From an uncultured Lentibacter sp. (lineage in GTDB: Bacteria; Pseudomonadota; Alphaproteobacteria; Rhodobacterales; Rhodobacteraceae), in assembly GCF_937123735.1 (NCBI RefSeq), contig NZ_CAKZKL010000033.1, positions 1-64,000 on the forward strand: 64,000 bases of DNA, in the 5' to 3' direction. Below are positions 1-64,000 of the stretch, one piece after another (position 1 is the stretch's first letter; the number at the start of each line of letters is the position of its first letter). Both the position numbers and the translations under genes were made by a program. The notes beneath the pieces are model-generated. The model saw only the letters and a program-made list of their open reading frames with translations. It was not told the origin of the DNA and made no database searches.

Positions 1-477
1 AGCGACAATTTTGAGACGCTGAGTGCCTGGGGCAAGGTGAAGGATTATCTCTGGCACATCACCCTGCCGGTGCTGGCCTCGACGATTTCGGGCTTTGCCA
101 CGCTGACGCTTCTGACCAAGAACAGCTTTCTGGATGAGATGAAGAAGCAATATGTGACGACGGCCAAGGCCAAAGGACTGAGCGAGGGCGCGGTGCTGTA
201 TGGCCATGTTTTTCGCAACGCTATGCTGATTGTGATTGCGGGCTTTCCGGCGGTTTTCATCGGGGTGTTTTTTGGCGCGTCGCTGATCATCGAGACGATC
301 TTTTCACTCGACGGCCTCGGGCGGCTGGGCTTTGAGGCGGCTGTGGCGCGGGATTATCCGATTGTCTTTGGCACGCTCTTTATTTTCGGGCTGATCAGCC
401 TTGTTGTCGGGATTCTCTCGGACCTGATGTATGTGCTGGTGGACCCGCGGATCGATTTTGAGCGGAGGGAAGGCTGA
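1..477 (+). CDS. yejB: ABC transporter permease, YejB-like (3' part, truncated by window start)
   Basis: BPD permease C-terminus (EAA-type loop, [28 protein letters not shown]); frame open to window edge; followed by yejE/yejF-like genes. Confidence 0.8.
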
Positions 478-1583
478 TGGCACTCTCTCCCATCAATGCG
501 CGGCGCTGGCGCAACTTCAAATCCAACCGGCGGGCTTACTTAAGCCTGTGGATTTTCAGCGTGCTGTTTGTGATGAGCCTGTTTGCCGAGTTTCTGGCCT
601 ATGACAAGCCGATCCTTGTGAACTATCGCGGGCAGTATTATGCGCCGATCTGGAATTTTTATCCTGAAACAGAGTTTGGTGGGGATTTTCAGACAGAGGC
701 TGTCTACCGCGACCCGGAGGTGCAGTGTCTGATTGCTTCTGGCGGCTTGGAAGACTGTTTTGACGACCCTGAAGGGATTGTAGAAGCGATTGAGGCCGGC
801 ACATTTGCGGGCGAAGGCTTTGAGCCGGGCTGGGCGCTTTGGCCGCTTATCCCTTATTCGTTTGACACCGCTGTGGAGCGGCCCGGTGCGGCCCCCTTGC
901 CGCCCAACGGGGAGAACCTGCTTGGCACGGATGCCAGCAAGCGTGATGTCTTGGCGCGGGTCATTCACGGGTTTCGCCTGTCTATCCTGTTCACACTGAT
1001 TGTGACGGCGGCCTCCTCTCTCATCGGGATCGCGGCGGGGGCGGTGCAGGGCTATTTTGGCGGCTGGCTTGACCTTGTGTTCCAGCGGATCATCGAGATC
1101 TGGTCTTCCACACCGCAGCTCTATGTCATCATCATCATGTTTGCCATTCTTGGGCGCAGTTTCTGGCTTTTGGTGGCGTTGATGGTGCTCTTTGGCTGGA
1201 TGGCGCTTGTGGGGGTTGTGCGGGCCGAGTTCTTGCGCGCGCGCAACCTTGAATATGTGCGCGCGGCCAAGGCGCTGGGCGTGGGCAACACCACGATCAT
1301 GTTCCGCCATATGCTGCCCAATGCGATGGTCGCGACGCTGACGATGCTGCCCTTTATCGTGACGGGCACAATCTCGGCGCTGGCTGTGCTGGATTTTCTC
1401 GGCTTTGGGCTGCCCTCGAGTGCGCCGAGCCTTGGAGAGCTGACGCTCCAGGCCAAGCAGAACCTTGAAGCGCCCTGGCTGGCCTTCACGGCGTTTTTCA
1501 CCTTTGCCATCATGCTCTCGCTGCTTGTCTTTATCTTTGAAGGCGTGCGCGATGCCTTTGACCCGAGAAAGACGTTTCAATGA
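477..1583 (+). CDS. yejE: ABC transporter permease, YejE-like
   Basis: Long N-terminal YejE-type extension (YYAPIWNFYPETEFGGDF) and BPD permease domain; overlaps yejB stop. Confidence 0.85.
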   Translation: MALSPINARRWRNFKSNRRAYLSLWIFSVLFVMSLFAEFLAYDKPILVNYRGQYYAPIWNFYPETEFGGDFQTEAVYRDPEVQCLIASGGLEDCFDDPEGIVEAIEAGTFAGEGFEPGWALWPLIPYSFDTAVERPGAAPLPPNGENLLGTDASKRDVLARVIHGFRLSILFTLIVTAASSLIGIAAGAVQGYFGGWLDLVFQRIIEIWSSTPQLYVIIIMFAILGRSFWLLVALMVLFGWMALVGVVRAEFLRARNLEYVRAAKALGVGNTTIMFRHMLPNAMVATLTMLPFIVTGTISALAVLDFLGFGLPSSAPSLGELTLQAKQNLEAPWLAFTAFFTFAIMLSLLVFIFEGVRDAFDPRKTFQ

Positions 1584-3184
1584 GCTTGCTGACTGTCAAA
1601 GGCCTGAATGTGACCTTCCGTCAGGATGGCAAGGCGAACCATGCTGTGAAGGATGTATCCTTCAGCGTGGACCGTGGCGAGACTGTCGCGCTTGTGGGCG
1701 AGAGCGGCTCTGGCAAATCTGTGAGCGCGCTTTGCACCGTGTCTTTGCTGGGCGGGAGCGCCGAGGTGAGCGGCTCTGTCACATATGACGGGCAGGAGAT
1801 GATTGGCGCGCGCGAGACGCTGCTGCGCAAGGTGCGCGGCAATGACATCAGCTTTATTTTTCAGGAGCCGATGACCTCGCTCAACCCTTTGCACACGATT
1901 GAAAAGCAGCTGGGCGAGAGCCTTGCACTGCATCAGGGTGTGGGCCGGGGCGCGGCGCGTGGGCGGATTCTGGAGCTGTTGCAGAAGGTGGGTATCCGCA
2001 ATGCCGAAGAGCGGCTGACGGCCTACCCCCACGAGCTGTCTGGCGGCCAGCGCCAGCGTGTGATGATTGCCATGGCTCTGGCGAACAAGCCCGACATTCT
2101 GATTGCCGATGAGCCGACCACGGCGCTGGATGTGACCATTCAGGCGCAGATCCTTGAGCTTCTCAACGAGCTGAAGGAAAGCGAGAACATGGGGCTGTTG
2201 TTCATCACCCATGATTTGGGCGTGGTGCAGCGCTTTGCCGACAAGGTCTGCGTGATGAAGAGCGGCGAGATTGTGGAAAGCGGGCCGGCCAAGGCTGTTT
2301 TTGATGCGCCAAAGCACGCCTACACCCAGAAGCTTCTGGCCGCGCGGGCCGTGGGCCAGCCCGAGCCTGTGCCCGCAGGCGCAAAAGAGATTGTCAGCAC
2401 CGAGGATCTGCGGGTCTGGTTCCCGATCAAGACGGGGCTGATGAAGCGCGTCACCGGCCATGTGAAGGCGGTGAACGGCGCGAGCATATCGGTGCGCGCG
2501 GGCGAAACACTTGGGATTGTGGGCGAGAGCGGGTCTGGCAAGACCACGCTGGCGCTGGCGATCATGCGGCTCATCGGCTCTGAGGGCGCGATCACCTATC
2601 AGGCGCAGGATGTGCGCGGCTGGAGCACCAAGACGCTGCGCAGCCTGCGCCGCGAGATGCAGATCGTGTTTCAGGACCCTTACGGCTCGCTCAGCCCGCG
2701 GATGAGCTGTGCCGAGATTATTGCCGAGGGGCTGGGTGTGCACGGGATGCCGGAAGGCAAGAGCGCGCGCGCGCTGGTGGCCGAGGTGATGGAAGAGGTT
2801 GGCCTCGACCCGGCCACGATGGACCGCTACCCGCACGAGTTTTCGGGCGGACAGCGCCAGCGAATTGCGATTGCGCGGGCGATGATTCTGCGGCCCAAGC
2901 TCGTGGTGCTCGATGAGCCGACAAGCGCGCTGGACATGACCGTGCAGGTGCAGATCGTGGACCTGTTGCGCGCGCTTCAGCGCAAATACGGGCTGGCCTA
3001 TTTGTTTATCAGCCATGATCTCAACGTGGTGCGCGCGATGAGCCATAAGATGATTGTGATGAAACAGGGCGATATTGTGGAAGCGGGGCTGGCGGAAGAG
3101 CTGTTTGAGCGCCCGCAGACCGACTATGCCAAGACGCTGCTCACCGCGGCGCTGGAGCTGAAGGCCCACGGCGCGACAGAGTAA
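1580..3184 (+). CDS. yejF: Fused duplicate ABC ATP-binding protein, YejF-like
   Basis: Two Walker A ([16 protein letters not shown]) and two [16 protein letters not shown] signatures. Confidence 0.87.
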
Positions 3185-3295
3185 GCTGTTGCGCTGCACT
3201 GACGTGCATCGCGGTGGGGCCTCGCTGCGCTCGGCCAGACCCCCACTCGCCTGTCAGAAGGACGGTTTGGCGGGGTTTTGGAAAGAAAGCACCTG

Positions 3296-4651
3296 TCAGA
3301 TCGCCGAGCTGTGGCCTGCTTTGCTGAGGTCGTAGGCATCAAAGGCGCGGGCAATGAGGCGGGTGAGCGGGCGCATGTCTTCGGGGATGAAAAGCCCGTC
3401 GGAATTGACTGTGAGGCCGCCACCGAAGCGTGCATTGGCTGCGGCGAGCATTTTGCGAAGCTCTGCTGCTGTGATTTTATGCTCTGCAAGGATCGCGGCG
3501 GCATCAATGCGAAAGTCGCACATCACCATTTCGATGAGCCTGCCGCGCAGCTTGTCTTCGGCGGAGAACACATGGCCACGGGCGGTGGAAAAGCGCCCCT
3601 CCTGTATTTTCTTCGTATGGGCCGAGGTGGCGGGGGCGTTTTGCGCATAGCCCTGCGGGAAGCGCGAAATGGAAGAGGCGCCGAGCCCGATGAGAACTTC
3701 GCTCGTGTCATCGGTATAGCCCTGAAAGTTGCGCTTGAGCTTGCCGGCCTTGAGCGCGCGCGTCAGCCCGTCTTCGGGGCGGGCGAAATGGTCGATCCCG
3801 ATTTCGGCGTAGCCATCCCAGAGGAAGAGCTTGCGCGCGGCCTCAAACAGCTCCAGCCGCTCTTCCGGGGTTGGCAGTGCTTTTGAGGGAATCATCTGCT
3901 GGCGCTTGGCCATCCAGGGCACATGGGCATAACCATAGAGCGCAACGCGGTCGGGCGAGAGCGCGAGCAGCTTTTGCACGCTTTCTGTGATTCTTTGAGT
4001 CGACTGATGTGGCAGGCCGAAGAGAATATCGGCGTTGAGGCTTTCCACACCATGCGTGCGGATCATGTCGATCGCCTTGCGGGTGGTTTCAAAACTCTGG
4101 ATGCGGCCGATGGTTTTCTGGATTTCATCGTCAAAATCCTGCACGCCGATGGAGGCGCGGTTCATGCCCGCAGCGGCAAGCGCATCAAGGCGCTCGCTGT
4201 CAATCTCGTTCGGGTCGATCTCGACGGAGAACTCGTACCTGTCAGAGAAGGGCGCAACTTTGGCGATCTCTTCCGCCAGATCGCGCATCATATCCGCGCT
4301 CAGAAGCGTTGGCGTGCCGCCGCCCCAATGCAGCCTTGCGAGGCTTATGCCCTTGGGCAGGCGCGCTTTCAGGAGCGCCAGCTCGGCCTTGAGCACCTCA
4401 AGATAGGCTTGCAGGGGCGCTTCTTTCTGGGTGCCCTGGGTGCGGCAGGCACAAAACCAGCAGAGCCGACGGCAAAAGGGCACATGAATATAAAGCGAGA
4501 TCTCGCTGCCCTCGGGGATCGCCGTGATCCAGCGGGCAAAAAGCTCACCTGTCAGAGAGGGGGTAAAGTGCGGGGCCGTCGGATAGCTTGTGTAACGCGG
4601 AACCTTCGCGTCAAAAAGCCCTAGGTCTGCGAGTTGAGTTTTGCTTTTCAT
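3296..4651 (-). CDS. hemN: Oxygen-independent coproporphyrinogen III oxidase
   Basis: Radical SAM CRRLCWFCAC motif; HemN-like sequence; start chosen at ATG 4651 (MKSKTQ) because the ORF-track start lies in the FNR box. Confidence 0.9.
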   Translation of the reverse strand: MKSKTQLADLGLFDAKVPRYTSYPTAPHFTPSLTGELFARWITAIPEGSEISLYIHVPFCRRLCWFCACRTQGTQKEAPLQAYLEVLKAELALLKARLPKGISLARLHWGGGTPTLLSADMMRDLAEEIAKVAPFSDRYEFSVEIDPNEIDSERLDALAAAGMNRASIGVQDFDDEIQKTIGRIQSFETTRKAIDMIRTHGVESLNADILFGLPHQSTQRITESVQKLLALSPDRVALYGYAHVPWMAKRQQMIPSKALPTPEERLELFEAARKLFLWDGYAEIGIDHFARPEDGLTRALKAGKLKRNFQGYTDDTSEVLIGLGASSISRFPQGYAQNAPATSAHTKKIQEGRFSTARGHVFSAEDKLRGRLIEMVMCDFRIDAAAILAEHKITAAELRKMLAAANARFGGGLTVNSDGLFIPEDMRPLTRLIARAFDAYDLSKAGHSSAI

Positions 4652-4686
4652 GGGCCTAGGATTATGCGCAGTAAACGGTATCGTCA

Positions 4687-4700
4687 TTGATACAGATCAA
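4687..4700. promoter_or_regulatory. FNR/FnrL box TTGATACAGATCAA between hemN and fnrL
   Basis: Perfect TTGAT-N4-ATCAA dyad. Confidence 0.85.
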
Positions 4701-4717
4701 GCGCGCGAAGTGACATT

Positions 4718-5464
4718 ATGCAAAATATGACAGCACCCGACTTGCCTCGCAATTGCGACGATTGCCCGATTCGGCACAGAGCGGTCTGTGCCCGCTGCGA
4801 AACCGACGAGCTCGCGCGGCTTGAGGAGATCAAATATTACCGCAGCTATGAAGCCGGTCAGACAATTGTCTGGTCGGGAGACCGGATGGAGTTTGTCGGC
4901 TCGGTGGTGAAAGGCGTGGCCTCGCTCACGCAGGCCATGGAAGATGGCCGCACCCAGATGGTTGGCCTGCTGCTGCCGTCCGATTTTGTCGGCCGCCCCG
5001 GGCGCGAGACAGCGGCCTATGATGTGGTTGCGACCACAGGCGTGGTCATGTGCTGCTTTCGCAAAAAGCCGTTTGAGGACATGATGCTGCGCACGCCGCA
5101 TATCGCACAACGCTTGCTGGAGATGACCCTCGACGAGCTGGACGCGGCACGCGAGTGGATGCTGGTTCTGGGCCGCAAGACAGCGCGCGAAAAAATCGCC
5201 AGCCTCCTGAGCATCATTGCCCGCCGCGATGTCACCTTAAACTTGGGAAAAGCGGCGGGTCCGATGGAGTTTGACCTGCCCCTCACACGCGAGGCGATGG
5301 CGGATTACCTGGGGCTGACCCTGGAAACAGTCAGCCGCCAGATCAACGCCCTCAAGCGCGACGGGGTGATCGACCTCACAGGCAAGCGCCATGTCACCGT
5401 GCCCGATTTTGACCGCCTCGCCGAGGAAGCGGGCGACGACAGCGATGGCGGTATGCTGAGCTGA
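4718..5464 (+). CDS. fnrL: Crp/Fnr-family oxygen-responsive regulator FnrL
   Basis: N-terminal Cys cluster (CDDCPIRHRAVCARC), C-terminal HTH (TREAMADYLGLTLETVSRQ). Confidence 0.9.
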   Translation: MQNMTAPDLPRNCDDCPIRHRAVCARCETDELARLEEIKYYRSYEAGQTIVWSGDRMEFVGSVVKGVASLTQAMEDGRTQMVGLLLPSDFVGRPGRETAAYDVVATTGVVMCCFRKKPFEDMMLRTPHIAQRLLEMTLDELDAAREWMLVLGRKTAREKIASLLSIIARRDVTLNLGKAAGPMEFDLPLTREAMADYLGLTLETVSRQINALKRDGVIDLTGKRHVTVPDFDRLAEEAGDDSDGGMLS

Positions 5465-5512
5465 CAGAAAGGGTGAAAACAGCACGCGCCCTGAGCCTTT
5501 CTTGCCCTAGCC

Positions 5513-5655
5513 CTTTCTTATTGCCCTAAATATCCCAACTCAACCGCGCAACAGGTGCGCTCTATCGGGTATTGCCTTTGCTGTGCAAACTGCTTGGGGG
5601 GTGCGGGGGGCTTGCCCCCCGCCCGGGTCGGATTTTCGCGCAGCGAAAATCCGAC
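5513..5655 (-). repeat. Modular multi-hairpin element (minus orientation) immediately 3' of uspA
   Basis: Stem GTCGGATTTTCGC-GCA-GCGAAAATCCGAC at 5627-5655, G/C hairpin at ~5595-5626, TTTGC-nnn-GCAAA stem, 25-nt box, distal TGGGATATTTAGGGCAATAAGAAAG (revcomp 5513-5537). Confidence 0.75.
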
Positions 5656-5658
5656 AGC

Positions 5659-6498
5659 TTAATGCGCCATAAAGACAGGCAGTTTGCTTTGTTCCAGCAT
5701 GTAGCGGGTTGCGCCGCCCAGGATGGCCTCGCGGAAGCGCGAGTGGCCGTAGGCGCCCATCACCACGAGGTCTGCATCAATATCGGCACCATGGCGCAGC
5801 AGCACATCAGAGACCCGGGGCATGGTCTTTGAGAGCACGTCGATTTCGCCATGCACACCGTGGCGCGCCAGCCAGACCGAGAGCAGACCGCCCGGATCGG
5901 AGCGGTTGGGCCCGTGTTTGGGCGGGTCGATCACCACCACATGCACATTGTCGGCCTGTTTCAGCAGCGGCAGGGCGGCGCGCACCGCGCCAAGGGCCTC
6001 GTCGCTTTCGTTCCAGCCGATGACCACGGTTTTGGGCGCGCCAAGCGGGGCGCGTTTTTCGGGCACGACAAGCACGGGCACGCGCGCCTCAAAGAGGCAG
6101 GCTTCCACCAGGGCTTCCTGCTCGGGGCCGCGGTCGTCTCCATAGGGGGTTGGCAGCACGGCGATATCGGCAAAGCGCGCGCGGGCGGCGGCGTGGCGGC
6201 CGATATCGGGCAGTTGGGCCATGCCATGGTCACAGCTCCAGCGCAGCACGGTTTTGCCCAGTTCGGCTTCGGCCAGTTTTTCAAGCGCAAGGGCGTCTTC
6301 ATTGGCTTTCTCGATCACTTCCTGAAGCACCAAGGCGTTGGCACCAGCGTAGTAATAGCCGGTTTGGCTGCGGTCCACGCCGAGGCAGAGCGCCTCCAGA
6401 TGGGCATCATGGGTTTCGCAGAGCGTGGCTGTGTGCTCCAGCATGGGCTGTGCGAGGTTGTCCTGGGTGAGCGCGGTGAAGATCGTTTTGTAAGACAT
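5659..6498 (-). CDS. Universal stress protein, UspA family (tandem domains)
   Basis: VVMGAYGHSRFRE Usp ATP-binding motif; position next to fnrL/cco genes. Confidence 0.85.
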   Translation of the reverse strand: MSYKTIFTALTQDNLAQPMLEHTATLCETHDAHLEALCLGVDRSQTGYYYAGANALVLQEVIEKANEDALALEKLAEAELGKTVLRWSCDHGMAQLPDIGRHAAARARFADIAVLPTPYGDDRGPEQEALVEACLFEARVPVLVVPEKRAPLGAPKTVVIGWNESDEALGAVRAALPLLKQADNVHVVVIDPPKHGPNRSDPGGLLSVWLARHGVHGEIDVLSKTMPRVSDVLLRHGADIDADLVVMGAYGHSRFREAILGGATRYMLEQSKLPVFMAH

Positions 6499-6558
6499 TT
6501 CAGTCCTCCACGGTTGATGCGTTTGAGAGCAGCCTAGCGGCGTGGCGCGGGCGGGGCC

Positions 6559-6572
6559 TTGAAGCAGATCAA
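6559..6572. promoter_or_regulatory. FNR-like box TTGAAGCAGATCAA
   Basis: Near-consensus FNR dyad in uspA-ccoN divergent region. Confidence 0.65.
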
Positions 6573-6590
6573 GAATTTTGCCGAGCCTTC

Positions 6591-6604
6591 TTGATGCAGA
6601 TCAA
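6591..6604. promoter_or_regulatory. FNR box TTGATGCAGATCAA upstream of ccoN
   Basis: Perfect TTGAT-N4-ATCAA; 32 bp from the neighbouring site. Confidence 0.8.
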
Positions 6605-6700
6605 GGCAGCGGCGGGGCGCAGCGCCCAAAAGACCCTGAGGAAACTCCCCTTGTGCGCGACAAAAGAGAATCGTGCGCGGGTAAGACGAAGGGACGAAAC

Positions 6701-8305
6701 ATGGGTAACTACATCAAGCTGGTTGTGCTTGCACTTATTGCGCTGTTTGCGCTGATTGCGACCAACTATGCGCGTGATCTGGCATATATGGTCAACGCGC
6801 TGACGGTTGCGCTTGTCGCAGGTGGACTTTTCATCTGGACGCTGCGCAAAACAGGGGAGCCGGCCACAACGGCTGATCTTTCCGGAGAATATATGGATGG
6901 CGTCGTGCGCGCAGGGGTCATTGCCACCTCCCTTTGGGGTGTTGTCGGCTTCCTTGTGGGGGTGACCATTGCCTTCCAGCTCGCCTTTCCGGCGCTCAAC
7001 TTTGAGTGGGCGCAGGGCTACGCAAATTTTGGGCGCTTGCGGCCCTTGCACACCAGCGCGGTGATTTTTGCCTTCGGGGGCAACGCTTTGATTGCGACCT
7101 CCTTTTATGTGGTGCAGCGCACAAGTGCGGCGCGCCTTTGGGGCGGCAACCTTGCGTGGTTCGTGTTCTGGGGCTTCCAGCTGGTGATTGTTCTGGCCGC
7201 TACGGGGTATTTGCTCGGGGCAACACAATCCAAGGAATATGCAGAGCCTGAGTGGTATGTTGACTGGTGGCTCACCATTGTTTGGGTGGCCTATCTTGCG
7301 GTGTTTGTCGGCACGCTCGTCAAGCGCAAGGAGCCGCATATCTATGTGGCCAACTGGTTTTATCTGAGCTTTATCATCACCGTGGCGATGCTGCATGTGG
7401 TCAACAACCTGAGCATCCCTGTTTCAATGTTCGGTTCCAAGTCTGTTCAGGTGTTTTCCGGTGTTCAGGACGCGATGACCCAATGGTGGTATGGCCACAA
7501 TGCCGTAGGCTTCTTCCTCACAGCGGGCTTTCTGGGCATGATGTATTACTTCATTCCAAAGCAGGCCGAGCGCCCCGTGTTCAGCTACAAGTTGTCGATC
7601 ATCCACTTCTGGGCGCTGATCTTCATCTATATCTGGGCCGGTCCTCACCACCTGCATTATACGGCGCTGCCGGATTGGGCCAGCACGCTGGGCATGGTGT
7701 TCTCGATTGTTCTCTGGATGCCTTCCTGGGGCGGCATGATCAACGGCCTGATGACGCTTTCAGGCGCCTGGGACAAGCTGCGCACCGATCCGATTATCCG
7801 TATGATGGTGATTTCGGTGGGCTTTTACGGCATGTCCACATTTGAAGGTCCGATGATGTCGATCCGCGCGGTGAACTCGCTGTCACATTACACCGACTGG
7901 ACAATCGGCCATGTGCACTCCGGTGCGCTCGGCTGGAACGGCATGATCACCTTTGGTGCGCTCTACTTCCTTGTGCCCAAGCTGTGGAACCGTGAGGGCC
8001 TTTACAGCCTGCGTCTGGTGAGCTGGCACTTCTGGCTCGCGACCATCGGCATCATTCTTTACGCGGCATCCATGTGGGTAACGGGTATCATGGAAGGCCT
8101 GATGTGGCGTGAAGTCGATGCCAACGGTTTCCTTGTGAATTCGTTTGCCGACACCGTGAGCGCCAAATTCCCGATGTATGTGGTGCGCGGCCTGGGCGGA
8201 ACCCTGTTCCTCACTGGTGCCATCATCATGTGCTACAACCTTTGGATGACTGTGAAGCGTTCGCCGGCTGTTGAAGCCACGAACCAAGTCGTCCCTGCAG
8301 AATAA
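6701..8305 (+). CDS. ccoN: cbb3-type cytochrome c oxidase subunit I
   Basis: Haem-copper oxidase sequence ([34 protein letters not shown]); start MGNYIKLV preferred over ORF-track start. Confidence 0.95.
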
Positions 8306-8318
8306 GGAGGGATAGAGA

Positions 8319-9047
8319 ATGGCTATTCTTGACAAACACGCGATCCTTGAGCGCAACGTAACGCTTCTTGCGATCTTCGCCTTCCTTGTTGTGACGGTTG
8401 GGGGCATTGTGCAGATTGCACCGCTCTTCTGGCTTGAAAACACCATTGAGGATGTAGAGGGTATGCGCCCCTACACCCCTCTGGAGCTGGCCGGGCGCGA
8501 CATCTATATCCGCGAGGGCTGCTATGTCTGCCACAGCCAGATGATCCGCCCGATGCGCGACGAAGTGGAGCGCTACGGCCATTACTCGCTGGCGGCGGAG
8601 TCACAATATGATCATCCGTTCCAGTGGGGCTCAAAGCGCACCGGGCCAGACCTTGCCCGTGTGGGCGGGCGCTACTCGGATGACTGGCATGTTGACCACA
8701 TGCGCGACCCGCAATCTGTTGTGCCTGAATCTGTGATGCCGAAATACGGCTTCCTTGAGAACAAGATGATCGAGGGTGAGTATATGGGTGATCTGCTGAA
8801 GACACATGCCTTTGTGGGGGTGCCTTACAGCGAAGAGATGATCGCCAGCGCGCAGACCGATTTCCTGGCGCAGGCCGACCCTGACAGTGATTACGACGGT
8901 TTGCTGGAGCGCTACGGGGAGAACGTCAATGTGCGCAACTTTGACGGACAACCCGGTGTTTCGGAAGCGGATGCGTTGATTGCCTATCTGCAAATGCTCG
9001 GCACGCTGGTTGATTTCTCAACCTTCACTGCCGACGCAAGCCGCTAA
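8319..9047 (+). CDS. ccoO: cbb3-type cytochrome c oxidase subunit II
   Basis: Single haem c motif CYVCHSQM; follows ccoN. Confidence 0.95.
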
Positions 9048-9060
9048 GGGGGAGGGGATC

Positions 9061-9261
9061 ATGGAAACCTATTCACTCTTGCGGCAATTTGCGGACAGCT
9101 GGATGCTCCTGGCCTTGTTCACCTTCTTTGTGGTCATGATCCTCTGGGTCATGTTCCGCCCCGGGGCGAGCAAGACATATCGCGATGTTGCGAACATCCC
9201 TTTCCGTCACGAAGACAAGCCTGCGCCAGCCAATACCACTGGCGGCGAAAAGGAGGCCTAA
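9061..9261 (+). CDS. ccoQ: cbb3-type cytochrome c oxidase subunit CcoQ
   Basis: Short single-TM protein (METYSLLRQFADSWMLLALFTFFVVMILWVMFRPG) between ccoO and ccoP. Confidence 0.88.
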   Translation: METYSLLRQFADSWMLLALFTFFVVMILWVMFRPGASKTYRDVANIPFRHEDKPAPANTTGGEKEA

Positions 9262-9264
9262 GAC

Positions 9265-10140
9265 ATGGCAAAGCAACCTATCAAGAAAGAAGATCCGTCA
9301 ACAACCGGCCACAGCTGGGACGGCATTCAGGAGTTCAACAACCCCTTGCCGCGTTGGTGGCTGTGGATTTTCTACGCCTGTATCGTCTGGGGGCTCTGGT
9401 ATTCTGTTGCCTATCCCGCATGGCCAGGCATCAAGAGCGCCACGGCTGGCTATCTTGGCTTTTCCACGCGGGCCGAAGTGGCGGCAGATATTGCCACGGT
9501 TGAAGCGCAGAATGCGGCGATCAACGAAAAGCTCGCCTCTGTCGAGCTGGCGGCGATTGCCACGGACCCTGAGCTGGAAGGCTACGCAAAATCGGCCGGC
9601 TCTGCTGTCTTCAAGACATGGTGCGCCCAGTGCCACCAGACCAACGGAGCGGGCGCCAAAGGCTATCCGAACCTGCAAGATGACGACTGGCTTTGGGGCG
9701 GCAGCATGGAAGAGATCCATCTGACATTGCTGCACGGTATCCGCAGCGAAACCGACGATGACACCCGCTACTCGGAGATGCCTGCCTTTGGCCGCGACGA
9801 GCTTCTGGAAGAGGAAGAGATCAGCCAGGTTGTCAATTATGTCATGTCGTTGACGCCAAATGTGAACCCGCCGCAGGATGCGTCTTTGGTTGCGGCCGGT
9901 GCGGTTGTGTATGAAGACAATTGCGCTTCCTGCCACATGGAAGACGGCTCGGGCGACCGCTCACAAGGTGCGCCCAACCTGGCCGATGCGATCTGGCTTT
10001 ATGGCGGCGATTACGCCTCCATCAGCGAAACAGTCCATAACTCGCGTTATGGTGTGATGCCGGACTGGAACGAACGGCTGTCAGAAGCGCAGATCCGCGC
10101 TGTGGCAACTTATGTTCACCAGCTTGGTGGTGGTGAGTAA
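9265..10140 (+). CDS. ccoP: cbb3-type cytochrome c oxidase subunit III, dihaem
   Basis: Two haem c motifs CAQCH and CASCH. Confidence 0.95.
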
Positions 10141-10172
10141 CGAGGGATCCGGGGGCGCTTGCGCCCTCGGGT

Positions 10173-10231
10173 GAGACACCGGCGCTTCCGTCCTGTTCGC
10201 GCGTTTCCTGGAAGCCCGGTGTCTCTTTTTT
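10173..10231 (+). terminator. Long-loop hairpin terminator after ccoP
   Basis: GAGACACCGG..CTTCC ... GGAAG..CCGGTGTCTC followed by TTTTTT. Confidence 0.7.
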
Positions 10232-10235
10232 AAGC

Positions 10236-10267
10236 AAAGCCGAAGGGGAAACCCTTCGGCTTTTTTG
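10236..10267 (+). terminator. Intrinsic terminator
   Basis: AAGCCGAAGGG-GAAA-CCCTTCGGCTT followed by T-run. Confidence 0.85.
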
Positions 10268-10434
10268 TATGGGATACCGGCCGGGCGGCCAAAAAAAACG
10301 CCCTGTGCTACAAGGTAGCTCCAAGGCGTTTTCGCTGGAGATCCGTCCTGTTCGCGCAGTCCGGAAGCTGACTGGCTGTCTTTTTAGCATTTTGGCGGCG
10401 AAAACGCCAGAAAAGATATTTCAAAGATATAAAT

Positions 10435-10448
10435 TTGATGCAGGTCAA
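10435..10448. promoter_or_regulatory. FNR-like box TTGATGCAGGTCAA upstream of ccoG
   Basis: Near-perfect FNR dyad (one mismatch). Confidence 0.7.
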
Positions 10449-10510
10449 AGAGAAAGCCGGGGTTGGCTGCGAGAAAGACAGGGAATAAAACCCTCTATCG
10501 GAGTGAGTCC

Positions 10511-11947
10511 GTGTCAGATTCTCAGTTGAGCACCCCCCCGAGCCTCTACAAAGCCCGCGAACCTGTTTTCCCCAAAAAGGTCTATGGCAAGTTTCGCAAC
10601 CTGAAGTGGCTTATCATGATTGTCGCTTTGGGGATTTATTACATCACCCCGTGGATCCGCTGGGACAGGGGGCCAAGCCTGCCCGATCAGGCCGTGTTGA
10701 TTGATCTGGCGAGCCGTCGGTTTTACTTTCTTTGGATCGAGATCTGGCCGCATGAATTTTACTTTGTGGCGGGTCTCCTGGTCATGGCGGGTTTGGGGCT
10801 GTTTCTCTTTACCTCGGCCCTGGGGCGGGTGTGGTGTGGCTATGCCTGCCCGCAGACTGTCTGGACGGATCTGTTCATTCTGGTCGAGCGCTGGATCGAG
10901 GGGGACCGCAATGCGCGCCTACGCCTGCACCGGCAGAAAAACTGGGATTTCACCAAGCTGCGCCTGCGGCTGACAAAGTGGATCACCTGGCTGTTGATTG
11001 CTGTGGCGACGGGTGGGGCCTGGGTGTTTTATTTTACCGATGCCCCCACGCTTCTGGGCAACCTTTTGCAAGGCACGGCGCATCCTGTGGCCTATACGAC
11101 CATCCTTATCCTGACGGCCACCACCTTCTTTTTTGGCGGTTTCGCGCGGGAGCAGATTTGCATTTACGCCTGCCCCTGGCCGCGCATTCAGGCGGCCATG
11201 ATTGATGAGGATACGCTCACTGTGGCCTATCGCGACTGGCGCGGAGAGCCGCGTGGCAAGATGCGCAAGGGCGAGCTGGACCCGAACCAGGGCGATTGTA
11301 TCGACTGTATGGCCTGTGTGAACGTCTGCCCCATGGGGATCGACATCCGCCATGGCCAGCAGATGGAATGTATCACCTGTGCGCTTTGTATTGACGCCTG
11401 TGACGAGGTCATGGACCGGATCGGCAAGCCGCGCGGCTTGATCGACTATATCGCCCTGACAGACGAGACCAACGAGCGCGCAGGCATGGACCCAAAGCCG
11501 ATCTGGAAGCATGTTTTGCGCCCGCGCACCATTCTTTACACATCGCTGTGGTCGCTTGTGGGCATTCTGCTGGTGGTTGCGTTGTTCATTCGCTCAGACA
11601 TCGAGATGACGGTCGCGCCGGTGCGCCAGCCCACATATGTAACCCTCTCTGATGGCTCTATTCGCAACGTTTATGAGGTGCGCCTGCTCAACAAGCACGG
11701 CGAGGAGCGCCCCTTCCGGCTGACCGTGAAGGGCGACCCGACGCTGCGCCTTCAGGTTGAGGGAAGCCCTTATGAGACGGTGACCGTGCCTGCGGACACA
11801 ACCCAGCTTGTCAGAACCTATGTTGTCGCTCCCCCCGGATCGAAGCCCGCCGAGAGCGAGCGCGTTGATATCCGCCTTTGGGTTGAGGACATAGCCACAG
11901 GCGCGCGCGCGCACAAAGACACAATCTTTAACGGGAGGGCCAACTGA
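10511..11947 (+). CDS. ccoG: cbb3 oxidase accessory 4Fe-4S protein CcoG/FixG
   Basis: Ferredoxin motifs CIDCMACVNVCPMGID and CITCALCIDACDEV; GTG start at 10511 with GGAG upstream preferred over TTG 10463. Confidence 0.9.
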   Translation: MSDSQLSTPPSLYKAREPVFPKKVYGKFRNLKWLIMIVALGIYYITPWIRWDRGPSLPDQAVLIDLASRRFYFLWIEIWPHEFYFVAGLLVMAGLGLFLFTSALGRVWCGYACPQTVWTDLFILVERWIEGDRNARLRLHRQKNWDFTKLRLRLTKWITWLLIAVATGGAWVFYFTDAPTLLGNLLQGTAHPVAYTTILILTATTFFFGGFAREQICIYACPWPRIQAAMIDEDTLTVAYRDWRGEPRGKMRKGELDPNQGDCIDCMACVNVCPMGIDIRHGQQMECITCALCIDACDEVMDRIGKPRGLIDYIALTDETNERAGMDPKPIWKHVLRPRTILYTSLWSLVGILLVVALFIRSDIEMTVAPVRQPTYVTLSDGSIRNVYEVRLLNKHGEERPFRLTVKGDPTLRLQVEGSPYETVTVPADTTQLVRTYVVAPPGSKPAESERVDIRLWVEDIATGARAHKDTIFNGRAN

Positions 11948-12405
11948 TGGTGGGACGCGAAATCACGGGGAAACATGTTCTTATCGGCTTTTGTGCCGCT
12001 TTTGGGGTGATCATCTCGGTCAATCTGTTGCTGGCCTATAATGCGGTCCAGACTTTTCCGGGGCTGGAAGTGAAGAACTCTTATGTGGCCAGCCAGCAGT
12101 TTGATGTGCGCAAGGCCGCGCAGGAGGCGCTGGGCTGGGAGGTGCGCGCGAGCCATCAAGAGGGTGTGCTGCGGCTTGTGATGAACGGGGCAGATGGCGC
12201 GCCTGTTTACCCCACCGAGATGGAGGCCGTTCTGGGCCGCGCCACGCAGATCAAGGATGACCAGTTGCTTGAGTTTACCCATGACGGCAGCGCTTTTGTT
12301 GCGCCTGTGGAGCTTGCGCCGGGCAACTGGAACATCCGGATGACAGCCACGGCAGAAGACGGCACGCTCTATGCCAAGCGTTTGGTTCTGCATGTGAAAA
12401 AGTAA
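11947..12405 (+). CDS. ccoH: FixH/CcoH family protein
   Basis: Position between ccoG and ccoI; N-terminal TM. Confidence 0.85.
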   Translation: MVGREITGKHVLIGFCAAFGVIISVNLLLAYNAVQTFPGLEVKNSYVASQQFDVRKAAQEALGWEVRASHQEGVLRLVMNGADGAPVYPTEMEAVLGRATQIKDDQLLEFTHDGSAFVAPVELAPGNWNIRMTATAEDGTLYAKRLVLHVKK

Positions 12406-12415
12406 GGACACGACC

Positions 12416-14593
12416 GTGAGCACCAGCATTTCAGCCTGCCCTGCCTGTTCCGCTGCGCCCGCAGCAGAAGATCTTGCCGACCGCGCCGCGCAGAAGGATG
12501 CGCGGCTGGCGCTATCTTTGCCCTCTATCCATTGTGCCGCCTGTATTGCGGCGGTGGAGCGGCGGCTGGCGGCGGAGCCGGGTGTAAAGAGCGCGCGGGT
12601 CAACCTGACGCTCAAGCGCGCAACCATCGAAGCGGAGCCCGAGGTTACGGCACGCCAGCTTGTAGAGGTGCTCGATGGTATTGGCTATGAGGCGCACGAG
12701 CTCGACGCCGGCACGCTGAGCGCCACGCAGACCGACCGCGCCGGGCGCGAATTGTTGATGCGCCTTGCGGTGGCGGGCTTTGCGAGCATGAACGTGATGC
12801 TGCTGAGTGTCTCGGTCTGGTCGGGGGCGGAAGACGCCACGCGCGACATGTTTCACTGGATTTCTGCGGCCATTACCCTGCCCACGATTGCCTTTTCAGG
12901 GCAGCCGTTCTTTCGCAGCGCTTGGGGCGCGCTCAGGGCAGGCCGGCTCAATATGGATGTGCCGATCGTTTTGGCGATTGTGTTGGCTGTTGTGACCTCG
13001 CTTTGGGAGACCAGCCTTTCGGGCGAACATGCCTATTTTGACGCGGCTTTGACATTGACCTTCTTCCTGCTTGCGGGGCGCTATCTTGACCACCGCACCC
13101 GCGCTGTGGCGCGTTCGGCCGCCGAGGAGCTGGCTGCGCTGGAGGTGCCGCGCGTCACGTTGCTGCTGGACGGGCAGGAGCGCGAAATCCCGGCGGCGGA
13201 GCTGGTGATTGGCGACATCATTCTGGTGCGCCCCGGCGGGCGGATGCCTGTGGATGGCGAGATCATCGAGGGGCAGAGCGAGCTGGACCGCTCTCTTCTC
13301 ACGGGGGAAAGCCTGCCTGTTTTTGCTGGCGTTGGGCAGGCTGTTTCGGCGGGGGAAGTGAACCTGACGGGGCCTTTGAAAATACGCGCGAGCGCTGTGG
13401 GCGAGGAAACTTCGCTGCACCGCATGGCCGACCTTGTTGCCATCGCGGAATCGGGGCGTTCGAAATATACCTCGCTCGCGGATGCGGCGGCCAAGCTCTA
13501 TGCGCCGGGGGTGCATATCCTGTCGGCTTTGGCCTTTTTCGGCTGGCTGCTCTATGCGGGTGACATGCGCGTGGCGCTCAATATTGCAGCGGCGGTGCTG
13601 ATCATCACCTGCCCCTGTGCGCTTGGCCTTGCCGTGCCTGCGGTGACCACGGCGGCGAGCGGAAAGCTCTTTCGCAAGGGGATGTTGATCAAGCATGAGA
13701 CCGCGCTGGAGCGGCTGGCCAGCGTTGACACGGTTGTTTTTGACAAGACCGGCACGCTCACGGAAGGCACCCCCGAGCTGACCAATGGCGCGGATGTGCC
13801 AGCGGAGGATATGGCGCTGGCGATGGCCTTGGCGGAAGGCTCTTCGCACCCGCTTGCGCGGGCGATCTGTGCGGCGGGCAAGGCGGCGGGCGTTCAGCCC
13901 CTGACGCTTGACGCGGTGCAGGAAGTGCCCGGCTTTGGGGCGGAGGGCAGGCTTGCGGGTGAGCCTGTGCGCCTTGGCCGTGCGGCATGGGTGGGCGCGA
14001 CGGCGGGCGATGTGACGAGCACATGGCTCAAGCACGGCGCGGCTGCGCCGGTGGCGTTTGAATTCAGCGACAGCCTGCGCGCGGGGGCCGAGGAGGCCGT
14101 GCGCGCGCTCAAGGCGGCAGGCAAGGATGTGGTCCTGATGTCGGGCGACACGCGGCCTGCCGTTGAGGCGATGGCGGCGCGGCTGGGCATTGCCACATGG
14201 GTGGCAGAAGCCCTGCCGAGCGACAAGGCCGAACAGATCACCGCGCTGGCAGAGGCGGGCCATAAGGTGCTCATGGTGGGCGACGGGCTGAACGACACGG
14301 CGGCGCTGACGGCGGCGCATGTCTCGATCTCGCCTGCGAGCGCCCTGGATGCGGCGCGGGTGGCGAGCGATATTGTGCTTTTGGGCGGCAACCTTGCGCC
14401 CATTGCCGAAGCCACGCAAACCGCGCAATCGGCCGTGAAGCGGATCAAGGAGAATTTCCGGATCGCAACGGTTTACAACATCATCGCCGTGCCGCTGGCT
14501 GTGGCGGGGTTTGCCACACCGCTGATCGCGGCCTTGGCGATGTCATCTTCGTCCATTACAGTTTCGCTCAATGCTATGCGGCTGCGAGGGTAG
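12416..14593 (+). CDS. ccoI: Cu+-translocating P1B-type ATPase CcoI/FixI
   Basis: HMA motif HCAAC, CPCALGL, DKTGT, GDGLNDT. Confidence 0.93.
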   Translation: MSTSISACPACSAAPAAEDLADRAAQKDARLALSLPSIHCAACIAAVERRLAAEPGVKSARVNLTLKRATIEAEPEVTARQLVEVLDGIGYEAHELDAGTLSATQTDRAGRELLMRLAVAGFASMNVMLLSVSVWSGAEDATRDMFHWISAAITLPTIAFSGQPFFRSAWGALRAGRLNMDVPIVLAIVLAVVTSLWETSLSGEHAYFDAALTLTFFLLAGRYLDHRTRAVARSAAEELAALEVPRVTLLLDGQEREIPAAELVIGDIILVRPGGRMPVDGEIIEGQSELDRSLLTGESLPVFAGVGQAVSAGEVNLTGPLKIRASAVGEETSLHRMADLVAIAESGRSKYTSLADAAAKLYAPGVHILSALAFFGWLLYAGDMRVALNIAAAVLIITCPCALGLAVPAVTTAASGKLFRKGMLIKHETALERLASVDTVVFDKTGTLTEGTPELTNGADVPAEDMALAMALAEGSSHPLARAICAAGKAAGVQPLTLDAVQEVPGFGAEGRLAGEPVRLGRAAWVGATAGDVTSTWLKHGAAAPVAFEFSDSLRAGAEEAVRALKAAGKDVVLMSGDTRPAVEAMAARLGIATWVAEALPSDKAEQITALAEAGHKVLMVGDGLNDTAALTAAHVSISPASALDAARVASDIVLLGGNLAPIAEATQTAQSAVKRIKENFRIATVYNIIAVPLAVAGFATPLIAALAMSSSSITVSLNAMRLRG

Positions 14594-14596
14594 GCC

Positions 14597-14758
14597 TTGA
14601 ATATTCTGTCTTATCTCATCCCGATCTCGCTCATTTTGGGCGGTGTGGGGCTTGGATTCTTCATCTACACTCTGAAGACCAACCAATATGACGACCCGGA
14701 AGGTGATGCGCGCCGTATCTTGTCAGATGCCTATGACGACAAGCCCAAGCCGGATTGA
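14597..14758 (+). CDS. ccoS: cbb3 oxidase maturation protein CcoS (TTG start, absent from ORF track)
   Basis: Translated by eye: MNILSYLIPISLILGGVGLGFFIYTLKTNQYDDPEGDARRILSDAYDDKPKPD*. Confidence 0.85.
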   Translation: MNILSYLIPISLILGGVGLGFFIYTLKTNQYDDPEGDARRILSDAYDDKPKPD

Positions 14759-14771
14759 AACGGCAAAACAA

Positions 14772-14794
14772 AAGCCCCGCAGAGAGCGGGGCTT
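14772..14794. terminator. Bidirectional hairpin between convergent ccoS and dacA
   Basis: AAGCCCCGC-AGAGA-GCGGGGCTT. Confidence 0.55.
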
Positions 14795-14821
14795 GGTGGC
14801 GTTTTGCGAAAGGGGCCGCAG

Positions 14822-16249
14822 TTAGCCCGGCCCGATCATGAAACAGGTGACATTGCGGGCTTGCAGGCGCTGGCAGGCCAGCTCGGCGCGCTCGCGGGTG
14901 AGACCGTTGAAATTGGCTTCAAAGCCGCGCGGGCGCTGCACGACTTTGCGCAGGGAGCCATCCAGCGTTTCCATCTCATTCAGGGCTGTCTTCAGGAGGG
15001 CGCGCTCGGCGTGGTAGCGCGAATTGAAACGGCCCACATTGATGCCCCAGTGCTTGCCTCCGGAGGTGGACACACGGGTGACAACCTCGCGGATGGGTGT
15101 TTGGATTTGTTTGTTTTGAACCGAGGTTTTGACGCTGGCCAGAACCAGATCAACAGGTTCGCTTGATGCGGCCGGGGTGTCCGGGCTCAGGCCCTGGGCT
15201 TCTTGCAGCGCTTGGGTGATGTCGTCTTTCATGGCCAGCAACACAGGCTCGGACACCCTTACAGGGCGGCGTTGCGGGCGCAGACTTTTCTTGACGGCAG
15301 TGACGAGGCGGATGGTTTTGCCCGCGGGCATTGTGCCGTTTTCGGCCACAAGCGGGCCGGTCTCGCGGCCATAGACAGGTGGTTTGGGCTTGTCTATGCG
15401 CACGCGGCTGGGCGCGCTGCGAAAACCCAGATCGAGCAGCTCGGCCACGCGCGCGTTGCGGGTGGCTGTGGAGCGGCCTCCAAAGACCGTGGCAATCACC
15501 CGCTCGCTGCCCCGCTCGGCAGAGGCGACAAGGTTAAAGCCCGCGGCGCGGGTGTAGCCTGTCTTGATCCCGTCGGCCCCCTTGTAGGCCGCCAGAAGAC
15601 GGCGGTTTGTATTGGCCACCTGCCGTATGCCGGCATCGGCGGAGCGGCGCGAAAAGAGGTTGTAATATTCGGGGTAGTCATAGAGCACATGGCGCCCCAG
15701 CAGGGTCATGTCGCGGGCCGTGGACAAATGGCCTTTCTCGGTCAGGCCATGGGCGTTTTTGAAGGTTGTGCGGGTCATCCCGAGCGCCTTGGCTGTGCGG
15801 TTCATGCGGCGGGCAAACTTGGCCTCGGAGCCGGAAATGGCTTCGCCGATTGCTGTGGCGCAATCATTGGCCGATTTGATCGCGGCGGCGCGGATACAAT
15901 GGCGCAACTTGATGCGCTGGCCTGTGCGCAGCCCCAGTTTTGAGGGAGGCTCTGAGGCTGCGTTTTTGGAAACGCGGATCATCGTATCCAGGCTGATTTC
16001 GCCTTGCTCAACCGCTTCAAAGGCGATGTAGAGCGTCATCATCTTGGTGAGGGAGGCAGGGTGCAGGCGGGTGTCGGCGTTGGCAGAGTGCAAGACCTCG
16101 CCGGTGCGCGCATCCATCACCATGGCCGCATAGGGCGCCGCTGTTGCGCTGTGCGGGAGCGCAATCCAAAGCCATAGGAATCCAAGGAAGAGGCCCTTGC
16201 GGACCTTAGAAATACACTGCCTCACAGCTTTCGCCTTTTTCTGCCTCAA
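14822..16249 (-). CDS. D-alanyl-D-alanine carboxypeptidase with C-terminal SPOR-like domain
   Basis: SLTKMM (SxxK), SAN and KTG (DGIKTGYT) motifs. Confidence 0.87.
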   Translation of the reverse strand: MRQKKAKAVRQCISKVRKGLFLGFLWLWIALPHSATAAPYAAMVMDARTGEVLHSANADTRLHPASLTKMMTLYIAFEAVEQGEISLDTMIRVSKNAASEPPSKLGLRTGQRIKLRHCIRAAAIKSANDCATAIGEAISGSEAKFARRMNRTAKALGMTRTTFKNAHGLTEKGHLSTARDMTLLGRHVLYDYPEYYNLFSRRSADAGIRQVANTNRRLLAAYKGADGIKTGYTRAAGFNLVASAERGSERVIATVFGGRSTATRNARVAELLDLGFRSAPSRVRIDKPKPPVYGRETGPLVAENGTMPAGKTIRLVTAVKKSLRPQRRPVRVSEPVLLAMKDDITQALQEAQGLSPDTPAASSEPVDLVLASVKTSVQNKQIQTPIREVVTRVSTSGGKHWGINVGRFNSRYHAERALLKTALNEMETLDGSLRKVVQRPRGFEANFNGLTRERAELACQRLQARNVTCFMIGPG

Positions 16250-16471
16250 AGCCGCCGATTTGCCCGACTGGCCATTTTTGATTTGAAATCAGGCTAACAT
16301 ATTCTCCTTATTCGATAAAGTTTTCATTTGGCGAATTCGACAGCGGTGTTTTGGCAGATATTGTGGGCTGTAGGCAGTTGACCCCTAGATGCTGTTTCGC
16401 GTCAAAACACCGACACGGCGCGCGCCCCGCCTGAGAGGCCTTTTCGGGCCGCAGGCGAGGCGGGGTGTGCT

Positions 16472-17506
16472 TCAGAGTTGGACAATCTGTTTGCCGATGT
16501 TGCGCCCATTCAGCAGGCCCATGAAGGCCTTTGGCGCGTTTTCCAGCCCTGTTGCAATGTCTTCAAGGTAGGCCAGTTTGCCAGTGGCAACCAGCGGGGC
16601 AACCTCGGAGAGGAAGGCCGGGTAATGCTCAAAATGGTTGGAAATGATAAAGCCGTTGACGGACATCTGCTTGACCAGAATGGAGCGCCAGAGCAAGGGG
16701 AGCTTATCAGGGCCCTGGGCCTCGACACCGCCGAGTGCGCCCGCGTTGTAGCCCGAGATCATCCCGCAGACGGGGATGCGGCCGAAGGTGTTCATCAGCG
16801 GCAAAACCGCCTCAAAGACCTTGCCCCCCACGTTCTCGAAATAGATGTCCACACCCTTAGGCGCGGCTTCGGCCAGCGCGGCGCGCAAGGAGCGGGCATC
16901 CTCGTGGGCGCGGTGGTCGATCGCGGCGTCAAAGCCGAATGTGTCAAGCGCCAGCGCGCATTTATCTGCTCCGCCCGCGATGGCCACGGTGCGCAGGCCG
17001 CGCGCTTTGGCCAGCTGGCCAACCATGGAGCCGACAGGGCCTGTGGCGGCGGCAACCACCAGCGTTTCGCCCGCTTTGGGGCGGCCCAGCTCGGTGAGGC
17101 CATACCAGCCCGTGAAGCCGGGCATACCCAGCACCCCAAGTGCTGTGGTGGGCGGCAGAGGGCTGTCAAGCTTGCGCAGCTCGCGCGCGGGCAAACAGCC
17201 GTGGCTGGCCCAGCCGAACATGCCAAAGGCCATATCGCCCACGGCGAAATGCGCGGAGCGCGAGGCGATGACTTCGCCCACGCCGCCGGCTTCCATGACC
17301 CCGCCGATGGGCACGGGGGCGGCGTAGCTTTTGGCGTCGTCCATGCGGCCGCGCATGTAGGGGTCAAGCGAGAAGGCGTGCAGCTTGACCAGCACCTCGC
17401 CTTCGGCGGGCGCGGGCAGGGGCCGCTCCACCAGCGCGAAATCGCTGTCTTTGGGAGCGCCGACGGGGCGGGCGGCGAGGGTGATCTGTTGCATCATTTC
17501 GGTCAT
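16472..17506 (-). CDS. NADP-dependent oxidoreductase, MDR family
   Basis: MDR fold motif AATGPVGSMVGQLAKARG; FENVGG. Confidence 0.85.
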   Translation of the reverse strand: MTEMMQQITLAARPVGAPKDSDFALVERPLPAPAEGEVLVKLHAFSLDPYMRGRMDDAKSYAAPVPIGGVMEAGGVGEVIASRSAHFAVGDMAFGMFGWASHGCLPARELRKLDSPLPPTTALGVLGMPGFTGWYGLTELGRPKAGETLVVAAATGPVGSMVGQLAKARGLRTVAIAGGADKCALALDTFGFDAAIDHRAHEDARSLRAALAEAAPKGVDIYFENVGGKVFEAVLPLMNTFGRIPVCGMISGYNAGALGGVEAQGPDKLPLLWRSILVKQMSVNGFIISNHFEHYPAFLSEVAPLVATGKLAYLEDIATGLENAPKAFMGLLNGRNIGKQIVQL

Positions 17507-17922
17507 GGGGTTTCTTTCCTGTTTTCTGTGCCGCGGTAGCGGAAGACGCCTGTTGCGGTGGCGATAAGTGCGCCTGTGCTGTCGTGTATTTCGCCAGAGG
17601 CGAAGGCTGTGGAGCGGCCGCCGCCTGTTTTACGGCCTGTGGCTATGACATGCGTGCCTGATGCCACGCCTAGATAGCTCACATTGAGCGAGAGGGTCAT
17701 GACGAGCTGGCGCAGCTCCGGATCGCCTGTGTAGGAGACGGCAAAGCCCATGGCTGTGTCCAGGAGCGTGGCGTGCACACCACCATGGAGGATGCGGTAG
17801 CGGTTGCCCAAATGGTCTTTGAGGGGCTGCTCAAGAGTGCAAGCGCCGTCTGTCCAGCTTGTGAGGGTGAATCCGAGGGTTTCCTGGAACGGGTAGGGGG
17901 GTTCGATCAGGGGTTTGCGCAT
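17503..17922 (-). CDS. PaaI-family hotdog thioesterase
   Basis: NRYRILHGGVHATLLDTAMG; start at ATG 17922 (MRKPLIE). Confidence 0.8.
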   Translation of the reverse strand: MRKPLIEPPYPFQETLGFTLTSWTDGACTLEQPLKDHLGNRYRILHGGVHATLLDTAMGFAVSYTGDPELRQLVMTLSLNVSYLGVASGTHVIATGRKTGGGRSTAFASGEIHDSTGALIATATGVFRYRGTENRKETP

Positions 17923-18944
17923 CAGACTGTCCTTGCGGCGGAAAGGCCCGCGCGGGCGAACTCGGGCACATAGGCCCCAAGGCGCTTGGCCTGCTCGGGG
18001 GAGGAGGCGTTGCCATCGAGCGCGCGTTTGAGCACGCCTTGCAGGATCGCGCCCATGCGAAAGAAGCAGAAGGCCAGGTAGAAGCCGAAACCGTCGATGC
18101 CGGCAAGGCCACGGCGGGCGCAATAGGCGGCGATGAATTCCTCATCCGACATGAGGCCATGCGCGGCGCGGTCCACCCCCGCAAGGCCGCGCCCTTCGGC
18201 CCCCTGCGGCATCGACCATTGCATGATCACGGCGGCCAGATCGGCGTAGGGGTGGCCGATGGTGCTGAGTTCCCAATCAAGCACGGCGGCGATGCGCGGC
18301 TCGGAAGGGGCGAAGAGCAGGTTGTCGATCCGGTAGTCGCCATGCACCAGCGTGCGCTGGCCGTCTTCGGCGGGAATGTTGCTTTGCAGCCAGTCTATGA
18401 GCGCTGTCATATCGGGGATGTCGGCGGTCTGGCTGGCCTCGTATTGCTTGGACCAGCGGCCGATCTGACGGGCATAGTAATTGCCTTCGGGGCCATAATC
18501 CGAGAGCCCCGCAGCGGCGATATCGACATCGTGGATCGCGGCGAGCACGCGGTTCATCTCGCTCATCACCGCGTGGCGCTCTGCGGGGGCAAGGTCTGGC
18601 AAGGTCGGCTCGGCAAAGACGCGGCCTTGCACCGCTTCCATGACGTAGAAGGCGGAGCCAATCACGCTGTCATCCTCGCAGAGCGCGTGCATCTGCGCGA
18701 CGGGGACGGCAGAGCCTGCCAGCGCCTTTTGCACACGAAACTCGCGCTCCACCGCATGGGCGGATTTGAGCAAAACCCCGGGCGGTTTGCGGCGCAGGAC
18801 ATAGTCGCGCGCGGGGGTTTTGAGAAGGTAGGTCGGGTTGGACTGGCCTTGAGAAAACTTTACCGCCTCAAGCGGGCCTGAGACTCCATCGACATGGGGG
18901 GTGAGCCATTTGGCAACGGCGTTGGTGTCGAGTGTGTTGGTCAT
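17922..18944 (-). CDS. APH-like phosphotransferase family protein (acyl-CoA-associated type)
   Basis: LVHGDYRIDNLLF and AVLDWELSTIGHPYAD motifs. Confidence 0.82.
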   Translation of the reverse strand: MTNTLDTNAVAKWLTPHVDGVSGPLEAVKFSQGQSNPTYLLKTPARDYVLRRKPPGVLLKSAHAVEREFRVQKALAGSAVPVAQMHALCEDDSVIGSAFYVMEAVQGRVFAEPTLPDLAPAERHAVMSEMNRVLAAIHDVDIAAAGLSDYGPEGNYYARQIGRWSKQYEASQTADIPDMTALIDWLQSNIPAEDGQRTLVHGDYRIDNLLFAPSEPRIAAVLDWELSTIGHPYADLAAVIMQWSMPQGAEGRGLAGVDRAAHGLMSDEEFIAAYCARRGLAGIDGFGFYLAFCFFRMGAILQGVLKRALDGNASSPEQAKRLGAYVPEFARAGLSAARTV

Positions 18945-18951
18945 AGGGCCC

Positions 18952-19617
18952 TCAGCTATAGGTGAGAAGCCGCGCTTCATTGGCGGCATCTATGTGGGGA
19001 GTTTCGTTGAAGGTGCTCAGATGCTCGGCGCGCGGGGTGATGATGAGCCGGCTCACAGCGCAATTTTTGATCTGGAGTTGCAGGCGGATCATCGCATCCG
19101 CAGGCGCGCCCATGACCTCGCCCACGGTCTGCCCGATGGCACCGCCCGAGGAAACGACAAGCACGGTTTCATGGCCCTCGCCCATCGCCTCGGCGCGGGC
19201 GGCGCGCACGCGGGCTGTGAAGGCGGCGTAGCTTTCCGGCGGATCGGTGATCTCGCCGCGCTGCCACTCCAGCACGGTTTCGCGCAGGGCCTTGAAGTGC
19301 GCGCGCCTGTCGGTGTGCAGGTTGTGAGGGCGGGCGCGGCCCTTGAAGCGGGCTTCCAGCAACCCGCCAAAATCAAACTCGTTGAAGCCTGAAAGGATGC
19401 GGGGCGGGGCCGTGTGGCCGAGCGCTTCGTTGATGCCTTCCCAAGTCTCGGCATGACGGCGCTGTGCGCCGAGGCAGACCGCATCGGGGGCAATGCCAAG
19501 CGCTTTCAGAGCCTGACCGAGCGCGCGGGACTGCGCGTGGCCAAGCTCGGAGAGCTTGTCATAATCAGCCGCGCCAAAGCTGGCCTGGGCGTGGCGTATG
19601 AGGATGAGCTGGGCCAT
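18952..19617 (-). CDS. Histidine phosphatase family protein
   Basis: N-terminal LIRHAQASF motif. Confidence 0.8.
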   Translation of the reverse strand: MAQLILIRHAQASFGAADYDKLSELGHAQSRALGQALKALGIAPDAVCLGAQRRHAETWEGINEALGHTAPPRILSGFNEFDFGGLLEARFKGRARPHNLHTDRRAHFKALRETVLEWQRGEITDPPESYAAFTARVRAARAEAMGEGHETVLVVSSGGAIGQTVGEVMGAPADAMIRLQLQIKNCAVSRLIITPRAEHLSTFNETPHIDAANEARLLTYS

Positions 19618-20081
19618 TATGCGCCTTCCAGATAGCGCAGGCCGAGCCAGCGGGCGGCAAGCGCGGGCTTGTCCTGCCCCTCGATCTCGACCGTGACATC
19701 ATAGGTGAGCCTATAGCCGCCATCGGGCCGCGCGCTCAGCTCGGCCAGTGTAAAGCGGCCCCGCACGCGCGCGCCTGTGGGCACGGGGGAGAGAAAGCGG
19801 ATTTTGTCAAAGCCGTAGTTGACGCCCACGGCCTCGCCGGCAAGTGCCGGCATTTCATAGACCATGGCCGACAAGAGCGAGAGCGTGAGAAACCCGTGCG
19901 CTATGGTGGTGCCAAAGGGGCTGGCCGCGCCTGCGGCGGGGTCAAGGTGAATGGGTTGCCAGTCTTCTGTGATGTCGGCGAAAGCCTGGATGCGCTCATG
20001 GCTCATCTCATACCAGCGGCTCAGGCCGACCTCCTGGCCGACGCGTGCTTGCATGGCTTCAACTGTGAGCGCTTCGGCCAC
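19617..20081 (-). CDS. MaoC-family dehydratase
   Basis: Hotdog hydratase-like DWQPIHLDPAAGAASPFGTTIAHGFLTLSL. Confidence 0.85.
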   Translation of the reverse strand: MAEALTVEAMQARVGQEVGLSRWYEMSHERIQAFADITEDWQPIHLDPAAGAASPFGTTIAHGFLTLSLLSAMVYEMPALAGEAVGVNYGFDKIRFLSPVPTGARVRGRFTLAELSARPDGGYRLTYDVTVEIEGQDKPALAARWLGLRYLEGA

Positions 20082-20902
20082 TAGAGATCCTCGTTGAAGA
20101 GCGAAATGGGCGCGGCAGACTGCATCCCGCCCGAGAGCGGCAGGATCGCCCCGCTGACATAGGCGCCGGCGCGCGAGCAGAGGAACTGCAAGGCGCCTGC
20201 GATGTCTTCGGGGCGGCCAACGCGGCCCAGCGGCACGCCTTTGGCCGACTGCGCGCGGCCTTCTTCTGTGCCAAGGGCGAAGTCTGTCATCTTGGAGGGG
20301 AAGGGGCCGGGGGCGATGGCGTTCACGGTGATGAACTCTGGTGCGAGATCATTGCTCAACACGCGGGTCATGTGGTGCACAGCGCCTTTGGAGACGGCGT
20401 AGGAATAGGTCGTTGTGCCTTTGGGAACCTCGCCCATGACAGAGCCGACATTGACCACGCGGGCGGGGTCTTCAAAGCTTGCCGTCTTGCGCAGGAGCGG
20501 CAGCAGTTCTTGCGTGAGGTGGAACATGCCCTGCACGTTGAGTTTGAGGAGCTTGTCCCAGGCATCGTAAGGATGCGCGCCCAGCGGCGCGCCCCAGGAG
20601 CGGCCTGCGTTGTTCATCAGGATATGGAGCGTGTCGGTGCGGGCCTCAACCTCGGCCACGAGCGCCATGATGCCTTCCTCTGTGGCGACATCGCCGCCGA
20701 AGCCCTCGGCTGTGCCTGAGTAGCCCTTGGCGTTGAGCTCGGCGGCCACGGCCTCGCAGGCGGCGGCCTTGCGCGAGGCGATGAGCACCCGCGCGCCTGC
20801 GGCCACAAGCCCCTCGGCGGCCATGCGGCCAATGCCTGTGGCCCCGCCTGTGACGAGCGCCACCTTGCCTGTGAGATCAAAGAGAGAAGAAGGGGTCATC
20901 AT
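20081..20902 (-). CDS. SDR family oxidoreductase
   Basis: VTGGATGIGRM, NNAG, YSAYxxxK-like motif (YSYAVSKGAV). Confidence 0.87.
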   Translation of the reverse strand: MMTPSSLFDLTGKVALVTGGATGIGRMAAEGLVAAGARVLIASRKAAACEAVAAELNAKGYSGTAEGFGGDVATEEGIMALVAEVEARTDTLHILMNNAGRSWGAPLGAHPYDAWDKLLKLNVQGMFHLTQELLPLLRKTASFEDPARVVNVGSVMGEVPKGTTTYSYAVSKGAVHHMTRVLSNDLAPEFITVNAIAPGPFPSKMTDFALGTEEGRAQSAKGVPLGRVGRPEDIAGALQFLCSRAGAYVSGAILPLSGGMQSAAPISLFNEDL

Positions 20903-22533
20903 GTGCGCAGCTCCGGCAGTGTGTAATCTTCAAATTGTTTTCGTAAGGTGAGTTTGCTGACCTTGCCTGTGGCCGTGAGCGGCAGGGCCTCGACCCAGAG
21001 GACATCATCGGGCAGCTGCCATTTGGCGAAATGCTCGCTCATATGGGCGTGCAGCGCCTCAAGGCTCGGGCGCGCCTCACCGGCGGGCACGGCGACCAGC
21101 ACGGGGCGCTCATCCCACTTTGGGTGGGGGATGGCGATGACGGCGCAATTGGCGATGGCTTCGTGCGACATGGCGGTGTTTTCCAGATCAATCGAGCTGA
21201 TCCACTCGCCGCCCGATTTGACCAAATCCTTGGCGCGGTCCTGAATGCTGAGAAAGCCCTGCGGATCAATGCTGGCGATGTCGCCCGTGCCGAACCAGCC
21301 CTCGGAATCAAAGGCTGTGGCGCTGGCCTCTTCGTTGTTGAAATAGCCCGAGATGATGCCATTGCCGCGCACGAAAAGCTCGCCAGCGGCGACGCCATCA
21401 TGGGGCAGGCGGTTGCCATCTTCATCGTTGATCTTGAGATCAACGCCAAAGACGCGACGGCCCTGAAGCGATTTCTTGTCGATCTGCTCCTTGAAGCTCT
21501 TGGTCTTCACGGATTCAGGCATTTTGCCGTGGGTTCCGATCGGGCTCATCTCGGTCATGCCCCAAGCGTGAACGACATCGACCCCGAGCGTCTCGAAACC
21601 TTCGATCATGGAGCGCGGCGCAGCCGAGCCGCCCACGACGATTTCGGAAAAGCCCTCGGGCTTGCGGCCCTGCGCCTTGATTTCGCCCATCAAACCCAGC
21701 CAGACCGTGGGCACGCCCCAGGCGGAGAAGACCTGTTCGCTGTCCATGAGTTTGAACAGGCTGGGCCCATCAAGGGCCGCGCCCGGCATGACGAGCGAAT
21801 GCCCCATGAGCGGCGCGGCATAGGGCAGGCCCCAGGCGTTGACGTGAAACTGTGGCACGACCGGTAGGATTTTGGAGGCGGGCGGGTAGCCAGCACCGAG
21901 CACAAGCGAGACATAAAGCGCATGGAGCACTGTGGAGCGGTTGGAGTAGAGCGCGCCTTTGGGGTTGCCTGTTGTGCCGGAGGTGTAGCAAAGGCCGGCG
22001 GCGGTATTTTCATCAAACTCTGGCCAGGTGATGCTCTCTGGCTGGCCCGACAGCAACTCTTCATAGCAGAGCGCATTAAGCGTGTTTGCGGGCATATGCG
22101 CGCGGTCTGTCATCACCACATAGGTGAGGCCTTGGGGCAGTTGGTCTTTCACTGCCTCAAGCAGCGGCACGAAGGTCACATCGGTGAAGATCATCTTATC
22201 GGCGGCGTGGTTGACGATGTAGATGAGCTGCTCAGGCGAGAGGCGTGGGTTGATTGTGTGCACGACAGAGCCGATGCCCGAGACGGCATAGTAAAGCTCG
22301 AAATGGCGGTAGCCATTCCACGCCAGCGTTGCGACACGGTCGCCGAGCTGCACGCCCTGTGCTTGCAACGCATGGGCGAGCTGGGCTGTGCGCGCGGCGG
22401 TTTCGCGGTAGGTCTGGCGGTGAATGTCGCCTTCTGTGCGCACAGAGATGATTTCGGCATCGCCATGCGCCTCGGCGGCATAGTTCAGAATATCGCTGAT
22501 CAGCAGCGCTTGCTGCATCATCATGCCCTGCAT
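20899..22533 (-). CDS. Acyl-CoA ligase / AMP-dependent synthetase
   Basis: CYTSGTTGNPKGALYSNRS; GWFGTGDIASID; DLVKSGGEWIS. Confidence 0.88.
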   Translation of the reverse strand: MQGMMMQQALLISDILNYAAEAHGDAEIISVRTEGDIHRQTYRETAARTAQLAHALQAQGVQLGDRVATLAWNGYRHFELYYAVSGIGSVVHTINPRLSPEQLIYIVNHAADKMIFTDVTFVPLLEAVKDQLPQGLTYVVMTDRAHMPANTLNALCYEELLSGQPESITWPEFDENTAAGLCYTSGTTGNPKGALYSNRSTVLHALYVSLVLGAGYPPASKILPVVPQFHVNAWGLPYAAPLMGHSLVMPGAALDGPSLFKLMDSEQVFSAWGVPTVWLGLMGEIKAQGRKPEGFSEIVVGGSAAPRSMIEGFETLGVDVVHAWGMTEMSPIGTHGKMPESVKTKSFKEQIDKKSLQGRRVFGVDLKINDEDGNRLPHDGVAAGELFVRGNGIISGYFNNEEASATAFDSEGWFGTGDIASIDPQGFLSIQDRAKDLVKSGGEWISSIDLENTAMSHEAIANCAVIAIPHPKWDERPVLVAVPAGEARPSLEALHAHMSEHFAKWQLPDDVLWVEALPLTATGKVSKLTLRKQFEDYTLPELRT

Positions 22534-22643
22534 GTGGGCTCCTCCCTTTTGGTGCGTTTTGTCACGCTTTTGAGAGAGCCTAACCTTGGCAGGGATCAGA
22601 CTCCAAGCCTGTTTCGCTTCTGGCGGGCTTTGACGTTGCGGCG

Positions 22644-25600
22644 CTAGAGGGCGATCTCAAGAACCCCTCCGGCTTTGGCCGCGCGGGACCGGCAGAGGAT
22701 GACCTCGCTTTCGCGCTGTTTGGCGGAAAGCACAAAGTCGCGGTGCTCCACCTCGCCGGCGATCAGCCCGCATTTGCACACGCCGCAAAGGCCATCGGAG
22801 CATTTGACATCAATCGCGATGCCATTGGCTTGCAAGACATCGGTGGCGATTTCATCGGCGGCGACGGGCAGCAAGCGGCCATCACGCAGCTTGAGCGTGA
22901 AAGCGTGGTTCACATAGTCGGGCTGCTCGGGGAGGGAGAAATACTCTAGATGCCGCGCCTCTTCGGGGAAGCCAGCGGCTATTGCGGCCTCGATGACCCC
23001 GTCCATGTAGCGGGTGGGGCCGCAGGTGTAGACATGTTGGCCTTCTTGGTAGCCCGCAAGAATGCTGGAGAGGTCGGCGCGGGAGCCTTCATCAGAGAAG
23101 TGATAATGCACTTTATCAGCCCAGGGCATAGCGGCGAGATCGGCCAGATAGCCCGCCGAGGCGCGCGAGGCGCAGGAATAGTGCAGTGCAAAGTCACGCC
23201 CCAGTGCGTGAAGGCGGTGGGCGAAGGCGATCATCGGGGTGACGCCGATACCGCCGCCCATGAGATAAGTTTTGCTGGCGGTCTCATTCAGCTCGAAGTG
23301 GTTGATCGGATAGGAGACGAAAACCTTGCGCCCCTCGGTAAAGATACGGTGCATAAGGGCAGAGCCGCCACGGCCCTCATCCTCGCGCAGCACGCCGATC
23401 TGATATTTGCTGCGGTCGGCAGGGTCGCCCGACATGGAGTATTGGCGCAAAAACTCGGGGGAGACGAGAATATCAAGATGCGCGCCTGCGCGCCATTCGG
23501 GCAGGGGCGTGCCATCGTCGGTGCTGAACTCGTATTTGGTGACCGTCGCTGTCATAGCCTCGGCCTTGGTGAGCGTGAGGCGCATGACGGGGGAGGCGGT
23601 GTCGTTTGTGTAGCGGTGCACGACCGACATATCGCCCGCTGCGATACGCTTTCTATACTCCCCTGCCGTGACGAGCGCCTGATAGGCGCGGATGCCTGCT
23701 TCGCGGTCCATCGGGAATGGGTAGGGGTAGGGGTGTGGCGCAAGGGGCGCGGGGTAGACGGCCAGCGTCTGGTCTTCATGTTTCAGGTCAAGGTCGCGTT
23801 GCAGATCGCGGCGGTTGACCTCATGGGGGGTGGGGCGGTAGCTGCCATCGTCCTGAAGCTCGATATCCCACCACCATTTTTTCACATCATTCAGCCCGCC
23901 GTTGCCGAGCATGTCGTCAAGCTTGGCCAGGGGCTTGGCGAGCTTGGGGATGTTTGACGCGGCCCAGCGGAAGGGGGCTTCAGCAAACAGCCCTTCAAGG
24001 TTCCACGGGCAGGTTTTCATGCAGCGGCCACACATGGCGCCGCCTTTTGTTGTGACGCGGTAGGTGGTGCATTTCTGGCTGTCGGATTTCCAGATTTCAT
24101 AGCCGTTGAACATGCGCTTTGGTCCGGCGGTTATGGCGCCTGCGGGGCATTCGCGCGCGCATTTGTTGCAGGCTTCGCAAAAGGCTTGCAGGCCAAAATC
24201 AATCGGCTTGTCATGGGCGATTGGCATATCTGTTGTCACCACGCCCGATTTGAGGCGCGGGCCAAGATAGGGATTGAGGATCACCTCGCCGATGCGGCTC
24301 ACCTCGCCCAGCCCGGACAGCAGAAGAAGGGGGGGCTGAAGCACCTCCCCATCCATCACCGTGTGGGCCTTGGCCTTGTAACCAAGGTTGCGGATATGCT
24401 GCGCAATCACCCCGCCAAGAAGCGAGAAGCGCAAATAGGCGCGCATGGATTGGGCCACGGCGATCCAGTCATCGCCTGAAGAGCCTTCGGTGGTGGAATA
24501 GCCCTGATCAATGATCATCGAAATGGCTTGGTCATGCTGCGGGATGATCTTTTCGCCGGTGGCGTCATGGCTATACCATGTCCAGTCGGGGCAGCGGGAA
24601 AGCCCCACGGCATCGACGCTGAGAAAATAGCTCGCCGCCTTGATATTGGCGGCGTTGCGCGCGGCGTCAGAGGGCTTGGGGCCAGCGGCGCTTTCGCCAT
24701 CTTGCAAGAGCACAAACGCCCCGAGCGCGCGGCGCTGGGCGCTGCTGGGGGCAGCCTTGCGCACATAGTAGCCGCCCTTGGCCGCCTCTTGCAGGGCTTT
24801 GCCCATGTCACCGAACTGGGCGCGCGCGAACATATCGGTGCGCTTGGGCACACGGGCAACGCGGGCCGCGTCGATATAGGTCGTCGGGTTTTCCACGCGT
24901 TTGAGCCGCTCGAAAGGATGCGCGCCCATGGCATAGTCGCGCCGCGCGTAAGCGTCGCGGTTGAGCGCAGATTTGGCATGGCCGAGGCCAAGCCACCAGC
25001 CGGGGGCGAACTTCGCCTGATCGGACCAGGGCGCGAGCGGCTTGTCATGGGCGATGGGCATGTCTGTGCTTACGGCGGCAAGGCCGAAGCGCGTGCCAAG
25101 CCAGGGGGCGTGGGCCTTGCCCTCTTCAACAGAGCAGAGGCCCGCAGCAACGGCGAGTTGGCCAAGGTCAAACTCTGTGCTGGTTTCGGTGTGCGCGCGG
25201 GCGGAGAAGCCCAGAAGGCGGATATAGTTGGCCAGAACCGTGGCCGTTTCGGCCCCCAAAAGAGCGGCGCGCTGGGCCTGGGCATCCATGATCCAGTCGC
25301 TGCCGGACTCATCTGCGCGCGGGTCGCGGTTGTATTCGACCAAGAACACAAGGCAGCTCTTGTGGCCCGAAATCTCGCCCAGAGGCGCGCTCATGCTGTC
25401 GCGCAGATCGGCCATGATGAGATCAATGCCAGACGCGAGCGTCTTTGTCTGGCGGGTCTTGAGCGCCTCGGCAAGGCGAGCGATATCGGGGTTGTGGCGC
25501 GGCTCTGGCAGCCATGCACAGGCGGGCAAAGGCCCTGCGCCGACCATCGACATATCGTTGAAATAGGCGAAAGATTTGAGATGCTCGGCGCGCGCGATCG

Positions 25601-25844
25601 GGCAATCGGGGATGCCTGCGCGGGATTTGTTCACAAAGCCGTCGCGGATGGCGTCAAGCATGGCGGCGAACTCGCCCATGGCGTTGACGATGCTTTCGGG
25701 GTGCTCCGGACGCGCGTAGCTGAGCGGGGCGCGGGGCGTGAGGCCAGCAAGGCTTGGCAAAGCCTCAAGGCGGGCGAGCTTTTCCAGAGGGTAGCTGCCC
25801 AAGTGAAGCGGGCGGTTTTTGTCGGAAAAGAACCTGAGGCCCAT
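22644..25844 (-). CDS. Self-sufficient catabolic-type reductive dehalogenase: RdhA (corrinoid, 2x4Fe-4S) fused to ferredoxin reductase and C-terminal 2Fe-2S ferredoxin
   Basis: CEACNKCARECPAGAI and CGRCMKTCPWN ferredoxin motifs; LGEVSRIGEVILNPYLGPR; FNR-like oxidoreductase domain (LMGGGIGVTPMIAF, YTCGPTRYMDGV); C-terminal CSDGLCGVC...LC; no Tat signal seen. Domain order as in BhbA/NpRdhA-type enzymes. Confidence 0.85.
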   Translation of the reverse strand: MGLRFFSDKNRPLHLGSYPLEKLARLEALPSLAGLTPRAPLSYARPEHPESIVNAMGEFAAMLDAIRDGFVNKSRAGIPDCPIARAEHLKSFAYFNDMSMVGAGPLPACAWLPEPRHNPDIARLAEALKTRQTKTLASGIDLIMADLRDSMSAPLGEISGHKSCLVFLVEYNRDPRADESGSDWIMDAQAQRAALLGAETATVLANYIRLLGFSARAHTETSTEFDLGQLAVAAGLCSVEEGKAHAPWLGTRFGLAAVSTDMPIAHDKPLAPWSDQAKFAPGWWLGLGHAKSALNRDAYARRDYAMGAHPFERLKRVENPTTYIDAARVARVPKRTDMFARAQFGDMGKALQEAAKGGYYVRKAAPSSAQRRALGAFVLLQDGESAAGPKPSDAARNAANIKAASYFLSVDAVGLSRCPDWTWYSHDATGEKIIPQHDQAISMIIDQGYSTTEGSSGDDWIAVAQSMRAYLRFSLLGGVIAQHIRNLGYKAKAHTVMDGEVLQPPLLLLSGLGEVSRIGEVILNPYLGPRLKSGVVTTDMPIAHDKPIDFGLQAFCEACNKCARECPAGAITAGPKRMFNGYEIWKSDSQKCTTYRVTTKGGAMCGRCMKTCPWNLEGLFAEAPFRWAASNIPKLAKPLAKLDDMLGNGGLNDVKKWWWDIELQDDGSYRPTPHEVNRRDLQRDLDLKHEDQTLAVYPAPLAPHPYPYPFPMDREAGIRAYQALVTAGEYRKRIAAGDMSVVHRYTNDTASPVMRLTLTKAEAMTATVTKYEFSTDDGTPLPEWRAGAHLDILVSPEFLRQYSMSGDPADRSKYQIGVLREDEGRGGSALMHRIFTEGRKVFVSYPINHFELNETASKTYLMGGGIGVTPMIAFAHRLHALGRDFALHYSCASRASAGYLADLAAMPWADKVHYHFSDEGSRADLSSILAGYQEGQHVYTCGPTRYMDGVIEAAIAAGFPEEARHLEYFSLPEQPDYVNHAFTLKLRDGRLLPVAADEIATDVLQANGIAIDVKCSDGLCGVCKCGLIAGEVEHRDFVLSAKQRESEVILCRSRAAKAGGVLEIAL

Positions 25845-25957
25845 GGGTTGCGTGCTCCCTCTGCTGCGCGCCTGAGCTTGCGCCGAATTCTTGGGGGATT
25901 CAATTCCTCATCAAAACCTGTGATAGAAGAGCCAAGATAGCCCAAAGGAATCAGCCC

Positions 25958-26896
25958 ATGCCCCTTTCGCCCGACCATATCCCCGCCGATCTTTTGCCCG
26001 TGATGGAGGCGCTGACCCGTGTGGGCCGCGAAGTGGCCGGCATTATTGCGCGTGGGCCGCTGGGCGACTCGCTCTCTGCGGAAGTGGGCGAGAACAGCGA
26101 TGGCGACGGGCAGAAGGCGCTGGATGTGATGGCGGACGAGATGTTTGAAGCCGCGCTGCGCGACACGGCGGTGCGCTACTATGCTTCTGAAGAGCAGGAG
26201 GGCGTGCTGGAGCTTGGCGCGGGCAAATATGCGCTGGCGATTGACCCGCTGGATGGCTCTTCCAACATTGATGTGAATGTCTCGATCGGGACGATTTTTT
26301 CGATTTTTGAGGCGAAGGACGGCGCTGAGGAAAGCTTCTTGCGCCCTGCCAGCGAGCAGGTGGCGGGGGGCTATATTGTCTTCGGTCCGCAGACGGGCAT
26401 GGCAGTGACCTTTGGGGACGGCGTGCTGATCTATGCGATGGACCCTGCCACGGGGGAGTTTGTGCTCGTGGAGACGGGCAAGCAGATCCCTGAGACGACG
26501 AAGGAATATGCGATCAACGCCAGCAACCGCCGCCACTGGGTGCGCGGCGCAAAGGCCTATGTGGAAGAATGCGAAGCGGGCGAGACGGGGGCCAAGGGCA
26601 AGAATATGAACATGCGCTGGGTGGCAAGCCTTGTGGCGGAGACCCACCGGATTCTGACGCGCGGCGGCGTGTTCCTCTACCCTGCGGATGCGCGCAAGGG
26701 CTATGAAAACGGGCGCTTGCGGATGCTCTATGAATGTGCGCCGATTGCGTTTTTGATCGAGCAGGCCGGCGGGCAGGCGCACGACGGGATGACGCGGATT
26801 CTGAATAAGAGCGCGCCTGAATTGCACGCGCGCACGCCGCTGATTTTTGGCTCTCGCGAGGAAGTTAAGCGGGTGCGGGAGCATTACGAGAGCTGA
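25958..26896 (+). CDS. fbp: Class I fructose-1,6-bisphosphatase (CbbF-like)
   Basis: DPLDGSSNIDVNVSIGTIFSI motif. Confidence 0.9.
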   Translation: MPLSPDHIPADLLPVMEALTRVGREVAGIIARGPLGDSLSAEVGENSDGDGQKALDVMADEMFEAALRDTAVRYYASEEQEGVLELGAGKYALAIDPLDGSSNIDVNVSIGTIFSIFEAKDGAEESFLRPASEQVAGGYIVFGPQTGMAVTFGDGVLIYAMDPATGEFVLVETGKQIPETTKEYAINASNRRHWVRGAKAYVEECEAGETGAKGKNMNMRWVASLVAETHRILTRGGVFLYPADARKGYENGRLRMLYECAPIAFLIEQAGGQAHDGMTRILNKSAPELHARTPLIFGSREEVKRVREHYES

Positions 26897-26897
26897 T

Positions 26898-27009
26898 TTC
26901 GAATTTGCTTCGCAAATCCGACCCGCTGGGGGCGCTGCCCCCAGACCCCCGGCCAGGCTGGGGGACCAGTCCCCCAGACCCCCTGGGATATTTAGGGCAA
27001 TAAGAAAGA
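26898..27009 (+). repeat. Modular multi-hairpin element 3' of fbp
   Basis: TTTGC-TTC-GCAAA stem, GGGGGC-GCT-GCCCCC, GGGGGA-CCAG-TCCCCC, distal GGGATATTTAGGGCAATAAGAAAGA (26985-27009). Confidence 0.72.
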
Positions 27010-27113
27010 GCGGTGGCTTTGTGGGGCTGTGTTTTCGCTAACGGGCTGGCCCTTTCTGGGGGAGGCGTGGTAAGGCGGGTGAAATTCTGCTTTTTATCCT
27101 CACGAGGTTCCTG

Positions 27114-28169
27114 ATGGCTCTTATCACGCTCCGCCAATTGCTCGATCATGCCGCCGAAAACGACTACGGTGTGCCGGCTTTCAACATCAACAACATGGAG
27201 CAGGGGCTGGCCATTATGAAGGCCGCTCAGAAGGCCAATGCGCCGGTGATCATGCAGGCGAGCCGCGGGGCGCGCGCCTATGCGGGTGATGTGATGCTGG
27301 CGCATATGATCCGCGCCTTGGCGGAGATGTATCCTGATATTCCGCTCTGTATGCACCAGGACCATGGCAACAACGAGCAGACCTGTCTTTCCGCGATCAA
27401 GCATGGTTTTACATCGGTGATGATGGATGGCTCCTTGGAGGCGGATATGAAGACGCCGGCGGACTGGGAGTATAACGTGGATATCACAGCCAAAGTGGCG
27501 CGGATGGCGCATTGGGTGGGGGCTTCTGTGGAGGGCGAGCTGGGCGTTTTGGGCAGCCTTGAGACCGGTGAGGCCGCCGAGGAAGACGGCTCGGGCGCGA
27601 GCGGCAAGCTGAGCGAAGAGCAACTTTTGACCGACCCGGACGAGGCGGCCGAATTTGTGAAGCTCACGCAGGTGGATGCGCTGGCGATTGCTTGTGGCAC
27701 GAGCCATGGCGCTTACAAGTTTTCCAAGAAACCGACGGGGGAAACGCTGGCGATCAAGCGGATCGAGGAGATCCATGCGAAGATCCCGAATGTGCATTTG
27801 GTGATGCATGGGTCTTCGTCGGTTCCGCAATATCTTCAGGACCTTATCAACGAATTTGGCGGCGAGATGCCCCAGACCTATGGCGTGCCTGTGGAAGAGA
27901 TTGAGCGCGGTATCAAATCGGGTGTGCGCAAAGTGAATATCGACACCGACAACCGCATGGCCATCACCGGCACATGGCGCAGGATTGCGCAAGAGATGCC
28001 CCGCGAGTTTGACCCGCGCAAGTTTATGATCCCTGCGATGGAAGAGATGGAGAAGGTCTGCCTTGACCGCTTTGAGCGCTTTGGCACGGCGGGCAATGCG
28101 GGCAAGCTCAAGCCTGTGTCGATGGACGACATGGCGAAGCGCTATGACAGTGGGGCGCTCGATGTTTGA
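27114..28169 (+). CDS. fba: Class II fructose-bisphosphate aldolase (CbbA type)
   Basis: [43 protein letters not shown] motifs. Confidence 0.92.
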
Positions 28170-28845
28170 GCACAAAATCAAGATTGCACCGTCCATTCTG
28201 AGCGCGGATTTTGCCAACTTCGGGCAGGAAATTCAGGCCATTGAAGCGCAGGGCGCGGATTGGGTGCATGTGGATGTGATGGACGGGCACTTTGTGCCCA
28301 ACCTCACCTTTGGCCCCATGGCTGTGAAGGCGTTTCGTCCGCATGTGAAGACGGTGATGGACGTGCATCTGATGATTTCGCCGGTGGACCAATACATCGA
28401 CGCCTATGCCGATGCGGGGGCGGATGTGCTCACGGCGCATATCGAGGCGGGGCCGCATATTCACCGCACGTTGCAGGCCATCAAGGGCGCGGGGATGAAG
28501 GCCGGTGTGGCGCTGAACCCCGGGACGCCTGCGGAGTCTGTGGCGCATCTGCTTGATTTGACTGACTTAATTTGCGTTATGACGGTCAACCCCGGCTTTG
28601 GCGGGCAGAAGTATATCGACATGACCGCCAAGGTGCGTGCCTTGCGCGCGATGATTGGCGACCGCGAGATTCATATCGAGATCGACGGCGGGATGGACCC
28701 GAGCACGGCACCCTTGATGGCCGAAGCGGGGGCAGATGTGCTTGTGGCCGGCTCGGCGGTGTTCCGGGGGGGCTCGGTGCAAAACCCCGAGGCCTACGGC
28801 GACAACATCCGCGCGATTCGGGCGGCGGCCGAGGGCGCGCTTTAA
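28162..28845 (+). CDS. rpe: Ribulose-phosphate 3-epimerase
   Basis: [36 protein letters not shown]; start at ATG 28162 (MFEHKIK). Confidence 0.92.
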
Positions 28846-28902
28846 CCCAGCCTTGAACAGGCGGAGCTTGCTGAGCATAGTGCGTCTCAAAGGAGATGCG
28901 CT

Positions 28903-30192
28903 ATGAGCTTGGCTGACCGTTTGAGCGAAGAGATTGCCGCACGGCGGGATGATCTTGTTGCCTTGTGTTGTGACCTTATCAAAATTCCGACGCTGAATCC
29001 GCCGGGGGAGAATTATCGCGAGATATGCGCGTATCTTGACCGCAGGTTGTTAAAGAAAGGTTTCCAGACGGAGCTCATCCGTGCGCTGGGGGCTGTGGGT
29101 GATTCGGACAAATACCCGCGTTACAACATTGTTGCGCGCAAAGAGGGCGCGCGCGCGGGGGAGTGTGTGCACTTCAACTCCCATATCGACATTGTCGAGG
29201 TGGGGCGCGGCTGGACGCGGGAGCCGTTTGGCGGCGAAGTCATTGACGGAAAGGTTTACGGGCGCGGCGCCTGTGACATGAAGGGCGGCTTGGCTGCGAG
29301 CATTATCGCGGCGGAGGCGTTTATCGATATTTGCCCTGATTTTGCGGGTGCAATCGAGATATCCGGCACGGCAGACGAGGAATCCGGCGGCTTTGGCGGC
29401 GTGGCTTATCTGGCCGAGAAAGGCTATTTCAACCCTGAAAAAGTGCAGCATGTGATCATCCCCGAGCCGTTGGGGCACGACCGTATTTGCCTTGGGCACA
29501 GGGGTGTTTGGTGGGCCGAGATCGAGACTTATGGCGAGATTGCCCATGGCTCCATGCCCTTTCTGGGCGACTGTGCGGTGCGCCATATGGGGGCGGTTGT
29601 GAGCGAGATGGAGCGCTCGCTTTTCCCCGCTTTGGCGCAGAAGCGCACCGAGATGCCTGTGGTGCCTGACGGGGCGAAACAGAGCACGATGAACATCAAC
29701 TCGATCCACGGCGGCGAAGCGGAGCAGGCGGCGGATTATACTGGTTTGCCAAGCCCTTGCGTGCCTGACAGCTGCCGTATGGTGATTGATCGCCGCTTCC
29801 TGATCGAGGAGGATATTGACGAGGTGCAGGAGGAAATTCACGGGCTTTTGCGCCATGTGCAGGCGGAGCGGGAGAACTTTACTTACGATGTGCGCGAGTT
29901 GCAACGGGTGCTGCCGAGCATGACCGAAAAGAGCGCGCCTGTGGTGCAATCTGTGGCGCGCGCGATTGCCGATGTGATGGGGCGGGAGGCAGATTATGTT
30001 GTCTCTCCAGGGACTTATGACCAAAAACATATTGACCGTATCGGGCGGCTGAAGAACTGTATCGCCTATGGGCCGGGGATACTCGATCTGGCGCATAAGC
30101 CGGATGAATATGTCGGAATTGACGACATGGTGGGCAGTGCGCAGGTGATGGCGCTCAGCCTTCTGGAGCTTCTGGACGGACGCGAAAGTTAA
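28903..30192 (+). CDS. M20 peptidase, ArgE/DapE family deacylase
   Basis: GRGACDMKGGLAA, ADEESGG metal-ligand motifs. Confidence 0.85.
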   Translation: MSLADRLSEEIAARRDDLVALCCDLIKIPTLNPPGENYREICAYLDRRLLKKGFQTELIRALGAVGDSDKYPRYNIVARKEGARAGECVHFNSHIDIVEVGRGWTREPFGGEVIDGKVYGRGACDMKGGLAASIIAAEAFIDICPDFAGAIEISGTADEESGGFGGVAYLAEKGYFNPEKVQHVIIPEPLGHDRICLGHRGVWWAEIETYGEIAHGSMPFLGDCAVRHMGAVVSEMERSLFPALAQKRTEMPVVPDGAKQSTMNINSIHGGEAEQAADYTGLPSPCVPDSCRMVIDRRFLIEEDIDEVQEEIHGLLRHVQAERENFTYDVRELQRVLPSMTEKSAPVVQSVARAIADVMGREADYVVSPGTYDQKHIDRIGRLKNCIAYGPGILDLAHKPDEYVGIDDMVGSAQVMALSLLELLDGRES

Positions 30193-30252
30193 CCCGGCGC
30201 GCGGAAGGGTTAACGGCGAATTGGGCGGCTAAAATGGGGGGGGGTGAAAAGC

Positions 30253-30280
30253 GTGCACAAGGCGTGCACCCCCCGTGCAC
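30253..30280. repeat. Three GTGCAC palindromes at 11-bp pitch
   Basis: GTGCAC starts at 30253, 30264, 30275. Confidence 0.85.
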
Positions 30281-30342
30281 CGCCAAAACGTTAATTTCTA
30301 TTCGGGAAATCCGGTTAACGGGGCGTTCGGTGGGGCGGTAGA

Positions 30343-30415
30343 TGCGCACGCAGGTTAAGGAAGGCGCGCAGAGACTGCGCACGCAGGGTTGTTGAGGTGC
30401 GCAGAGACTGCGCAC
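30343..30415. repeat. Two tandem 33-bp repeats plus partial third
   Basis: TGCGCACGCAGG...GCGCAGAGAC repeated at 30343 and 30376 (26/33 identical), TGCGCAC again at 30409. Confidence 0.8.
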
Positions 30416-30468
30416 CCTACGGCGGCGGCGCTGCGGTAGGTGTTGTGCGTGGGGCGGCGGCGGGATTT

Positions 30469-30492
30469 GGATATTTTTGGCAATAAGAAAGG
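30469..30492 (+). repeat. Solo distal box GGATATTTTTGGCAATAAGAAAGG
   Basis: Match to distal box of the modular elements, without preceding hairpins. Confidence 0.7.
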
Positions 30493-30536
30493 CATGGACA
30501 GGTTTGCAGCGCTCTCAAGTATAATCTAGGCTTCAT

Positions 30537-31787
30537 ATGGGCCGGCCTCAGAAGGCTTCAGTGGCAGTGGCAGTTTGTATTTGTTTGGGGGAAAGACATT
30601 GGCAGCATCAGAGCATAAGAGTGTCTCCCTTGCATGTGCAGTCGCAAAAGGACGGGTTCTTGCTCATGCACAAGCTTTCCGGCATCGGCGACATCGAGCG
30701 GCTTGAATACCTTGTTCATTCGACGGAGCGTGATCTGAAGCCTGTCCAAACGTCTGATCACGCGCTGATTGCCCTGCTCTATCCTGCCATGCTTTCGGGA
30801 CGTGCCTTGCACTTTGAAGGGGTTGTGACGGACCAGCTGCTGTTCCAGATCAAACATGATGTGATGCCGCTGCTTGCGGCGCGGGACGAGCGCTTGCAGC
30901 CGATCGAAATCACCGCCGCTGGGCAGACCCCTGCCGCGGCCGGTGCGGCGGCGTCAGACGTGGGTACGGGGTATTCTGCGGGTGTAGACAGCTTTGCCAC
31001 TTTGCAGCTTTACTCAGAGGCCCATGCGCCTGCCTCCCACCGCATTTCGCATATTGCGCTGTTTCAGAACACGCAGACGGCAACGGGCGGCTTTCTGGAC
31101 GGGATGGTGGCGCGCGCCGAGGATTATAGCGCGCTGAAGGGCTTGCCCTTGTCCAAGGTCTCTTCAAATATCGAAGCCGTGATCAGCGCCGTGGAGACTT
31201 TGGGGCGGGCCGAGTCTTACCGGCAATCCCATTCTCTGCGCTCGGCGGCTTCGGCGAGTTGCCTTGCCTCGGGGCTGCGGCGCTATGTTTTTTCCGGGAG
31301 TTATGATTACCGTTTGGTGACTGTGGCGCAGACCGTAGACGTGGCCTATGTGGACCCGATGTTGATGCCTCTTCTGAGCACGGCGGCCTTCGAGTTTGTC
31401 AGCGGGTGTGCGGGGATGCGCCGTTTTGACAAGACTTTGCTCGTTGCGGACAATGCCGAGGCCTGGAAGCATTTGCATGTCTGTATCCGCCGGACCGGCG
31501 CTGCGGACAGCCAGACCAAGGGGCGCGGGCGGGCAGACTTCATCAATTGCTCATCGTGTTGGAAATGTGTGCGCACGATTTTTACGCTGGAACTTGAGGG
31601 CAAGCTGGAGCGCTTTGGGGCTGTGTTTGACTTGGCGCTTTTTGAGCGCAGCCGGAAAGATGTTGTGAAGAATCTGCGCCATAGGGCCAAGATGGGCGAT
31701 GGTCAGGCGGTGGATGTCTTGGCTTATGCCGAGACGAAAGGGGGCTTGAACGCGTTTTATGCGCGCAAGTTGCAGCTTGGGTCTTGA
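30537..31787 (+). CDS. Orphan PP-loop (adenine nucleotide alpha hydrolase-like) protein with Cys cluster, unknown function
   Basis: PP-loop-like GTGYSAGVDSFATLQLY; CSSCWKCVRT; N-terminal start uncertain (ATG 30666 also possible). Confidence 0.65.
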   Translation: MGRPQKASVAVAVCICLGERHWQHQSIRVSPLHVQSQKDGFLLMHKLSGIGDIERLEYLVHSTERDLKPVQTSDHALIALLYPAMLSGRALHFEGVVTDQLLFQIKHDVMPLLAARDERLQPIEITAAGQTPAAAGAAASDVGTGYSAGVDSFATLQLYSEAHAPASHRISHIALFQNTQTATGGFLDGMVARAEDYSALKGLPLSKVSSNIEAVISAVETLGRAESYRQSHSLRSAASASCLASGLRRYVFSGSYDYRLVTVAQTVDVAYVDPMLMPLLSTAAFEFVSGCAGMRRFDKTLLVADNAEAWKHLHVCIRRTGAADSQTKGRGRADFINCSSCWKCVRTIFTLELEGKLERFGAVFDLALFERSRKDVVKNLRHRAKMGDGQAVDVLAYAETKGGLNAFYARKLQLGS

Positions 31788-31883
31788 GGGCGGGCACGAG
31801 ATAGCACTTGAAGACTCGCGCCCTTAGGGGGCAAACTTGCGGCAAGCGGGTTGGGGAGCAGCCCGAGGACAGGGAGAGAGCCT

Positions 31884-33359
31884 ATGACATTCATGAAATT
31901 TGCAACCGCCAGTGCGCTGGCGATGATGGTGGCTGGCGCGGCTGCGGCCAAGAGCGATATCACGCTGGCGATGCAGCTTGAGCCGCCGCATCTGGACCCG
32001 ACGAGCGCCGCTGCGGGGGCGATTGACAGTGTTTTGTATTCCAACGTCTTTGAGGGGCTGACACGCTTTGCCTCGGATGGGTCGATCATCCCCGGGCTTG
32101 CGCAGAGCTGGGAGATTTCGGACGACGGGCTGACCTATACCTTTAAGCTGGCTGAGGGCGTGAGCTTTCATGACGGCACGAGCATGGACGCGGAGGATGT
32201 GAAATTCTCGCTCGACCGTGCGCGCGCCGAGGACAGCGCCAACGCGCAGAAGGCGCTGTTTGGCAGCATTGCCGAGGTGGAGGCTGTGGACGCCAGCACC
32301 GTGAAGATTACCTTGAGCGCGCCCAATGGTTCGCTGCTCTTTAACCTCGCTTGGGGCGATGCTGTGATTGTGGCGCCGGAGAGTATTGAAAACATCAAGC
32401 AGGCGCCTGTGGGCACGGGGGCGTTCAAATTCGCCAACTGGGTGCAGGGCGACAACATCACGCTGGAGCGCAACCCGGACTATTGGGGCACGCCAGCCAA
32501 GCTTGATAAGGTGACCTTCAAGTTTATCTCCGATCCGACGGCGGCCTTTGCTGCTGTGATGGCGGAGGATGTGGACGTGTTTGCGGGCTACCCTGCGCCT
32601 GAGAATGTGCCGCAGTTTGAGGCGGATGCGCGCTTTCAGGTGATTGTGGGCAACACCGAGGGCGAAACGATCCTCTCCACCAACAACAAGATGCCGCCGT
32701 TTGACAATGTGAAGGTGCGCGCCGCACTGGCCCATGCGATTGACCGTCAGGCGATTGTTGACGGGGCGATGTTTGGCCTTGGCACGCCGATTGGCACGCA
32801 TTTTGCGCCGCATCATCCTGATTATGTCGATCTGACCGCCGAGAGCGCCTATGACCCCGAGAAGGCCAAGGCCTTGCTGGCGGAGGCGGGTTTTGGGGAT
32901 GGTTTTACCACCACGCTCAAGCTGCCGCCGCCCTCCTATGCGCGCCGTGGCGGGGAGATTATTGCTGCGCAGCTCAGAGAGGTGGGTATTCAGACCGAGA
33001 TCACCAATCTGGAGTGGGCGCAGTGGCTTGAAGAGGTGTTCAAAGGCAAAGATTATGGCCTGACCATTGTGAGCCATACCGAGCCTATGGACATCGGGAT
33101 TTATGCGCGGCCGGATTACTACTTCCAGTATGATGATGCGGAGTTTCAGGCGATGAACACTGCGCTTGAGGCCGAGGCCGACGTGGCCAAGCGCAGCGCG
33201 CTGCTGGACAAGATGCAGCGCAAAATTGCGGGTGATTATGTGAACGGCTACCTCTTCCAGCTGGCCATTCCGACCATTGCCAAGGCGGGTGTGCGCGGGC
33301 TTTGGGAGAATGCGCCGACGCAGGCCAACGACATGACGGGCGTTTACTGGGCCGAATGA
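31884..33359 (+). CDS. ABC transporter substrate-binding protein, family 5 (peptide/opine type)
   Basis: Signal peptide (MTFMKFATASALAMMVAGAAAA), SBP_bac_5 features (AQSWEISDDGLTYTFKLAEGVSFHDG). Confidence 0.87.
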   Translation: MTFMKFATASALAMMVAGAAAAKSDITLAMQLEPPHLDPTSAAAGAIDSVLYSNVFEGLTRFASDGSIIPGLAQSWEISDDGLTYTFKLAEGVSFHDGTSMDAEDVKFSLDRARAEDSANAQKALFGSIAEVEAVDASTVKITLSAPNGSLLFNLAWGDAVIVAPESIENIKQAPVGTGAFKFANWVQGDNITLERNPDYWGTPAKLDKVTFKFISDPTAAFAAVMAEDVDVFAGYPAPENVPQFEADARFQVIVGNTEGETILSTNNKMPPFDNVKVRAALAHAIDRQAIVDGAMFGLGTPIGTHFAPHHPDYVDLTAESAYDPEKAKALLAEAGFGDGFTTTLKLPPPSYARRGGEIIAAQLREVGIQTEITNLEWAQWLEEVFKGKDYGLTIVSHTEPMDIGIYARPDYYFQYDDAEFQAMNTALEAEADVAKRSALLDKMQRKIAGDYVNGYLFQLAIPTIAKAGVRGLWENAPTQANDMTGVYWAE

Positions 33360-33401
33360 GCCACAAAGCCAGCGTCTGCGCGGTTTGCGGGCGCTGGATT
33401 T

Positions 33402-33425
33402 GGATATTTAGAGCAATAAGAAAGA
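33402..33425 (+). repeat. Solo distal box GGATATTTAGAGCAATAAGAAAGA
   Basis: Near-identical to boxes at 26985 and 39371. Confidence 0.7.
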
Positions 33426-33451
33426 CAGGGTGAGGCGCGGATGAGCGGGCG

Positions 33452-34405
33452 GTGCGCATGCTGAGATTTGTGGCCAGACGCCTTGTCTCGTTGCTGGTCT
33501 CGCTGGCTGTGGCCTCTTGTGTGATCTTTGTCTTTGTCGAGGTCGTGCCGGGGGACCCGGCGGCCTATATGCTGGGCTTGAATGCGCAGGAGGACACGCT
33601 CAATGCCCTGCGCGAGCAGCTGGGGCTGAATGGCACGCTTTTGGAGCGCTATCTGAACTGGGTTGGCGGGATGCTGCGGGGGGATTTTGGCACCTCTTAC
33701 ACCTACCGCACGCCTGTGAGCGAGATGATCGGCGAGCGGATGTGGATTTCTCTGCCGCTGGCGATCTATGCGCTGACGCTTTCCACGCTGATTGCCTTTC
33801 CGGCCGGTATCTGGGCGGCGAGCCAGCGGGGCAGCCTTGTGGATGTGCTGGTGATGGGCTTCACGCAGCTGGGCGTGGCGATCCCGAATTTCTGGTTTGC
33901 GATGTTGATGGTTTTGCTTTTTGCGATCAACCTGCGCTGGTTTTCGGCTGGCGGTTTTGCAGGCTGGGAGGCGGGCTTTGGGCCGGCGCTGAAGAGCCTG
34001 ACGCTGCCGGCGATTGCGCTGGCGCTGCCGCAGGCGAGTATTCTGGCGCGGGTGATGCGCAGCTCATTACTGGACACGCTGGGGGAGGATTATATCCGCA
34101 CCGCAAGGGCCAAGGGGCTGAGCCGGCGGCAGGCCTTGTGGCGGCATGCGCTCAGGAATGCGCTTATTCCTGTGCTCACGATCATTGGCTTGCAGTTTTC
34201 CTTTCTCATGGCGGGGGCGATCATCATTGAGAATGTGTTTTACCTGCCTGGCCTTGGGCGGCTTGTCTTTCAGTCTATCGCGGCGCGCGATCTGATTGTG
34301 GTGGAGAGCGTGGTGATGCTCTTGGTCTTTGCTGTGATCGTGGTAAACTTTCTCGTGGATGTGGCCTATGCGCTTGTTGACCCGCGCTTGCGGGTGCGCG
34401 CGTGA
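33452..34405 (+). CDS. ABC transporter permease (DppB-like)
   Basis: BPD permease (EDYIRTARAKGLSRRQALWRHALRNALIPVLT); ATG 33458 may be true start. Confidence 0.88.
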   Translation: MRMLRFVARRLVSLLVSLAVASCVIFVFVEVVPGDPAAYMLGLNAQEDTLNALREQLGLNGTLLERYLNWVGGMLRGDFGTSYTYRTPVSEMIGERMWISLPLAIYALTLSTLIAFPAGIWAASQRGSLVDVLVMGFTQLGVAIPNFWFAMLMVLLFAINLRWFSAGGFAGWEAGFGPALKSLTLPAIALALPQASILARVMRSSLLDTLGEDYIRTARAKGLSRRQALWRHALRNALIPVLTIIGLQFSFLMAGAIIIENVFYLPGLGRLVFQSIAARDLIVVESVVMLLVFAVIVVNFLVDVAYALVDPRLRVRA

Positions 34406-35217
34406 GCCGCTCGCTTGTCATAGGGGCCGTGCTGAGCGCGGTGTTTGTGCTGGCTGCGCTCGTGAGCTTCGTTTGGACGCCTTATGACGTTTTGGGGCTC
34501 GACATTCCCAACAAGCTCAAGGAACCAAGCGCGGCGCATTGGTTGGGGACCGACCATTTCGGGCGCGATATTTTTTCCATGATCATGGTGGGCGCGCGCA
34601 CCTCGATTGCTGTGGCGATTGTCGCGGTGGGGATCGGGATGCTCTTGGGTGTGCCGCTTGGCCTTGCGGCGGCGGCGCGCACCGGCACGCTCTTGGACGA
34701 GGTGATCATGCGGGGCAACGACCTTGTTTTTGCCTTTCCGAGCCTGCTCATTGCGATCATGATCACCGCGGTGTTTGGCGCGAGCGCTGTGAATGCGATC
34801 ATTGCCATCGGGATTTTCAACATCCCGGTTTTTGCGCGGCTGGTGCGCGGCGCGGCGTTGAGCCTTTGGACACGCGATTATGTGCTGGCGGCGCGGGTTT
34901 CGGGGAAGGGGGCGGCGCGGATATCGCTGGAACATATTCTACCCAATGTGACCAACTTGCTGATTGTGCAGGGGACGATCCAGTTTTCGCTTGGCATTCT
35001 GGCCGAAGCGGGCCTGAGCTATGTGGGCCTTGGCGCGCAGCCGCCGACGCCGAGCTGGGGGCGAATGCTGGCGGAGAGCCAGACCATGTTCAGCTTCAAG
35101 CCGCATCTGGCGGTGTTTCCCGGCCTTGCGATTTTGCTCACGGTGTTGGGGCTGAACCTTTTGGGCGACGGCTTGCGCGACGCGCTGGACCCAAGGCTCA
35201 GGAGGGCGAAGCGATGA
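34402..35217 (+). CDS. ABC transporter permease (DppC-like)
   Basis: LGTDHFGRDIFSMIMVGARTS; LDPRLRRAKR. Confidence 0.88.
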   Translation: MSRSLVIGAVLSAVFVLAALVSFVWTPYDVLGLDIPNKLKEPSAAHWLGTDHFGRDIFSMIMVGARTSIAVAIVAVGIGMLLGVPLGLAAAARTGTLLDEVIMRGNDLVFAFPSLLIAIMITAVFGASAVNAIIAIGIFNIPVFARLVRGAALSLWTRDYVLAARVSGKGAARISLEHILPNVTNLLIVQGTIQFSLGILAEAGLSYVGLGAQPPTPSWGRMLAESQTMFSFKPHLAVFPGLAILLTVLGLNLLGDGLRDALDPRLRRAKR

Positions 35218-36791
35218 GCCTTCTGCGGGTTGAGAACCTCGATGTGAGCATTCACGGCACGCCTGTTTTGAAGGGGGTTTCGCTTGCGCTTGAAGCCGGG
35301 GAAATCCTTGGTGTGATTGGCGAGAGCGGGTCTGGCAAGTCGATGACGGCGCTGGCGATCTTGCAGCTTTTGCCCGAGGGGGCGCGGGCGGCGGGGCGTA
35401 TCGCCTTGAGCGGGCACGACATGCTCGCGCTTGACGAGGCGGCGCTGTGTGGCTTGCGCGGCAACGAGGTTGGCATGGTGTTTCAGGAGCCGATGACGGC
35501 TTTGAACCCCATTCAGACCATTGGTGCGCAGGTGGCGGAGACCATCCGTATCCATGAAGATGTGAGCCGCAAGGAGGCGCTGGCGCGCGCGGCGCAGGCG
35601 CTGAGGCGCTGCGAGCTGCCGCAAGAGCGCTTTCCGCTGAGCCGCTATCCGCACGAGTTGAGCGGCGGGCAGCGGCAGCGGGTTGTCATCGCCATGGCGA
35701 TTGCCTTGCAGCCGAAGCTATTGATTGCGGATGAGCCGACAACGGCGCTTGATGTGACGACGCAGGCGGAGATTTTGACGCTGCTCAAGCGGCTGGCGCG
35801 CGAAGATGGTATGGGGCTGATGCTGATCAGCCATGACCTTGCCGTTGTGGCCGATATGGCCGACCGGATCGTGATTATGCGGCAGGGAGAAGTGGTGGAG
35901 AGCGGGGCCTGCCCTGCGATATTTGGCCAGCTCACGCACCCCTACTCAAAAGCGCTTCTGGCGGCGTCTGACCATCAGCCGGAGCGCGCGGGGCATGTCT
36001 TTGAGGCGCCGCTTTTGCAGGTGAAAAACGTGGTGCGCGACTATGCCTTGCCGCGCGCCGGGCTGTTTGGCGGGGCGCGCAAGTTTCGCGCGGTGAAGGG
36101 TGTGAGCTTTGACATCCGCCGTGGCGAGAGCCTCGGGCTTGTGGGCGAAAGCGGCTGTGGCAAGAGCACGCTGACACGCGCCGTTCTGGGGCTGGAAGAG
36201 GTGCAGGGCGGAGAGATTTTGCTCGACGGTGCACCTGTGTTCAGCGGCAAGCGGCCCAACCGCGCGGTGCGGCGCAAGATGCATGTGGTGTTTCAGGACC
36301 CTTACGGCAGCTTTAACCCGCGCTGGAAAGTGGGGCGGCTGGTGGCGGAGCCGTTTCACCTTCTGGACGATGCCCCCGAGGGGCGCGCGGCGGCCATTGC
36401 GGAGGCGTTGGAGAAGGTCGGGCTTTCGGGCGAGGATGCGGAGAAATACATTCACGAGTTTTCCGGCGGGCAGCGGCAGCGGATTGCGATTGCGCGGGCG
36501 CTGATTATCAAGCCGGAGCTGATCATTCTGGATGAGGCGGTGTCTGCGCTGGATGTGAGCATTCGCGCGCAGATTTTAGATTTGCTGGCCGACCTCGGCA
36601 CGCGCTTTGGGCTGACTTATTTGTTTATCAGCCACGATCTGAGCGTGGTGCGCAATGTGACCGACCGCTGCCTTGTGATGCAGGCGGGCGAGATTGTGGA
36701 AGAGGGGGCGACAGAGGATGTCTTTGAGCGGCCCCGGCACGATTATACCAAGCAGTTGATTGCCGCTGTGCCGCAGCTGCCGAGCAAATAG
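35214..36791 (+). CDS. Fused duplicate ABC ATP-binding protein (DppDF-like)
   Basis: Two Walker A and two SGGQRQR signatures; start at ATG 35214. Confidence 0.88.
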   Translation: MSLLRVENLDVSIHGTPVLKGVSLALEAGEILGVIGESGSGKSMTALAILQLLPEGARAAGRIALSGHDMLALDEAALCGLRGNEVGMVFQEPMTALNPIQTIGAQVAETIRIHEDVSRKEALARAAQALRRCELPQERFPLSRYPHELSGGQRQRVVIAMAIALQPKLLIADEPTTALDVTTQAEILTLLKRLAREDGMGLMLISHDLAVVADMADRIVIMRQGEVVESGACPAIFGQLTHPYSKALLAASDHQPERAGHVFEAPLLQVKNVVRDYALPRAGLFGGARKFRAVKGVSFDIRRGESLGLVGESGCGKSTLTRAVLGLEEVQGGEILLDGAPVFSGKRPNRAVRRKMHVVFQDPYGSFNPRWKVGRLVAEPFHLLDDAPEGRAAAIAEALEKVGLSGEDAEKYIHEFSGGQRQRIAIARALIIKPELIILDEAVSALDVSIRAQILDLLADLGTRFGLTYLFISHDLSVVRNVTDRCLVMQAGEIVEEGATEDVFERPRHDYTKQLIAAVPQLPSK

Positions 36792-36812
36792 AGCGCGTGA
36801 GAGGAGCGAGAT

Positions 36813-38264
36813 ATGAGCCTTGAGGATTTGGGGTTTGACCCGAGCAAATGCCTGATTGGGGGCGCGTGGGTTGCGCCTGAAGCCGGGCAGACCCTGCCGC
36901 TGATGAACCCTTCGGATGGCGCACAGATTGGCGAGATTGCGCGCGGGCAGGCGGCGGATGTGGATGCGGCTGTAAGCGCGGCAAGGCGGGCCTTTGAGGG
37001 CGGCTGGGCACGCACCCCTGCGGCGGAGCGCGGGCGTATTCTCATGCGGCTTGGCCGGCTTGTGGAGGGGCGCGTGGAGGCGCTGGCGCGGCTAGAGGCG
37101 CTGGACGTGGGCAAGCCGCTCACACAGGCGCGGGCCGATGCGCTGGCGCTGGCGCGCTACTGCGCATTTTATGGCGGTGCGGCGGACAAGCTGATGGGCG
37201 AGACCATCCCCTATCTGGACGGCTACACCGTCTATACGCTGCGCGAGCCGCATGGGGTGACGGCGCATATTGTGCCTTGGAACTACCCTATGCAGATTAT
37301 TGGCCGCTCTGTCGGGGCGGCTTTGGCGGCGGGGAACTGCTGTGTGCTCAAGCCCGCCGAAGACGCCTGCCTGACCGCGCTGGCCTTTGCCGACCTTGCC
37401 AAAGAGGCCGGGCTACCGGACGGGGTTTTGAACGTGGTCCCCGGGCTGGGCGCTGAGGCGGGGGCGGCGCTGGCGGGGCACGAGGGAGTGGACCACATTT
37501 CGTTTACCGGGTCGGTGGCGACGGGGGTGCGCATCCAGACGTTGGCCGCGCAGCATGTGAAGCCTGTGACGCTGGAGCTGGGCGGCAAGAGCCCGCAGCT
37601 TGTGTTTGAGGATGCGGACCTTGATGCGGCGCTGCCGTTTCTTGTCAATGCGGGCATCCAGAACGCGGGGCAGACCTGCTCTGCCTCCTCGCGTATTTTG
37701 GTGCAGCGGCGGGTTTACGGCGAGGTGGTGGCGCGGATGGCGGAGCGCTATGGGCAGTTGCGCGTGGGGCAGGCTCTGGCCGATCTGGACGTGGGGCCGC
37801 TGATTTCGGCCAAGCAGAAGGGGATTGTGAGCGGCTTTCTGGCTGAGGGGGCTGACCTTGAGTGCGTGGGCCAGGGTGTGCTCACCGATGCGCCAAAGAG
37901 CGGGAACTATGTTGCGCCCACGCTTTTTGCGGGAGTGCCGGCCAGCCACGCGCTGGCGCGCGACGAGATTTTCGGCCCGGTGCAGGTGATCATCCCGTTT
38001 GAGGACGAAGAAGAGGCTGTGGCAATAGCCAATGGCACGGAGTATGGGCTTGTCGCCTCGATCTGGAGCGAGAACGGCGCGCGGCAGATGCGGCTGGCCA
38101 AGGCCATCCGCGCGGGGCAGGTGTTTATCAACAATTACGGCGCGGGCGGTGGGGTTGAGCTGCCTTTTGGCGGTGTGGGCAAATCGGGCCACGGGCGCGA
38201 AAAGGGCTTTGAAGCGCTGTATGGCTTTAGCACGCTCAAGACCGTTGCGGCGCGCCACGGCTGA
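36813..38264 (+). CDS. Aldehyde dehydrogenase family protein
   Basis: LELGGKSPQLVF and QNAGQTCSASSR catalytic motifs. Confidence 0.9.
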   Translation: MSLEDLGFDPSKCLIGGAWVAPEAGQTLPLMNPSDGAQIGEIARGQAADVDAAVSAARRAFEGGWARTPAAERGRILMRLGRLVEGRVEALARLEALDVGKPLTQARADALALARYCAFYGGAADKLMGETIPYLDGYTVYTLREPHGVTAHIVPWNYPMQIIGRSVGAALAAGNCCVLKPAEDACLTALAFADLAKEAGLPDGVLNVVPGLGAEAGAALAGHEGVDHISFTGSVATGVRIQTLAAQHVKPVTLELGGKSPQLVFEDADLDAALPFLVNAGIQNAGQTCSASSRILVQRRVYGEVVARMAERYGQLRVGQALADLDVGPLISAKQKGIVSGFLAEGADLECVGQGVLTDAPKSGNYVAPTLFAGVPASHALARDEIFGPVQVIIPFEDEEEAVAIANGTEYGLVASIWSENGARQMRLAKAIRAGQVFINNYGAGGGVELPFGGVGKSGHGREKGFEALYGFSTLKTVAARHG

Positions 38265-38269
38265 GGGGG

Positions 38270-38296
38270 ATCGCATTTTGCGGTGCAAAATCCGAT
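38270..38296 (+). repeat. Module-A hairpin 3' of ALDH gene
   Basis: ATCGCATTTTGC-GGT-GCAAAATCCGAT. Confidence 0.65.
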
Positions 38297-38465
38297 CCGC
38301 CTGTTGCGGGCGGTTTGGCACCATCCTCGCTTTGGGCTTTTCATTCAGCGGCAGTCGGGCCATGATTCCCGAGAGCGCCTGAGGTTGACGGAATGCGCCC
38401 CTTCGCGGGACGTGCTGTTGTGCGGGCCTCGCGCTTGTGGAGGTGTCAAAGAGGAGGGTGCTGAG

Positions 38466-39212
38466 ATGCGGCTTGAGGGCAAGACAGCAATCATAACGGG
38501 CGGCGCGAGCGGCTTTGGTGCCGGGATCGCGCGCAAGTTTGCCGCCGAGGGCGCGCAGGTGATGATTGTTGATCTCAACCATGACGGGGCCATGGGCATG
38601 GCCGAAGAGCTTGGGGCCGGGGCTTTTGGCCATGTGGCGGATGTGAGCTCTGCCACGGCTGTGGCGCAGACCGTGCAGGTGGCGTTACAGGTGTTTGGGG
38701 AGGTGGATATTCTGGTGAACAACGCGGGGATCACCCATTTGCCCCAGGCCATGGAAGATGTGGACGAGGCGGAGTTTGACCGTGTTTTCGCGGTGAACTG
38801 CAAATCTGTTTACCTGTTTGCGCGGGCGCTGGCCCCTTTGATGAAGGCACGTCATCAGGGCGCGATTTTGAACCTTGCTTCGACGGCCGGGGTGAGCCCG
38901 CGCCCGCGGTTGAGCTGGTATAATGCGTCCAAAGGATGGATGAACACCGCCACCAAAGCCATGGCCGTTGAGCTGGCACCGCACGGGGTGCGGGTGAATG
39001 CGCTCAACCCTGTGGCGGGAGAGACGCCGCTATTGGCCAGCTTCATGGGTGAGGACACGCCCGAGATGCGCGCGAAGTTTCTGAGCACCATTCCCTTGGG
39101 GCGGTTTTCGACGCCGGAGGACCTGGGAAATGCGGCGGCATTTCTGTGCTCGGATGAAGCCAGTATGATCACGGGGGTCTGCATGGAAGTGGATGGCGGG
39201 CGCTGTATTTGA
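38466..39212 (+). CDS. SDR family oxidoreductase
   Basis: ITGGASGFGAGIA, NNAG, YNASKG; start MRLEGK at 38466. Confidence 0.87.
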   Translation: MRLEGKTAIITGGASGFGAGIARKFAAEGAQVMIVDLNHDGAMGMAEELGAGAFGHVADVSSATAVAQTVQVALQVFGEVDILVNNAGITHLPQAMEDVDEAEFDRVFAVNCKSVYLFARALAPLMKARHQGAILNLASTAGVSPRPRLSWYNASKGWMNTATKAMAVELAPHGVRVNALNPVAGETPLLASFMGEDTPEMRAKFLSTIPLGRFSTPEDLGNAAAFLCSDEASMITGVCMEVDGGRCI

Positions 39213-39214
39213 TG

Positions 39215-39395
39215 TCGGATTTTCGCTGCGCGAAAATCCGATCCGGGTGGGGGCGCTGCCCCCTAGATTCAAAAGCCTTGGGGCTCTTGAATCATTCCCC
39301 AGGTTTTTTTCTGGGGGACCCATCCCCCAGACCCCAGTTTTGACTGGGGGACCAGTCCCCCAGACCCCCTGGGATATTTAGAGCAATAAGAAAGA
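39215..39395 (+). repeat. Modular multi-hairpin element 3' of SDR gene (longest copy)
   Basis: TCGGATTTTCGC-TGC-GCGAAAATCCGA; GGGGGC-GCT-GCCCCC; GATTCAAAAGCC-TTGG-GGCTCTTGAATC; GGGGGA-CCCA-TCCCCC; GGGGGA-CCAG-TCCCCC; GGGATATTTAGAGCAATAAGAAAGA. Confidence 0.8.
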
Positions 39396-39413
39396 GCCAG
39401 AAAGGCGTGAGGC

Positions 39414-40592
39414 ATGCGTATTGATCTGATTTTGCTGTGTTTTGCTTATGTGTTGAGCCAGTTTTATCGGGCGTTTCTCGCGGTTTTGACCGAGGTGCTT
39501 GAGCGTGATGTGGGGGCGAGCCCGCAGGATCTTGCCATGGCTTCGGGGCTTTGGTTTCTGGCTTTTGCGGCGATGCAGGTGCCAGTGGGATGGGCTTTGG
39601 ACAGAATCGGGCCGCGCCGAACGGCCTCTGTATTGTTGTTGGTGGGCGGCGGCGGGGGGGCGGCTGTGTTTGCCATGGCCACGGTGCCGGCGCATATTTC
39701 GCTGGCGATGTTGTTGATCGGGGTGGGGTGCTCGCCTGTCTTGATGGCGTCTTATTACATTTTTGCCCGCAGTTACTCGGCGGCCGTGTTTGCGACCTTG
39801 GCGGCACTTGTTCTGGGCATCGGCTCGGTGGGCAATCTGGCTTCGGCCTTGCCGACCACCCTGGCGGTGGAGGCTTTTGGATGGCGTGCCGTTGTTTGGG
39901 GCACGGCTTTTGTGAGCATGGCGACTGCGGTGGGGCTGTTTTTTGTGGTGCGCGACCCGGAGCGGGTGATTTCGGATGCGAAAGGGTCGCTGATGGATTT
40001 GCTCAAGATGCCGGCGCTTTGGCTGATTTTCCCGCTGATGGCGGTGCAATATGCGCCGGCGGCCGGGGCGCGGGGGCTCTGGATTGGCCCGTTTTTTCGC
40101 GATGTCTTTGGCGCGGGAGACGGGCTTGTGGGCAATGTGACCTTGCTCATGGGGGCGGCCATGATTGCGGGGACCTTTGCTTACGGGCCGCTGGACCGCC
40201 TGTTGGGCACGCGCAAATGGGTGATTTTTGCTGGCAATATGGTGAGTATGGCGGCTTGTTTCTGGCTTGGGTTTGTGAGTGTGCAGAGCCTTTGGCTGGC
40301 GGTGGGGTTGTTTGCGGCGATCGGCTTTTTCGGGGCGTCCTTTCCCATGATGATGGCGCATGGGCGGGCGTTTTTTCCGCCCCATCTTGTTGGCCGGGGG
40401 GTGACGCTGATGAACCTTTTTGCCATTGGCGGTGTGGGGATCATGCAGATGTTGACAGGGCGGCTTTATGCGCGGGTTGCTGACACGGCTGTGAGCCCGG
40501 CGGAGCCTTATCAGGCATTGTTTGTGTTTTATGGTGGGCTGGTGGCTTTGGGGCTGATTATTTATGTCTTTGCGCGCGACAGAACCGACTAG
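39414..40592 (+). CDS. MFS transporter
   Basis: 12-TM-like hydrophobic profile; PVGWALDRIGPRRT MFS loop. Confidence 0.85.
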   Translation: MRIDLILLCFAYVLSQFYRAFLAVLTEVLERDVGASPQDLAMASGLWFLAFAAMQVPVGWALDRIGPRRTASVLLLVGGGGGAAVFAMATVPAHISLAMLLIGVGCSPVLMASYYIFARSYSAAVFATLAALVLGIGSVGNLASALPTTLAVEAFGWRAVVWGTAFVSMATAVGLFFVVRDPERVISDAKGSLMDLLKMPALWLIFPLMAVQYAPAAGARGLWIGPFFRDVFGAGDGLVGNVTLLMGAAMIAGTFAYGPLDRLLGTRKWVIFAGNMVSMAACFWLGFVSVQSLWLAVGLFAAIGFFGASFPMMMAHGRAFFPPHLVGRGVTLMNLFAIGGVGIMQMLTGRLYARVADTAVSPAEPYQALFVFYGGLVALGLIIYVFARDRTD

Positions 40593-40653
40593 CTCTTTAT
40601 TCTGCGCGCGCACTGCGCTATGGGGCAGCGTCCCGGACATAAGGAGTCTTCTG

Positions 40654-41676
40654 ATGGGCTATAACGTTGTTGTTGTCGGTGCCACTGGGAATGTGGGCCG
40701 TGAAATGTTGAACATCCTTGCGGAGCGCCATTTTCCTGTGGAGAAGGTGGCTGTGCTGGCGAGCCGAAAATCGCTTGGCACGGAAGTCAGCTTTGGCGAC
40801 AAGACGCTCACGACGGAAGACCTTGATACATTTGATTTCACGGGGTGGGACATGGCCTTGTTTGCTGTGGGCTCGGAGGCGACGAAGACATATGCGCCGC
40901 GTGCGGCCAAGGCGGGCTGTGTGGTGATCGATAACTCATCGCTGTATCGCTATGACCCTGAGATTCCGCTGATTGTGCCGGAGGTGAACCCTGAGGCGGT
41001 CCATGATTATGCCAAGAAGAACATCATCGCGAACCCGAACTGCTCGACCGCGCAGATGGTTGTGGCGCTCAAGCCCTTGCATGACCGTGCGCGCATCAAG
41101 CGGGTGGTGGTGAGCACCTACCAGTCTGTCTCCGGCGCGGGCAAGGAGGGGATTGACGAGCTGTGGGACCAGACCAAGAGCATCTACAACCCGACGGATG
41201 ACAAGCCTGCGAAGAAGTTTACCAAGCAGATCGCTTTCAATGTGATTCCGCATATTGACGTGTTCATGGAAGACGGCAGCACCAAGGAAGAATGGAAGAT
41301 GGTCGCCGAGACCAAGAAAATTGTCGACACCAAGATCAAGGTGACGGCGACTTGCGTGCGCGTGCCTGTTTTTGTGGGCCACTCGGAAGCGATCAACATC
41401 GAGTTTGAGGACTTTCTGGACGAGGACGAGGCGCGCGATATTTTGCGCGAGGCGCCCGGGATCATGGTGATCGACAAGCGCGAGGACGGCGGCTATGTGA
41501 GCCCGATTGAATGTGTGGGCGATTTCGCCACCTTTATCAGCCGCATCCGTCAGGACAGCACGGTGGAGAATGGGCTGAACCTGTGGTGCGTGAGCGACAA
41601 CCTGCGCAAGGGCGCGGCGCTCAATGCGGTGCAGATTGCCGAGCTTCTGGGCCGTGAGGTTCTGAAAAAGGGCTGA
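40654..41676 (+). CDS. asd: Aspartate-semialdehyde dehydrogenase
   Basis: VVVVGATGNVGREML; NPNCSTAQMV catalytic Cys; start at ATG 40654 with AGGAG. Confidence 0.92.
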   Translation: MGYNVVVVGATGNVGREMLNILAERHFPVEKVAVLASRKSLGTEVSFGDKTLTTEDLDTFDFTGWDMALFAVGSEATKTYAPRAAKAGCVVIDNSSLYRYDPEIPLIVPEVNPEAVHDYAKKNIIANPNCSTAQMVVALKPLHDRARIKRVVVSTYQSVSGAGKEGIDELWDQTKSIYNPTDDKPAKKFTKQIAFNVIPHIDVFMEDGSTKEEWKMVAETKKIVDTKIKVTATCVRVPVFVGHSEAINIEFEDFLDEDEARDILREAPGIMVIDKREDGGYVSPIECVGDFATFISRIRQDSTVENGLNLWCVSDNLRKGAALNAVQIAELLGREVLKKG

Positions 41677-41701
41677 AGGCGCTTTTGCCGCGAGATTTGG
41701 A

Positions 41702-41728
41702 GGGCTGGCCGAGGGGCCGGCCCTTTTT
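41702..41728 (+). terminator. Intrinsic terminator after asd
   Basis: GGGCTGGCC-GAGG-GGCCGGCCC-TTTTT. Confidence 0.8.
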
Positions 41729-41741
41729 GTTCGTGAGCTGG

Positions 41742-41845
41742 TTTCGAACGCTGCGCGTCCGACCCATTGGGGGCGCTGCCCCCAGACGCAGGTTTAACTG
41801 GGGGCGCTGCCCCCAGACCCCCGAGGTATTTTTGACCAGAAGAAG
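41742..41845 (+). repeat. Modular multi-hairpin element downstream of asd terminator (variant distal box)
   Basis: CGAACGC-TGC-GCGTCCG, two GGGGGC-GCT-GCCCCC hairpins, GAGGTATTTTTGACCAGAAGAAG (41823-41845). Confidence 0.68.
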
Positions 41846-41957
41846 ACGGGCGGGAATCGGCGGAGGATTGCCCAGTGCCTGCGCTGTGCTTTGGGAGCGG
41901 GCTTGCGCCCTGGGGGTGCATGGCATTTGATGGTTTTTGTCATTTTAGGAGGTTGTC

Positions 41958-43580
41958 ATGCGCGCCACGGTTGTTGTTCTTTCGCTTTTTCCTTCGGTTC
42001 TGGTGGCCGATATCATCCCGCTTACGAGCGAGGTTTCGGCGGTGACGCTCTATCCGCAGGGGGCGCATATCGTGCGGGAAGTTCCGTTTGAAATGCCTGC
42101 GGGGCGGCATGAGTTTGTTCTTAAAAATTTGCCGGCCTCCATAGATTTGTCGCGCGTGAGTGTTGAGATGACGGGGGCAATGTTGGGCGCCGTCACGGGG
42201 CGGGTGGAGCTTGTGCCGCCGCAGGACGATCAGGTGAGCGCGCAGATTGCTGCCGCCAAAGCCGAGGTCGAGCGGCTGGAAGAGCAATTGCGCCGAGGGG
42301 ACGCGGATGTGGACCGCCAGCGCCTTGCGGTGGAGGCCTCTGCCGCGCAGGTTGCGTTTTTGCGCGGCCTTGGGGGTGCAGAGCAGACTGTTGGCATGGA
42401 GGCCGCGGCGCTGCGTGAGCTGGCGCAGATGATCGGGGACGAGGTGTTGGCCGCGCGGCAGGCGGGCCATGCGGCCGAGCTGGCTGCGGCGGCGGCGGAC
42501 CGTGCGTTGGAGGGCTTGCGCGCGCAATTGGAGGCGGCACGCCGGGCGCTGGCCGCTTTGCAAACCGAGGACAAGGGCGTGGTGCAGCTGAGCATTACCG
42601 CATCTTCGCAGGTGGCGAGCGAAGGGGTGATCACCCTGTCTTATCTGCATCAGGATGCGGGCTGGACGCCCACCTATGACATGCGCCTGGACAAGATGGC
42701 CGGGCGGCTTGGTATCACCCGGGGCGCCACGATCTGGCAAGGCACGGGCGAGGATTGGGAGGCTGTGGCGCTGACGCTTTCCACGGTGCGCCCGAGCGCG
42801 CAGATTGCGCCGCATGACGTTTTGGGCTGGCCGCGCTTTGTGGTTGATCCGCAGATGCCCCAACCCCTTCAGAGCGCGCCGCTTGAGATGAGCAGCCTGG
42901 CGCGGCAGGGCAGGATGGCCGATACTGGCCGTGTGGTGGCCGAGGCTGAGCCCCATCATGGCGGTCTGGCTGTGAGCTACAGCTATCCTGAGCCTGTGCG
43001 GCTGGCCAACCGTGCCGACAGTTTACAGATCGCGTTGGGGACAGGGGAGACGCCGGCAGAGGTGCTGGCCTGGGCGGCGCCACTTTATGACGACACGGGC
43101 TTTATGATGGCCAGTATCATCAATGACACGGGGGAGATTTTGCTGCCGACGCCGTTCATGCGGCTCTATCTGGACGGGCGCTATATGGGCCAGAGCCGGT
43201 TGCGCGCGCCGATTCCTGTGGGGGCAGAGGCGGATCTTCCGTTCGGAGCGATCGAAGGGCTGCGCCTCGCGCGCACTGTGACGCGCAACGAGGGCGAACG
43301 CGGGGTGATCAGCCGCTCGACCGAGCTGAGCGAGGAGGTGAAGATCGAGGTGGAGAACCTGACGGGCGAGCTCTGGCCTGTGATGCTGTTTGACCGTGTG
43401 CCTTATTCGGAGCAGGAGGAGCTCGACATCACCTGGAGCGCCAGCCCGCGCCCAAACGCGGCAGATTTTGACGACAGACAGGGGGTTTTGAACTGGAGCT
43501 TTGATTTGAAACCCGGTGCGAAACAGGCGGTGACGCTGGGCTATGAGCTTGCTTGGCCTGAAGGCAAGATTTTGCAGTGA
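41958..43580 (+). CDS. DUF4139 / mucoidy inhibitor A-like protein
   Basis: Signal peptide, coiled coil, C-terminal beta-rich LAWPEGK ending typical of family. Confidence 0.78.
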   Translation: MRATVVVLSLFPSVLVADIIPLTSEVSAVTLYPQGAHIVREVPFEMPAGRHEFVLKNLPASIDLSRVSVEMTGAMLGAVTGRVELVPPQDDQVSAQIAAAKAEVERLEEQLRRGDADVDRQRLAVEASAAQVAFLRGLGGAEQTVGMEAAALRELAQMIGDEVLAARQAGHAAELAAAAADRALEGLRAQLEAARRALAALQTEDKGVVQLSITASSQVASEGVITLSYLHQDAGWTPTYDMRLDKMAGRLGITRGATIWQGTGEDWEAVALTLSTVRPSAQIAPHDVLGWPRFVVDPQMPQPLQSAPLEMSSLARQGRMADTGRVVAEAEPHHGGLAVSYSYPEPVRLANRADSLQIALGTGETPAEVLAWAAPLYDDTGFMMASIINDTGEILLPTPFMRLYLDGRYMGQSRLRAPIPVGAEADLPFGAIEGLRLARTVTRNEGERGVISRSTELSEEVKIEVENLTGELWPVMLFDRVPYSEQEELDITWSASPRPNAADFDDRQGVLNWSFDLKPGAKQAVTLGYELAWPEGKILQ

Positions 43581-43585
43581 GAGGG

Positions 43586-43758
43586 ATCGGATTTTCGCTC
43601 TGCGAAAATCCGATAGTTGCGGGGGACTGGTCCCCCAGACGCAGGTTGAACTGGGGGCCAGCCCCCAGACCCCCCGAGCTCTTTGCGAAGCAAAGGTGAT
43701 GACCGATAGAGCGCACTTGCTGCGCGGAATCGGTGGGATATTTTTGGCAATAAGAAAG
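43586..43758 (+). repeat. Modular multi-hairpin element 3' of DUF4139 gene
   Basis: ATCGGATTTTCGC-TCT-GCGAAAATCCGAT; GGGGGA-CTGG-TCCCCC; TTTGC-GAA-GCAAA; CCGATAGAGCGCACTTGCTGCGCGG; GGGATATTTTTGGCAATAAGAAAGA. Confidence 0.8.
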
Positions 43759-43795
43759 ACAGGGCGGGTCTTGGAAAGGGGTGGGGTGCGCTGGG

Positions 43796-44107
43796 TTAGA
43801 AGCGTTCGGCGCGCAGGACTTCGCAATCGGTGATGTTGACCACGCCGATGTGTTTTTCGACCACTTTGAAGGCGGCGGTGAGCAGGGCATCAAGGCGCTC
43901 TTCGCGCACGATGCAGATGAATTGCACCATACCCTCGGCGCGGCCCACCTGACCTGTGCGGTCCCAGAGGCCGGAGCGGCCCGAGCCACCATAGACCGGC
44001 AAGATGGTGAAGCCGTGCACATCGGCTTTCATCAGGGCGTCAGAGAGCCGGGACTGCATGATCTTTTCGATGGTGATTTCGACGCGTTTGGCTTTGTGGG
44101 TTTGCAT
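43796..44107 (-). CDS. P-II-like (SbtB-like) regulatory protein
   Basis: PII-like fold length and pattern (IEKIMQSRLSDALMKADVHGFTILPVYGGSGRSG), paired with sbtA. Confidence 0.78.
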   Translation of the reverse strand: MQTHKAKRVEITIEKIMQSRLSDALMKADVHGFTILPVYGGSGRSGLWDRTGQVGRAEGMVQFICIVREERLDALLTAAFKVVEKHIGVVNITDCEVLRAERF

Positions 44108-44110
44108 GGA

Positions 44111-45085
44111 TCAGGCTCCGAAAACGAAACTGGCGACCGCGAGATAGAGCGGGATGCCGAGCACGAGGTTGAACGGGAAGGTGACGCCGAGCGAGAGCGT
44201 GAGGTAGATGCTCGGGTTGGCCTCGGGCAGGGCGACGCGCATGGCTGCGGGCACGGCGATGTAGCTGGCCGAGGCCGAGAGGGTCATGAGCAGCACCGTG
44301 CCGCCAAGGCTGAGGCCAAGGACGAGGCCGGCGAGGAGGCCGAAGGCTGCGCCGATGGGGGGCATGAGCACGCCGAAGGCGATGGAGCCTGCGCCCAGAA
44401 GCTTGCCGCCCTTGGCGAGGCCACGCCCTGCGACGAGGCCCATATCCAGCAGGAAGAGGCAGAGCACGCCTTTGAAAGGCGCAACCACGAAGCTGCTGAT
44501 TTCAGCCAAGCCCTCTTCGCCGGTGATCATGCCGATGAAGAAGGCGCCAACGAGCAGCACGATGGAGCCGTTGAGCAGGATTTCGCGCCAGAGGCTTGCA
44601 TCCATGCGCCCGCTTTCGCCGCGTGAGATGAGCCAGAGGGCGGAGAGGATGGCGGGGGCCTCCATCGCGGCGGCAACGGCGACCATATAGCCTTCGGCGG
44701 CAATGCCGCTGCTTTCCAGAACCGAGGTGGCGGCCACAAATGTGACGATCGAGATCGAGCCGTAGTGGCCCGCGACGGCGGCGGCGTTGAGCCGATCAAG
44801 CCCGGAGAGGGCGCGCAGAAGCGCAAAGGCGATCAGCGGCAGCAAGGCCGAGAGGATCACCCCGGCGACAAGGCTGAGGCCAAGGGTGAGATCAACCCCG
44901 TGGGCCGCAACGCTGACGCCGCCTTTGAAGCCGATGGCGAAGAGCAGGTAGATCGAGAGCGCCTTGGCGGCGGCTTCGGGCACCGAAAGATCGGAGCGGG
45001 CCAGCGCCGCACTCACCCCGAGGGCAAAGCACAACACGATGGGGGAAAGCAGGTTGTTGGCTGCCAAAGTCAGAATTTCGCCCAT
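44111..45085 (-). CDS. sbtA: SbtA-like sodium-dependent bicarbonate transporter
   Basis: Multi-TM SbtA-like sequence (AGHYGSISIVTFVAATSVLE, EAPAI); start at ATG 45085. Confidence 0.83.
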   Translation of the reverse strand: MGEILTLAANNLLSPIVLCFALGVSAALARSDLSVPEAAAKALSIYLLFAIGFKGGVSVAAHGVDLTLGLSLVAGVILSALLPLIAFALLRALSGLDRLNAAAVAGHYGSISIVTFVAATSVLESSGIAAEGYMVAVAAAMEAPAILSALWLISRGESGRMDASLWREILLNGSIVLLVGAFFIGMITGEEGLAEISSFVVAPFKGVLCLFLLDMGLVAGRGLAKGGKLLGAGSIAFGVLMPPIGAAFGLLAGLVLGLSLGGTVLLMTLSASASYIAVPAAMRVALPEANPSIYLTLSLGVTFPFNLVLGIPLYLAVASFVFGA

Positions 45086-45178
45086 GGTGTTCCTCGTTGT
45101 GCGCGCAAATTTCACCCTAAATAAGCGAAAATGCCGCTCAGGAAAGCCCTTTGTTGGCGCGTTTTGCCGCTGGGGGGC

Positions 45179-45880
45179 TCAGATTTTGCGGAAACCGTCG
45201 TCTTTGAAGATGAATTCCTCGATCGAGCCTTCGCCGATATCGTGCCAGAGACCGTGGATGGACATTTTGCCGTTGTCAACATCGGCTGCCACGAAGGGGA
45301 ATGTCTTGAGGTTTTTGAGCGAGATCAGCACCGCCTCTTTTTCAAGCGCCGTGGTTTGCTCCGCTTCGGGGAGATGTTTGACGCGCTCATAGCCCGGGCG
45401 CAGGATGTCCATCCAGCGGCCCACGAAGGATTCGCGCTTTTCAAGTTCGGGGGCGCGGCCTGTGCACATATCCAGGCAGCCGGCCACACCGCCGCAGTGG
45501 GAATGGCCCATGACGATGATATGGGCGACTTTGAGCACCGTGACCGCATATTCGATGGCTGCGGATGTGCCGTGTTGTGCGCCATCCGGAGTATAGGGCG
45601 GCACGAGATTGGCGATGTTGCGGTGCAAGAAGAACTCGCCCTGCTCGGCCCCGAAGATCGAGGTGGCGTGCACACGGCTGTCACAACAGGAAATGAGCAT
45701 GGCGCGCGGGTGTTGGCCGTCATCGGCGAGGCGGCGATACCAGCTTTCATTTTCTGTAAAGGTTGTTGCCTTCCAGCCATGAAAGCGCTGGACGAGATAG
45801 TGCGGCAGGGGTTTCGTGGTGTGCATGGCAGCGCTGTCCCTTGCTGTTTGGTCTGAGCTGTCTTTCTGAATAGTCGGCAT
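45179..45880 (-). CDS. Beta-class carbonic anhydrase
   Basis: SCCDSRVHATSIF, HIIVMGHSHCGGVAGC zinc ligands; start at ATG 45880. Confidence 0.9.
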   Translation of the reverse strand: MPTIQKDSSDQTARDSAAMHTTKPLPHYLVQRFHGWKATTFTENESWYRRLADDGQHPRAMLISCCDSRVHATSIFGAEQGEFFLHRNIANLVPPYTPDGAQHGTSAAIEYAVTVLKVAHIIVMGHSHCGGVAGCLDMCTGRAPELEKRESFVGRWMDILRPGYERVKHLPEAEQTTALEKEAVLISLKNLKTFPFVAADVDNGKMSIHGLWHDIGEGSIEEFIFKDDGFRKI

Positions 45881-45983
45881 TGTCAAAGAATTCGAGAGAA
45901 AAGGCGCTTGGCGATAAACCATTTGCGAGGGATTGCCTGCCATAGTCATCCGTGCCGTGGGGCAAGAACCAAAGGGTGAGACC

Positions 45984-46364
45984 ATGAAACAGGTGACGAT
46001 GCTTGCGATGAGTGAGGCCGTTGAGCTGGATGTTGACAAGCTTGACGCGCTTTACGAGGCGCTTGGGGATGTGGCGGCGGAGGATGTCGTTTGCCGCGCA
46101 ATGGAAGAGCTGGCGGTAAAGCTGGCGCAGGTGGACAGGCTGTATCGCAGCCACCAGATCGAGGAGATGTATAAGGCGGTGCGCTCTATGGGGGCAATTG
46201 CCGACCAGATTGGCATGGTGCTCCTCGCGCAGGTTTCGCGCGATGTTGTGGCCTGTGTCGACGCTGCGGACAGCACGGCGCTGGCGGCTGTTGTGCAGCG
46301 GTTGATGCGCAGCGGTGAAGGCTCTCTCACGCAAATCTGGCGCGCTCAGGACCTTTCGATCTGA
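45984..46364 (+). CDS. Conserved-looking hypothetical protein, alpha-helical
   Basis: MKQVTMLAMSEAVELDVDKLDALYEALG...; good codon pattern; no family recognised. Confidence 0.6.
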   Translation: MKQVTMLAMSEAVELDVDKLDALYEALGDVAAEDVVCRAMEELAVKLAQVDRLYRSHQIEEMYKAVRSMGAIADQIGMVLLAQVSRDVVACVDAADSTALAAVVQRLMRSGEGSLTQIWRAQDLSI

Positions 46365-46441
46365 GCGCTGCAAAAGGCGTTCGCGCTTGGGCGTGAGTTG
46401 CTCTAGGCTGGCGCAAACACCAGCCAGAGGATACCTGCCCC

Positions 46442-47824
46442 GTGAGCCTGATATTTGCCAAGGATGCCGCCGATGCAACGCCGCTTTACCTGATCGAAGC
46501 CGGGGCGCTGGACGGCTGGCTGGCGGGCCAGAGCGCGCCTGTCAAAACATGGGTGAAGAGCAGCGGGTTTGCCGCCGCTTTGGGCGAGGCGCTGGCCGTG
46601 CCGGCCACGGACGGCACGCCGCTCTGCGCGCTGGCGGGCTATGGCACCGCAGCCGCCCGCAGGCGCAGCCGGTTTGGCCTTGCGGCTGCGGCGGCAAAAC
46701 TGCCTGAAGGGACCTACAAGCTGGTGAGTGAGCTGGCCGGGGCAGAGCTTGAGGCCGAGGCGCTGGGCTGGCTTTTGGGGCAATACGCCTTTGCGCGCTA
46801 TGCGAAGGTCAAGGCCCCGCCGGCGCGGCTTGTGGCCCCCGAGGGGGTAGATGTGGCCAAGCTTGAGGCCATTGCCAAGGGCGAGGCGCTGACGCGTGAC
46901 CTTATCAACACGCCGGCCAATGATATGGGCCCCGCCGAGCTGGAAGCAGCGGCGAGTGTGCTCGCGCAGGCGCATGGGGCGGCGTTTCATGTGATTCGTG
47001 GCGCGGCCCTTCTGGATGAGAACTTTCCGCTGATCCACGCGGTTGGGCGCGCCAGCGATGAGGCCCCGCGGCTGATTGACATGCGCTGGGGCGAGGCCGG
47101 CCCCAAGCTCACCCTTGTGGGCAAGGGGGTGTGCTTTGACACTGGCGGGTTGAACCTGAAGCCTGGCGCCTCCATGGCGCTGATGAAAAAGGATATGGGC
47201 GGCGCGGCAACTGTGCTGGGCCTTGCCGAGATGATCATGGCGCTGGGGCTCAAGCTGCAACTGCGTGTGCTGATCCCGGCGGTGGAAAACGCGGTGAGCA
47301 GCACTGCGTTCCGCCCCGGCGATATCCTCACGAGCCGCAAGGGGCTGACTGTGGAGATCAACAACACCGATGCGGAGGGGCGGCTTGTGCTTGCGGATGC
47401 GCTCACGTTCGGGGCGGAAGAGGCGCCGGACCTGATGATCTCCATGGCGACGCTCACCGGCGCGGCACGGGTGGCCGTGGGGCCGGACCTTGCGCCTTAT
47501 TTCTCGGATGACGAAGGCTTTGTGCGCGCGCTTGAGGCGGGGGCCGAGGCGGCGAAAGACCCTGTCTGGCGCATGCCTTTCTGGGAGCCTTACGAGGCCA
47601 TGATCGAGCCCGGAATTGCCGATCTGGACAATGCTCCGAGCGGGGGGTTTGCGGGCTCTATCACGGCGGCGCTGTTTTTGCGGCGCTTTGCGGGGGAGAC
47701 CAATTATGCGCATTTTGATGTCTACGGCTGGACCCCTGTGGCCAAGCCCGCACGGCCCAAGGGCGGTGTGGGCATGGCGGCGCGCGCGCTTCTTGACGCT
47801 TTGCCCGCGATGTTGAAGCTGTGA
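46442..47824 (+). CDS. Leucyl aminopeptidase, M17 family
   Basis: NTDAEGRLVLADAL signature. Confidence 0.92.
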   Translation: MSLIFAKDAADATPLYLIEAGALDGWLAGQSAPVKTWVKSSGFAAALGEALAVPATDGTPLCALAGYGTAAARRRSRFGLAAAAAKLPEGTYKLVSELAGAELEAEALGWLLGQYAFARYAKVKAPPARLVAPEGVDVAKLEAIAKGEALTRDLINTPANDMGPAELEAAASVLAQAHGAAFHVIRGAALLDENFPLIHAVGRASDEAPRLIDMRWGEAGPKLTLVGKGVCFDTGGLNLKPGASMALMKKDMGGAATVLGLAEMIMALGLKLQLRVLIPAVENAVSSTAFRPGDILTSRKGLTVEINNTDAEGRLVLADALTFGAEEAPDLMISMATLTGAARVAVGPDLAPYFSDDEGFVRALEAGAEAAKDPVWRMPFWEPYEAMIEPGIADLDNAPSGGFAGSITAALFLRRFAGETNYAHFDVYGWTPVAKPARPKGGVGMAARALLDALPAMLKL

Positions 47825-48654
47825 TGGATCGCCGCACAACGCCTGCCAATGGCCGCGTGGCCGCCCAGCGCCTTGAGGGGCAGGTTGAGGCCGAGAAATT
47901 TGTGCAAGGGGCGGCGCGTCAGGTGATGGTGCCTGTGGCCGATCTTTTGCGCGCGCCGGACGGCAAGCGGGACCGCCAGCTGCTCGCGGGGCAGGCTGTG
48001 AGCGTGTATGAAGAGCTGGACGGCTGGGCCTATGTGGAAAGCGCGCTGGACGGCTATTGCGGCTATGTTCGCAAGGAGGCCTTGGGCGCGGTGCGCGAGG
48101 CGACCCATGTGGTCAGCGCGCGGGCGACGCATATCTATACGCAGGCTGATATCAAGAGCCCCGAGCGGGCAAGCCTGAGCCTTGGCAGCCGTCTGCGCGT
48201 GCTGCGCGAAGAGGGCGCGTTTGCCAAAGTGCCGGAGGGGTTTATCCCGCTCGTGCATCTGCGCGGGCTTGAGGCGGAGAGCGACCCTGTGGGCGTGGCG
48301 GAGCGGCTGATTGGCGCGCCTTACCTTTGGGGCGGCAACGCGGCCTTCGGGATTGACTGTTCGGGGCTGGTGCAGGCGGGCTGTGTGGCCTGCGGCATTG
48401 CCTGCCCGGGCGACAGCGACATGCAAGAAGCGCGGCTTGGGGTGGCGCTTTCGGAAGATGCGCCGCTCAAGCGCGGGGACTTGTTGTTCTGGAAGGGCCA
48501 TGTGGCCTGGGTGGTTGACGCGGCGCGTATTTTGCACGCGAATGCGCATGATATGGCGGTGGTTTACGAGCCGATCGAGGCCGCGATCAAACGGATTGAA
48601 GAGCAAGGCGGCGGGCTTGTGAGCGCGCGCAAAAGATTGGAGGACTTCGCATGA
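47821..48654 (+). CDS. NlpC/P60 family cysteine peptidase with SH3-like domains
   Basis: PYLWGGNAAFGIDCSGLVQ; HVAWVVDAARILHA. Confidence 0.88.
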   Translation: MMDRRTTPANGRVAAQRLEGQVEAEKFVQGAARQVMVPVADLLRAPDGKRDRQLLAGQAVSVYEELDGWAYVESALDGYCGYVRKEALGAVREATHVVSARATHIYTQADIKSPERASLSLGSRLRVLREEGAFAKVPEGFIPLVHLRGLEAESDPVGVAERLIGAPYLWGGNAAFGIDCSGLVQAGCVACGIACPGDSDMQEARLGVALSEDAPLKRGDLLFWKGHVAWVVDAARILHANAHDMAVVYEPIEAAIKRIEEQGGGLVSARKRLEDFA

Positions 48655-49607
48655 GGGACGCGTTTTTTCAGCCTGTTTCGGGGATGGATTTGCCACGGTT
48701 TGCGGGCATTCCGACCTTTATGCGCCTGCCGCATCTGCCGAGGGGCGATGCGCGCTGGGCAGATGTAGACGTGGGCATCATCGGTGTGCCTTGGGACAGC
48801 GGCACAACCAACCGCCCCGGCCCGCGCCACGGGCCGCGCCAGCTGCGCGATGCCTCGACCATGATCCGTGCGGAACATGCGGTGAGCGGCATCCGCCCTT
48901 TTGCGGCGATGAACTGCGCCGACCTTGGCGATGTGGGCCCGAACCCTGCGGACATTCAGGACAGCATGCAGCGGATTACCGCGTTTTATCGCGATGTGAT
49001 GGCGGCGGGAATCATTCCGCTGACGGCGGGGGGCGACCATCTTTCCAGCCTGCCGATCTTGCGGGCGGTGGCTGAGAAAGCGCCTGTGGGGATGATCCAT
49101 TTTGACAGCCACACGGACCTGTACCACTCCTACTTTGACGGCACGATGTATACCCATGGCACGCCGTTTCGCCGTGCGTGTGAGGAGGGGCTGCTGGACC
49201 CCAAGCGGGTGATCATGATCGGAATTCGCGGCACGCAATATGACAGCGAGGATCGCGACTTTGCCCGCGCCGAGGGCATCCGGATTGTGCCGATTGAGGA
49301 GTTTCATGCGCGCGGGCCTGAAGATGTGATGGCCGAGGCGCGCGAGATTGCGGGCAAGGGCGACACCTATGTGAGCTATGACATCGACTTTGTGGACCCG
49401 ACATTTGCGCCCGGAACAGGCACGCCCGAAGTGGGTGGGCCGAACTCCTATCAGGCGTTGCAGGTGGTGCGCGGGCTGACGGGGGTGAAGATTGTCGGGG
49501 CGGATATGGTGGAAGTCTCGCCACCCTTTGACGCCAGCGGCGCGACGGCCTTTTTAGGGGTCTCGATCATGTTCGAGATGCTCTGCCAGATGGCGGCGGC
49601 GCGCTAG
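48651..49607 (+). CDS. speB: Agmatinase / ureohydrolase family
   Basis: GGDHLSSLP, HFDSHTDL, SYDIDFVDPTFAPGTGTPE metal motifs. Confidence 0.88.
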   Translation: MRDAFFQPVSGMDLPRFAGIPTFMRLPHLPRGDARWADVDVGIIGVPWDSGTTNRPGPRHGPRQLRDASTMIRAEHAVSGIRPFAAMNCADLGDVGPNPADIQDSMQRITAFYRDVMAAGIIPLTAGGDHLSSLPILRAVAEKAPVGMIHFDSHTDLYHSYFDGTMYTHGTPFRRACEEGLLDPKRVIMIGIRGTQYDSEDRDFARAEGIRIVPIEEFHARGPEDVMAEAREIAGKGDTYVSYDIDFVDPTFAPGTGTPEVGGPNSYQALQVVRGLTGVKIVGADMVEVSPPFDASGATAFLGVSIMFEMLCQMAAAR

Positions 49608-49612
49608 AAGGA

Positions 49613-49720
49613 TCGAATTTTCGCTGCGCGAAAATCCGACCAAGGGGGGCGCTGCCCCCCAGTTTCAAAAGCTTGGCAGCTTTTGAAACCTCCCCCCGAG
49701 GTATTTTTGACCAGAAGAAG
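49613..49720 (+). repeat. Modular multi-hairpin element 3' of speB (variant distal box)
   Basis: TCGAATTTTCGC-TGC-GCGAAAATCCGA; GGGGGGC-GCT-GCCCCCC; GTTTCAAAAGCT-TGGC-AGCTTTTGAAAC; GAGGTATTTTTGACCAGAAGAAG. Confidence 0.78.
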
Positions 49721-49773
49721 CCAGGACCGCGCGAAGGGCTGAAATGCTGCGCGCGTTCAGTTTTTTTTGTGCC

Positions 49774-50751
49774 TCAAGGCTGTTTGAGGCAGGTTTCAAA
49801 GCCGGATGTCAGGCTGTCCATGAGGGCGGCATACTGGGCCGCGCCGAGCGGAAGGGCCGCGCCGAGCGGGTCGATCTCGACGGCGGGGATGGAGAGCGTT
49901 TCGGTCACGAGGCGGATGCTCGCGGAGGGGGTGCTTGGCTCGGTGATAAAGCAGCCGAGGCCATCTGAACTGGCGAGCACTTCGCGCAGGTGGGCGGGGC
50001 CAGCTTCGGCATCTTCGGCATCGGTGATCGCGGCGTGGGAGGTGAGGCCGAAGCGGGCCTCGAAGTATTGGTAGGCGTCATGGGCTGTGAGGAACTCGCG
50101 GCCGGCCAGCGGGGCGAGGCGGGCTGCGGCTTCAGCGGCCTGCGCTGTGATGGCTTCGGCGGCGGCGGCCGCATTGCTGCGGTAGCTTTCGGCATTGTCC
50201 GGATCAAGCTGCGCGAGCTCTTCGGCGATGAGCGTCAGCCAGAGGGTTGCGTTTTGCGGGTCGAGCCAGAGGTGGGGATCGCGGCGGGGGGCATCGGCCG
50301 TTTCGGCTTTGTCATGGCCGTGGTCATCATCGTGGCTGTGGTCGTGATCATGATCCTCGGCTTTGGCCTCGGGCTTCTCCTCATGCCCGTGGTCATGGTC
50401 GTGCATATGGGCGCCGCGTTTTGGCAAAACCGTGCTGCCTTCGGCCTCCATCAGCGGCAGGCTGACGGCGTCTTTGGCCATATCCTCACGGGCCTCGGCG
50501 AGCCAGGGCGACATGGCCGGGCCGACCCAGACCAGCAGATGGGCGGCTTGCAGGCGTGCCGCCTCGGACGGGCGCAGGGCGTGGCCGTGGGGCGACGCAC
50601 TCGGCTCGGTGAGCAGCGCCGGTGTGCCCAGATCTCCCATGACCTGCGCGGTGAGGCTGTGGATGGGCGGGGTATCAGCCACCACGCGGAGTGTTTCAGC
50701 GGCGAGGGGGCTGGCGAAGAGGAGGGCGGATGTGGCAAGGTATTTGAACAT
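49774..50751 (-). CDS. znuA: Zinc ABC transporter substrate-binding protein
   Basis: His/Asp-rich loop HMHDHDHGHEEKPEAKAEDHDHDHSHDDDHGHD; DPHLWLDPQNA. Confidence 0.92.
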   Translation of the reverse strand: MFKYLATSALLFASPLAAETLRVVADTPPIHSLTAQVMGDLGTPALLTEPSASPHGHALRPSEAARLQAAHLLVWVGPAMSPWLAEAREDMAKDAVSLPLMEAEGSTVLPKRGAHMHDHDHGHEEKPEAKAEDHDHDHSHDDDHGHDKAETADAPRRDPHLWLDPQNATLWLTLIAEELAQLDPDNAESYRSNAAAAAEAITAQAAEAAARLAPLAGREFLTAHDAYQYFEARFGLTSHAAITDAEDAEAGPAHLREVLASSDGLGCFITEPSTPSASIRLVTETLSIPAVEIDPLGAALPLGAAQYAALMDSLTSGFETCLKQP

Positions 50752-50787
50752 GAAAGCTCCGAAAGATAGGTGGACGGTTGCTGTGAT

Positions 50788-50799
50788 ATGTTATAACAT
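50788..50799. promoter_or_regulatory. Candidate Zur operator ATGTTATAACAT in znuA-zur divergent region
   Basis: Perfect 12-bp palindrome in context TGATATGTTATAACATAACAGTA. Confidence 0.7.
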
Positions 50800-50805
50800 A
50801 ACAGT

Positions 50806-51303
50806 ATGAGTCAAGAGACAAGATCAGAATCTGCGGCGACAGGCTTTGATGCGCATGATCACGCGCATTGCAAGGCCAGCTCGCTGCGCGCTGCTGAAGC
50901 GCTTTGTGCGGCGCGCAAGCTACAGCTGACGCCCGTGCGCCGCCGTGTGCTTGAGATTCTGCTGGAAGCGCATGAGGCGCTTGGGGCTTATGATGTGCTG
51001 GCGCGGCTGGCGGCGGAGGGGCTTGGCTCAAAGCCGCCTGTGGCCTACCGCGCGCTCGGGTTTTGGGTGGAGCAGGGGCTGGCGCACCGGATTGAAAAGC
51101 TCAACGCCTATGTGGCCTGCGCACACCCCGGCCGCGCGCATGAGGCAGCGTTTATGATTTGCCGTGACTGCGGGCTTGTGGCCGAAGCCGAGAGCGCTGC
51201 GCCCCTGGGGGCGAGCGCGGGGGCGGCTGGATTTCAGATCGAATCCGTGGTGATAGAGGCCGAGGGGCTGTGCCCCAAGTGCATACCCGAGGGCAGAACA
51301 TGA
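50806..51303 (+). CDS. zur: Fur-family zinc uptake regulator
   Basis: Fur-like HTH (LTPVRRRVLEILLEAHEALGAYDVLARL), CRDCG and CPKC; divergent from znuA. Confidence 0.9.
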   Translation: MSQETRSESAATGFDAHDHAHCKASSLRAAEALCAARKLQLTPVRRRVLEILLEAHEALGAYDVLARLAAEGLGSKPPVAYRALGFWVEQGLAHRIEKLNAYVACAHPGRAHEAAFMICRDCGLVAEAESAAPLGASAGAAGFQIESVVIEAEGLCPKCIPEGRT

Positions 51304-52043
51304 GTTTGATAGAGGCGCGCGGGCTGGCGAAGCGCTTTGGGAGCGAGACCGTTTTACACGGGGTCAACCTGAGCGTGGAGCGCGGCGAGATTGTTACCAT
51401 TGTGGGGCCGAACGGCTCTGGCAAATCGACCTTGCTGCGGATGTTGGCCGGTGTGCTTCAGCCGGACAGTGGCGTGGTTGTTCATGCGAAGGGCCTCAAG
51501 ATTGGCTATGTGCCACAGAAGCTGGCACTGGAGGCGAGCCTGCCGATGACGGTGCGCCGCTTTTTGGATGTGCCAAAGCGGGTGAGCGAGGCTGACGCGC
51601 AGGCGGCGCTGGCGCGTGTGGGCGTTGCGGCGCTGGCAAAACGCAGCCTTGAGGGGCTTTCGGGCGGGCAGATGCAGCGGGTGCTTCTGGCGCGCGCGCT
51701 GATGGTGCAGCCGGATGTTTTGATGCTGGACGAGCCGACGCAGGGGCTGGACCAGCAAGGGCAGGCCGACTTTTACCGCCTGATCGAAGAGCTGCGCGCC
51801 GAGATAGGCTGTGCTGTTTTGATGGTGTCTCACGAGCTGCATGTGGTGATGAGCGCGTCGGACCGTGTGATCTGCCTCAACGGGCATATCTGCTGTGAGG
51901 GCACGCCCGAAATTGTGCGCAATGCGCCGGAATATCGCCGCCTGTTTGGCACCGGGACACAGGGGGCGCTGGCGCTTTACCGCCACGAGCACGACCATGT
52001 GCACGACGAGTCTTGCGCCCATGAGCATGAGGAAAGCCACTGA
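51300..52043 (+). CDS. znuC: Zinc ABC transporter ATP-binding protein
   Basis: GPNGSGKSTLLRML, LSGGQMQRVLLARAL; His-rich C-terminus. Confidence 0.92.
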   Translation: MSLIEARGLAKRFGSETVLHGVNLSVERGEIVTIVGPNGSGKSTLLRMLAGVLQPDSGVVVHAKGLKIGYVPQKLALEASLPMTVRRFLDVPKRVSEADAQAALARVGVAALAKRSLEGLSGGQMQRVLLARALMVQPDVLMLDEPTQGLDQQGQADFYRLIEELRAEIGCAVLMVSHELHVVMSASDRVICLNGHICCEGTPEIVRNAPEYRRLFGTGTQGALALYRHEHDHVHDESCAHEHEESH

Positions 52044-52834
52044 TGTTGAACGACTTTCTGGTGCGCGCGGGGCTGGCGGGCCTGGGTGTTTCGCTTGCGG
52101 CTGGGGCGCTGGGGCCTTTTGTTGTCTGGCGGCGAATGGCCTATTTTGGCGATGCGATGGCCCATGCGGCCATTTTGGGCGTTGCGCTGTCACTGGGCTT
52201 TGAAATCTCGATCTTTGTGGGCGTGTTTTTTGCGGCGCTTCTGGTGGCGGCGCTGTTTCTGACGCTGACACGGCGCGCGCAGACAAGCGACAGTGCGCTT
52301 GGCGTGATTGCCCATTCGGCGCTGGCCTTTGGCCTTGTGGCTGTGGCGATGAGCGCGGGGCCGCGGGTGAATGTGGAGAGCTATCTTTTTGGCGATATTC
52401 TCACGGTGTCGCGCGGTGATCTGGCGCTGATTTGGTCGGTTGCGGCTGTTGTCGCCGCATGGCTTGTCTGGCGCTGGCAGGCGCTTGTGACATGGGTGCT
52501 CAGCCCTGATCTGGCGGAGACCAGCGGCTATAACACGCGCGCCGAGGAGCTGGGGCTGATTCTGGCGCTGGCGCTTGTGGTGGCGGTGGGCATCAAGGCG
52601 GTGGGCGCGCTTCTCATCACGGCGCTGCTGATCATCCCGGCGGCGAGTGCGCGGCCACATGTGAAAACGCCTGAGGCGATGATTGCGCTGTCGCTTGGCT
52701 TTGGCGCGCTGGCGGCTGTGGCGGGGCTTCAGGGCGCGCTCTGGCTGGATACGCCCGCGGGGCCAAGCATTGTCTGTGCGGCGGCTCTGGCCTTTGCCGC
52801 CTCGACGCTGTTTGCCAAGCTGAGGGGGCGCTGA
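52043..52834 (+). CDS. znuB: Zinc ABC transporter permease
   Basis: ABC-3 family permease sequence (RRMAYFGDAMAHAAILGVAL). Confidence 0.92.
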   Translation: MLNDFLVRAGLAGLGVSLAAGALGPFVVWRRMAYFGDAMAHAAILGVALSLGFEISIFVGVFFAALLVAALFLTLTRRAQTSDSALGVIAHSALAFGLVAVAMSAGPRVNVESYLFGDILTVSRGDLALIWSVAAVVAAWLVWRWQALVTWVLSPDLAETSGYNTRAEELGLILALALVVAVGIKAVGALLITALLIIPAASARPHVKTPEAMIALSLGFGALAAVAGLQGALWLDTPAGPSIVCAAALAFAASTLFAKLRGR

Positions 52835-53454
52835 TGTATCGCCGCTTTGCTGTGTATCACTGCCCTGAAGGCGTGCTGGGCGGTTTTGGTTCGCAATGGC
52901 TTGCAAGCGGCACGGAGCTTGTGGCGCGGCCTGCGAAATATGGATTTCACGCCACTTTGAAAGCGCCTTTTGCCTTGGCTGAGGGCCAGAGCGAGGGCGC
53001 GCTTGCGGGGGCAGTGAAGGCTTTGGCGGCGGGGCTTCAGCCTGTTGAGACAGAGTTGGAATTGGCGCGGCTCGGCAGCTTTTTTGCGCTTGTGCCGAAG
53101 ACGGGAGCTGAGGCGCTGGGCGCGCTGGCGGGGGCCTGCATGCTGGAGCTTGAGCAGTTTCGCGCGCCATTGGCGGAAGATGTGCTGGCCACGAAGCTGG
53201 CGCAGGCCAAGAGCGCGCAGCAGCGCGAGAACCTGCACCGCTGGGGTTATGCCTATGTGCTGGATGACTTTCGCTTTCACCTCACCCTGACGGGGCCTGT
53301 GCCCAAAGCGGCGCGGGAGGATGTAGAGGCAAGCTTGCGCGCGGCGCTGCCGGATTTGAGCAAGGCCTACAAGCTGGACACGATCTGCCTTTGCGGCGAG
53401 GACCCGGCGGGGCAGTTTCACATCATACAGCGCTTTGGCCTAGGCGGGGCGTAG
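52834..53454 (+). CDS. DUF1045 family protein (2H phosphoesterase-like)
   Basis: RPAKYGFHATLKAPF and FRFHLTLTGP H-x-T motifs. Confidence 0.8.
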   Translation: MYRRFAVYHCPEGVLGGFGSQWLASGTELVARPAKYGFHATLKAPFALAEGQSEGALAGAVKALAAGLQPVETELELARLGSFFALVPKTGAEALGALAGACMLELEQFRAPLAEDVLATKLAQAKSAQQRENLHRWGYAYVLDDFRFHLTLTGPVPKAAREDVEASLRAALPDLSKAYKLDTICLCGEDPAGQFHIIQRFGLGGA

Positions 53455-54270
53455 GCCGAGCATCTGGCGCGCTTGCGCGGGGGTGGCCACGGGGCGCTCA
53501 TAATCTGCGCAGAGCTCTGCCGCACGCTTGATGAGCGCGGCGTTTGAGGGCGCGAGGGTGTCCTTATCAAGGCGCACGTTGTCTTCTAGCCCTGCGCGGG
53601 TGTGCCCGCCTGCGGCGATGGCCCATTCGTTGACCTTAAGCTGGTTTGGCCCGATGCCTGCGGCGCACCACTCGGCCTCTGGCGCGCGGGTTTGCATGGT
53701 GTGGACGTAGAAATCAAACACCTCTTTGTCGGCTGGCATGGCGTTTTTCACGCCCATGACGAACTGCACATAAAGCTTGCCGAAAAGCGCGCCTTCGGCG
53801 TGCATTTTAAGCGCTTGCAGGATGTGGGAGAGATCGAAGGCTTCCACCTCGGGGGTGATCTCGTATTTGAGCATTTCGGCGGCGAGCCATGCGACCAGAT
53901 CGGGGCTGTTTTCATAAACGCGGGTTGGGAAATTGTTGGAGCCAACCGAAAGCGAGGCCATATCGGGGCAGAGGGGCAGCATACCGCCGCGCTCAAAGCC
54001 CGCTCCTGAGCGCCCGCCCGTGGAGAACTGGAGGATCGCTTCGGGGGCGTGCTTTTTGAGCTGGGTTTGCAGCTCGGCGAATTTGGCAGGGTCTGAGCTT
54101 GGGGTTTCGTCTGCGTTGCGCACATGGGCGTGGATGATGCTAGCACCTGCCTCGATAGCCTCAAGGCTGCTTTCGAGCTGCTCAGAAATGCTGATCGGCA
54201 CGGCGGGGTTGTTGGCCTTGGTAGGCACGGAGCCGGTGATTGCGCAGCAGAGGATGCAGGGTTTGCTCAT
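53440..54270 (-). CDS. BKACE (DUF849) beta-keto acid cleavage enzyme
   Basis: CAITGSVPTKANNPAVPIS, IIHAHVRN, STGGRSG motifs; last gene of the pob/pca run. Confidence 0.87.
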   Translation of the reverse strand: MSKPCILCCAITGSVPTKANNPAVPISISEQLESSLEAIEAGASIIHAHVRNADETPSSDPAKFAELQTQLKKHAPEAILQFSTGGRSGAGFERGGMLPLCPDMASLSVGSNNFPTRVYENSPDLVAWLAAEMLKYEITPEVEAFDLSHILQALKMHAEGALFGKLYVQFVMGVKNAMPADKEVFDFYVHTMQTRAPEAEWCAAGIGPNQLKVNEWAIAAGGHTRAGLEDNVRLDKDTLAPSNAALIKRAAELCADYERPVATPAQARQMLGLRPA

Positions 54271-54279
54271 GAGGTTGCC

Positions 54280-54882
54280 TTAAATATCAAAGAAAACGGT
54301 TTCGCCCGCGCCTTGCAGGCGGATGTCGAAACGGTAGGTGCTGCCTGTGCGTTTGGCGATGAGCGTGGCGCGGCGGTGTTCCCATTCGATGGTGTTGAGA
54401 ACGGGGTCTGCCGTATTGTCTTCATCGTCAAAATAAAGCCGCGTGTTGAGGCCCAGATTGATGCCGCGTGCGACGATCCAGAGGTTGATGTGAGGCGCTT
54501 GCATCTGGCCGTGGCGGCCGGGGGTTGGGCCGGGTTTCACGGTGTCAAAGCCCCATTCGCCTGTGGCAAAGTCGGTTATGACACGGCCCCAGCCGCGAAA
54601 GCCTTCCTCGACCTCGCCTGCGCTTTCGGGGTGGGCGTAGACGCCTTGGGCGTTGGCTTGCCATGCTTCCAGCAGAACGTCTTTCACCGGCGCGCCTGTG
54701 CCATCAATCACCACGCCCTCAACGTGGATGCGCGCGCCTGCGGCGTTGGGGCCTGCGATGTCCCATCCCAGCTCTTCGCGGTAGATATCAAAGCCAGCCG
54801 CCCCCGGCGCGAGGCCGATGTGAACATAGGGGCCAGCGGTTTGGGAGGGGGTTTCTTTGAGGTATTTGGGGTCATTGCTCAT
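54280..54882 (-). CDS. pcaG: Protocatechuate 3,4-dioxygenase alpha subunit
   Basis: ETPSQTAGPYVHIGLAPG; start at ATG 54882. Confidence 0.92.
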   Translation of the reverse strand: MSNDPKYLKETPSQTAGPYVHIGLAPGAAGFDIYREELGWDIAGPNAAGARIHVEGVVIDGTGAPVKDVLLEAWQANAQGVYAHPESAGEVEEGFRGWGRVITDFATGEWGFDTVKPGPTPGRHGQMQAPHINLWIVARGINLGLNTRLYFDDEDNTADPVLNTIEWEHRRATLIAKRTGSTYRFDIRLQGAGETVFFDI

Positions 54883-54898
54883 GCTCAGAGTCCCTTTC

Positions 54899-54943
54899 GC
54901 ATTTTCGAACCGCAAAACCGGTTCCCACTTTTGCTGAAAATGC
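54899..54943. repeat. REP-like nested palindrome between pcaH and pcaG
   Basis: GCATTTTCGAACCGCAAAACCGGTTCCCACTTTTGCTGAAAATGC: outer GCATTTTC/GAAAATGC, inner GCAAAA/TTTTGC. Confidence 0.75.
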
Positions 54944-54949
54944 TCATGA

Positions 54950-55675
54950 TCAATTCCCCTCCAGCTTGTTTTCAAACAGCGTCGAGCGGCGGCCGCGCAG
55001 CACGATGTCAAAGCGGTAGGCGATGGTATCCAGCGGGATGGTCGCATTCATGTCAAGCTTGGCTGTGAGCATGTCGATGGCCGCCGGATCAGGCACTGTC
55101 TGCACGATGGGGCAGCGGGCGATGAGCGGATCGCCTTCAAAGTAAAGCTGGGTGATGAGGCGCTGCGCGAAGCCCGAGCCGAAGACGGAGGCGTGGATAT
55201 GCGCGGGGCGCCAGTCGTTTATGCCGTTGCGCCACGGGTAGGCGCCGGGCTTGACCGTGCGGAAGTAATAATAGCCCTCCGCATCGGTGAGCGTGCGCCC
55301 GCAGCCGCCGAAATTGGGATCAATCGGGGCGAGGTAGGTGTCTTTTTTGTGACGGTAGCGCCCGCCTGCGTTGGCTTGCCAGACTTCGACAAGCGTGTTG
55401 GGCACAGGGCGGGCGTTTTCATCGAGCACCCGGCCATGGACGATGATGCGCTCGCCAATGGGGCTTTCGCCTGCCTGCGCGTAGTTTCGCAACAGGTCGT
55501 TGTCAAGTGGGTCAATATCACTGTGGCCAAAGCGCGGGCCGGTGATTTCGCTTGGTGTGTTTTCAAGCGAGATGGGCGCGTAGCGGGGCGAGCGTGCAAC
55601 CGAGGTTTTGTAAGGCGGGGTGAGCGCGGGCGGATGCCAGCTGCGGTCACGCTGGTAGAACTCGGCTGGTTTCAT
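54950..55675 (-). CDS. pcaH: Protocatechuate 3,4-dioxygenase beta subunit
   Basis: [47 protein letters not shown]. Confidence 0.93.
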
Positions 55676-56052
55676 GTCTCTGCCTCCATCTCGGCATAGG
55701 TTTCTTTGGCCAGTTTGAGCGCGTGGTTGGCGCGGGGCACACCCGCATAGAGCGCGACATGCTGGAAAACCTCAAGCACATCTTGCTTGCTCGCCCCTGT
55801 GCGGGCCGTGGCGCGGATGTGCATCGGGATTTCATCAAAGTTGCCCAGAGCGGCGAGCAGCGCCAGCGTGAGCATGGAGCGCTCGCGGTCGGGGATGCCG
55901 CTCGACGCCCAGACATTGCCCCAGGCTGTTTCGGTGATCAGCTCCTGAAAGGGGGCGTCAAAGGCGGTTTTGGCGGCTTCGGCGCGGTCGACATGCGCAT
56001 CGCCAAGGATGCGGCGGCGCACGTTCATGCCTGTGTCGTAACGGTTGCTCAT
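55672..56052 (-). CDS. pcaC: 4-carboxymuconolactone decarboxylase
   Basis: CMD-family sequence ([40 protein letters not shown]). Confidence 0.9.
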
Positions 56053-56061
56053 TTTGCGCTC

Positions 56062-57231
56062 CTAGTAAGGCAGGCCAATGTAGTTTTGCGCCAGCACACT
56101 TTGCGCCTCTCGGTTGCTGCGCAGAAAGTCGATCTCGGCTTTTTGCATCTTGAGGTCAAATTCGGTCTGGTCGGGGAAGCGGTGCAAAAGCTTTGTCATC
56201 CACCAGCTGAAGCGCTCGGCCTTCCAGACGCGGGCGAGGGCCTTTTCGCTGTAAGCATCAAGCGCGGCGCTGTCGCTTTCAAGGTAGTGCGCTTTGAGGC
56301 CCTCGAAGAGATAGTGAATGTCGCTCGCGGCGGTGTTGAGCCCCTTGGCCCCCGTGGGCGGCACGATATGGGCCGCATCGCCGCAGAGAAAGAGCCGGCC
56401 CCAGCGCATCGGCTCGGTGACAAAGCTGCGCAGGGGGGCGATGGATTTTTCGATGCTCGGGCCTGTGACGAGCTTGTCGGCATGTGACTTGGGGATGCGG
56501 CGCTTGAGCTCTTCCCAGAACGCCTCATCTGACCAGTCTTCGACCGTATCTGTGAGCGCGCATTGGATGTAGTAGCGGCTCAGGTTCTGGTTGCGCATGG
56601 AGCAGAGGGCAAAGCCGCGCTCGGAGGCGGCATAGATCAGCTCGTCATTGACGGGGGGTGTTTCTGAGAGGATGCCAAGCCAGCCGAAGGGGTAGACCTT
56701 TTCGTATTCTTTTCGCAGGCCAAGCGGGATCGTTTGGCGGCTGACGCCGTGAAAGCCGTCGCAGCCGGCGATAAAGTCACAGTCGATACGGTGCGTTTCG
56801 CCATTCACCTGATAGGTGACATGGGCGCTGTCGGTGTCGGCGCCGTGGATTTGCACCTCTTGGGTATTGAACACGGTGGGCAGGCCAGCGGCCTCGCGGG
56901 CATCGTAAAGATCACGGGTGACTTCTGTCTGGCCGTAGACAACGACGGAGGTGTTGGTGTGGTCCTTGAAGTTGATGGTGAAGTCTTCATCGCCGTAAGA
57001 GATGATCGTGCCATCGTGCACGAAGCCCTCGCGGGCGAGGCGCTCACCCACGCCAGCCTTGTGCATGAGGCCAATCAACCCGCGCTCAAGGATGCCTGCG
57101 CGGATGCGCCCCAAGACATAGTCGCGGGTCTTGCGCTCCAGCACCACGGCCTCGATGCCTTGGGTGTGCAGAAGTTGGCCGAGCAGAAGGCCAGAGGGGC
57201 CACCGCCGATGATGACGACTTGTGTGCGCAT
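56062..57231 (-). CDS. pobA: 4-hydroxybenzoate 3-monooxygenase
   Basis: GGGPSGLLLGQLL Rossmann motif; RIRAGILERG; CGDAAHIVPPTGAKGLNTAASD. Confidence 0.93.
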   Translation of the reverse strand: MRTQVVIIGGGPSGLLLGQLLHTQGIEAVVLERKTRDYVLGRIRAGILERGLIGLMHKAGVGERLAREGFVHDGTIISYGDEDFTINFKDHTNTSVVVYGQTEVTRDLYDAREAAGLPTVFNTQEVQIHGADTDSAHVTYQVNGETHRIDCDFIAGCDGFHGVSRQTIPLGLRKEYEKVYPFGWLGILSETPPVNDELIYAASERGFALCSMRNQNLSRYYIQCALTDTVEDWSDEAFWEELKRRIPKSHADKLVTGPSIEKSIAPLRSFVTEPMRWGRLFLCGDAAHIVPPTGAKGLNTAASDIHYLFEGLKAHYLESDSAALDAYSEKALARVWKAERFSWWMTKLLHRFPDQTEFDLKMQKAEIDFLRSNREAQSVLAQNYIGLPY

Positions 57232-57260
57232 GGTTTTGCCTTTTGTGATGGTGTGGAGAG

Positions 57261-57286
57261 TTTACTGGCCGGAATGGTTATGTAAA
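57261..57286. promoter_or_regulatory. Candidate LysR-type (PcaQ) dyad TTTAC-N16-GTAAA in pobA-pcaQ divergent region
   Basis: Inverted repeat TTTACTGGCCGGAATGGTTATGTAAA. Confidence 0.4.
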
Positions 57287-57326
57287 ATGAATAAATAGGC
57301 TTTATGCTTGCTTAAAAAGGAAAGTT

Positions 57327-58244
57327 ATGGACCGCCGTATCAAGCTGCGCCACATTGAGGCTTTTGCCGAGATTGCCCGTTTGCAGAGCCTGAAGGGCGC
57401 GGGCGAAGCGCTGGGGCTGACGCAGCCTGCGATTTCCAAGATCCTCAAAGAGCTGGAGGATATTCTGGGTGTGAGCCTGATGCGCCGTGGGCGCGGGGGC
57501 GTGGAGCTGAGTGCTGCGGGCAGCGTCTTTCTGCGCGGAGCAGAGGCGAGCCTGAGCGCGCTTAGGCTCGGTTATGACGGGGTGCGGCGCATCCAGACGG
57601 GCGGCACGGGGGCGCTGAGTGTGGGGGCTATGCCGAGCGTTGCGGCGCGGGTCTTGCCGCTGGCGAGCCAGATGTTTGCCGCGCATGAGCCTGAGACGGT
57701 GCTCAAGGTTGAGGACGGGCCACATGCCTTTTTGATGGACCGTCTGCGTGCGGGGGCGCTGGATGTTGTCGTCGGGCGGATGGGGCCGCCTGCGACCATG
57801 GACGGCGTGAGTTTCACCCAGCTTTACAGCGAGCAGGTGGCTTTTGTGGTGCGCGCGGGCCATGCTTTGAGCGGCACGACGCGGCTGGAAGATTTGCACG
57901 GGCATCTGGTGATTTACCCGTCGGAGCGCGCGGCGATCCGCCCGCTTGTGGACCGGCTGTTCATTGCAGAAGGCATGGGCCTGCCGCCCCGGCGCATCGA
58001 GAGTGTTTCGGGTGACTTTGGCCGCGGGCTGACGCGGGCGAGCGCGGCCGTCTGGATCATCTCGCAGAGCGTGGCGGCGGGCGATATTGCCAGCGGGCAG
58101 ATGGAAAAGCTGCCGCTTGAAACCGGGATCACGGCGGGGCCTGTGGGGGTGATGACGCGGGCGGAAGAGGGTGTTGCGCCTGCGGTGCAGCTCTTTCGCG
58201 CCAGCCTGCGTGCGGCTGTGACAGAGCTGGGACTGGGGGCCTGA
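57327..58244 (+). CDS. pcaQ: LysR-family regulator PcaQ
   Basis: N-terminal LysR HTH (LRHIEAFAEIARLQSLKGAGEALGLTQPAISKILKELE); divergent from pob/pca genes. Confidence 0.88.
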   Translation: MDRRIKLRHIEAFAEIARLQSLKGAGEALGLTQPAISKILKELEDILGVSLMRRGRGGVELSAAGSVFLRGAEASLSALRLGYDGVRRIQTGGTGALSVGAMPSVAARVLPLASQMFAAHEPETVLKVEDGPHAFLMDRLRAGALDVVVGRMGPPATMDGVSFTQLYSEQVAFVVRAGHALSGTTRLEDLHGHLVIYPSERAAIRPLVDRLFIAEGMGLPPRRIESVSGDFGRGLTRASAAVWIISQSVAAGDIASGQMEKLPLETGITAGPVGVMTRAEEGVAPAVQLFRASLRAAVTELGLGA

Positions 58245-58248
58245 CAGC

Positions 58249-58280
58249 AAAACGGCCCCGCGCGCAGGCGGAGCCGTTTG
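58249..58280. terminator. Hairpin between convergent pcaQ and leuB
   Basis: AAACGGCCCCGC ... GCGGAGCCGTTT. Confidence 0.55.
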
Positions 58281-58297
58281 AAGCTTATGCGCGGGCC

Positions 58298-59404
58298 TTA
58301 AAGGCTGGCTGTGAGGGCTGCGACAACGGCGTCGCCCATCTCGGAGGTGCTGATTGGCGTGGCCCCGTCTTCACCCAGAAGATCGGCTGTGCGCGCACCA
58401 TCGGCGAGGACTTTCTCAACCGCAGCTTCAAGGCGGTCGGCCTCCACGCCCTGATCAAAGCTGTAGCGCAGCGCCATGGCGAAGCTGAGAATACAGGCGA
58501 TCGGGTTGGCTTTGCCCTGGCCTGCGATATCGGGCGCGGAGCCGTGCACTGGCTCGTAAAGCGCCTTGGGGCGACCATTGTCCATCGGTGCGCCAAGAGA
58601 GGCCGAAGGCAACATACCAAGCGAACCTGTGAGCATTGCGGCGGCGTCAGAGAGCAGGTCACCAAAGAGGTTGTCTGTCACGATCACGTCGAACTGTTTG
58701 GGCCAGCGGCAGAGCTGCATCGCGCCAGCATCGGCATACATATGCGAGAGCTCGACATCGGCGTATTCGGCCTGGTGCACCTCTGTCACGACATCGCGCC
58801 AGAGAATGCCTGATTCCATGACGTTGGCCTTTTCCATCGAGCAGACCTTGTTGCCGCGCTTGCGCGCCAGCTCAAAGGCGGAGCGGGCGACACGGGCGAT
58901 TTCGCTCTCGGTGTAGCGCTGGGTGTTGATGCCAACGCGCTCGTTGCCTTCCTTGATGATGCCGCGGGGCTCGCCGAAATAGATCCCGGATGTGAGCTCG
59001 CGCACGATCATGATGTCAAGCCCGGCGACCACATCTTTCTTGAGGCTCGAAAAATCGGCCAGCGCGTCAAAGCATTGCGCGGGGCGCAGGTTTGAGAAGA
59101 GGTCCATCTCTTTGCGCAGGCGCAGAAGGCCGCGCTCGGGCTTGACCGAAAAGTCGAGCACATCATACTTGGGGCCGCCGACGGCGCCGAGCAGAACGGC
59201 GTCAACCTCTTGGGCCTTGGCCATCGTGTCATCATGCAGGGGCGTGCCATGGGCATCATAGGCAGCGCCGCCAACGAGGTCTTCGCTGACGTCAAAGGCG
59301 AGGTCGCGCTTGGCGCCGAACCAGTCGATGACCTTGCGGACCTCGGCCATAACTTCGGGGCCGATGCCATCGCCTGGCAGGATAAGAAGCGAAGGGTTGC
59401 TCAT
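58298..59404 (-). CDS. leuB: 3-isopropylmalate dehydrogenase
   Basis: [41 protein letters not shown]. Confidence 0.95.
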
Positions 59405-59497
59405 TGTGTGTGTCCTCGTGTTGATGTCTTGGCCCTGAGCTAGCGCCTGGGGCGGGAAGGGTCAAGAAACATAAGGCCCGCCAGCAGCCCGCGCCCG

Positions 59498-60703
59498 CTA
59501 GGGCAGGCGCAGATCCAGCCAGACCAGCCGGTGACGCGAGGCCGCCAGCGCAAGCGCATGGCCTGGTTGCCCGGGCGCGGGCCAGAAGACGCCTGCATCT
59601 GTGACCGTGATGTCAGAGGAGGGCAGCAGGAAATCAACCCGCATATTGCCGGGGGCAGGCTCGCGCCAATCGGCGGTGTCCAGCGCCGGATCGCCCTGAT
59701 GGGCGGGGTTGGCGGCGGCGACCCCGCCTTGGCTGGTTGGGCGTGGGTCTTGCAGCTTGGGATGGTTGAGCAGGGCTTGCATGATTTGGCGCTGCCCGTC
59801 GCCGTCGGCCGGATCAAGGTTGCTGCCGATGGCCAGCAGGAAAGGCGCTGCTGGCGGGGTGCCAAGGTGGCCATTGATATGGGTGAGCCAGAGGGCGTTT
59901 TCATCATGGTTGCGCTTGCCATTCCTGTCTTCGGGGCCGTCAAAGACAGGTGGTGTGGCTTGGGAGATGAGCAGGGTCAATTTGCGCGTGTCAATCTTCA
60001 CGGGCAGGGACCAATGCGCGGTAGAGGACAGGCGCTGTGCGGCCTGTGCCACGCTTGAAGGGAACGGCGTTCCGTTTGGGTGTTCGGGCAGCTGTGCTGC
60101 GGGAAAGTCGCGCCAGAGCATGGCGGAGAAGTCTTGCAAGCCTTTGTTTTCAAACGGAAATCGCGAGAGAACAGCGAGGCCGCCTTGCCCGGCGAAATAG
60201 CCAAAACCCTGTGCATCGCGCGGCGTTCCCAAGCGGCCATCTCCGTCCATGTCGAGGCCTGTGGCCCAGCCGGTGTTGGGGCGGCGGGCAAACTGGTGGG
60301 GATAGTCTGCGCCGGCTTTGGCCAGTGTGGCGGCAAAAGCTGTGAGCGCGCGGCCGTCGGCATCATAGTCAAAATCAGACAGCACAAGGATATCGGGGTT
60401 CACGTCTGCGATCACATCGCGTGCGGCGATGATTTGTGTCTCTTTGCGGACAATGTCGCGCAGCAAGAGGCCCGGCCCCTTGCGCGACAGGCCCGCGCTG
60501 AAAAAGGCAACGCGCAGCTCTTTGGCATAGAGCGGCGCGCCTTGGGTTATAAAAAGACAGGCAAGAAGCGCTAGGCCGAGGCCGTATGCAAGCCGGCTTT
60601 GGCGGCATCTGAGTAGGCGCGGTTGCGCTTTTGCTCGATCAGCTCGGCGATCCGCCCCATGGCGATACCACGCATGATCATGCTGGCGGGAAGAAAGGCC
60701 CAT
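59498..60703 (-). CDS. Endonuclease/exonuclease/phosphatase family protein (start uncertain)
   Basis: DILVLSDFDYD, secretion-like hydrophobic segment; ORF-track start overlaps upstream gene, true start probably near 60590-60620. Confidence 0.7.
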   Translation of the reverse strand: MGLSSRQHDHAWYRHGADRRADRAKAQPRLLRCRQSRLAYGLGLALLACLFITQGAPLYAKELRVAFFSAGLSRKGPGLLLRDIVRKETQIIAARDVIADVNPDILVLSDFDYDADGRALTAFAATLAKAGADYPHQFARRPNTGWATGLDMDGDGRLGTPRDAQGFGYFAGQGGLAVLSRFPFENKGLQDFSAMLWRDFPAAQLPEHPNGTPFPSSVAQAAQRLSSTAHWSLPVKIDTRKLTLLISQATPPVFDGPEDRNGKRNHDENALWLTHINGHLGTPPAAPFLLAIGSNLDPADGDGQRQIMQALLNHPKLQDPRPTSQGGVAAANPAHQGDPALDTADWREPAPGNMRVDFLLPSSDITVTDAGVFWPAPGQPGHALALAASRHRLVWLDLRLP

Positions 60704-61416
60704 GCTGAAATTGTCCAGATCAAGGTCTGCGGGTTTTGCATCGAGATCGGATCCACGACGCTGGATGCGGCTTTGACAAGTGCTGGGATCAAGAATGGCA
60801 GCAAAATCCCTAACACAATGTTAAGGCCGGCATCGCGTTTGAGGCGCTGGACCACATCTCCGCCGGCTGTCGGGTCAAACAGAGGGAGGTTGATCCAGAC
60901 GTTGAAGGCCCGGTTGCGTGTTGGCCAGCCGAGCAGGCGCACCAATGTGACAAACAAAAACAGCGCCACCAGCGAGATCATGTAGGAAATTCCCGCAGCG
61001 GTGCGCACGGAATCCACGAGCGCATGGCTGGCATCTGCTGGCATCATCAAGACCACAAGCCGCACCGGAGAGAAGGGGAAATCAAGCACTGTGCCCCAAG
61101 CCGCCCCGAGAGAATGCAACACCCCGGTGAACCCGCTGGAGCCTGGGGTGCTGGCCAGCAGGAGCGACAGCAGCGCGACAGTGCAAAACAGCGCAAGGAA
61201 GCGCAGCCTGTTGAAAGGAGATGCGTAGCGAAATTCTATGATGGAGGGGTATTGGCTGTTGTATTCGATAAATGTCATCAGAAAGGCGAGCAGGGCCACC
61301 AAAACGGTGATCTGGCTCGTATCGCTGCTGACATTTGGCAGCAAGAGCGATGGCAGGGCCACCAACAATGCCATCAATAGGGCGCGAAAAAATGCGCCTG
61401 TTACCCTCGTAAACAC
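60571..61416 (-). CDS. Hypothetical multi-pass membrane protein
   Basis: Several hydrophobic segments; no family recognised. Confidence 0.6.
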   Translation of the reverse strand: MFTRVTGAFFRALLMALLVALPSLLLPNVSSDTSQITVLVALLAFLMTFIEYNSQYPSIIEFRYASPFNRLRFLALFCTVALLSLLLASTPGSSGFTGVLHSLGAAWGTVLDFPFSPVRLVVLMMPADASHALVDSVRTAAGISYMISLVALFLFVTLVRLLGWPTRNRAFNVWINLPLFDPTAGGDVVQRLKRDAGLNIVLGILLPFLIPALVKAASSVVDPISMQNPQTLIWTISAWAFLPASMIMRGIAMGRIAELIEQKRNRAYSDAAKAGLHTASA

Positions 61417-61713
61417 AACTCGTTCCTTTCAACTTGGCTGGTCACGATACGACGCCGTGGCCTTGTTCCAACTTGAATCCGCGCTTTATGGCGGTTTGCC
61501 TCAATCTCGCCCAATTTTTGCCTACTTTCGATTCCCAGCTCAAGTCATGGAAGGATAAGAGCTTGGAAATGGGGCGTTTTAAGGGAGCAACTGGTGCGAG
61601 ATTGCATCAATTGCGGTTCAGAAATGTGGCAAGTCTGAAAAGTTTTACTATATTTTGTAGCAATCGCGGCGTTGGCCCATAGGCGCGGGTTTACGCTATT
61701 TTAATCAAAATGT

Positions 61714-61764
61714 CTGAAAGCGGCCCGCCGCGCCTGGCTTTGGGGTGGGTGTGGCCGCTTTCAG
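61714..61764 (-). terminator. Candidate terminator 3' of leuD
   Basis: CTGAAAGCGGCC ... GGCCGCTTTCAG (12-bp perfect stem); T-rich stretch follows on minus strand. Confidence 0.6.
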
Positions 61765-61782
61765 TCTGATTTGCGGGCGCGC

Positions 61783-62388
61783 TCAGACCCAGGGGCGCGC
61801 TTGTGTGGCCTGTGCTTCAAAGCGGTCAATCGCCGCCCCTTTTTCCAGGGTCAGGTCGATGTCGTCCAAACCGTTCATCAGGCAGTGCTTCTTGAAGCTG
61901 TCGACCTCAAAGGAGAAGCTCTCGCCCTCCGATGTTGTCACGGTCTGGGCCTCCAGATCGATCTCCATACGGGCGTTGGCGCCTTTTTCGGCGTCTTTCA
62001 TCAGCACATCCACGGCCTCTTGCGGCAGCACGATGGGCAGGATGCCGTTTTTGAAGCAGTTGTTGTAGAAGATGTCGGCGAAGCTCGTGGAGATCACGCA
62101 TTTGATGCCGAAATCGGCGATGGCCCAGGGCGCGTGCTCGCGCGAGGAGCCGCAGCCGAAGTTATCGCCCGCAACGAGGATTTGCGCCGCGCGATAGGCG
62201 GGCTGGTTGAGCACGAAATCGGGGATCTCGCTGCCGTCGCGGTTGTAGCGCATCTCGTCAAAGAGGTTTTTGCCAAAGCCTGTGCGGGCGATCGACTTGA
62301 GGAACACCTTGGGGATGATCATGTCGGTGTCGATGTTCACCAGCGGCATGGGCGCGGCGATGCCTGAGAGTTTGTCGAATTTATCCAT
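61783..62388 (-). CDS. leuD: 3-isopropylmalate dehydratase small subunit
   Basis: [41 protein letters not shown]. Confidence 0.95.
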
Positions 62389-63788
62389 TACATCATCTCC
62401 CGGACGTCTGTGAGCTTGCCTGTGATTGCGGCGGCGGCGGCCATGGCGGGGGACACGAGGTGTGTGCGGCCCTTGTAGCCCTGGCGGCCTTCGAAGTTGC
62501 GGTTGGAGGTTGCGGCGCAGCGCTCGCCCTCTGACAGCTGGTCGGGGTTCATCGCGAGGCACATGGAGCAGCCCGCGAGGCGCCATTCAAAGCCTGCTTC
62601 CTTGAAGATATCGGCCAAGCCCTCTTCCTCGGCCTGTGCGCGCACAAGGCCCGAGCCCGGCACGATCATCGCGCGTTTGACAGCGATTTTCTTGCCCTTG
62701 AGCACAGCCGCTGCGGCGCGCAGATCTTCGATGCGCCCGTTGGTGCAGGAGCCGATGAAGACCGTGTCGATCTCGATATCGGTAAGCTTCTGGCCCGGTG
62801 TGAGGCCCATATACTCCAGCGAGCGTTTGGCCGCTTCGACCTTGCCGCCTGTAAAGCTTGCGGGGTCTGGCACAACGCCTGTGATGGGCAGCACGTCTTC
62901 GGGCGAGGTGCCCCAGGTGACGACGGGCTGGATGTCTTCGCCCTTGAGGGTGACGACCTTGTCAAAGACGGCGTCCTCGTCTGTGTAGAGAGTTTTCCAC
63001 CAGTTGAGCGCCGCTTCCCACTGCGCGCCTTTGGGGGCGTGGGGGCGGCCTTTGACATATTGGAAGGTGGTTTCATCGGGCGCGATGAGGCCGGCGCGCG
63101 CGCCGCCTTCAATGGCCATGTTGCAGACGGTCATGCGGCCTTCCATCGACAGATCGCGGATGGCTTCGCCGCAATACTCGATGACATAGCCTGTGCCGCC
63201 GGCTGTGCCTGTCTCGCCGATGACGGCAAGGGTGATGTCTTTGGCGGTGACACCGGGCTTGAGCTTGCCGGTGATCTCGACCTTCATGTTCTTGGATTTC
63301 TTCTGGATCAGCGTTTGCGTGGCGAGCACATGCTCGACCTCTGATGTGCCGATGCCATGCGCCAGCGCGCCGAAAGCGCCATGCGTGGCTGTGTGGCTGT
63401 CACCACAGACAACTGTCATGCCCGGAAGGGTCCAGCCCTGCTCGGGGCCGACGATGTGCACGATGCCTTGGCGGACATCAGACACAGGGTAGTAATGCAC
63501 GCCGAATTCCTTGGCGTTCTTGTCAAGCGCCTCGACCTGAATGCGGCTCTCTTCGTTTTCGATTCCCTTGGCGCGGTCAAGCGTGGTGGGGACGTTGTGA
63601 TCGGGCACGGCGATTGTCTTTTCCGGGGCGCGCACCTTGCGGCCTGTCATGCGCAGCCCTTCAAAGGCTTGCGGGCTTGTCACCTCATGAACAAGGTGAC
63701 GGTCGATATAGAGCAGGCAGGTGCCATCGTCGGATTCATGGGCGACATGGGCATCCCAGATTTTGTCATAGAGCGTTTTGGGGGACAT
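62388..63788 (-). CDS. leuC: 3-isopropylmalate dehydratase large subunit
   Basis: [51 protein letters not shown]. Confidence 0.95.
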
Positions 63789-63840
63789 GTGGTCCTCTCC
63801 CGTGATTAAAAAAGGTTGCGGGGTGACGGGTGGTCGGCGC

Positions 63841-63939
63841 TTAGCGGCGGGCGGCGCGGACATGCTCAACGATGCGCTCTTCTGAGAAGAAGCGCTCGCG
63901 CAGGCGGGCGCGGTCGTCGATGTCAAAGATCCCTGTCAT
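63841..63939 (-). CDS. Possible 32-aa small protein upstream of leuC
   Basis: Translated by eye: [32 protein letters not shown]; highly charged; RBS weak. Confidence 0.35.
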
Positions 63940-64000
63940 GGCCTAGCAGATATAGCTTGTGCGGCCACTCTGCAAGCTTTTGATCGGGGGCGCTGCCGCC

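Follow-up and report, generated by a model that had tools for sequence, protein, structure and literature searches.

A strand-biased gene-end element of the Rhodobacteraceae with a constant distal box and a third-strand-patterned C-tract: a candidate U-poor transcript-end signal

Structured elements at gene ends in the window

The DNA analysed here (the window) is a stretch of 64,000 nucleotides from an uncultured Lentibacter sp., a member of the Rhodobacteraceae, a family of marine and soil bacteria. The copy that drew attention to the element lies on the plus strand behind a short-chain dehydrogenase gene. Two nucleotides 3′ of the stop codon, it begins with an A/T stem, TCGGATTTTCGC-TGC-GCGAAAATCCGA (39215..39241), which is followed by three extra hairpins read from the sequence (39249..39313), namely GGGGGCGCTGCCCCC at 39249-39263, GATTCAAAAGC...GCTCTTGAATC at about 39265-39292, and CCCCAG-T-rich loop-CTGGGG at about 39295-39316. 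The last hairpin, CTGGGGGA-CCAG-TCCCCCAG (39344..39363), consists of a purine arm (G1), a loop and a pyrimidine arm (C1), and after a 3-nt linker comes a predicted third strand, CCCCCT (C2), together with a purine, G (R), that would pair with the loop (39365..39371); the call is based on the parallel match of this tract to the GGGGGA arm and the CCAG loop. The element closes with a distal box, GGATATTT-AGA-GCAATAAGAAAG (39372..39394).

Other complete copies combine the same parts differently. Behind the Usp gene, on the minus strand (5513..5654), an A/T stem (5628-5654) that begins 4 nt after the sense stop codon is joined by a G6/C6 hairpin with a C6 tract (about 5596-5620), a GCGC stem-loop module and a box (5513-5535). 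The remaining copies are all on the plus strand. After the FBPase gene (26899..27008), the A/T stem (26899-26921), two G5/C5 hairpins, the C2 tract with T and R (26979-26985) and the box (26986-27008) are found, while after the DUF4139 gene (43587..43758) an ATCGG/GCGC stem-loop module separates the C-tract from the box (43736-43758). The element after the arginase-family gene (49613..49720) contains an A/T stem, a G6/C6 hairpin, an interposed TTCAAAAGC hairpin, C6+G and a box (49698-49720), and a stem resembling a T-run terminator lies downstream of it, at about 49740-49769. At 41744..41845, a short stem, two G5/C5 hairpins, C5+G and the box GAGGTATTTTTGACCAGAAGAAG (41823-41845) stand behind a T-run terminator (about 41707-41730), and at 38271..38295, 6 nt after a stop codon, there is an A/T stem without a box.

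All of the copies listed in a first-pass annotation of this DNA were found, but the list was incomplete, as it had overlooked two boxes that have other hairpins upstream and no A/T stem: GGATATTTTTGGCAATAAGAAAG at 30469..30491, and an element at 33369..33424 made of a stem (33369-33397) and a box (33402-33424), located in the gap that separates an SBP_bac_5 gene from the next and with its box kept in two congeners. That annotation had described modular elements placed directly after stop codons. The description holds for the A/T stem, since six of these stems do start 2 to 6 nt after a stop (26899, 39215, 43587, 49613, 38271 and, on the minus strand, 5628-5654), but not for the box, which typically lies 50-130 nt past the stop in the genome of origin. 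The motif TCGnA...TCCGA of the A/T stem occurs seven times in the window and is followed by a box in six: five are stop-adjacent, that at 41744 follows a T-run terminator rather than a stop codon, and that at 38271 lacks a box. Over a larger collection, mostly of sequences selected for boxes, a box follows in 36 of 42 cases and the stem is mostly 2-7 nt past the stop codon. What is conserved is the box; A/T stem and G/C hairpins are optional modules.

The distal box, its placement and its spread

The conserved distal box noted earlier is well borne out, with GGATATTTnnnGCAATAAGAAAG occurring exactly six times and GAGGTATTTTTGACCAGAAGAAG twice in the window, against none of either in shuffles. 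In the whole genome (2.92 Mb), a relaxed form of the box, TATTTNNNNCMANAANAA, has 145 copies and its reversed pattern none, and the GGATATTTnnnGCAATAAGAAAG form has 84 copies at ≤2 mismatches, the reversed control again giving none. The box, RRKTATTT-NNR-VCMANAWGAAR, is about 22 letters long and non-palindromic, and it constitutes the constant part of the element, whose palindromes vary. Boxes that contained TATTT and matched a loose 3′ pattern were collected from all loci fetched by that stage, and the 274 non-redundant ones gave the consensus RRK-TATTT-N-N-R-V-C-M-A-N-A-W-G-A-A-R, with a spacer of two nearly free positions and a third that is a purine in 90%. The spacing is fixed, given that nearly all listed matches in high-copy genera kept one spacing even when a spacer of 3-9 nt was permitted, and the 3′ half shows triplet-like variation. 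As had been observed before, there is no clear T-run: downstream of the hairpin, the consensus RRKTATTTNNR offers no unbroken U-tract. The spacer (+8 and +9 from the start of TATTT) is G-rich in about 15% of boxes and could pair with the preceding C-tract, forming an alternative hairpin across TATTT.

Upstream of 102 boxes of the same genome, sorted into approximate classes, we found a G/C hairpin followed by a C-tract in 46 cases, the same arrangement with an interposed hairpin in 14, a small GCC-TNC-GGC-type hairpin in 10, the ATCGG/GCGC stem-loop module in 8 and other structures in 24. In the GCC-TNC-GGC-GN′ hairpins that precede some boxes (e.g., L214, L030 and L020), N′ usually complements the middle loop base (TCC with GG, TTC with GA, TGC with GC), echoing the triplex-type loop-purine rule set out below. 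The stems most often end at -13 from TATTT (61%, as against 6% in shuffles), and the C-tract occupies the space between; copies without the C-tract pattern mostly use another stem, nearer the box.

Neither placement nor orientation is random. Boxes are intergenic, falling within ORFs in only 3/102 and 3/137 cases. The orientation was previously said to follow that of the upstream gene; this applies to most copies but not to all, since the upstream neighbour, taken in the orientation of the box, points toward it in 82/102 copies of the genome of origin (p=4e-10), 87/124 in named species (p=8e-6) and 39/53 in other genera, according to gene calls by a simple codon-usage caller of our own that may be wrong in individual cases. 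When a single neighbour ends at the box, the sense:antisense ratios are 29:14 and 56:27, and the antisense-only arrangement accounts for 14/102 and 27/124 boxes. Where genes converge, some 12-20 nt separate the end of the box from the opposing stop codon, which leaves little room for another terminator, and opposed pairs of boxes are found at convergent gene ends in several genomes. Of 25 transcription-unit ends in the window, seven carry a box, six a T-run terminator and one both; box-bearing ends are without a T-run terminator at 58/63 named loci and 6/7 in the window, but the box and the lack of such a terminator are not significantly associated (p=0.14 and 0.65), and in some copies (41744, 49613, L013 and L036) such a terminator lies before or after the box. 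The genes upstream of boxes are ordinary metabolic and transport genes. No tRNA was recognised as a gene ending at a box in 121 scanned sources, which held few tRNAs (three in 120 loci and none in the window).

The box is confined to the Rhodobacteraceae, where it occurs in many genera, and about 137 other alphaproteobacterial families gave only chance-level matches. Within the family, some genera have up to 137 boxes per genome and many others next to none or none at all; carriers include Allgaiera, Maritimibacter, Cypionkella, Pseudorhodobacter, Albidovulum, Defluviimonas and Donghicola. The motif, otherwise found only in Rhodobacteraceae, is also carried by CP059262.1 (L335), a 4.26-Mb chromosome titled Exiguobacterium profundum isolate SSD5 (MAG), a record that is probably mislabelled.

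In a synteny block common to the genome of origin and two congeners (roughly 71-84% DNA identity), the orthologues of the gene ends at 33359, 39212, 41676 and 43580 bear elements in at least one congener, often with another module, one copy being degenerate and one absent. At orthologous sites in two species of another genus, box and hairpin are likewise kept while the bases of the spacer drift. The 3′ halves of the boxes are species-specific within one genus, with GCAATAAGAA in the genome of origin, GCAAGAARAA in congener G374 (71 copies) and AAGAGAAGAA in congener G174 (23 copies), as though the copies had either changed in concert with a reader or been homogenised among themselves.

A parallel third-strand rule

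The most informative feature of the element had gone unseen in the first-pass annotation. Read base by base, the C-tract that links the last G/C hairpin to the box is a parallel image of the purine arm of that hairpin, with G rendered as C and A as T, as in GGGGGA/CCCCCT, GGGGGAG(C)/CCCCCTC, GAGGGG/CTCCCC and GAGAGGGG/CTCTCCCC, or GGAGGGG/CCTCCCC in other genera. In 94 elements, an A of the arm stands opposite T in 57/60 positions and a G opposite C in 475/485, and the lengths of arm and tract agree (G4:C4 in 8/8, G5:C5 in 68/75 and G6:C6 in 24/24). The base after the C-tract is a purine complementary to the loop pyrimidine, with 30 C:G, 14 T:A and no crosses in the genome of origin (p=9e-12) and 44, 2 and one cross, respectively, in other genomes (p=0.003), and the linker between the two C-tracts measures 3 nt in 80/82. 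About 60% of the copies in the genome of origin show a C-tract of this pattern after the hairpin. Where hairpin and tract were found in congeners, TAYTT came next in 8/12 cases, and a further module came first in the others.

Because the search patterns behind some element sets already prescribed part of the C-tract, permutation within sets is the relevant control; in a joint test of this kind, 179/198 elements fit the rule, whereas 2000 permutations gave 63 on average and 81 at most. The same was observed for unique combinations (60/76; permutation mean 19, maximum 31) and for elements with an interposed hairpin (32/48; mean 13, maximum 20). Tracts in the CCCCGGAG-box set fit too, with few arms containing A. 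In most of the misfits, the arm has an A at its bottom edge. Wherever the orthologous ends of the congeners are readable, the rule is found again; at the 39212 end, for instance, the genome of origin has GGGGGA-CCAG/CCCCCTG, G174 has GGGGGC-TTT/CCCCCA and G374 has GGGGGGA-CCAG/CCCCCCTG.

Two other origins of this pattern were considered. Watson-Crick strand exchange, with C2 replacing C1, was rejected, since it would need the reverse order with A-containing arms, and GAGAGGGG is seen with CTCTCCCC. That hairpin and tail were copied together is unlikely to be the whole cause, as the hairpin top, the loop type and the loop base vary in combination, and the tail matches each combination. Templated copying yields antiparallel complements, not parallel ones; thus, the mirror relation argues for selection for a third strand. 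The parallel relation is that which a Hoogsteen third strand would give, and it suggests, at the level of sequence, that a triplex may physically form. This covariation constitutes unusually clear sequence evidence of a triplex-type structure under selection in bacterial genomes, and it yields precise, testable single-base predictions.

Relation to known systems and a possible role in ending transcripts

Several described systems share traits with the element. Like intrinsic (Rho-independent) terminators, it has a GC-rich hairpin at gene ends, is strand-specific and continues into about 8 nt of A/U-rich sequence, and its stable GC-rich hairpin stands immediately upstream of the predicted release region; in contrast to them, it has no U-tract (only TATTT), a predicted third strand lies between hairpin and hybrid, and an 11-nt sequence is conserved downstream of the predicted 3′ end. 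REP and GTAG-tagged palindromic repeats are also short, intergenic and present in many copies, but the constant part of the element is a non-palindromic 22-nt box and its palindromes are what varies. The GGTGCGCAGAGACTGCGCACCCTACGG repeats at 30345-30420 of the window, found also upstream of the L007 and L010 boxes, resemble GTAG-tagged REP sequences. The BoxC/PIT/TM_ECO elements, which are intrastrand triplex elements (Holder et al. 2015, PMC4666352), are likewise repeated intergenic hairpins to which a mirror-related third strand is tethered through a 3-nt linker. However, TM_ECO has a C-G-G order on the purine strand, 9-nt stems, no strand bias and no reported terminator activity (PMC4666352), while our element has a G-C-C order on the sense strand, with the third strand at the 3′ end and 4-8 nt long, is strand-biased and is tied to a box; the TM_ECO consensus, CCCTCNCCC-N3-6-GGGNGAGGG-N3-GGGNGAGGG, gave no matches in the 1.99 Mb scanned. 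We therefore did not file the element under BoxC/PIT/TM_ECO, because consensus, strand order and strand bias differ, or under intrinsic terminators, because there is no U-tract. HRC-8-4 is another terminator-like structured motif restricted to Rhodobacterales, but according to its published description (PMC8632094) it is found chiefly between cco operons and has conserved nucleotides in its loop and a run of U, whereas our element is genome-wide and has a box and no U run. In Rfam, no family reached its gathering score in the window or in eight loci. The best sub-threshold match was the Guanidine-II riboswitch (RF01068), which also has paired G/C hairpins; it was rejected, given its 25.3 bits at 39310-39361 against a gathering score of 32, loops of CCAG, GCT or TTT, and a location at 3′ ends. 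We found no earlier description of the motif or its 3′ ends in the open-access papers searched; subscription journals could hold one.

The idea that these elements set 3′ ends without a canonical T-run, raised in the first-pass annotation, remains the best reading of its function, so that the earlier interpretation is partly supported. With moderate confidence, we propose that the element is a Rhodobacteraceae-specific, strand-specific transcript-end signal similar to a U-poor transcription terminator; that it terminates transcription, that a triplex physically forms, that RNA and not DNA is the folding strand, and that something reads the box is what we infer. The GC hairpin would form in the nascent RNA, the C-tract would lie parallel in its major groove as a third strand while the next purine pairs with the loop base, and this triplex, or the alternative stem near the box, would extend as far as the 8-nt RRKTATTT segment. 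With the third strand out of the polymerase, RRKTATTT would be in a weak RNA-DNA hybrid and the active site at NNR, where the RNA would be released, and VCMANAWGAAR would be read as downstream DNA by the polymerase or a lineage-specific factor. For the 39215 element, the predicted RNA 3′ end falls in 39380-39382. Counted from the second spacer base, G at -10 and -11, a pyrimidine at -1 and G at +1 resemble the pause consensus of the polymerase. A bolder version, possible but rather doubtful in our estimation, is that of a terminator class in which a cotranscriptional RNA triple helix does the job of the U-tract, its structure reaching the RNA-DNA hybrid, and in which release is set by the family-specific downstream box, read by the polymerase or a co-evolving factor.

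In favour of a terminator speak the third-strand rule, the peak of stem ends at -13, the co-directional upstream genes, the boxes at convergent ends, the usual absence of a T-run at box-bearing ends and the persistence of the box at orthologous ends despite the exchange of modules. On the other hand, antisense-only copies require an extra assumption, such as antisense transcription being blocked; some boxes lie near T-run terminators; and many genera of the family have few boxes or none. Furthermore, the 33402 box is conserved in both congeners within a likely transporter operon, where read-through must then be possible. That box follows a peptide-binding protein gene and precedes the next transporter gene, in congener loci L446 and L447 as well, and it may set the binding protein:permease ratio by partial termination. 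As regards the folding strand, RNA is able to accommodate a third strand of pyrimidines but not one of purines (a point cited in PMC4666352), and the sense strand of the element bears a pyrimidine third strand, in line with a role at the RNA level. That argument has its counterpart in the other DNA strand, which could adopt a purine-motif triplex instead. Contiguous C+ triads are disfavoured near neutral pH.

It is conceivable that a purine-motif DNA triplex on the antisense strand stalls the polymerase or shapes chromosome topology at gene ends, given that every element has the matching order on its antisense strand and that purine-motif triplexes rich in G are stable at neutral pH (PMC4666352); yet the third strand is consistently 3′ in the sense orientation and the box is strand-biased, both of which favour a transcription-coupled role, and we consider this reading the least probable. 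Hardly more probable are repeats of a selfish or structural kind (REP, MITE or BoxC/PIT-like) that invade gene ends without a role in transcription. The many modular copies, the large differences in copy number between genera, the species flavours and the precedent of the E. coli BoxC/PIT repeats (PMC4666352) would be in keeping with this, but the box is kept at orthologous sites in spite of spacer drift and differing flanking modules, the parallel match must be maintained by selection, and a strand bias relative to genes exists.

Polar roadblocks such as Tus and TTF-I are known from other settings, and the box could be the DNA site of a sequence-specific protein acting as a polar roadblock or insulator, with the hairpins contributing RNA release or stability. 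A non-palindromic motif of about 22 bp with strict spacing, found at convergent gene ends, would suit such a site, as would 3′ halves that are common to all copies of a genome, as if they tracked a reader, even though homogenisation of copies could also produce these flavours. No candidate protein was found, however, and a protein site would by itself leave the third-strand rule and the constant upstream structure unexplained; we judge this reading unlikely. We give no better chance to a transcribed 3′-UTR module, concerned with RNA stability, RNA binding or a barrier to exonucleases, with termination taking place elsewhere. Hfq binds an A-R-N motif, which the MAN-AAN-AAR periodicity of the 3′ half, with its triplet-like variation, resembles; stable hairpins are stacked right past the stop codon, and in a few copies (e.g., 49613, L013 and L036) a T-run terminator lies downstream of the box. 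Nevertheless, a T-run terminator is missing, within the region examined, from most ends with a box, boxes are often only 1-30 nt from an opposing stop codon, and the RRKTATTT half and the fixed spacing would have no explanation.

The preferred reading, a U-poor signal for transcript ends, suggests a previously undescribed way of ending transcripts. If it is true, a large environmental family would end many of its transcripts by a signal that is invisible to terminator prediction based on U-tracts, and the annotation of operons as well as strain engineering would be affected.
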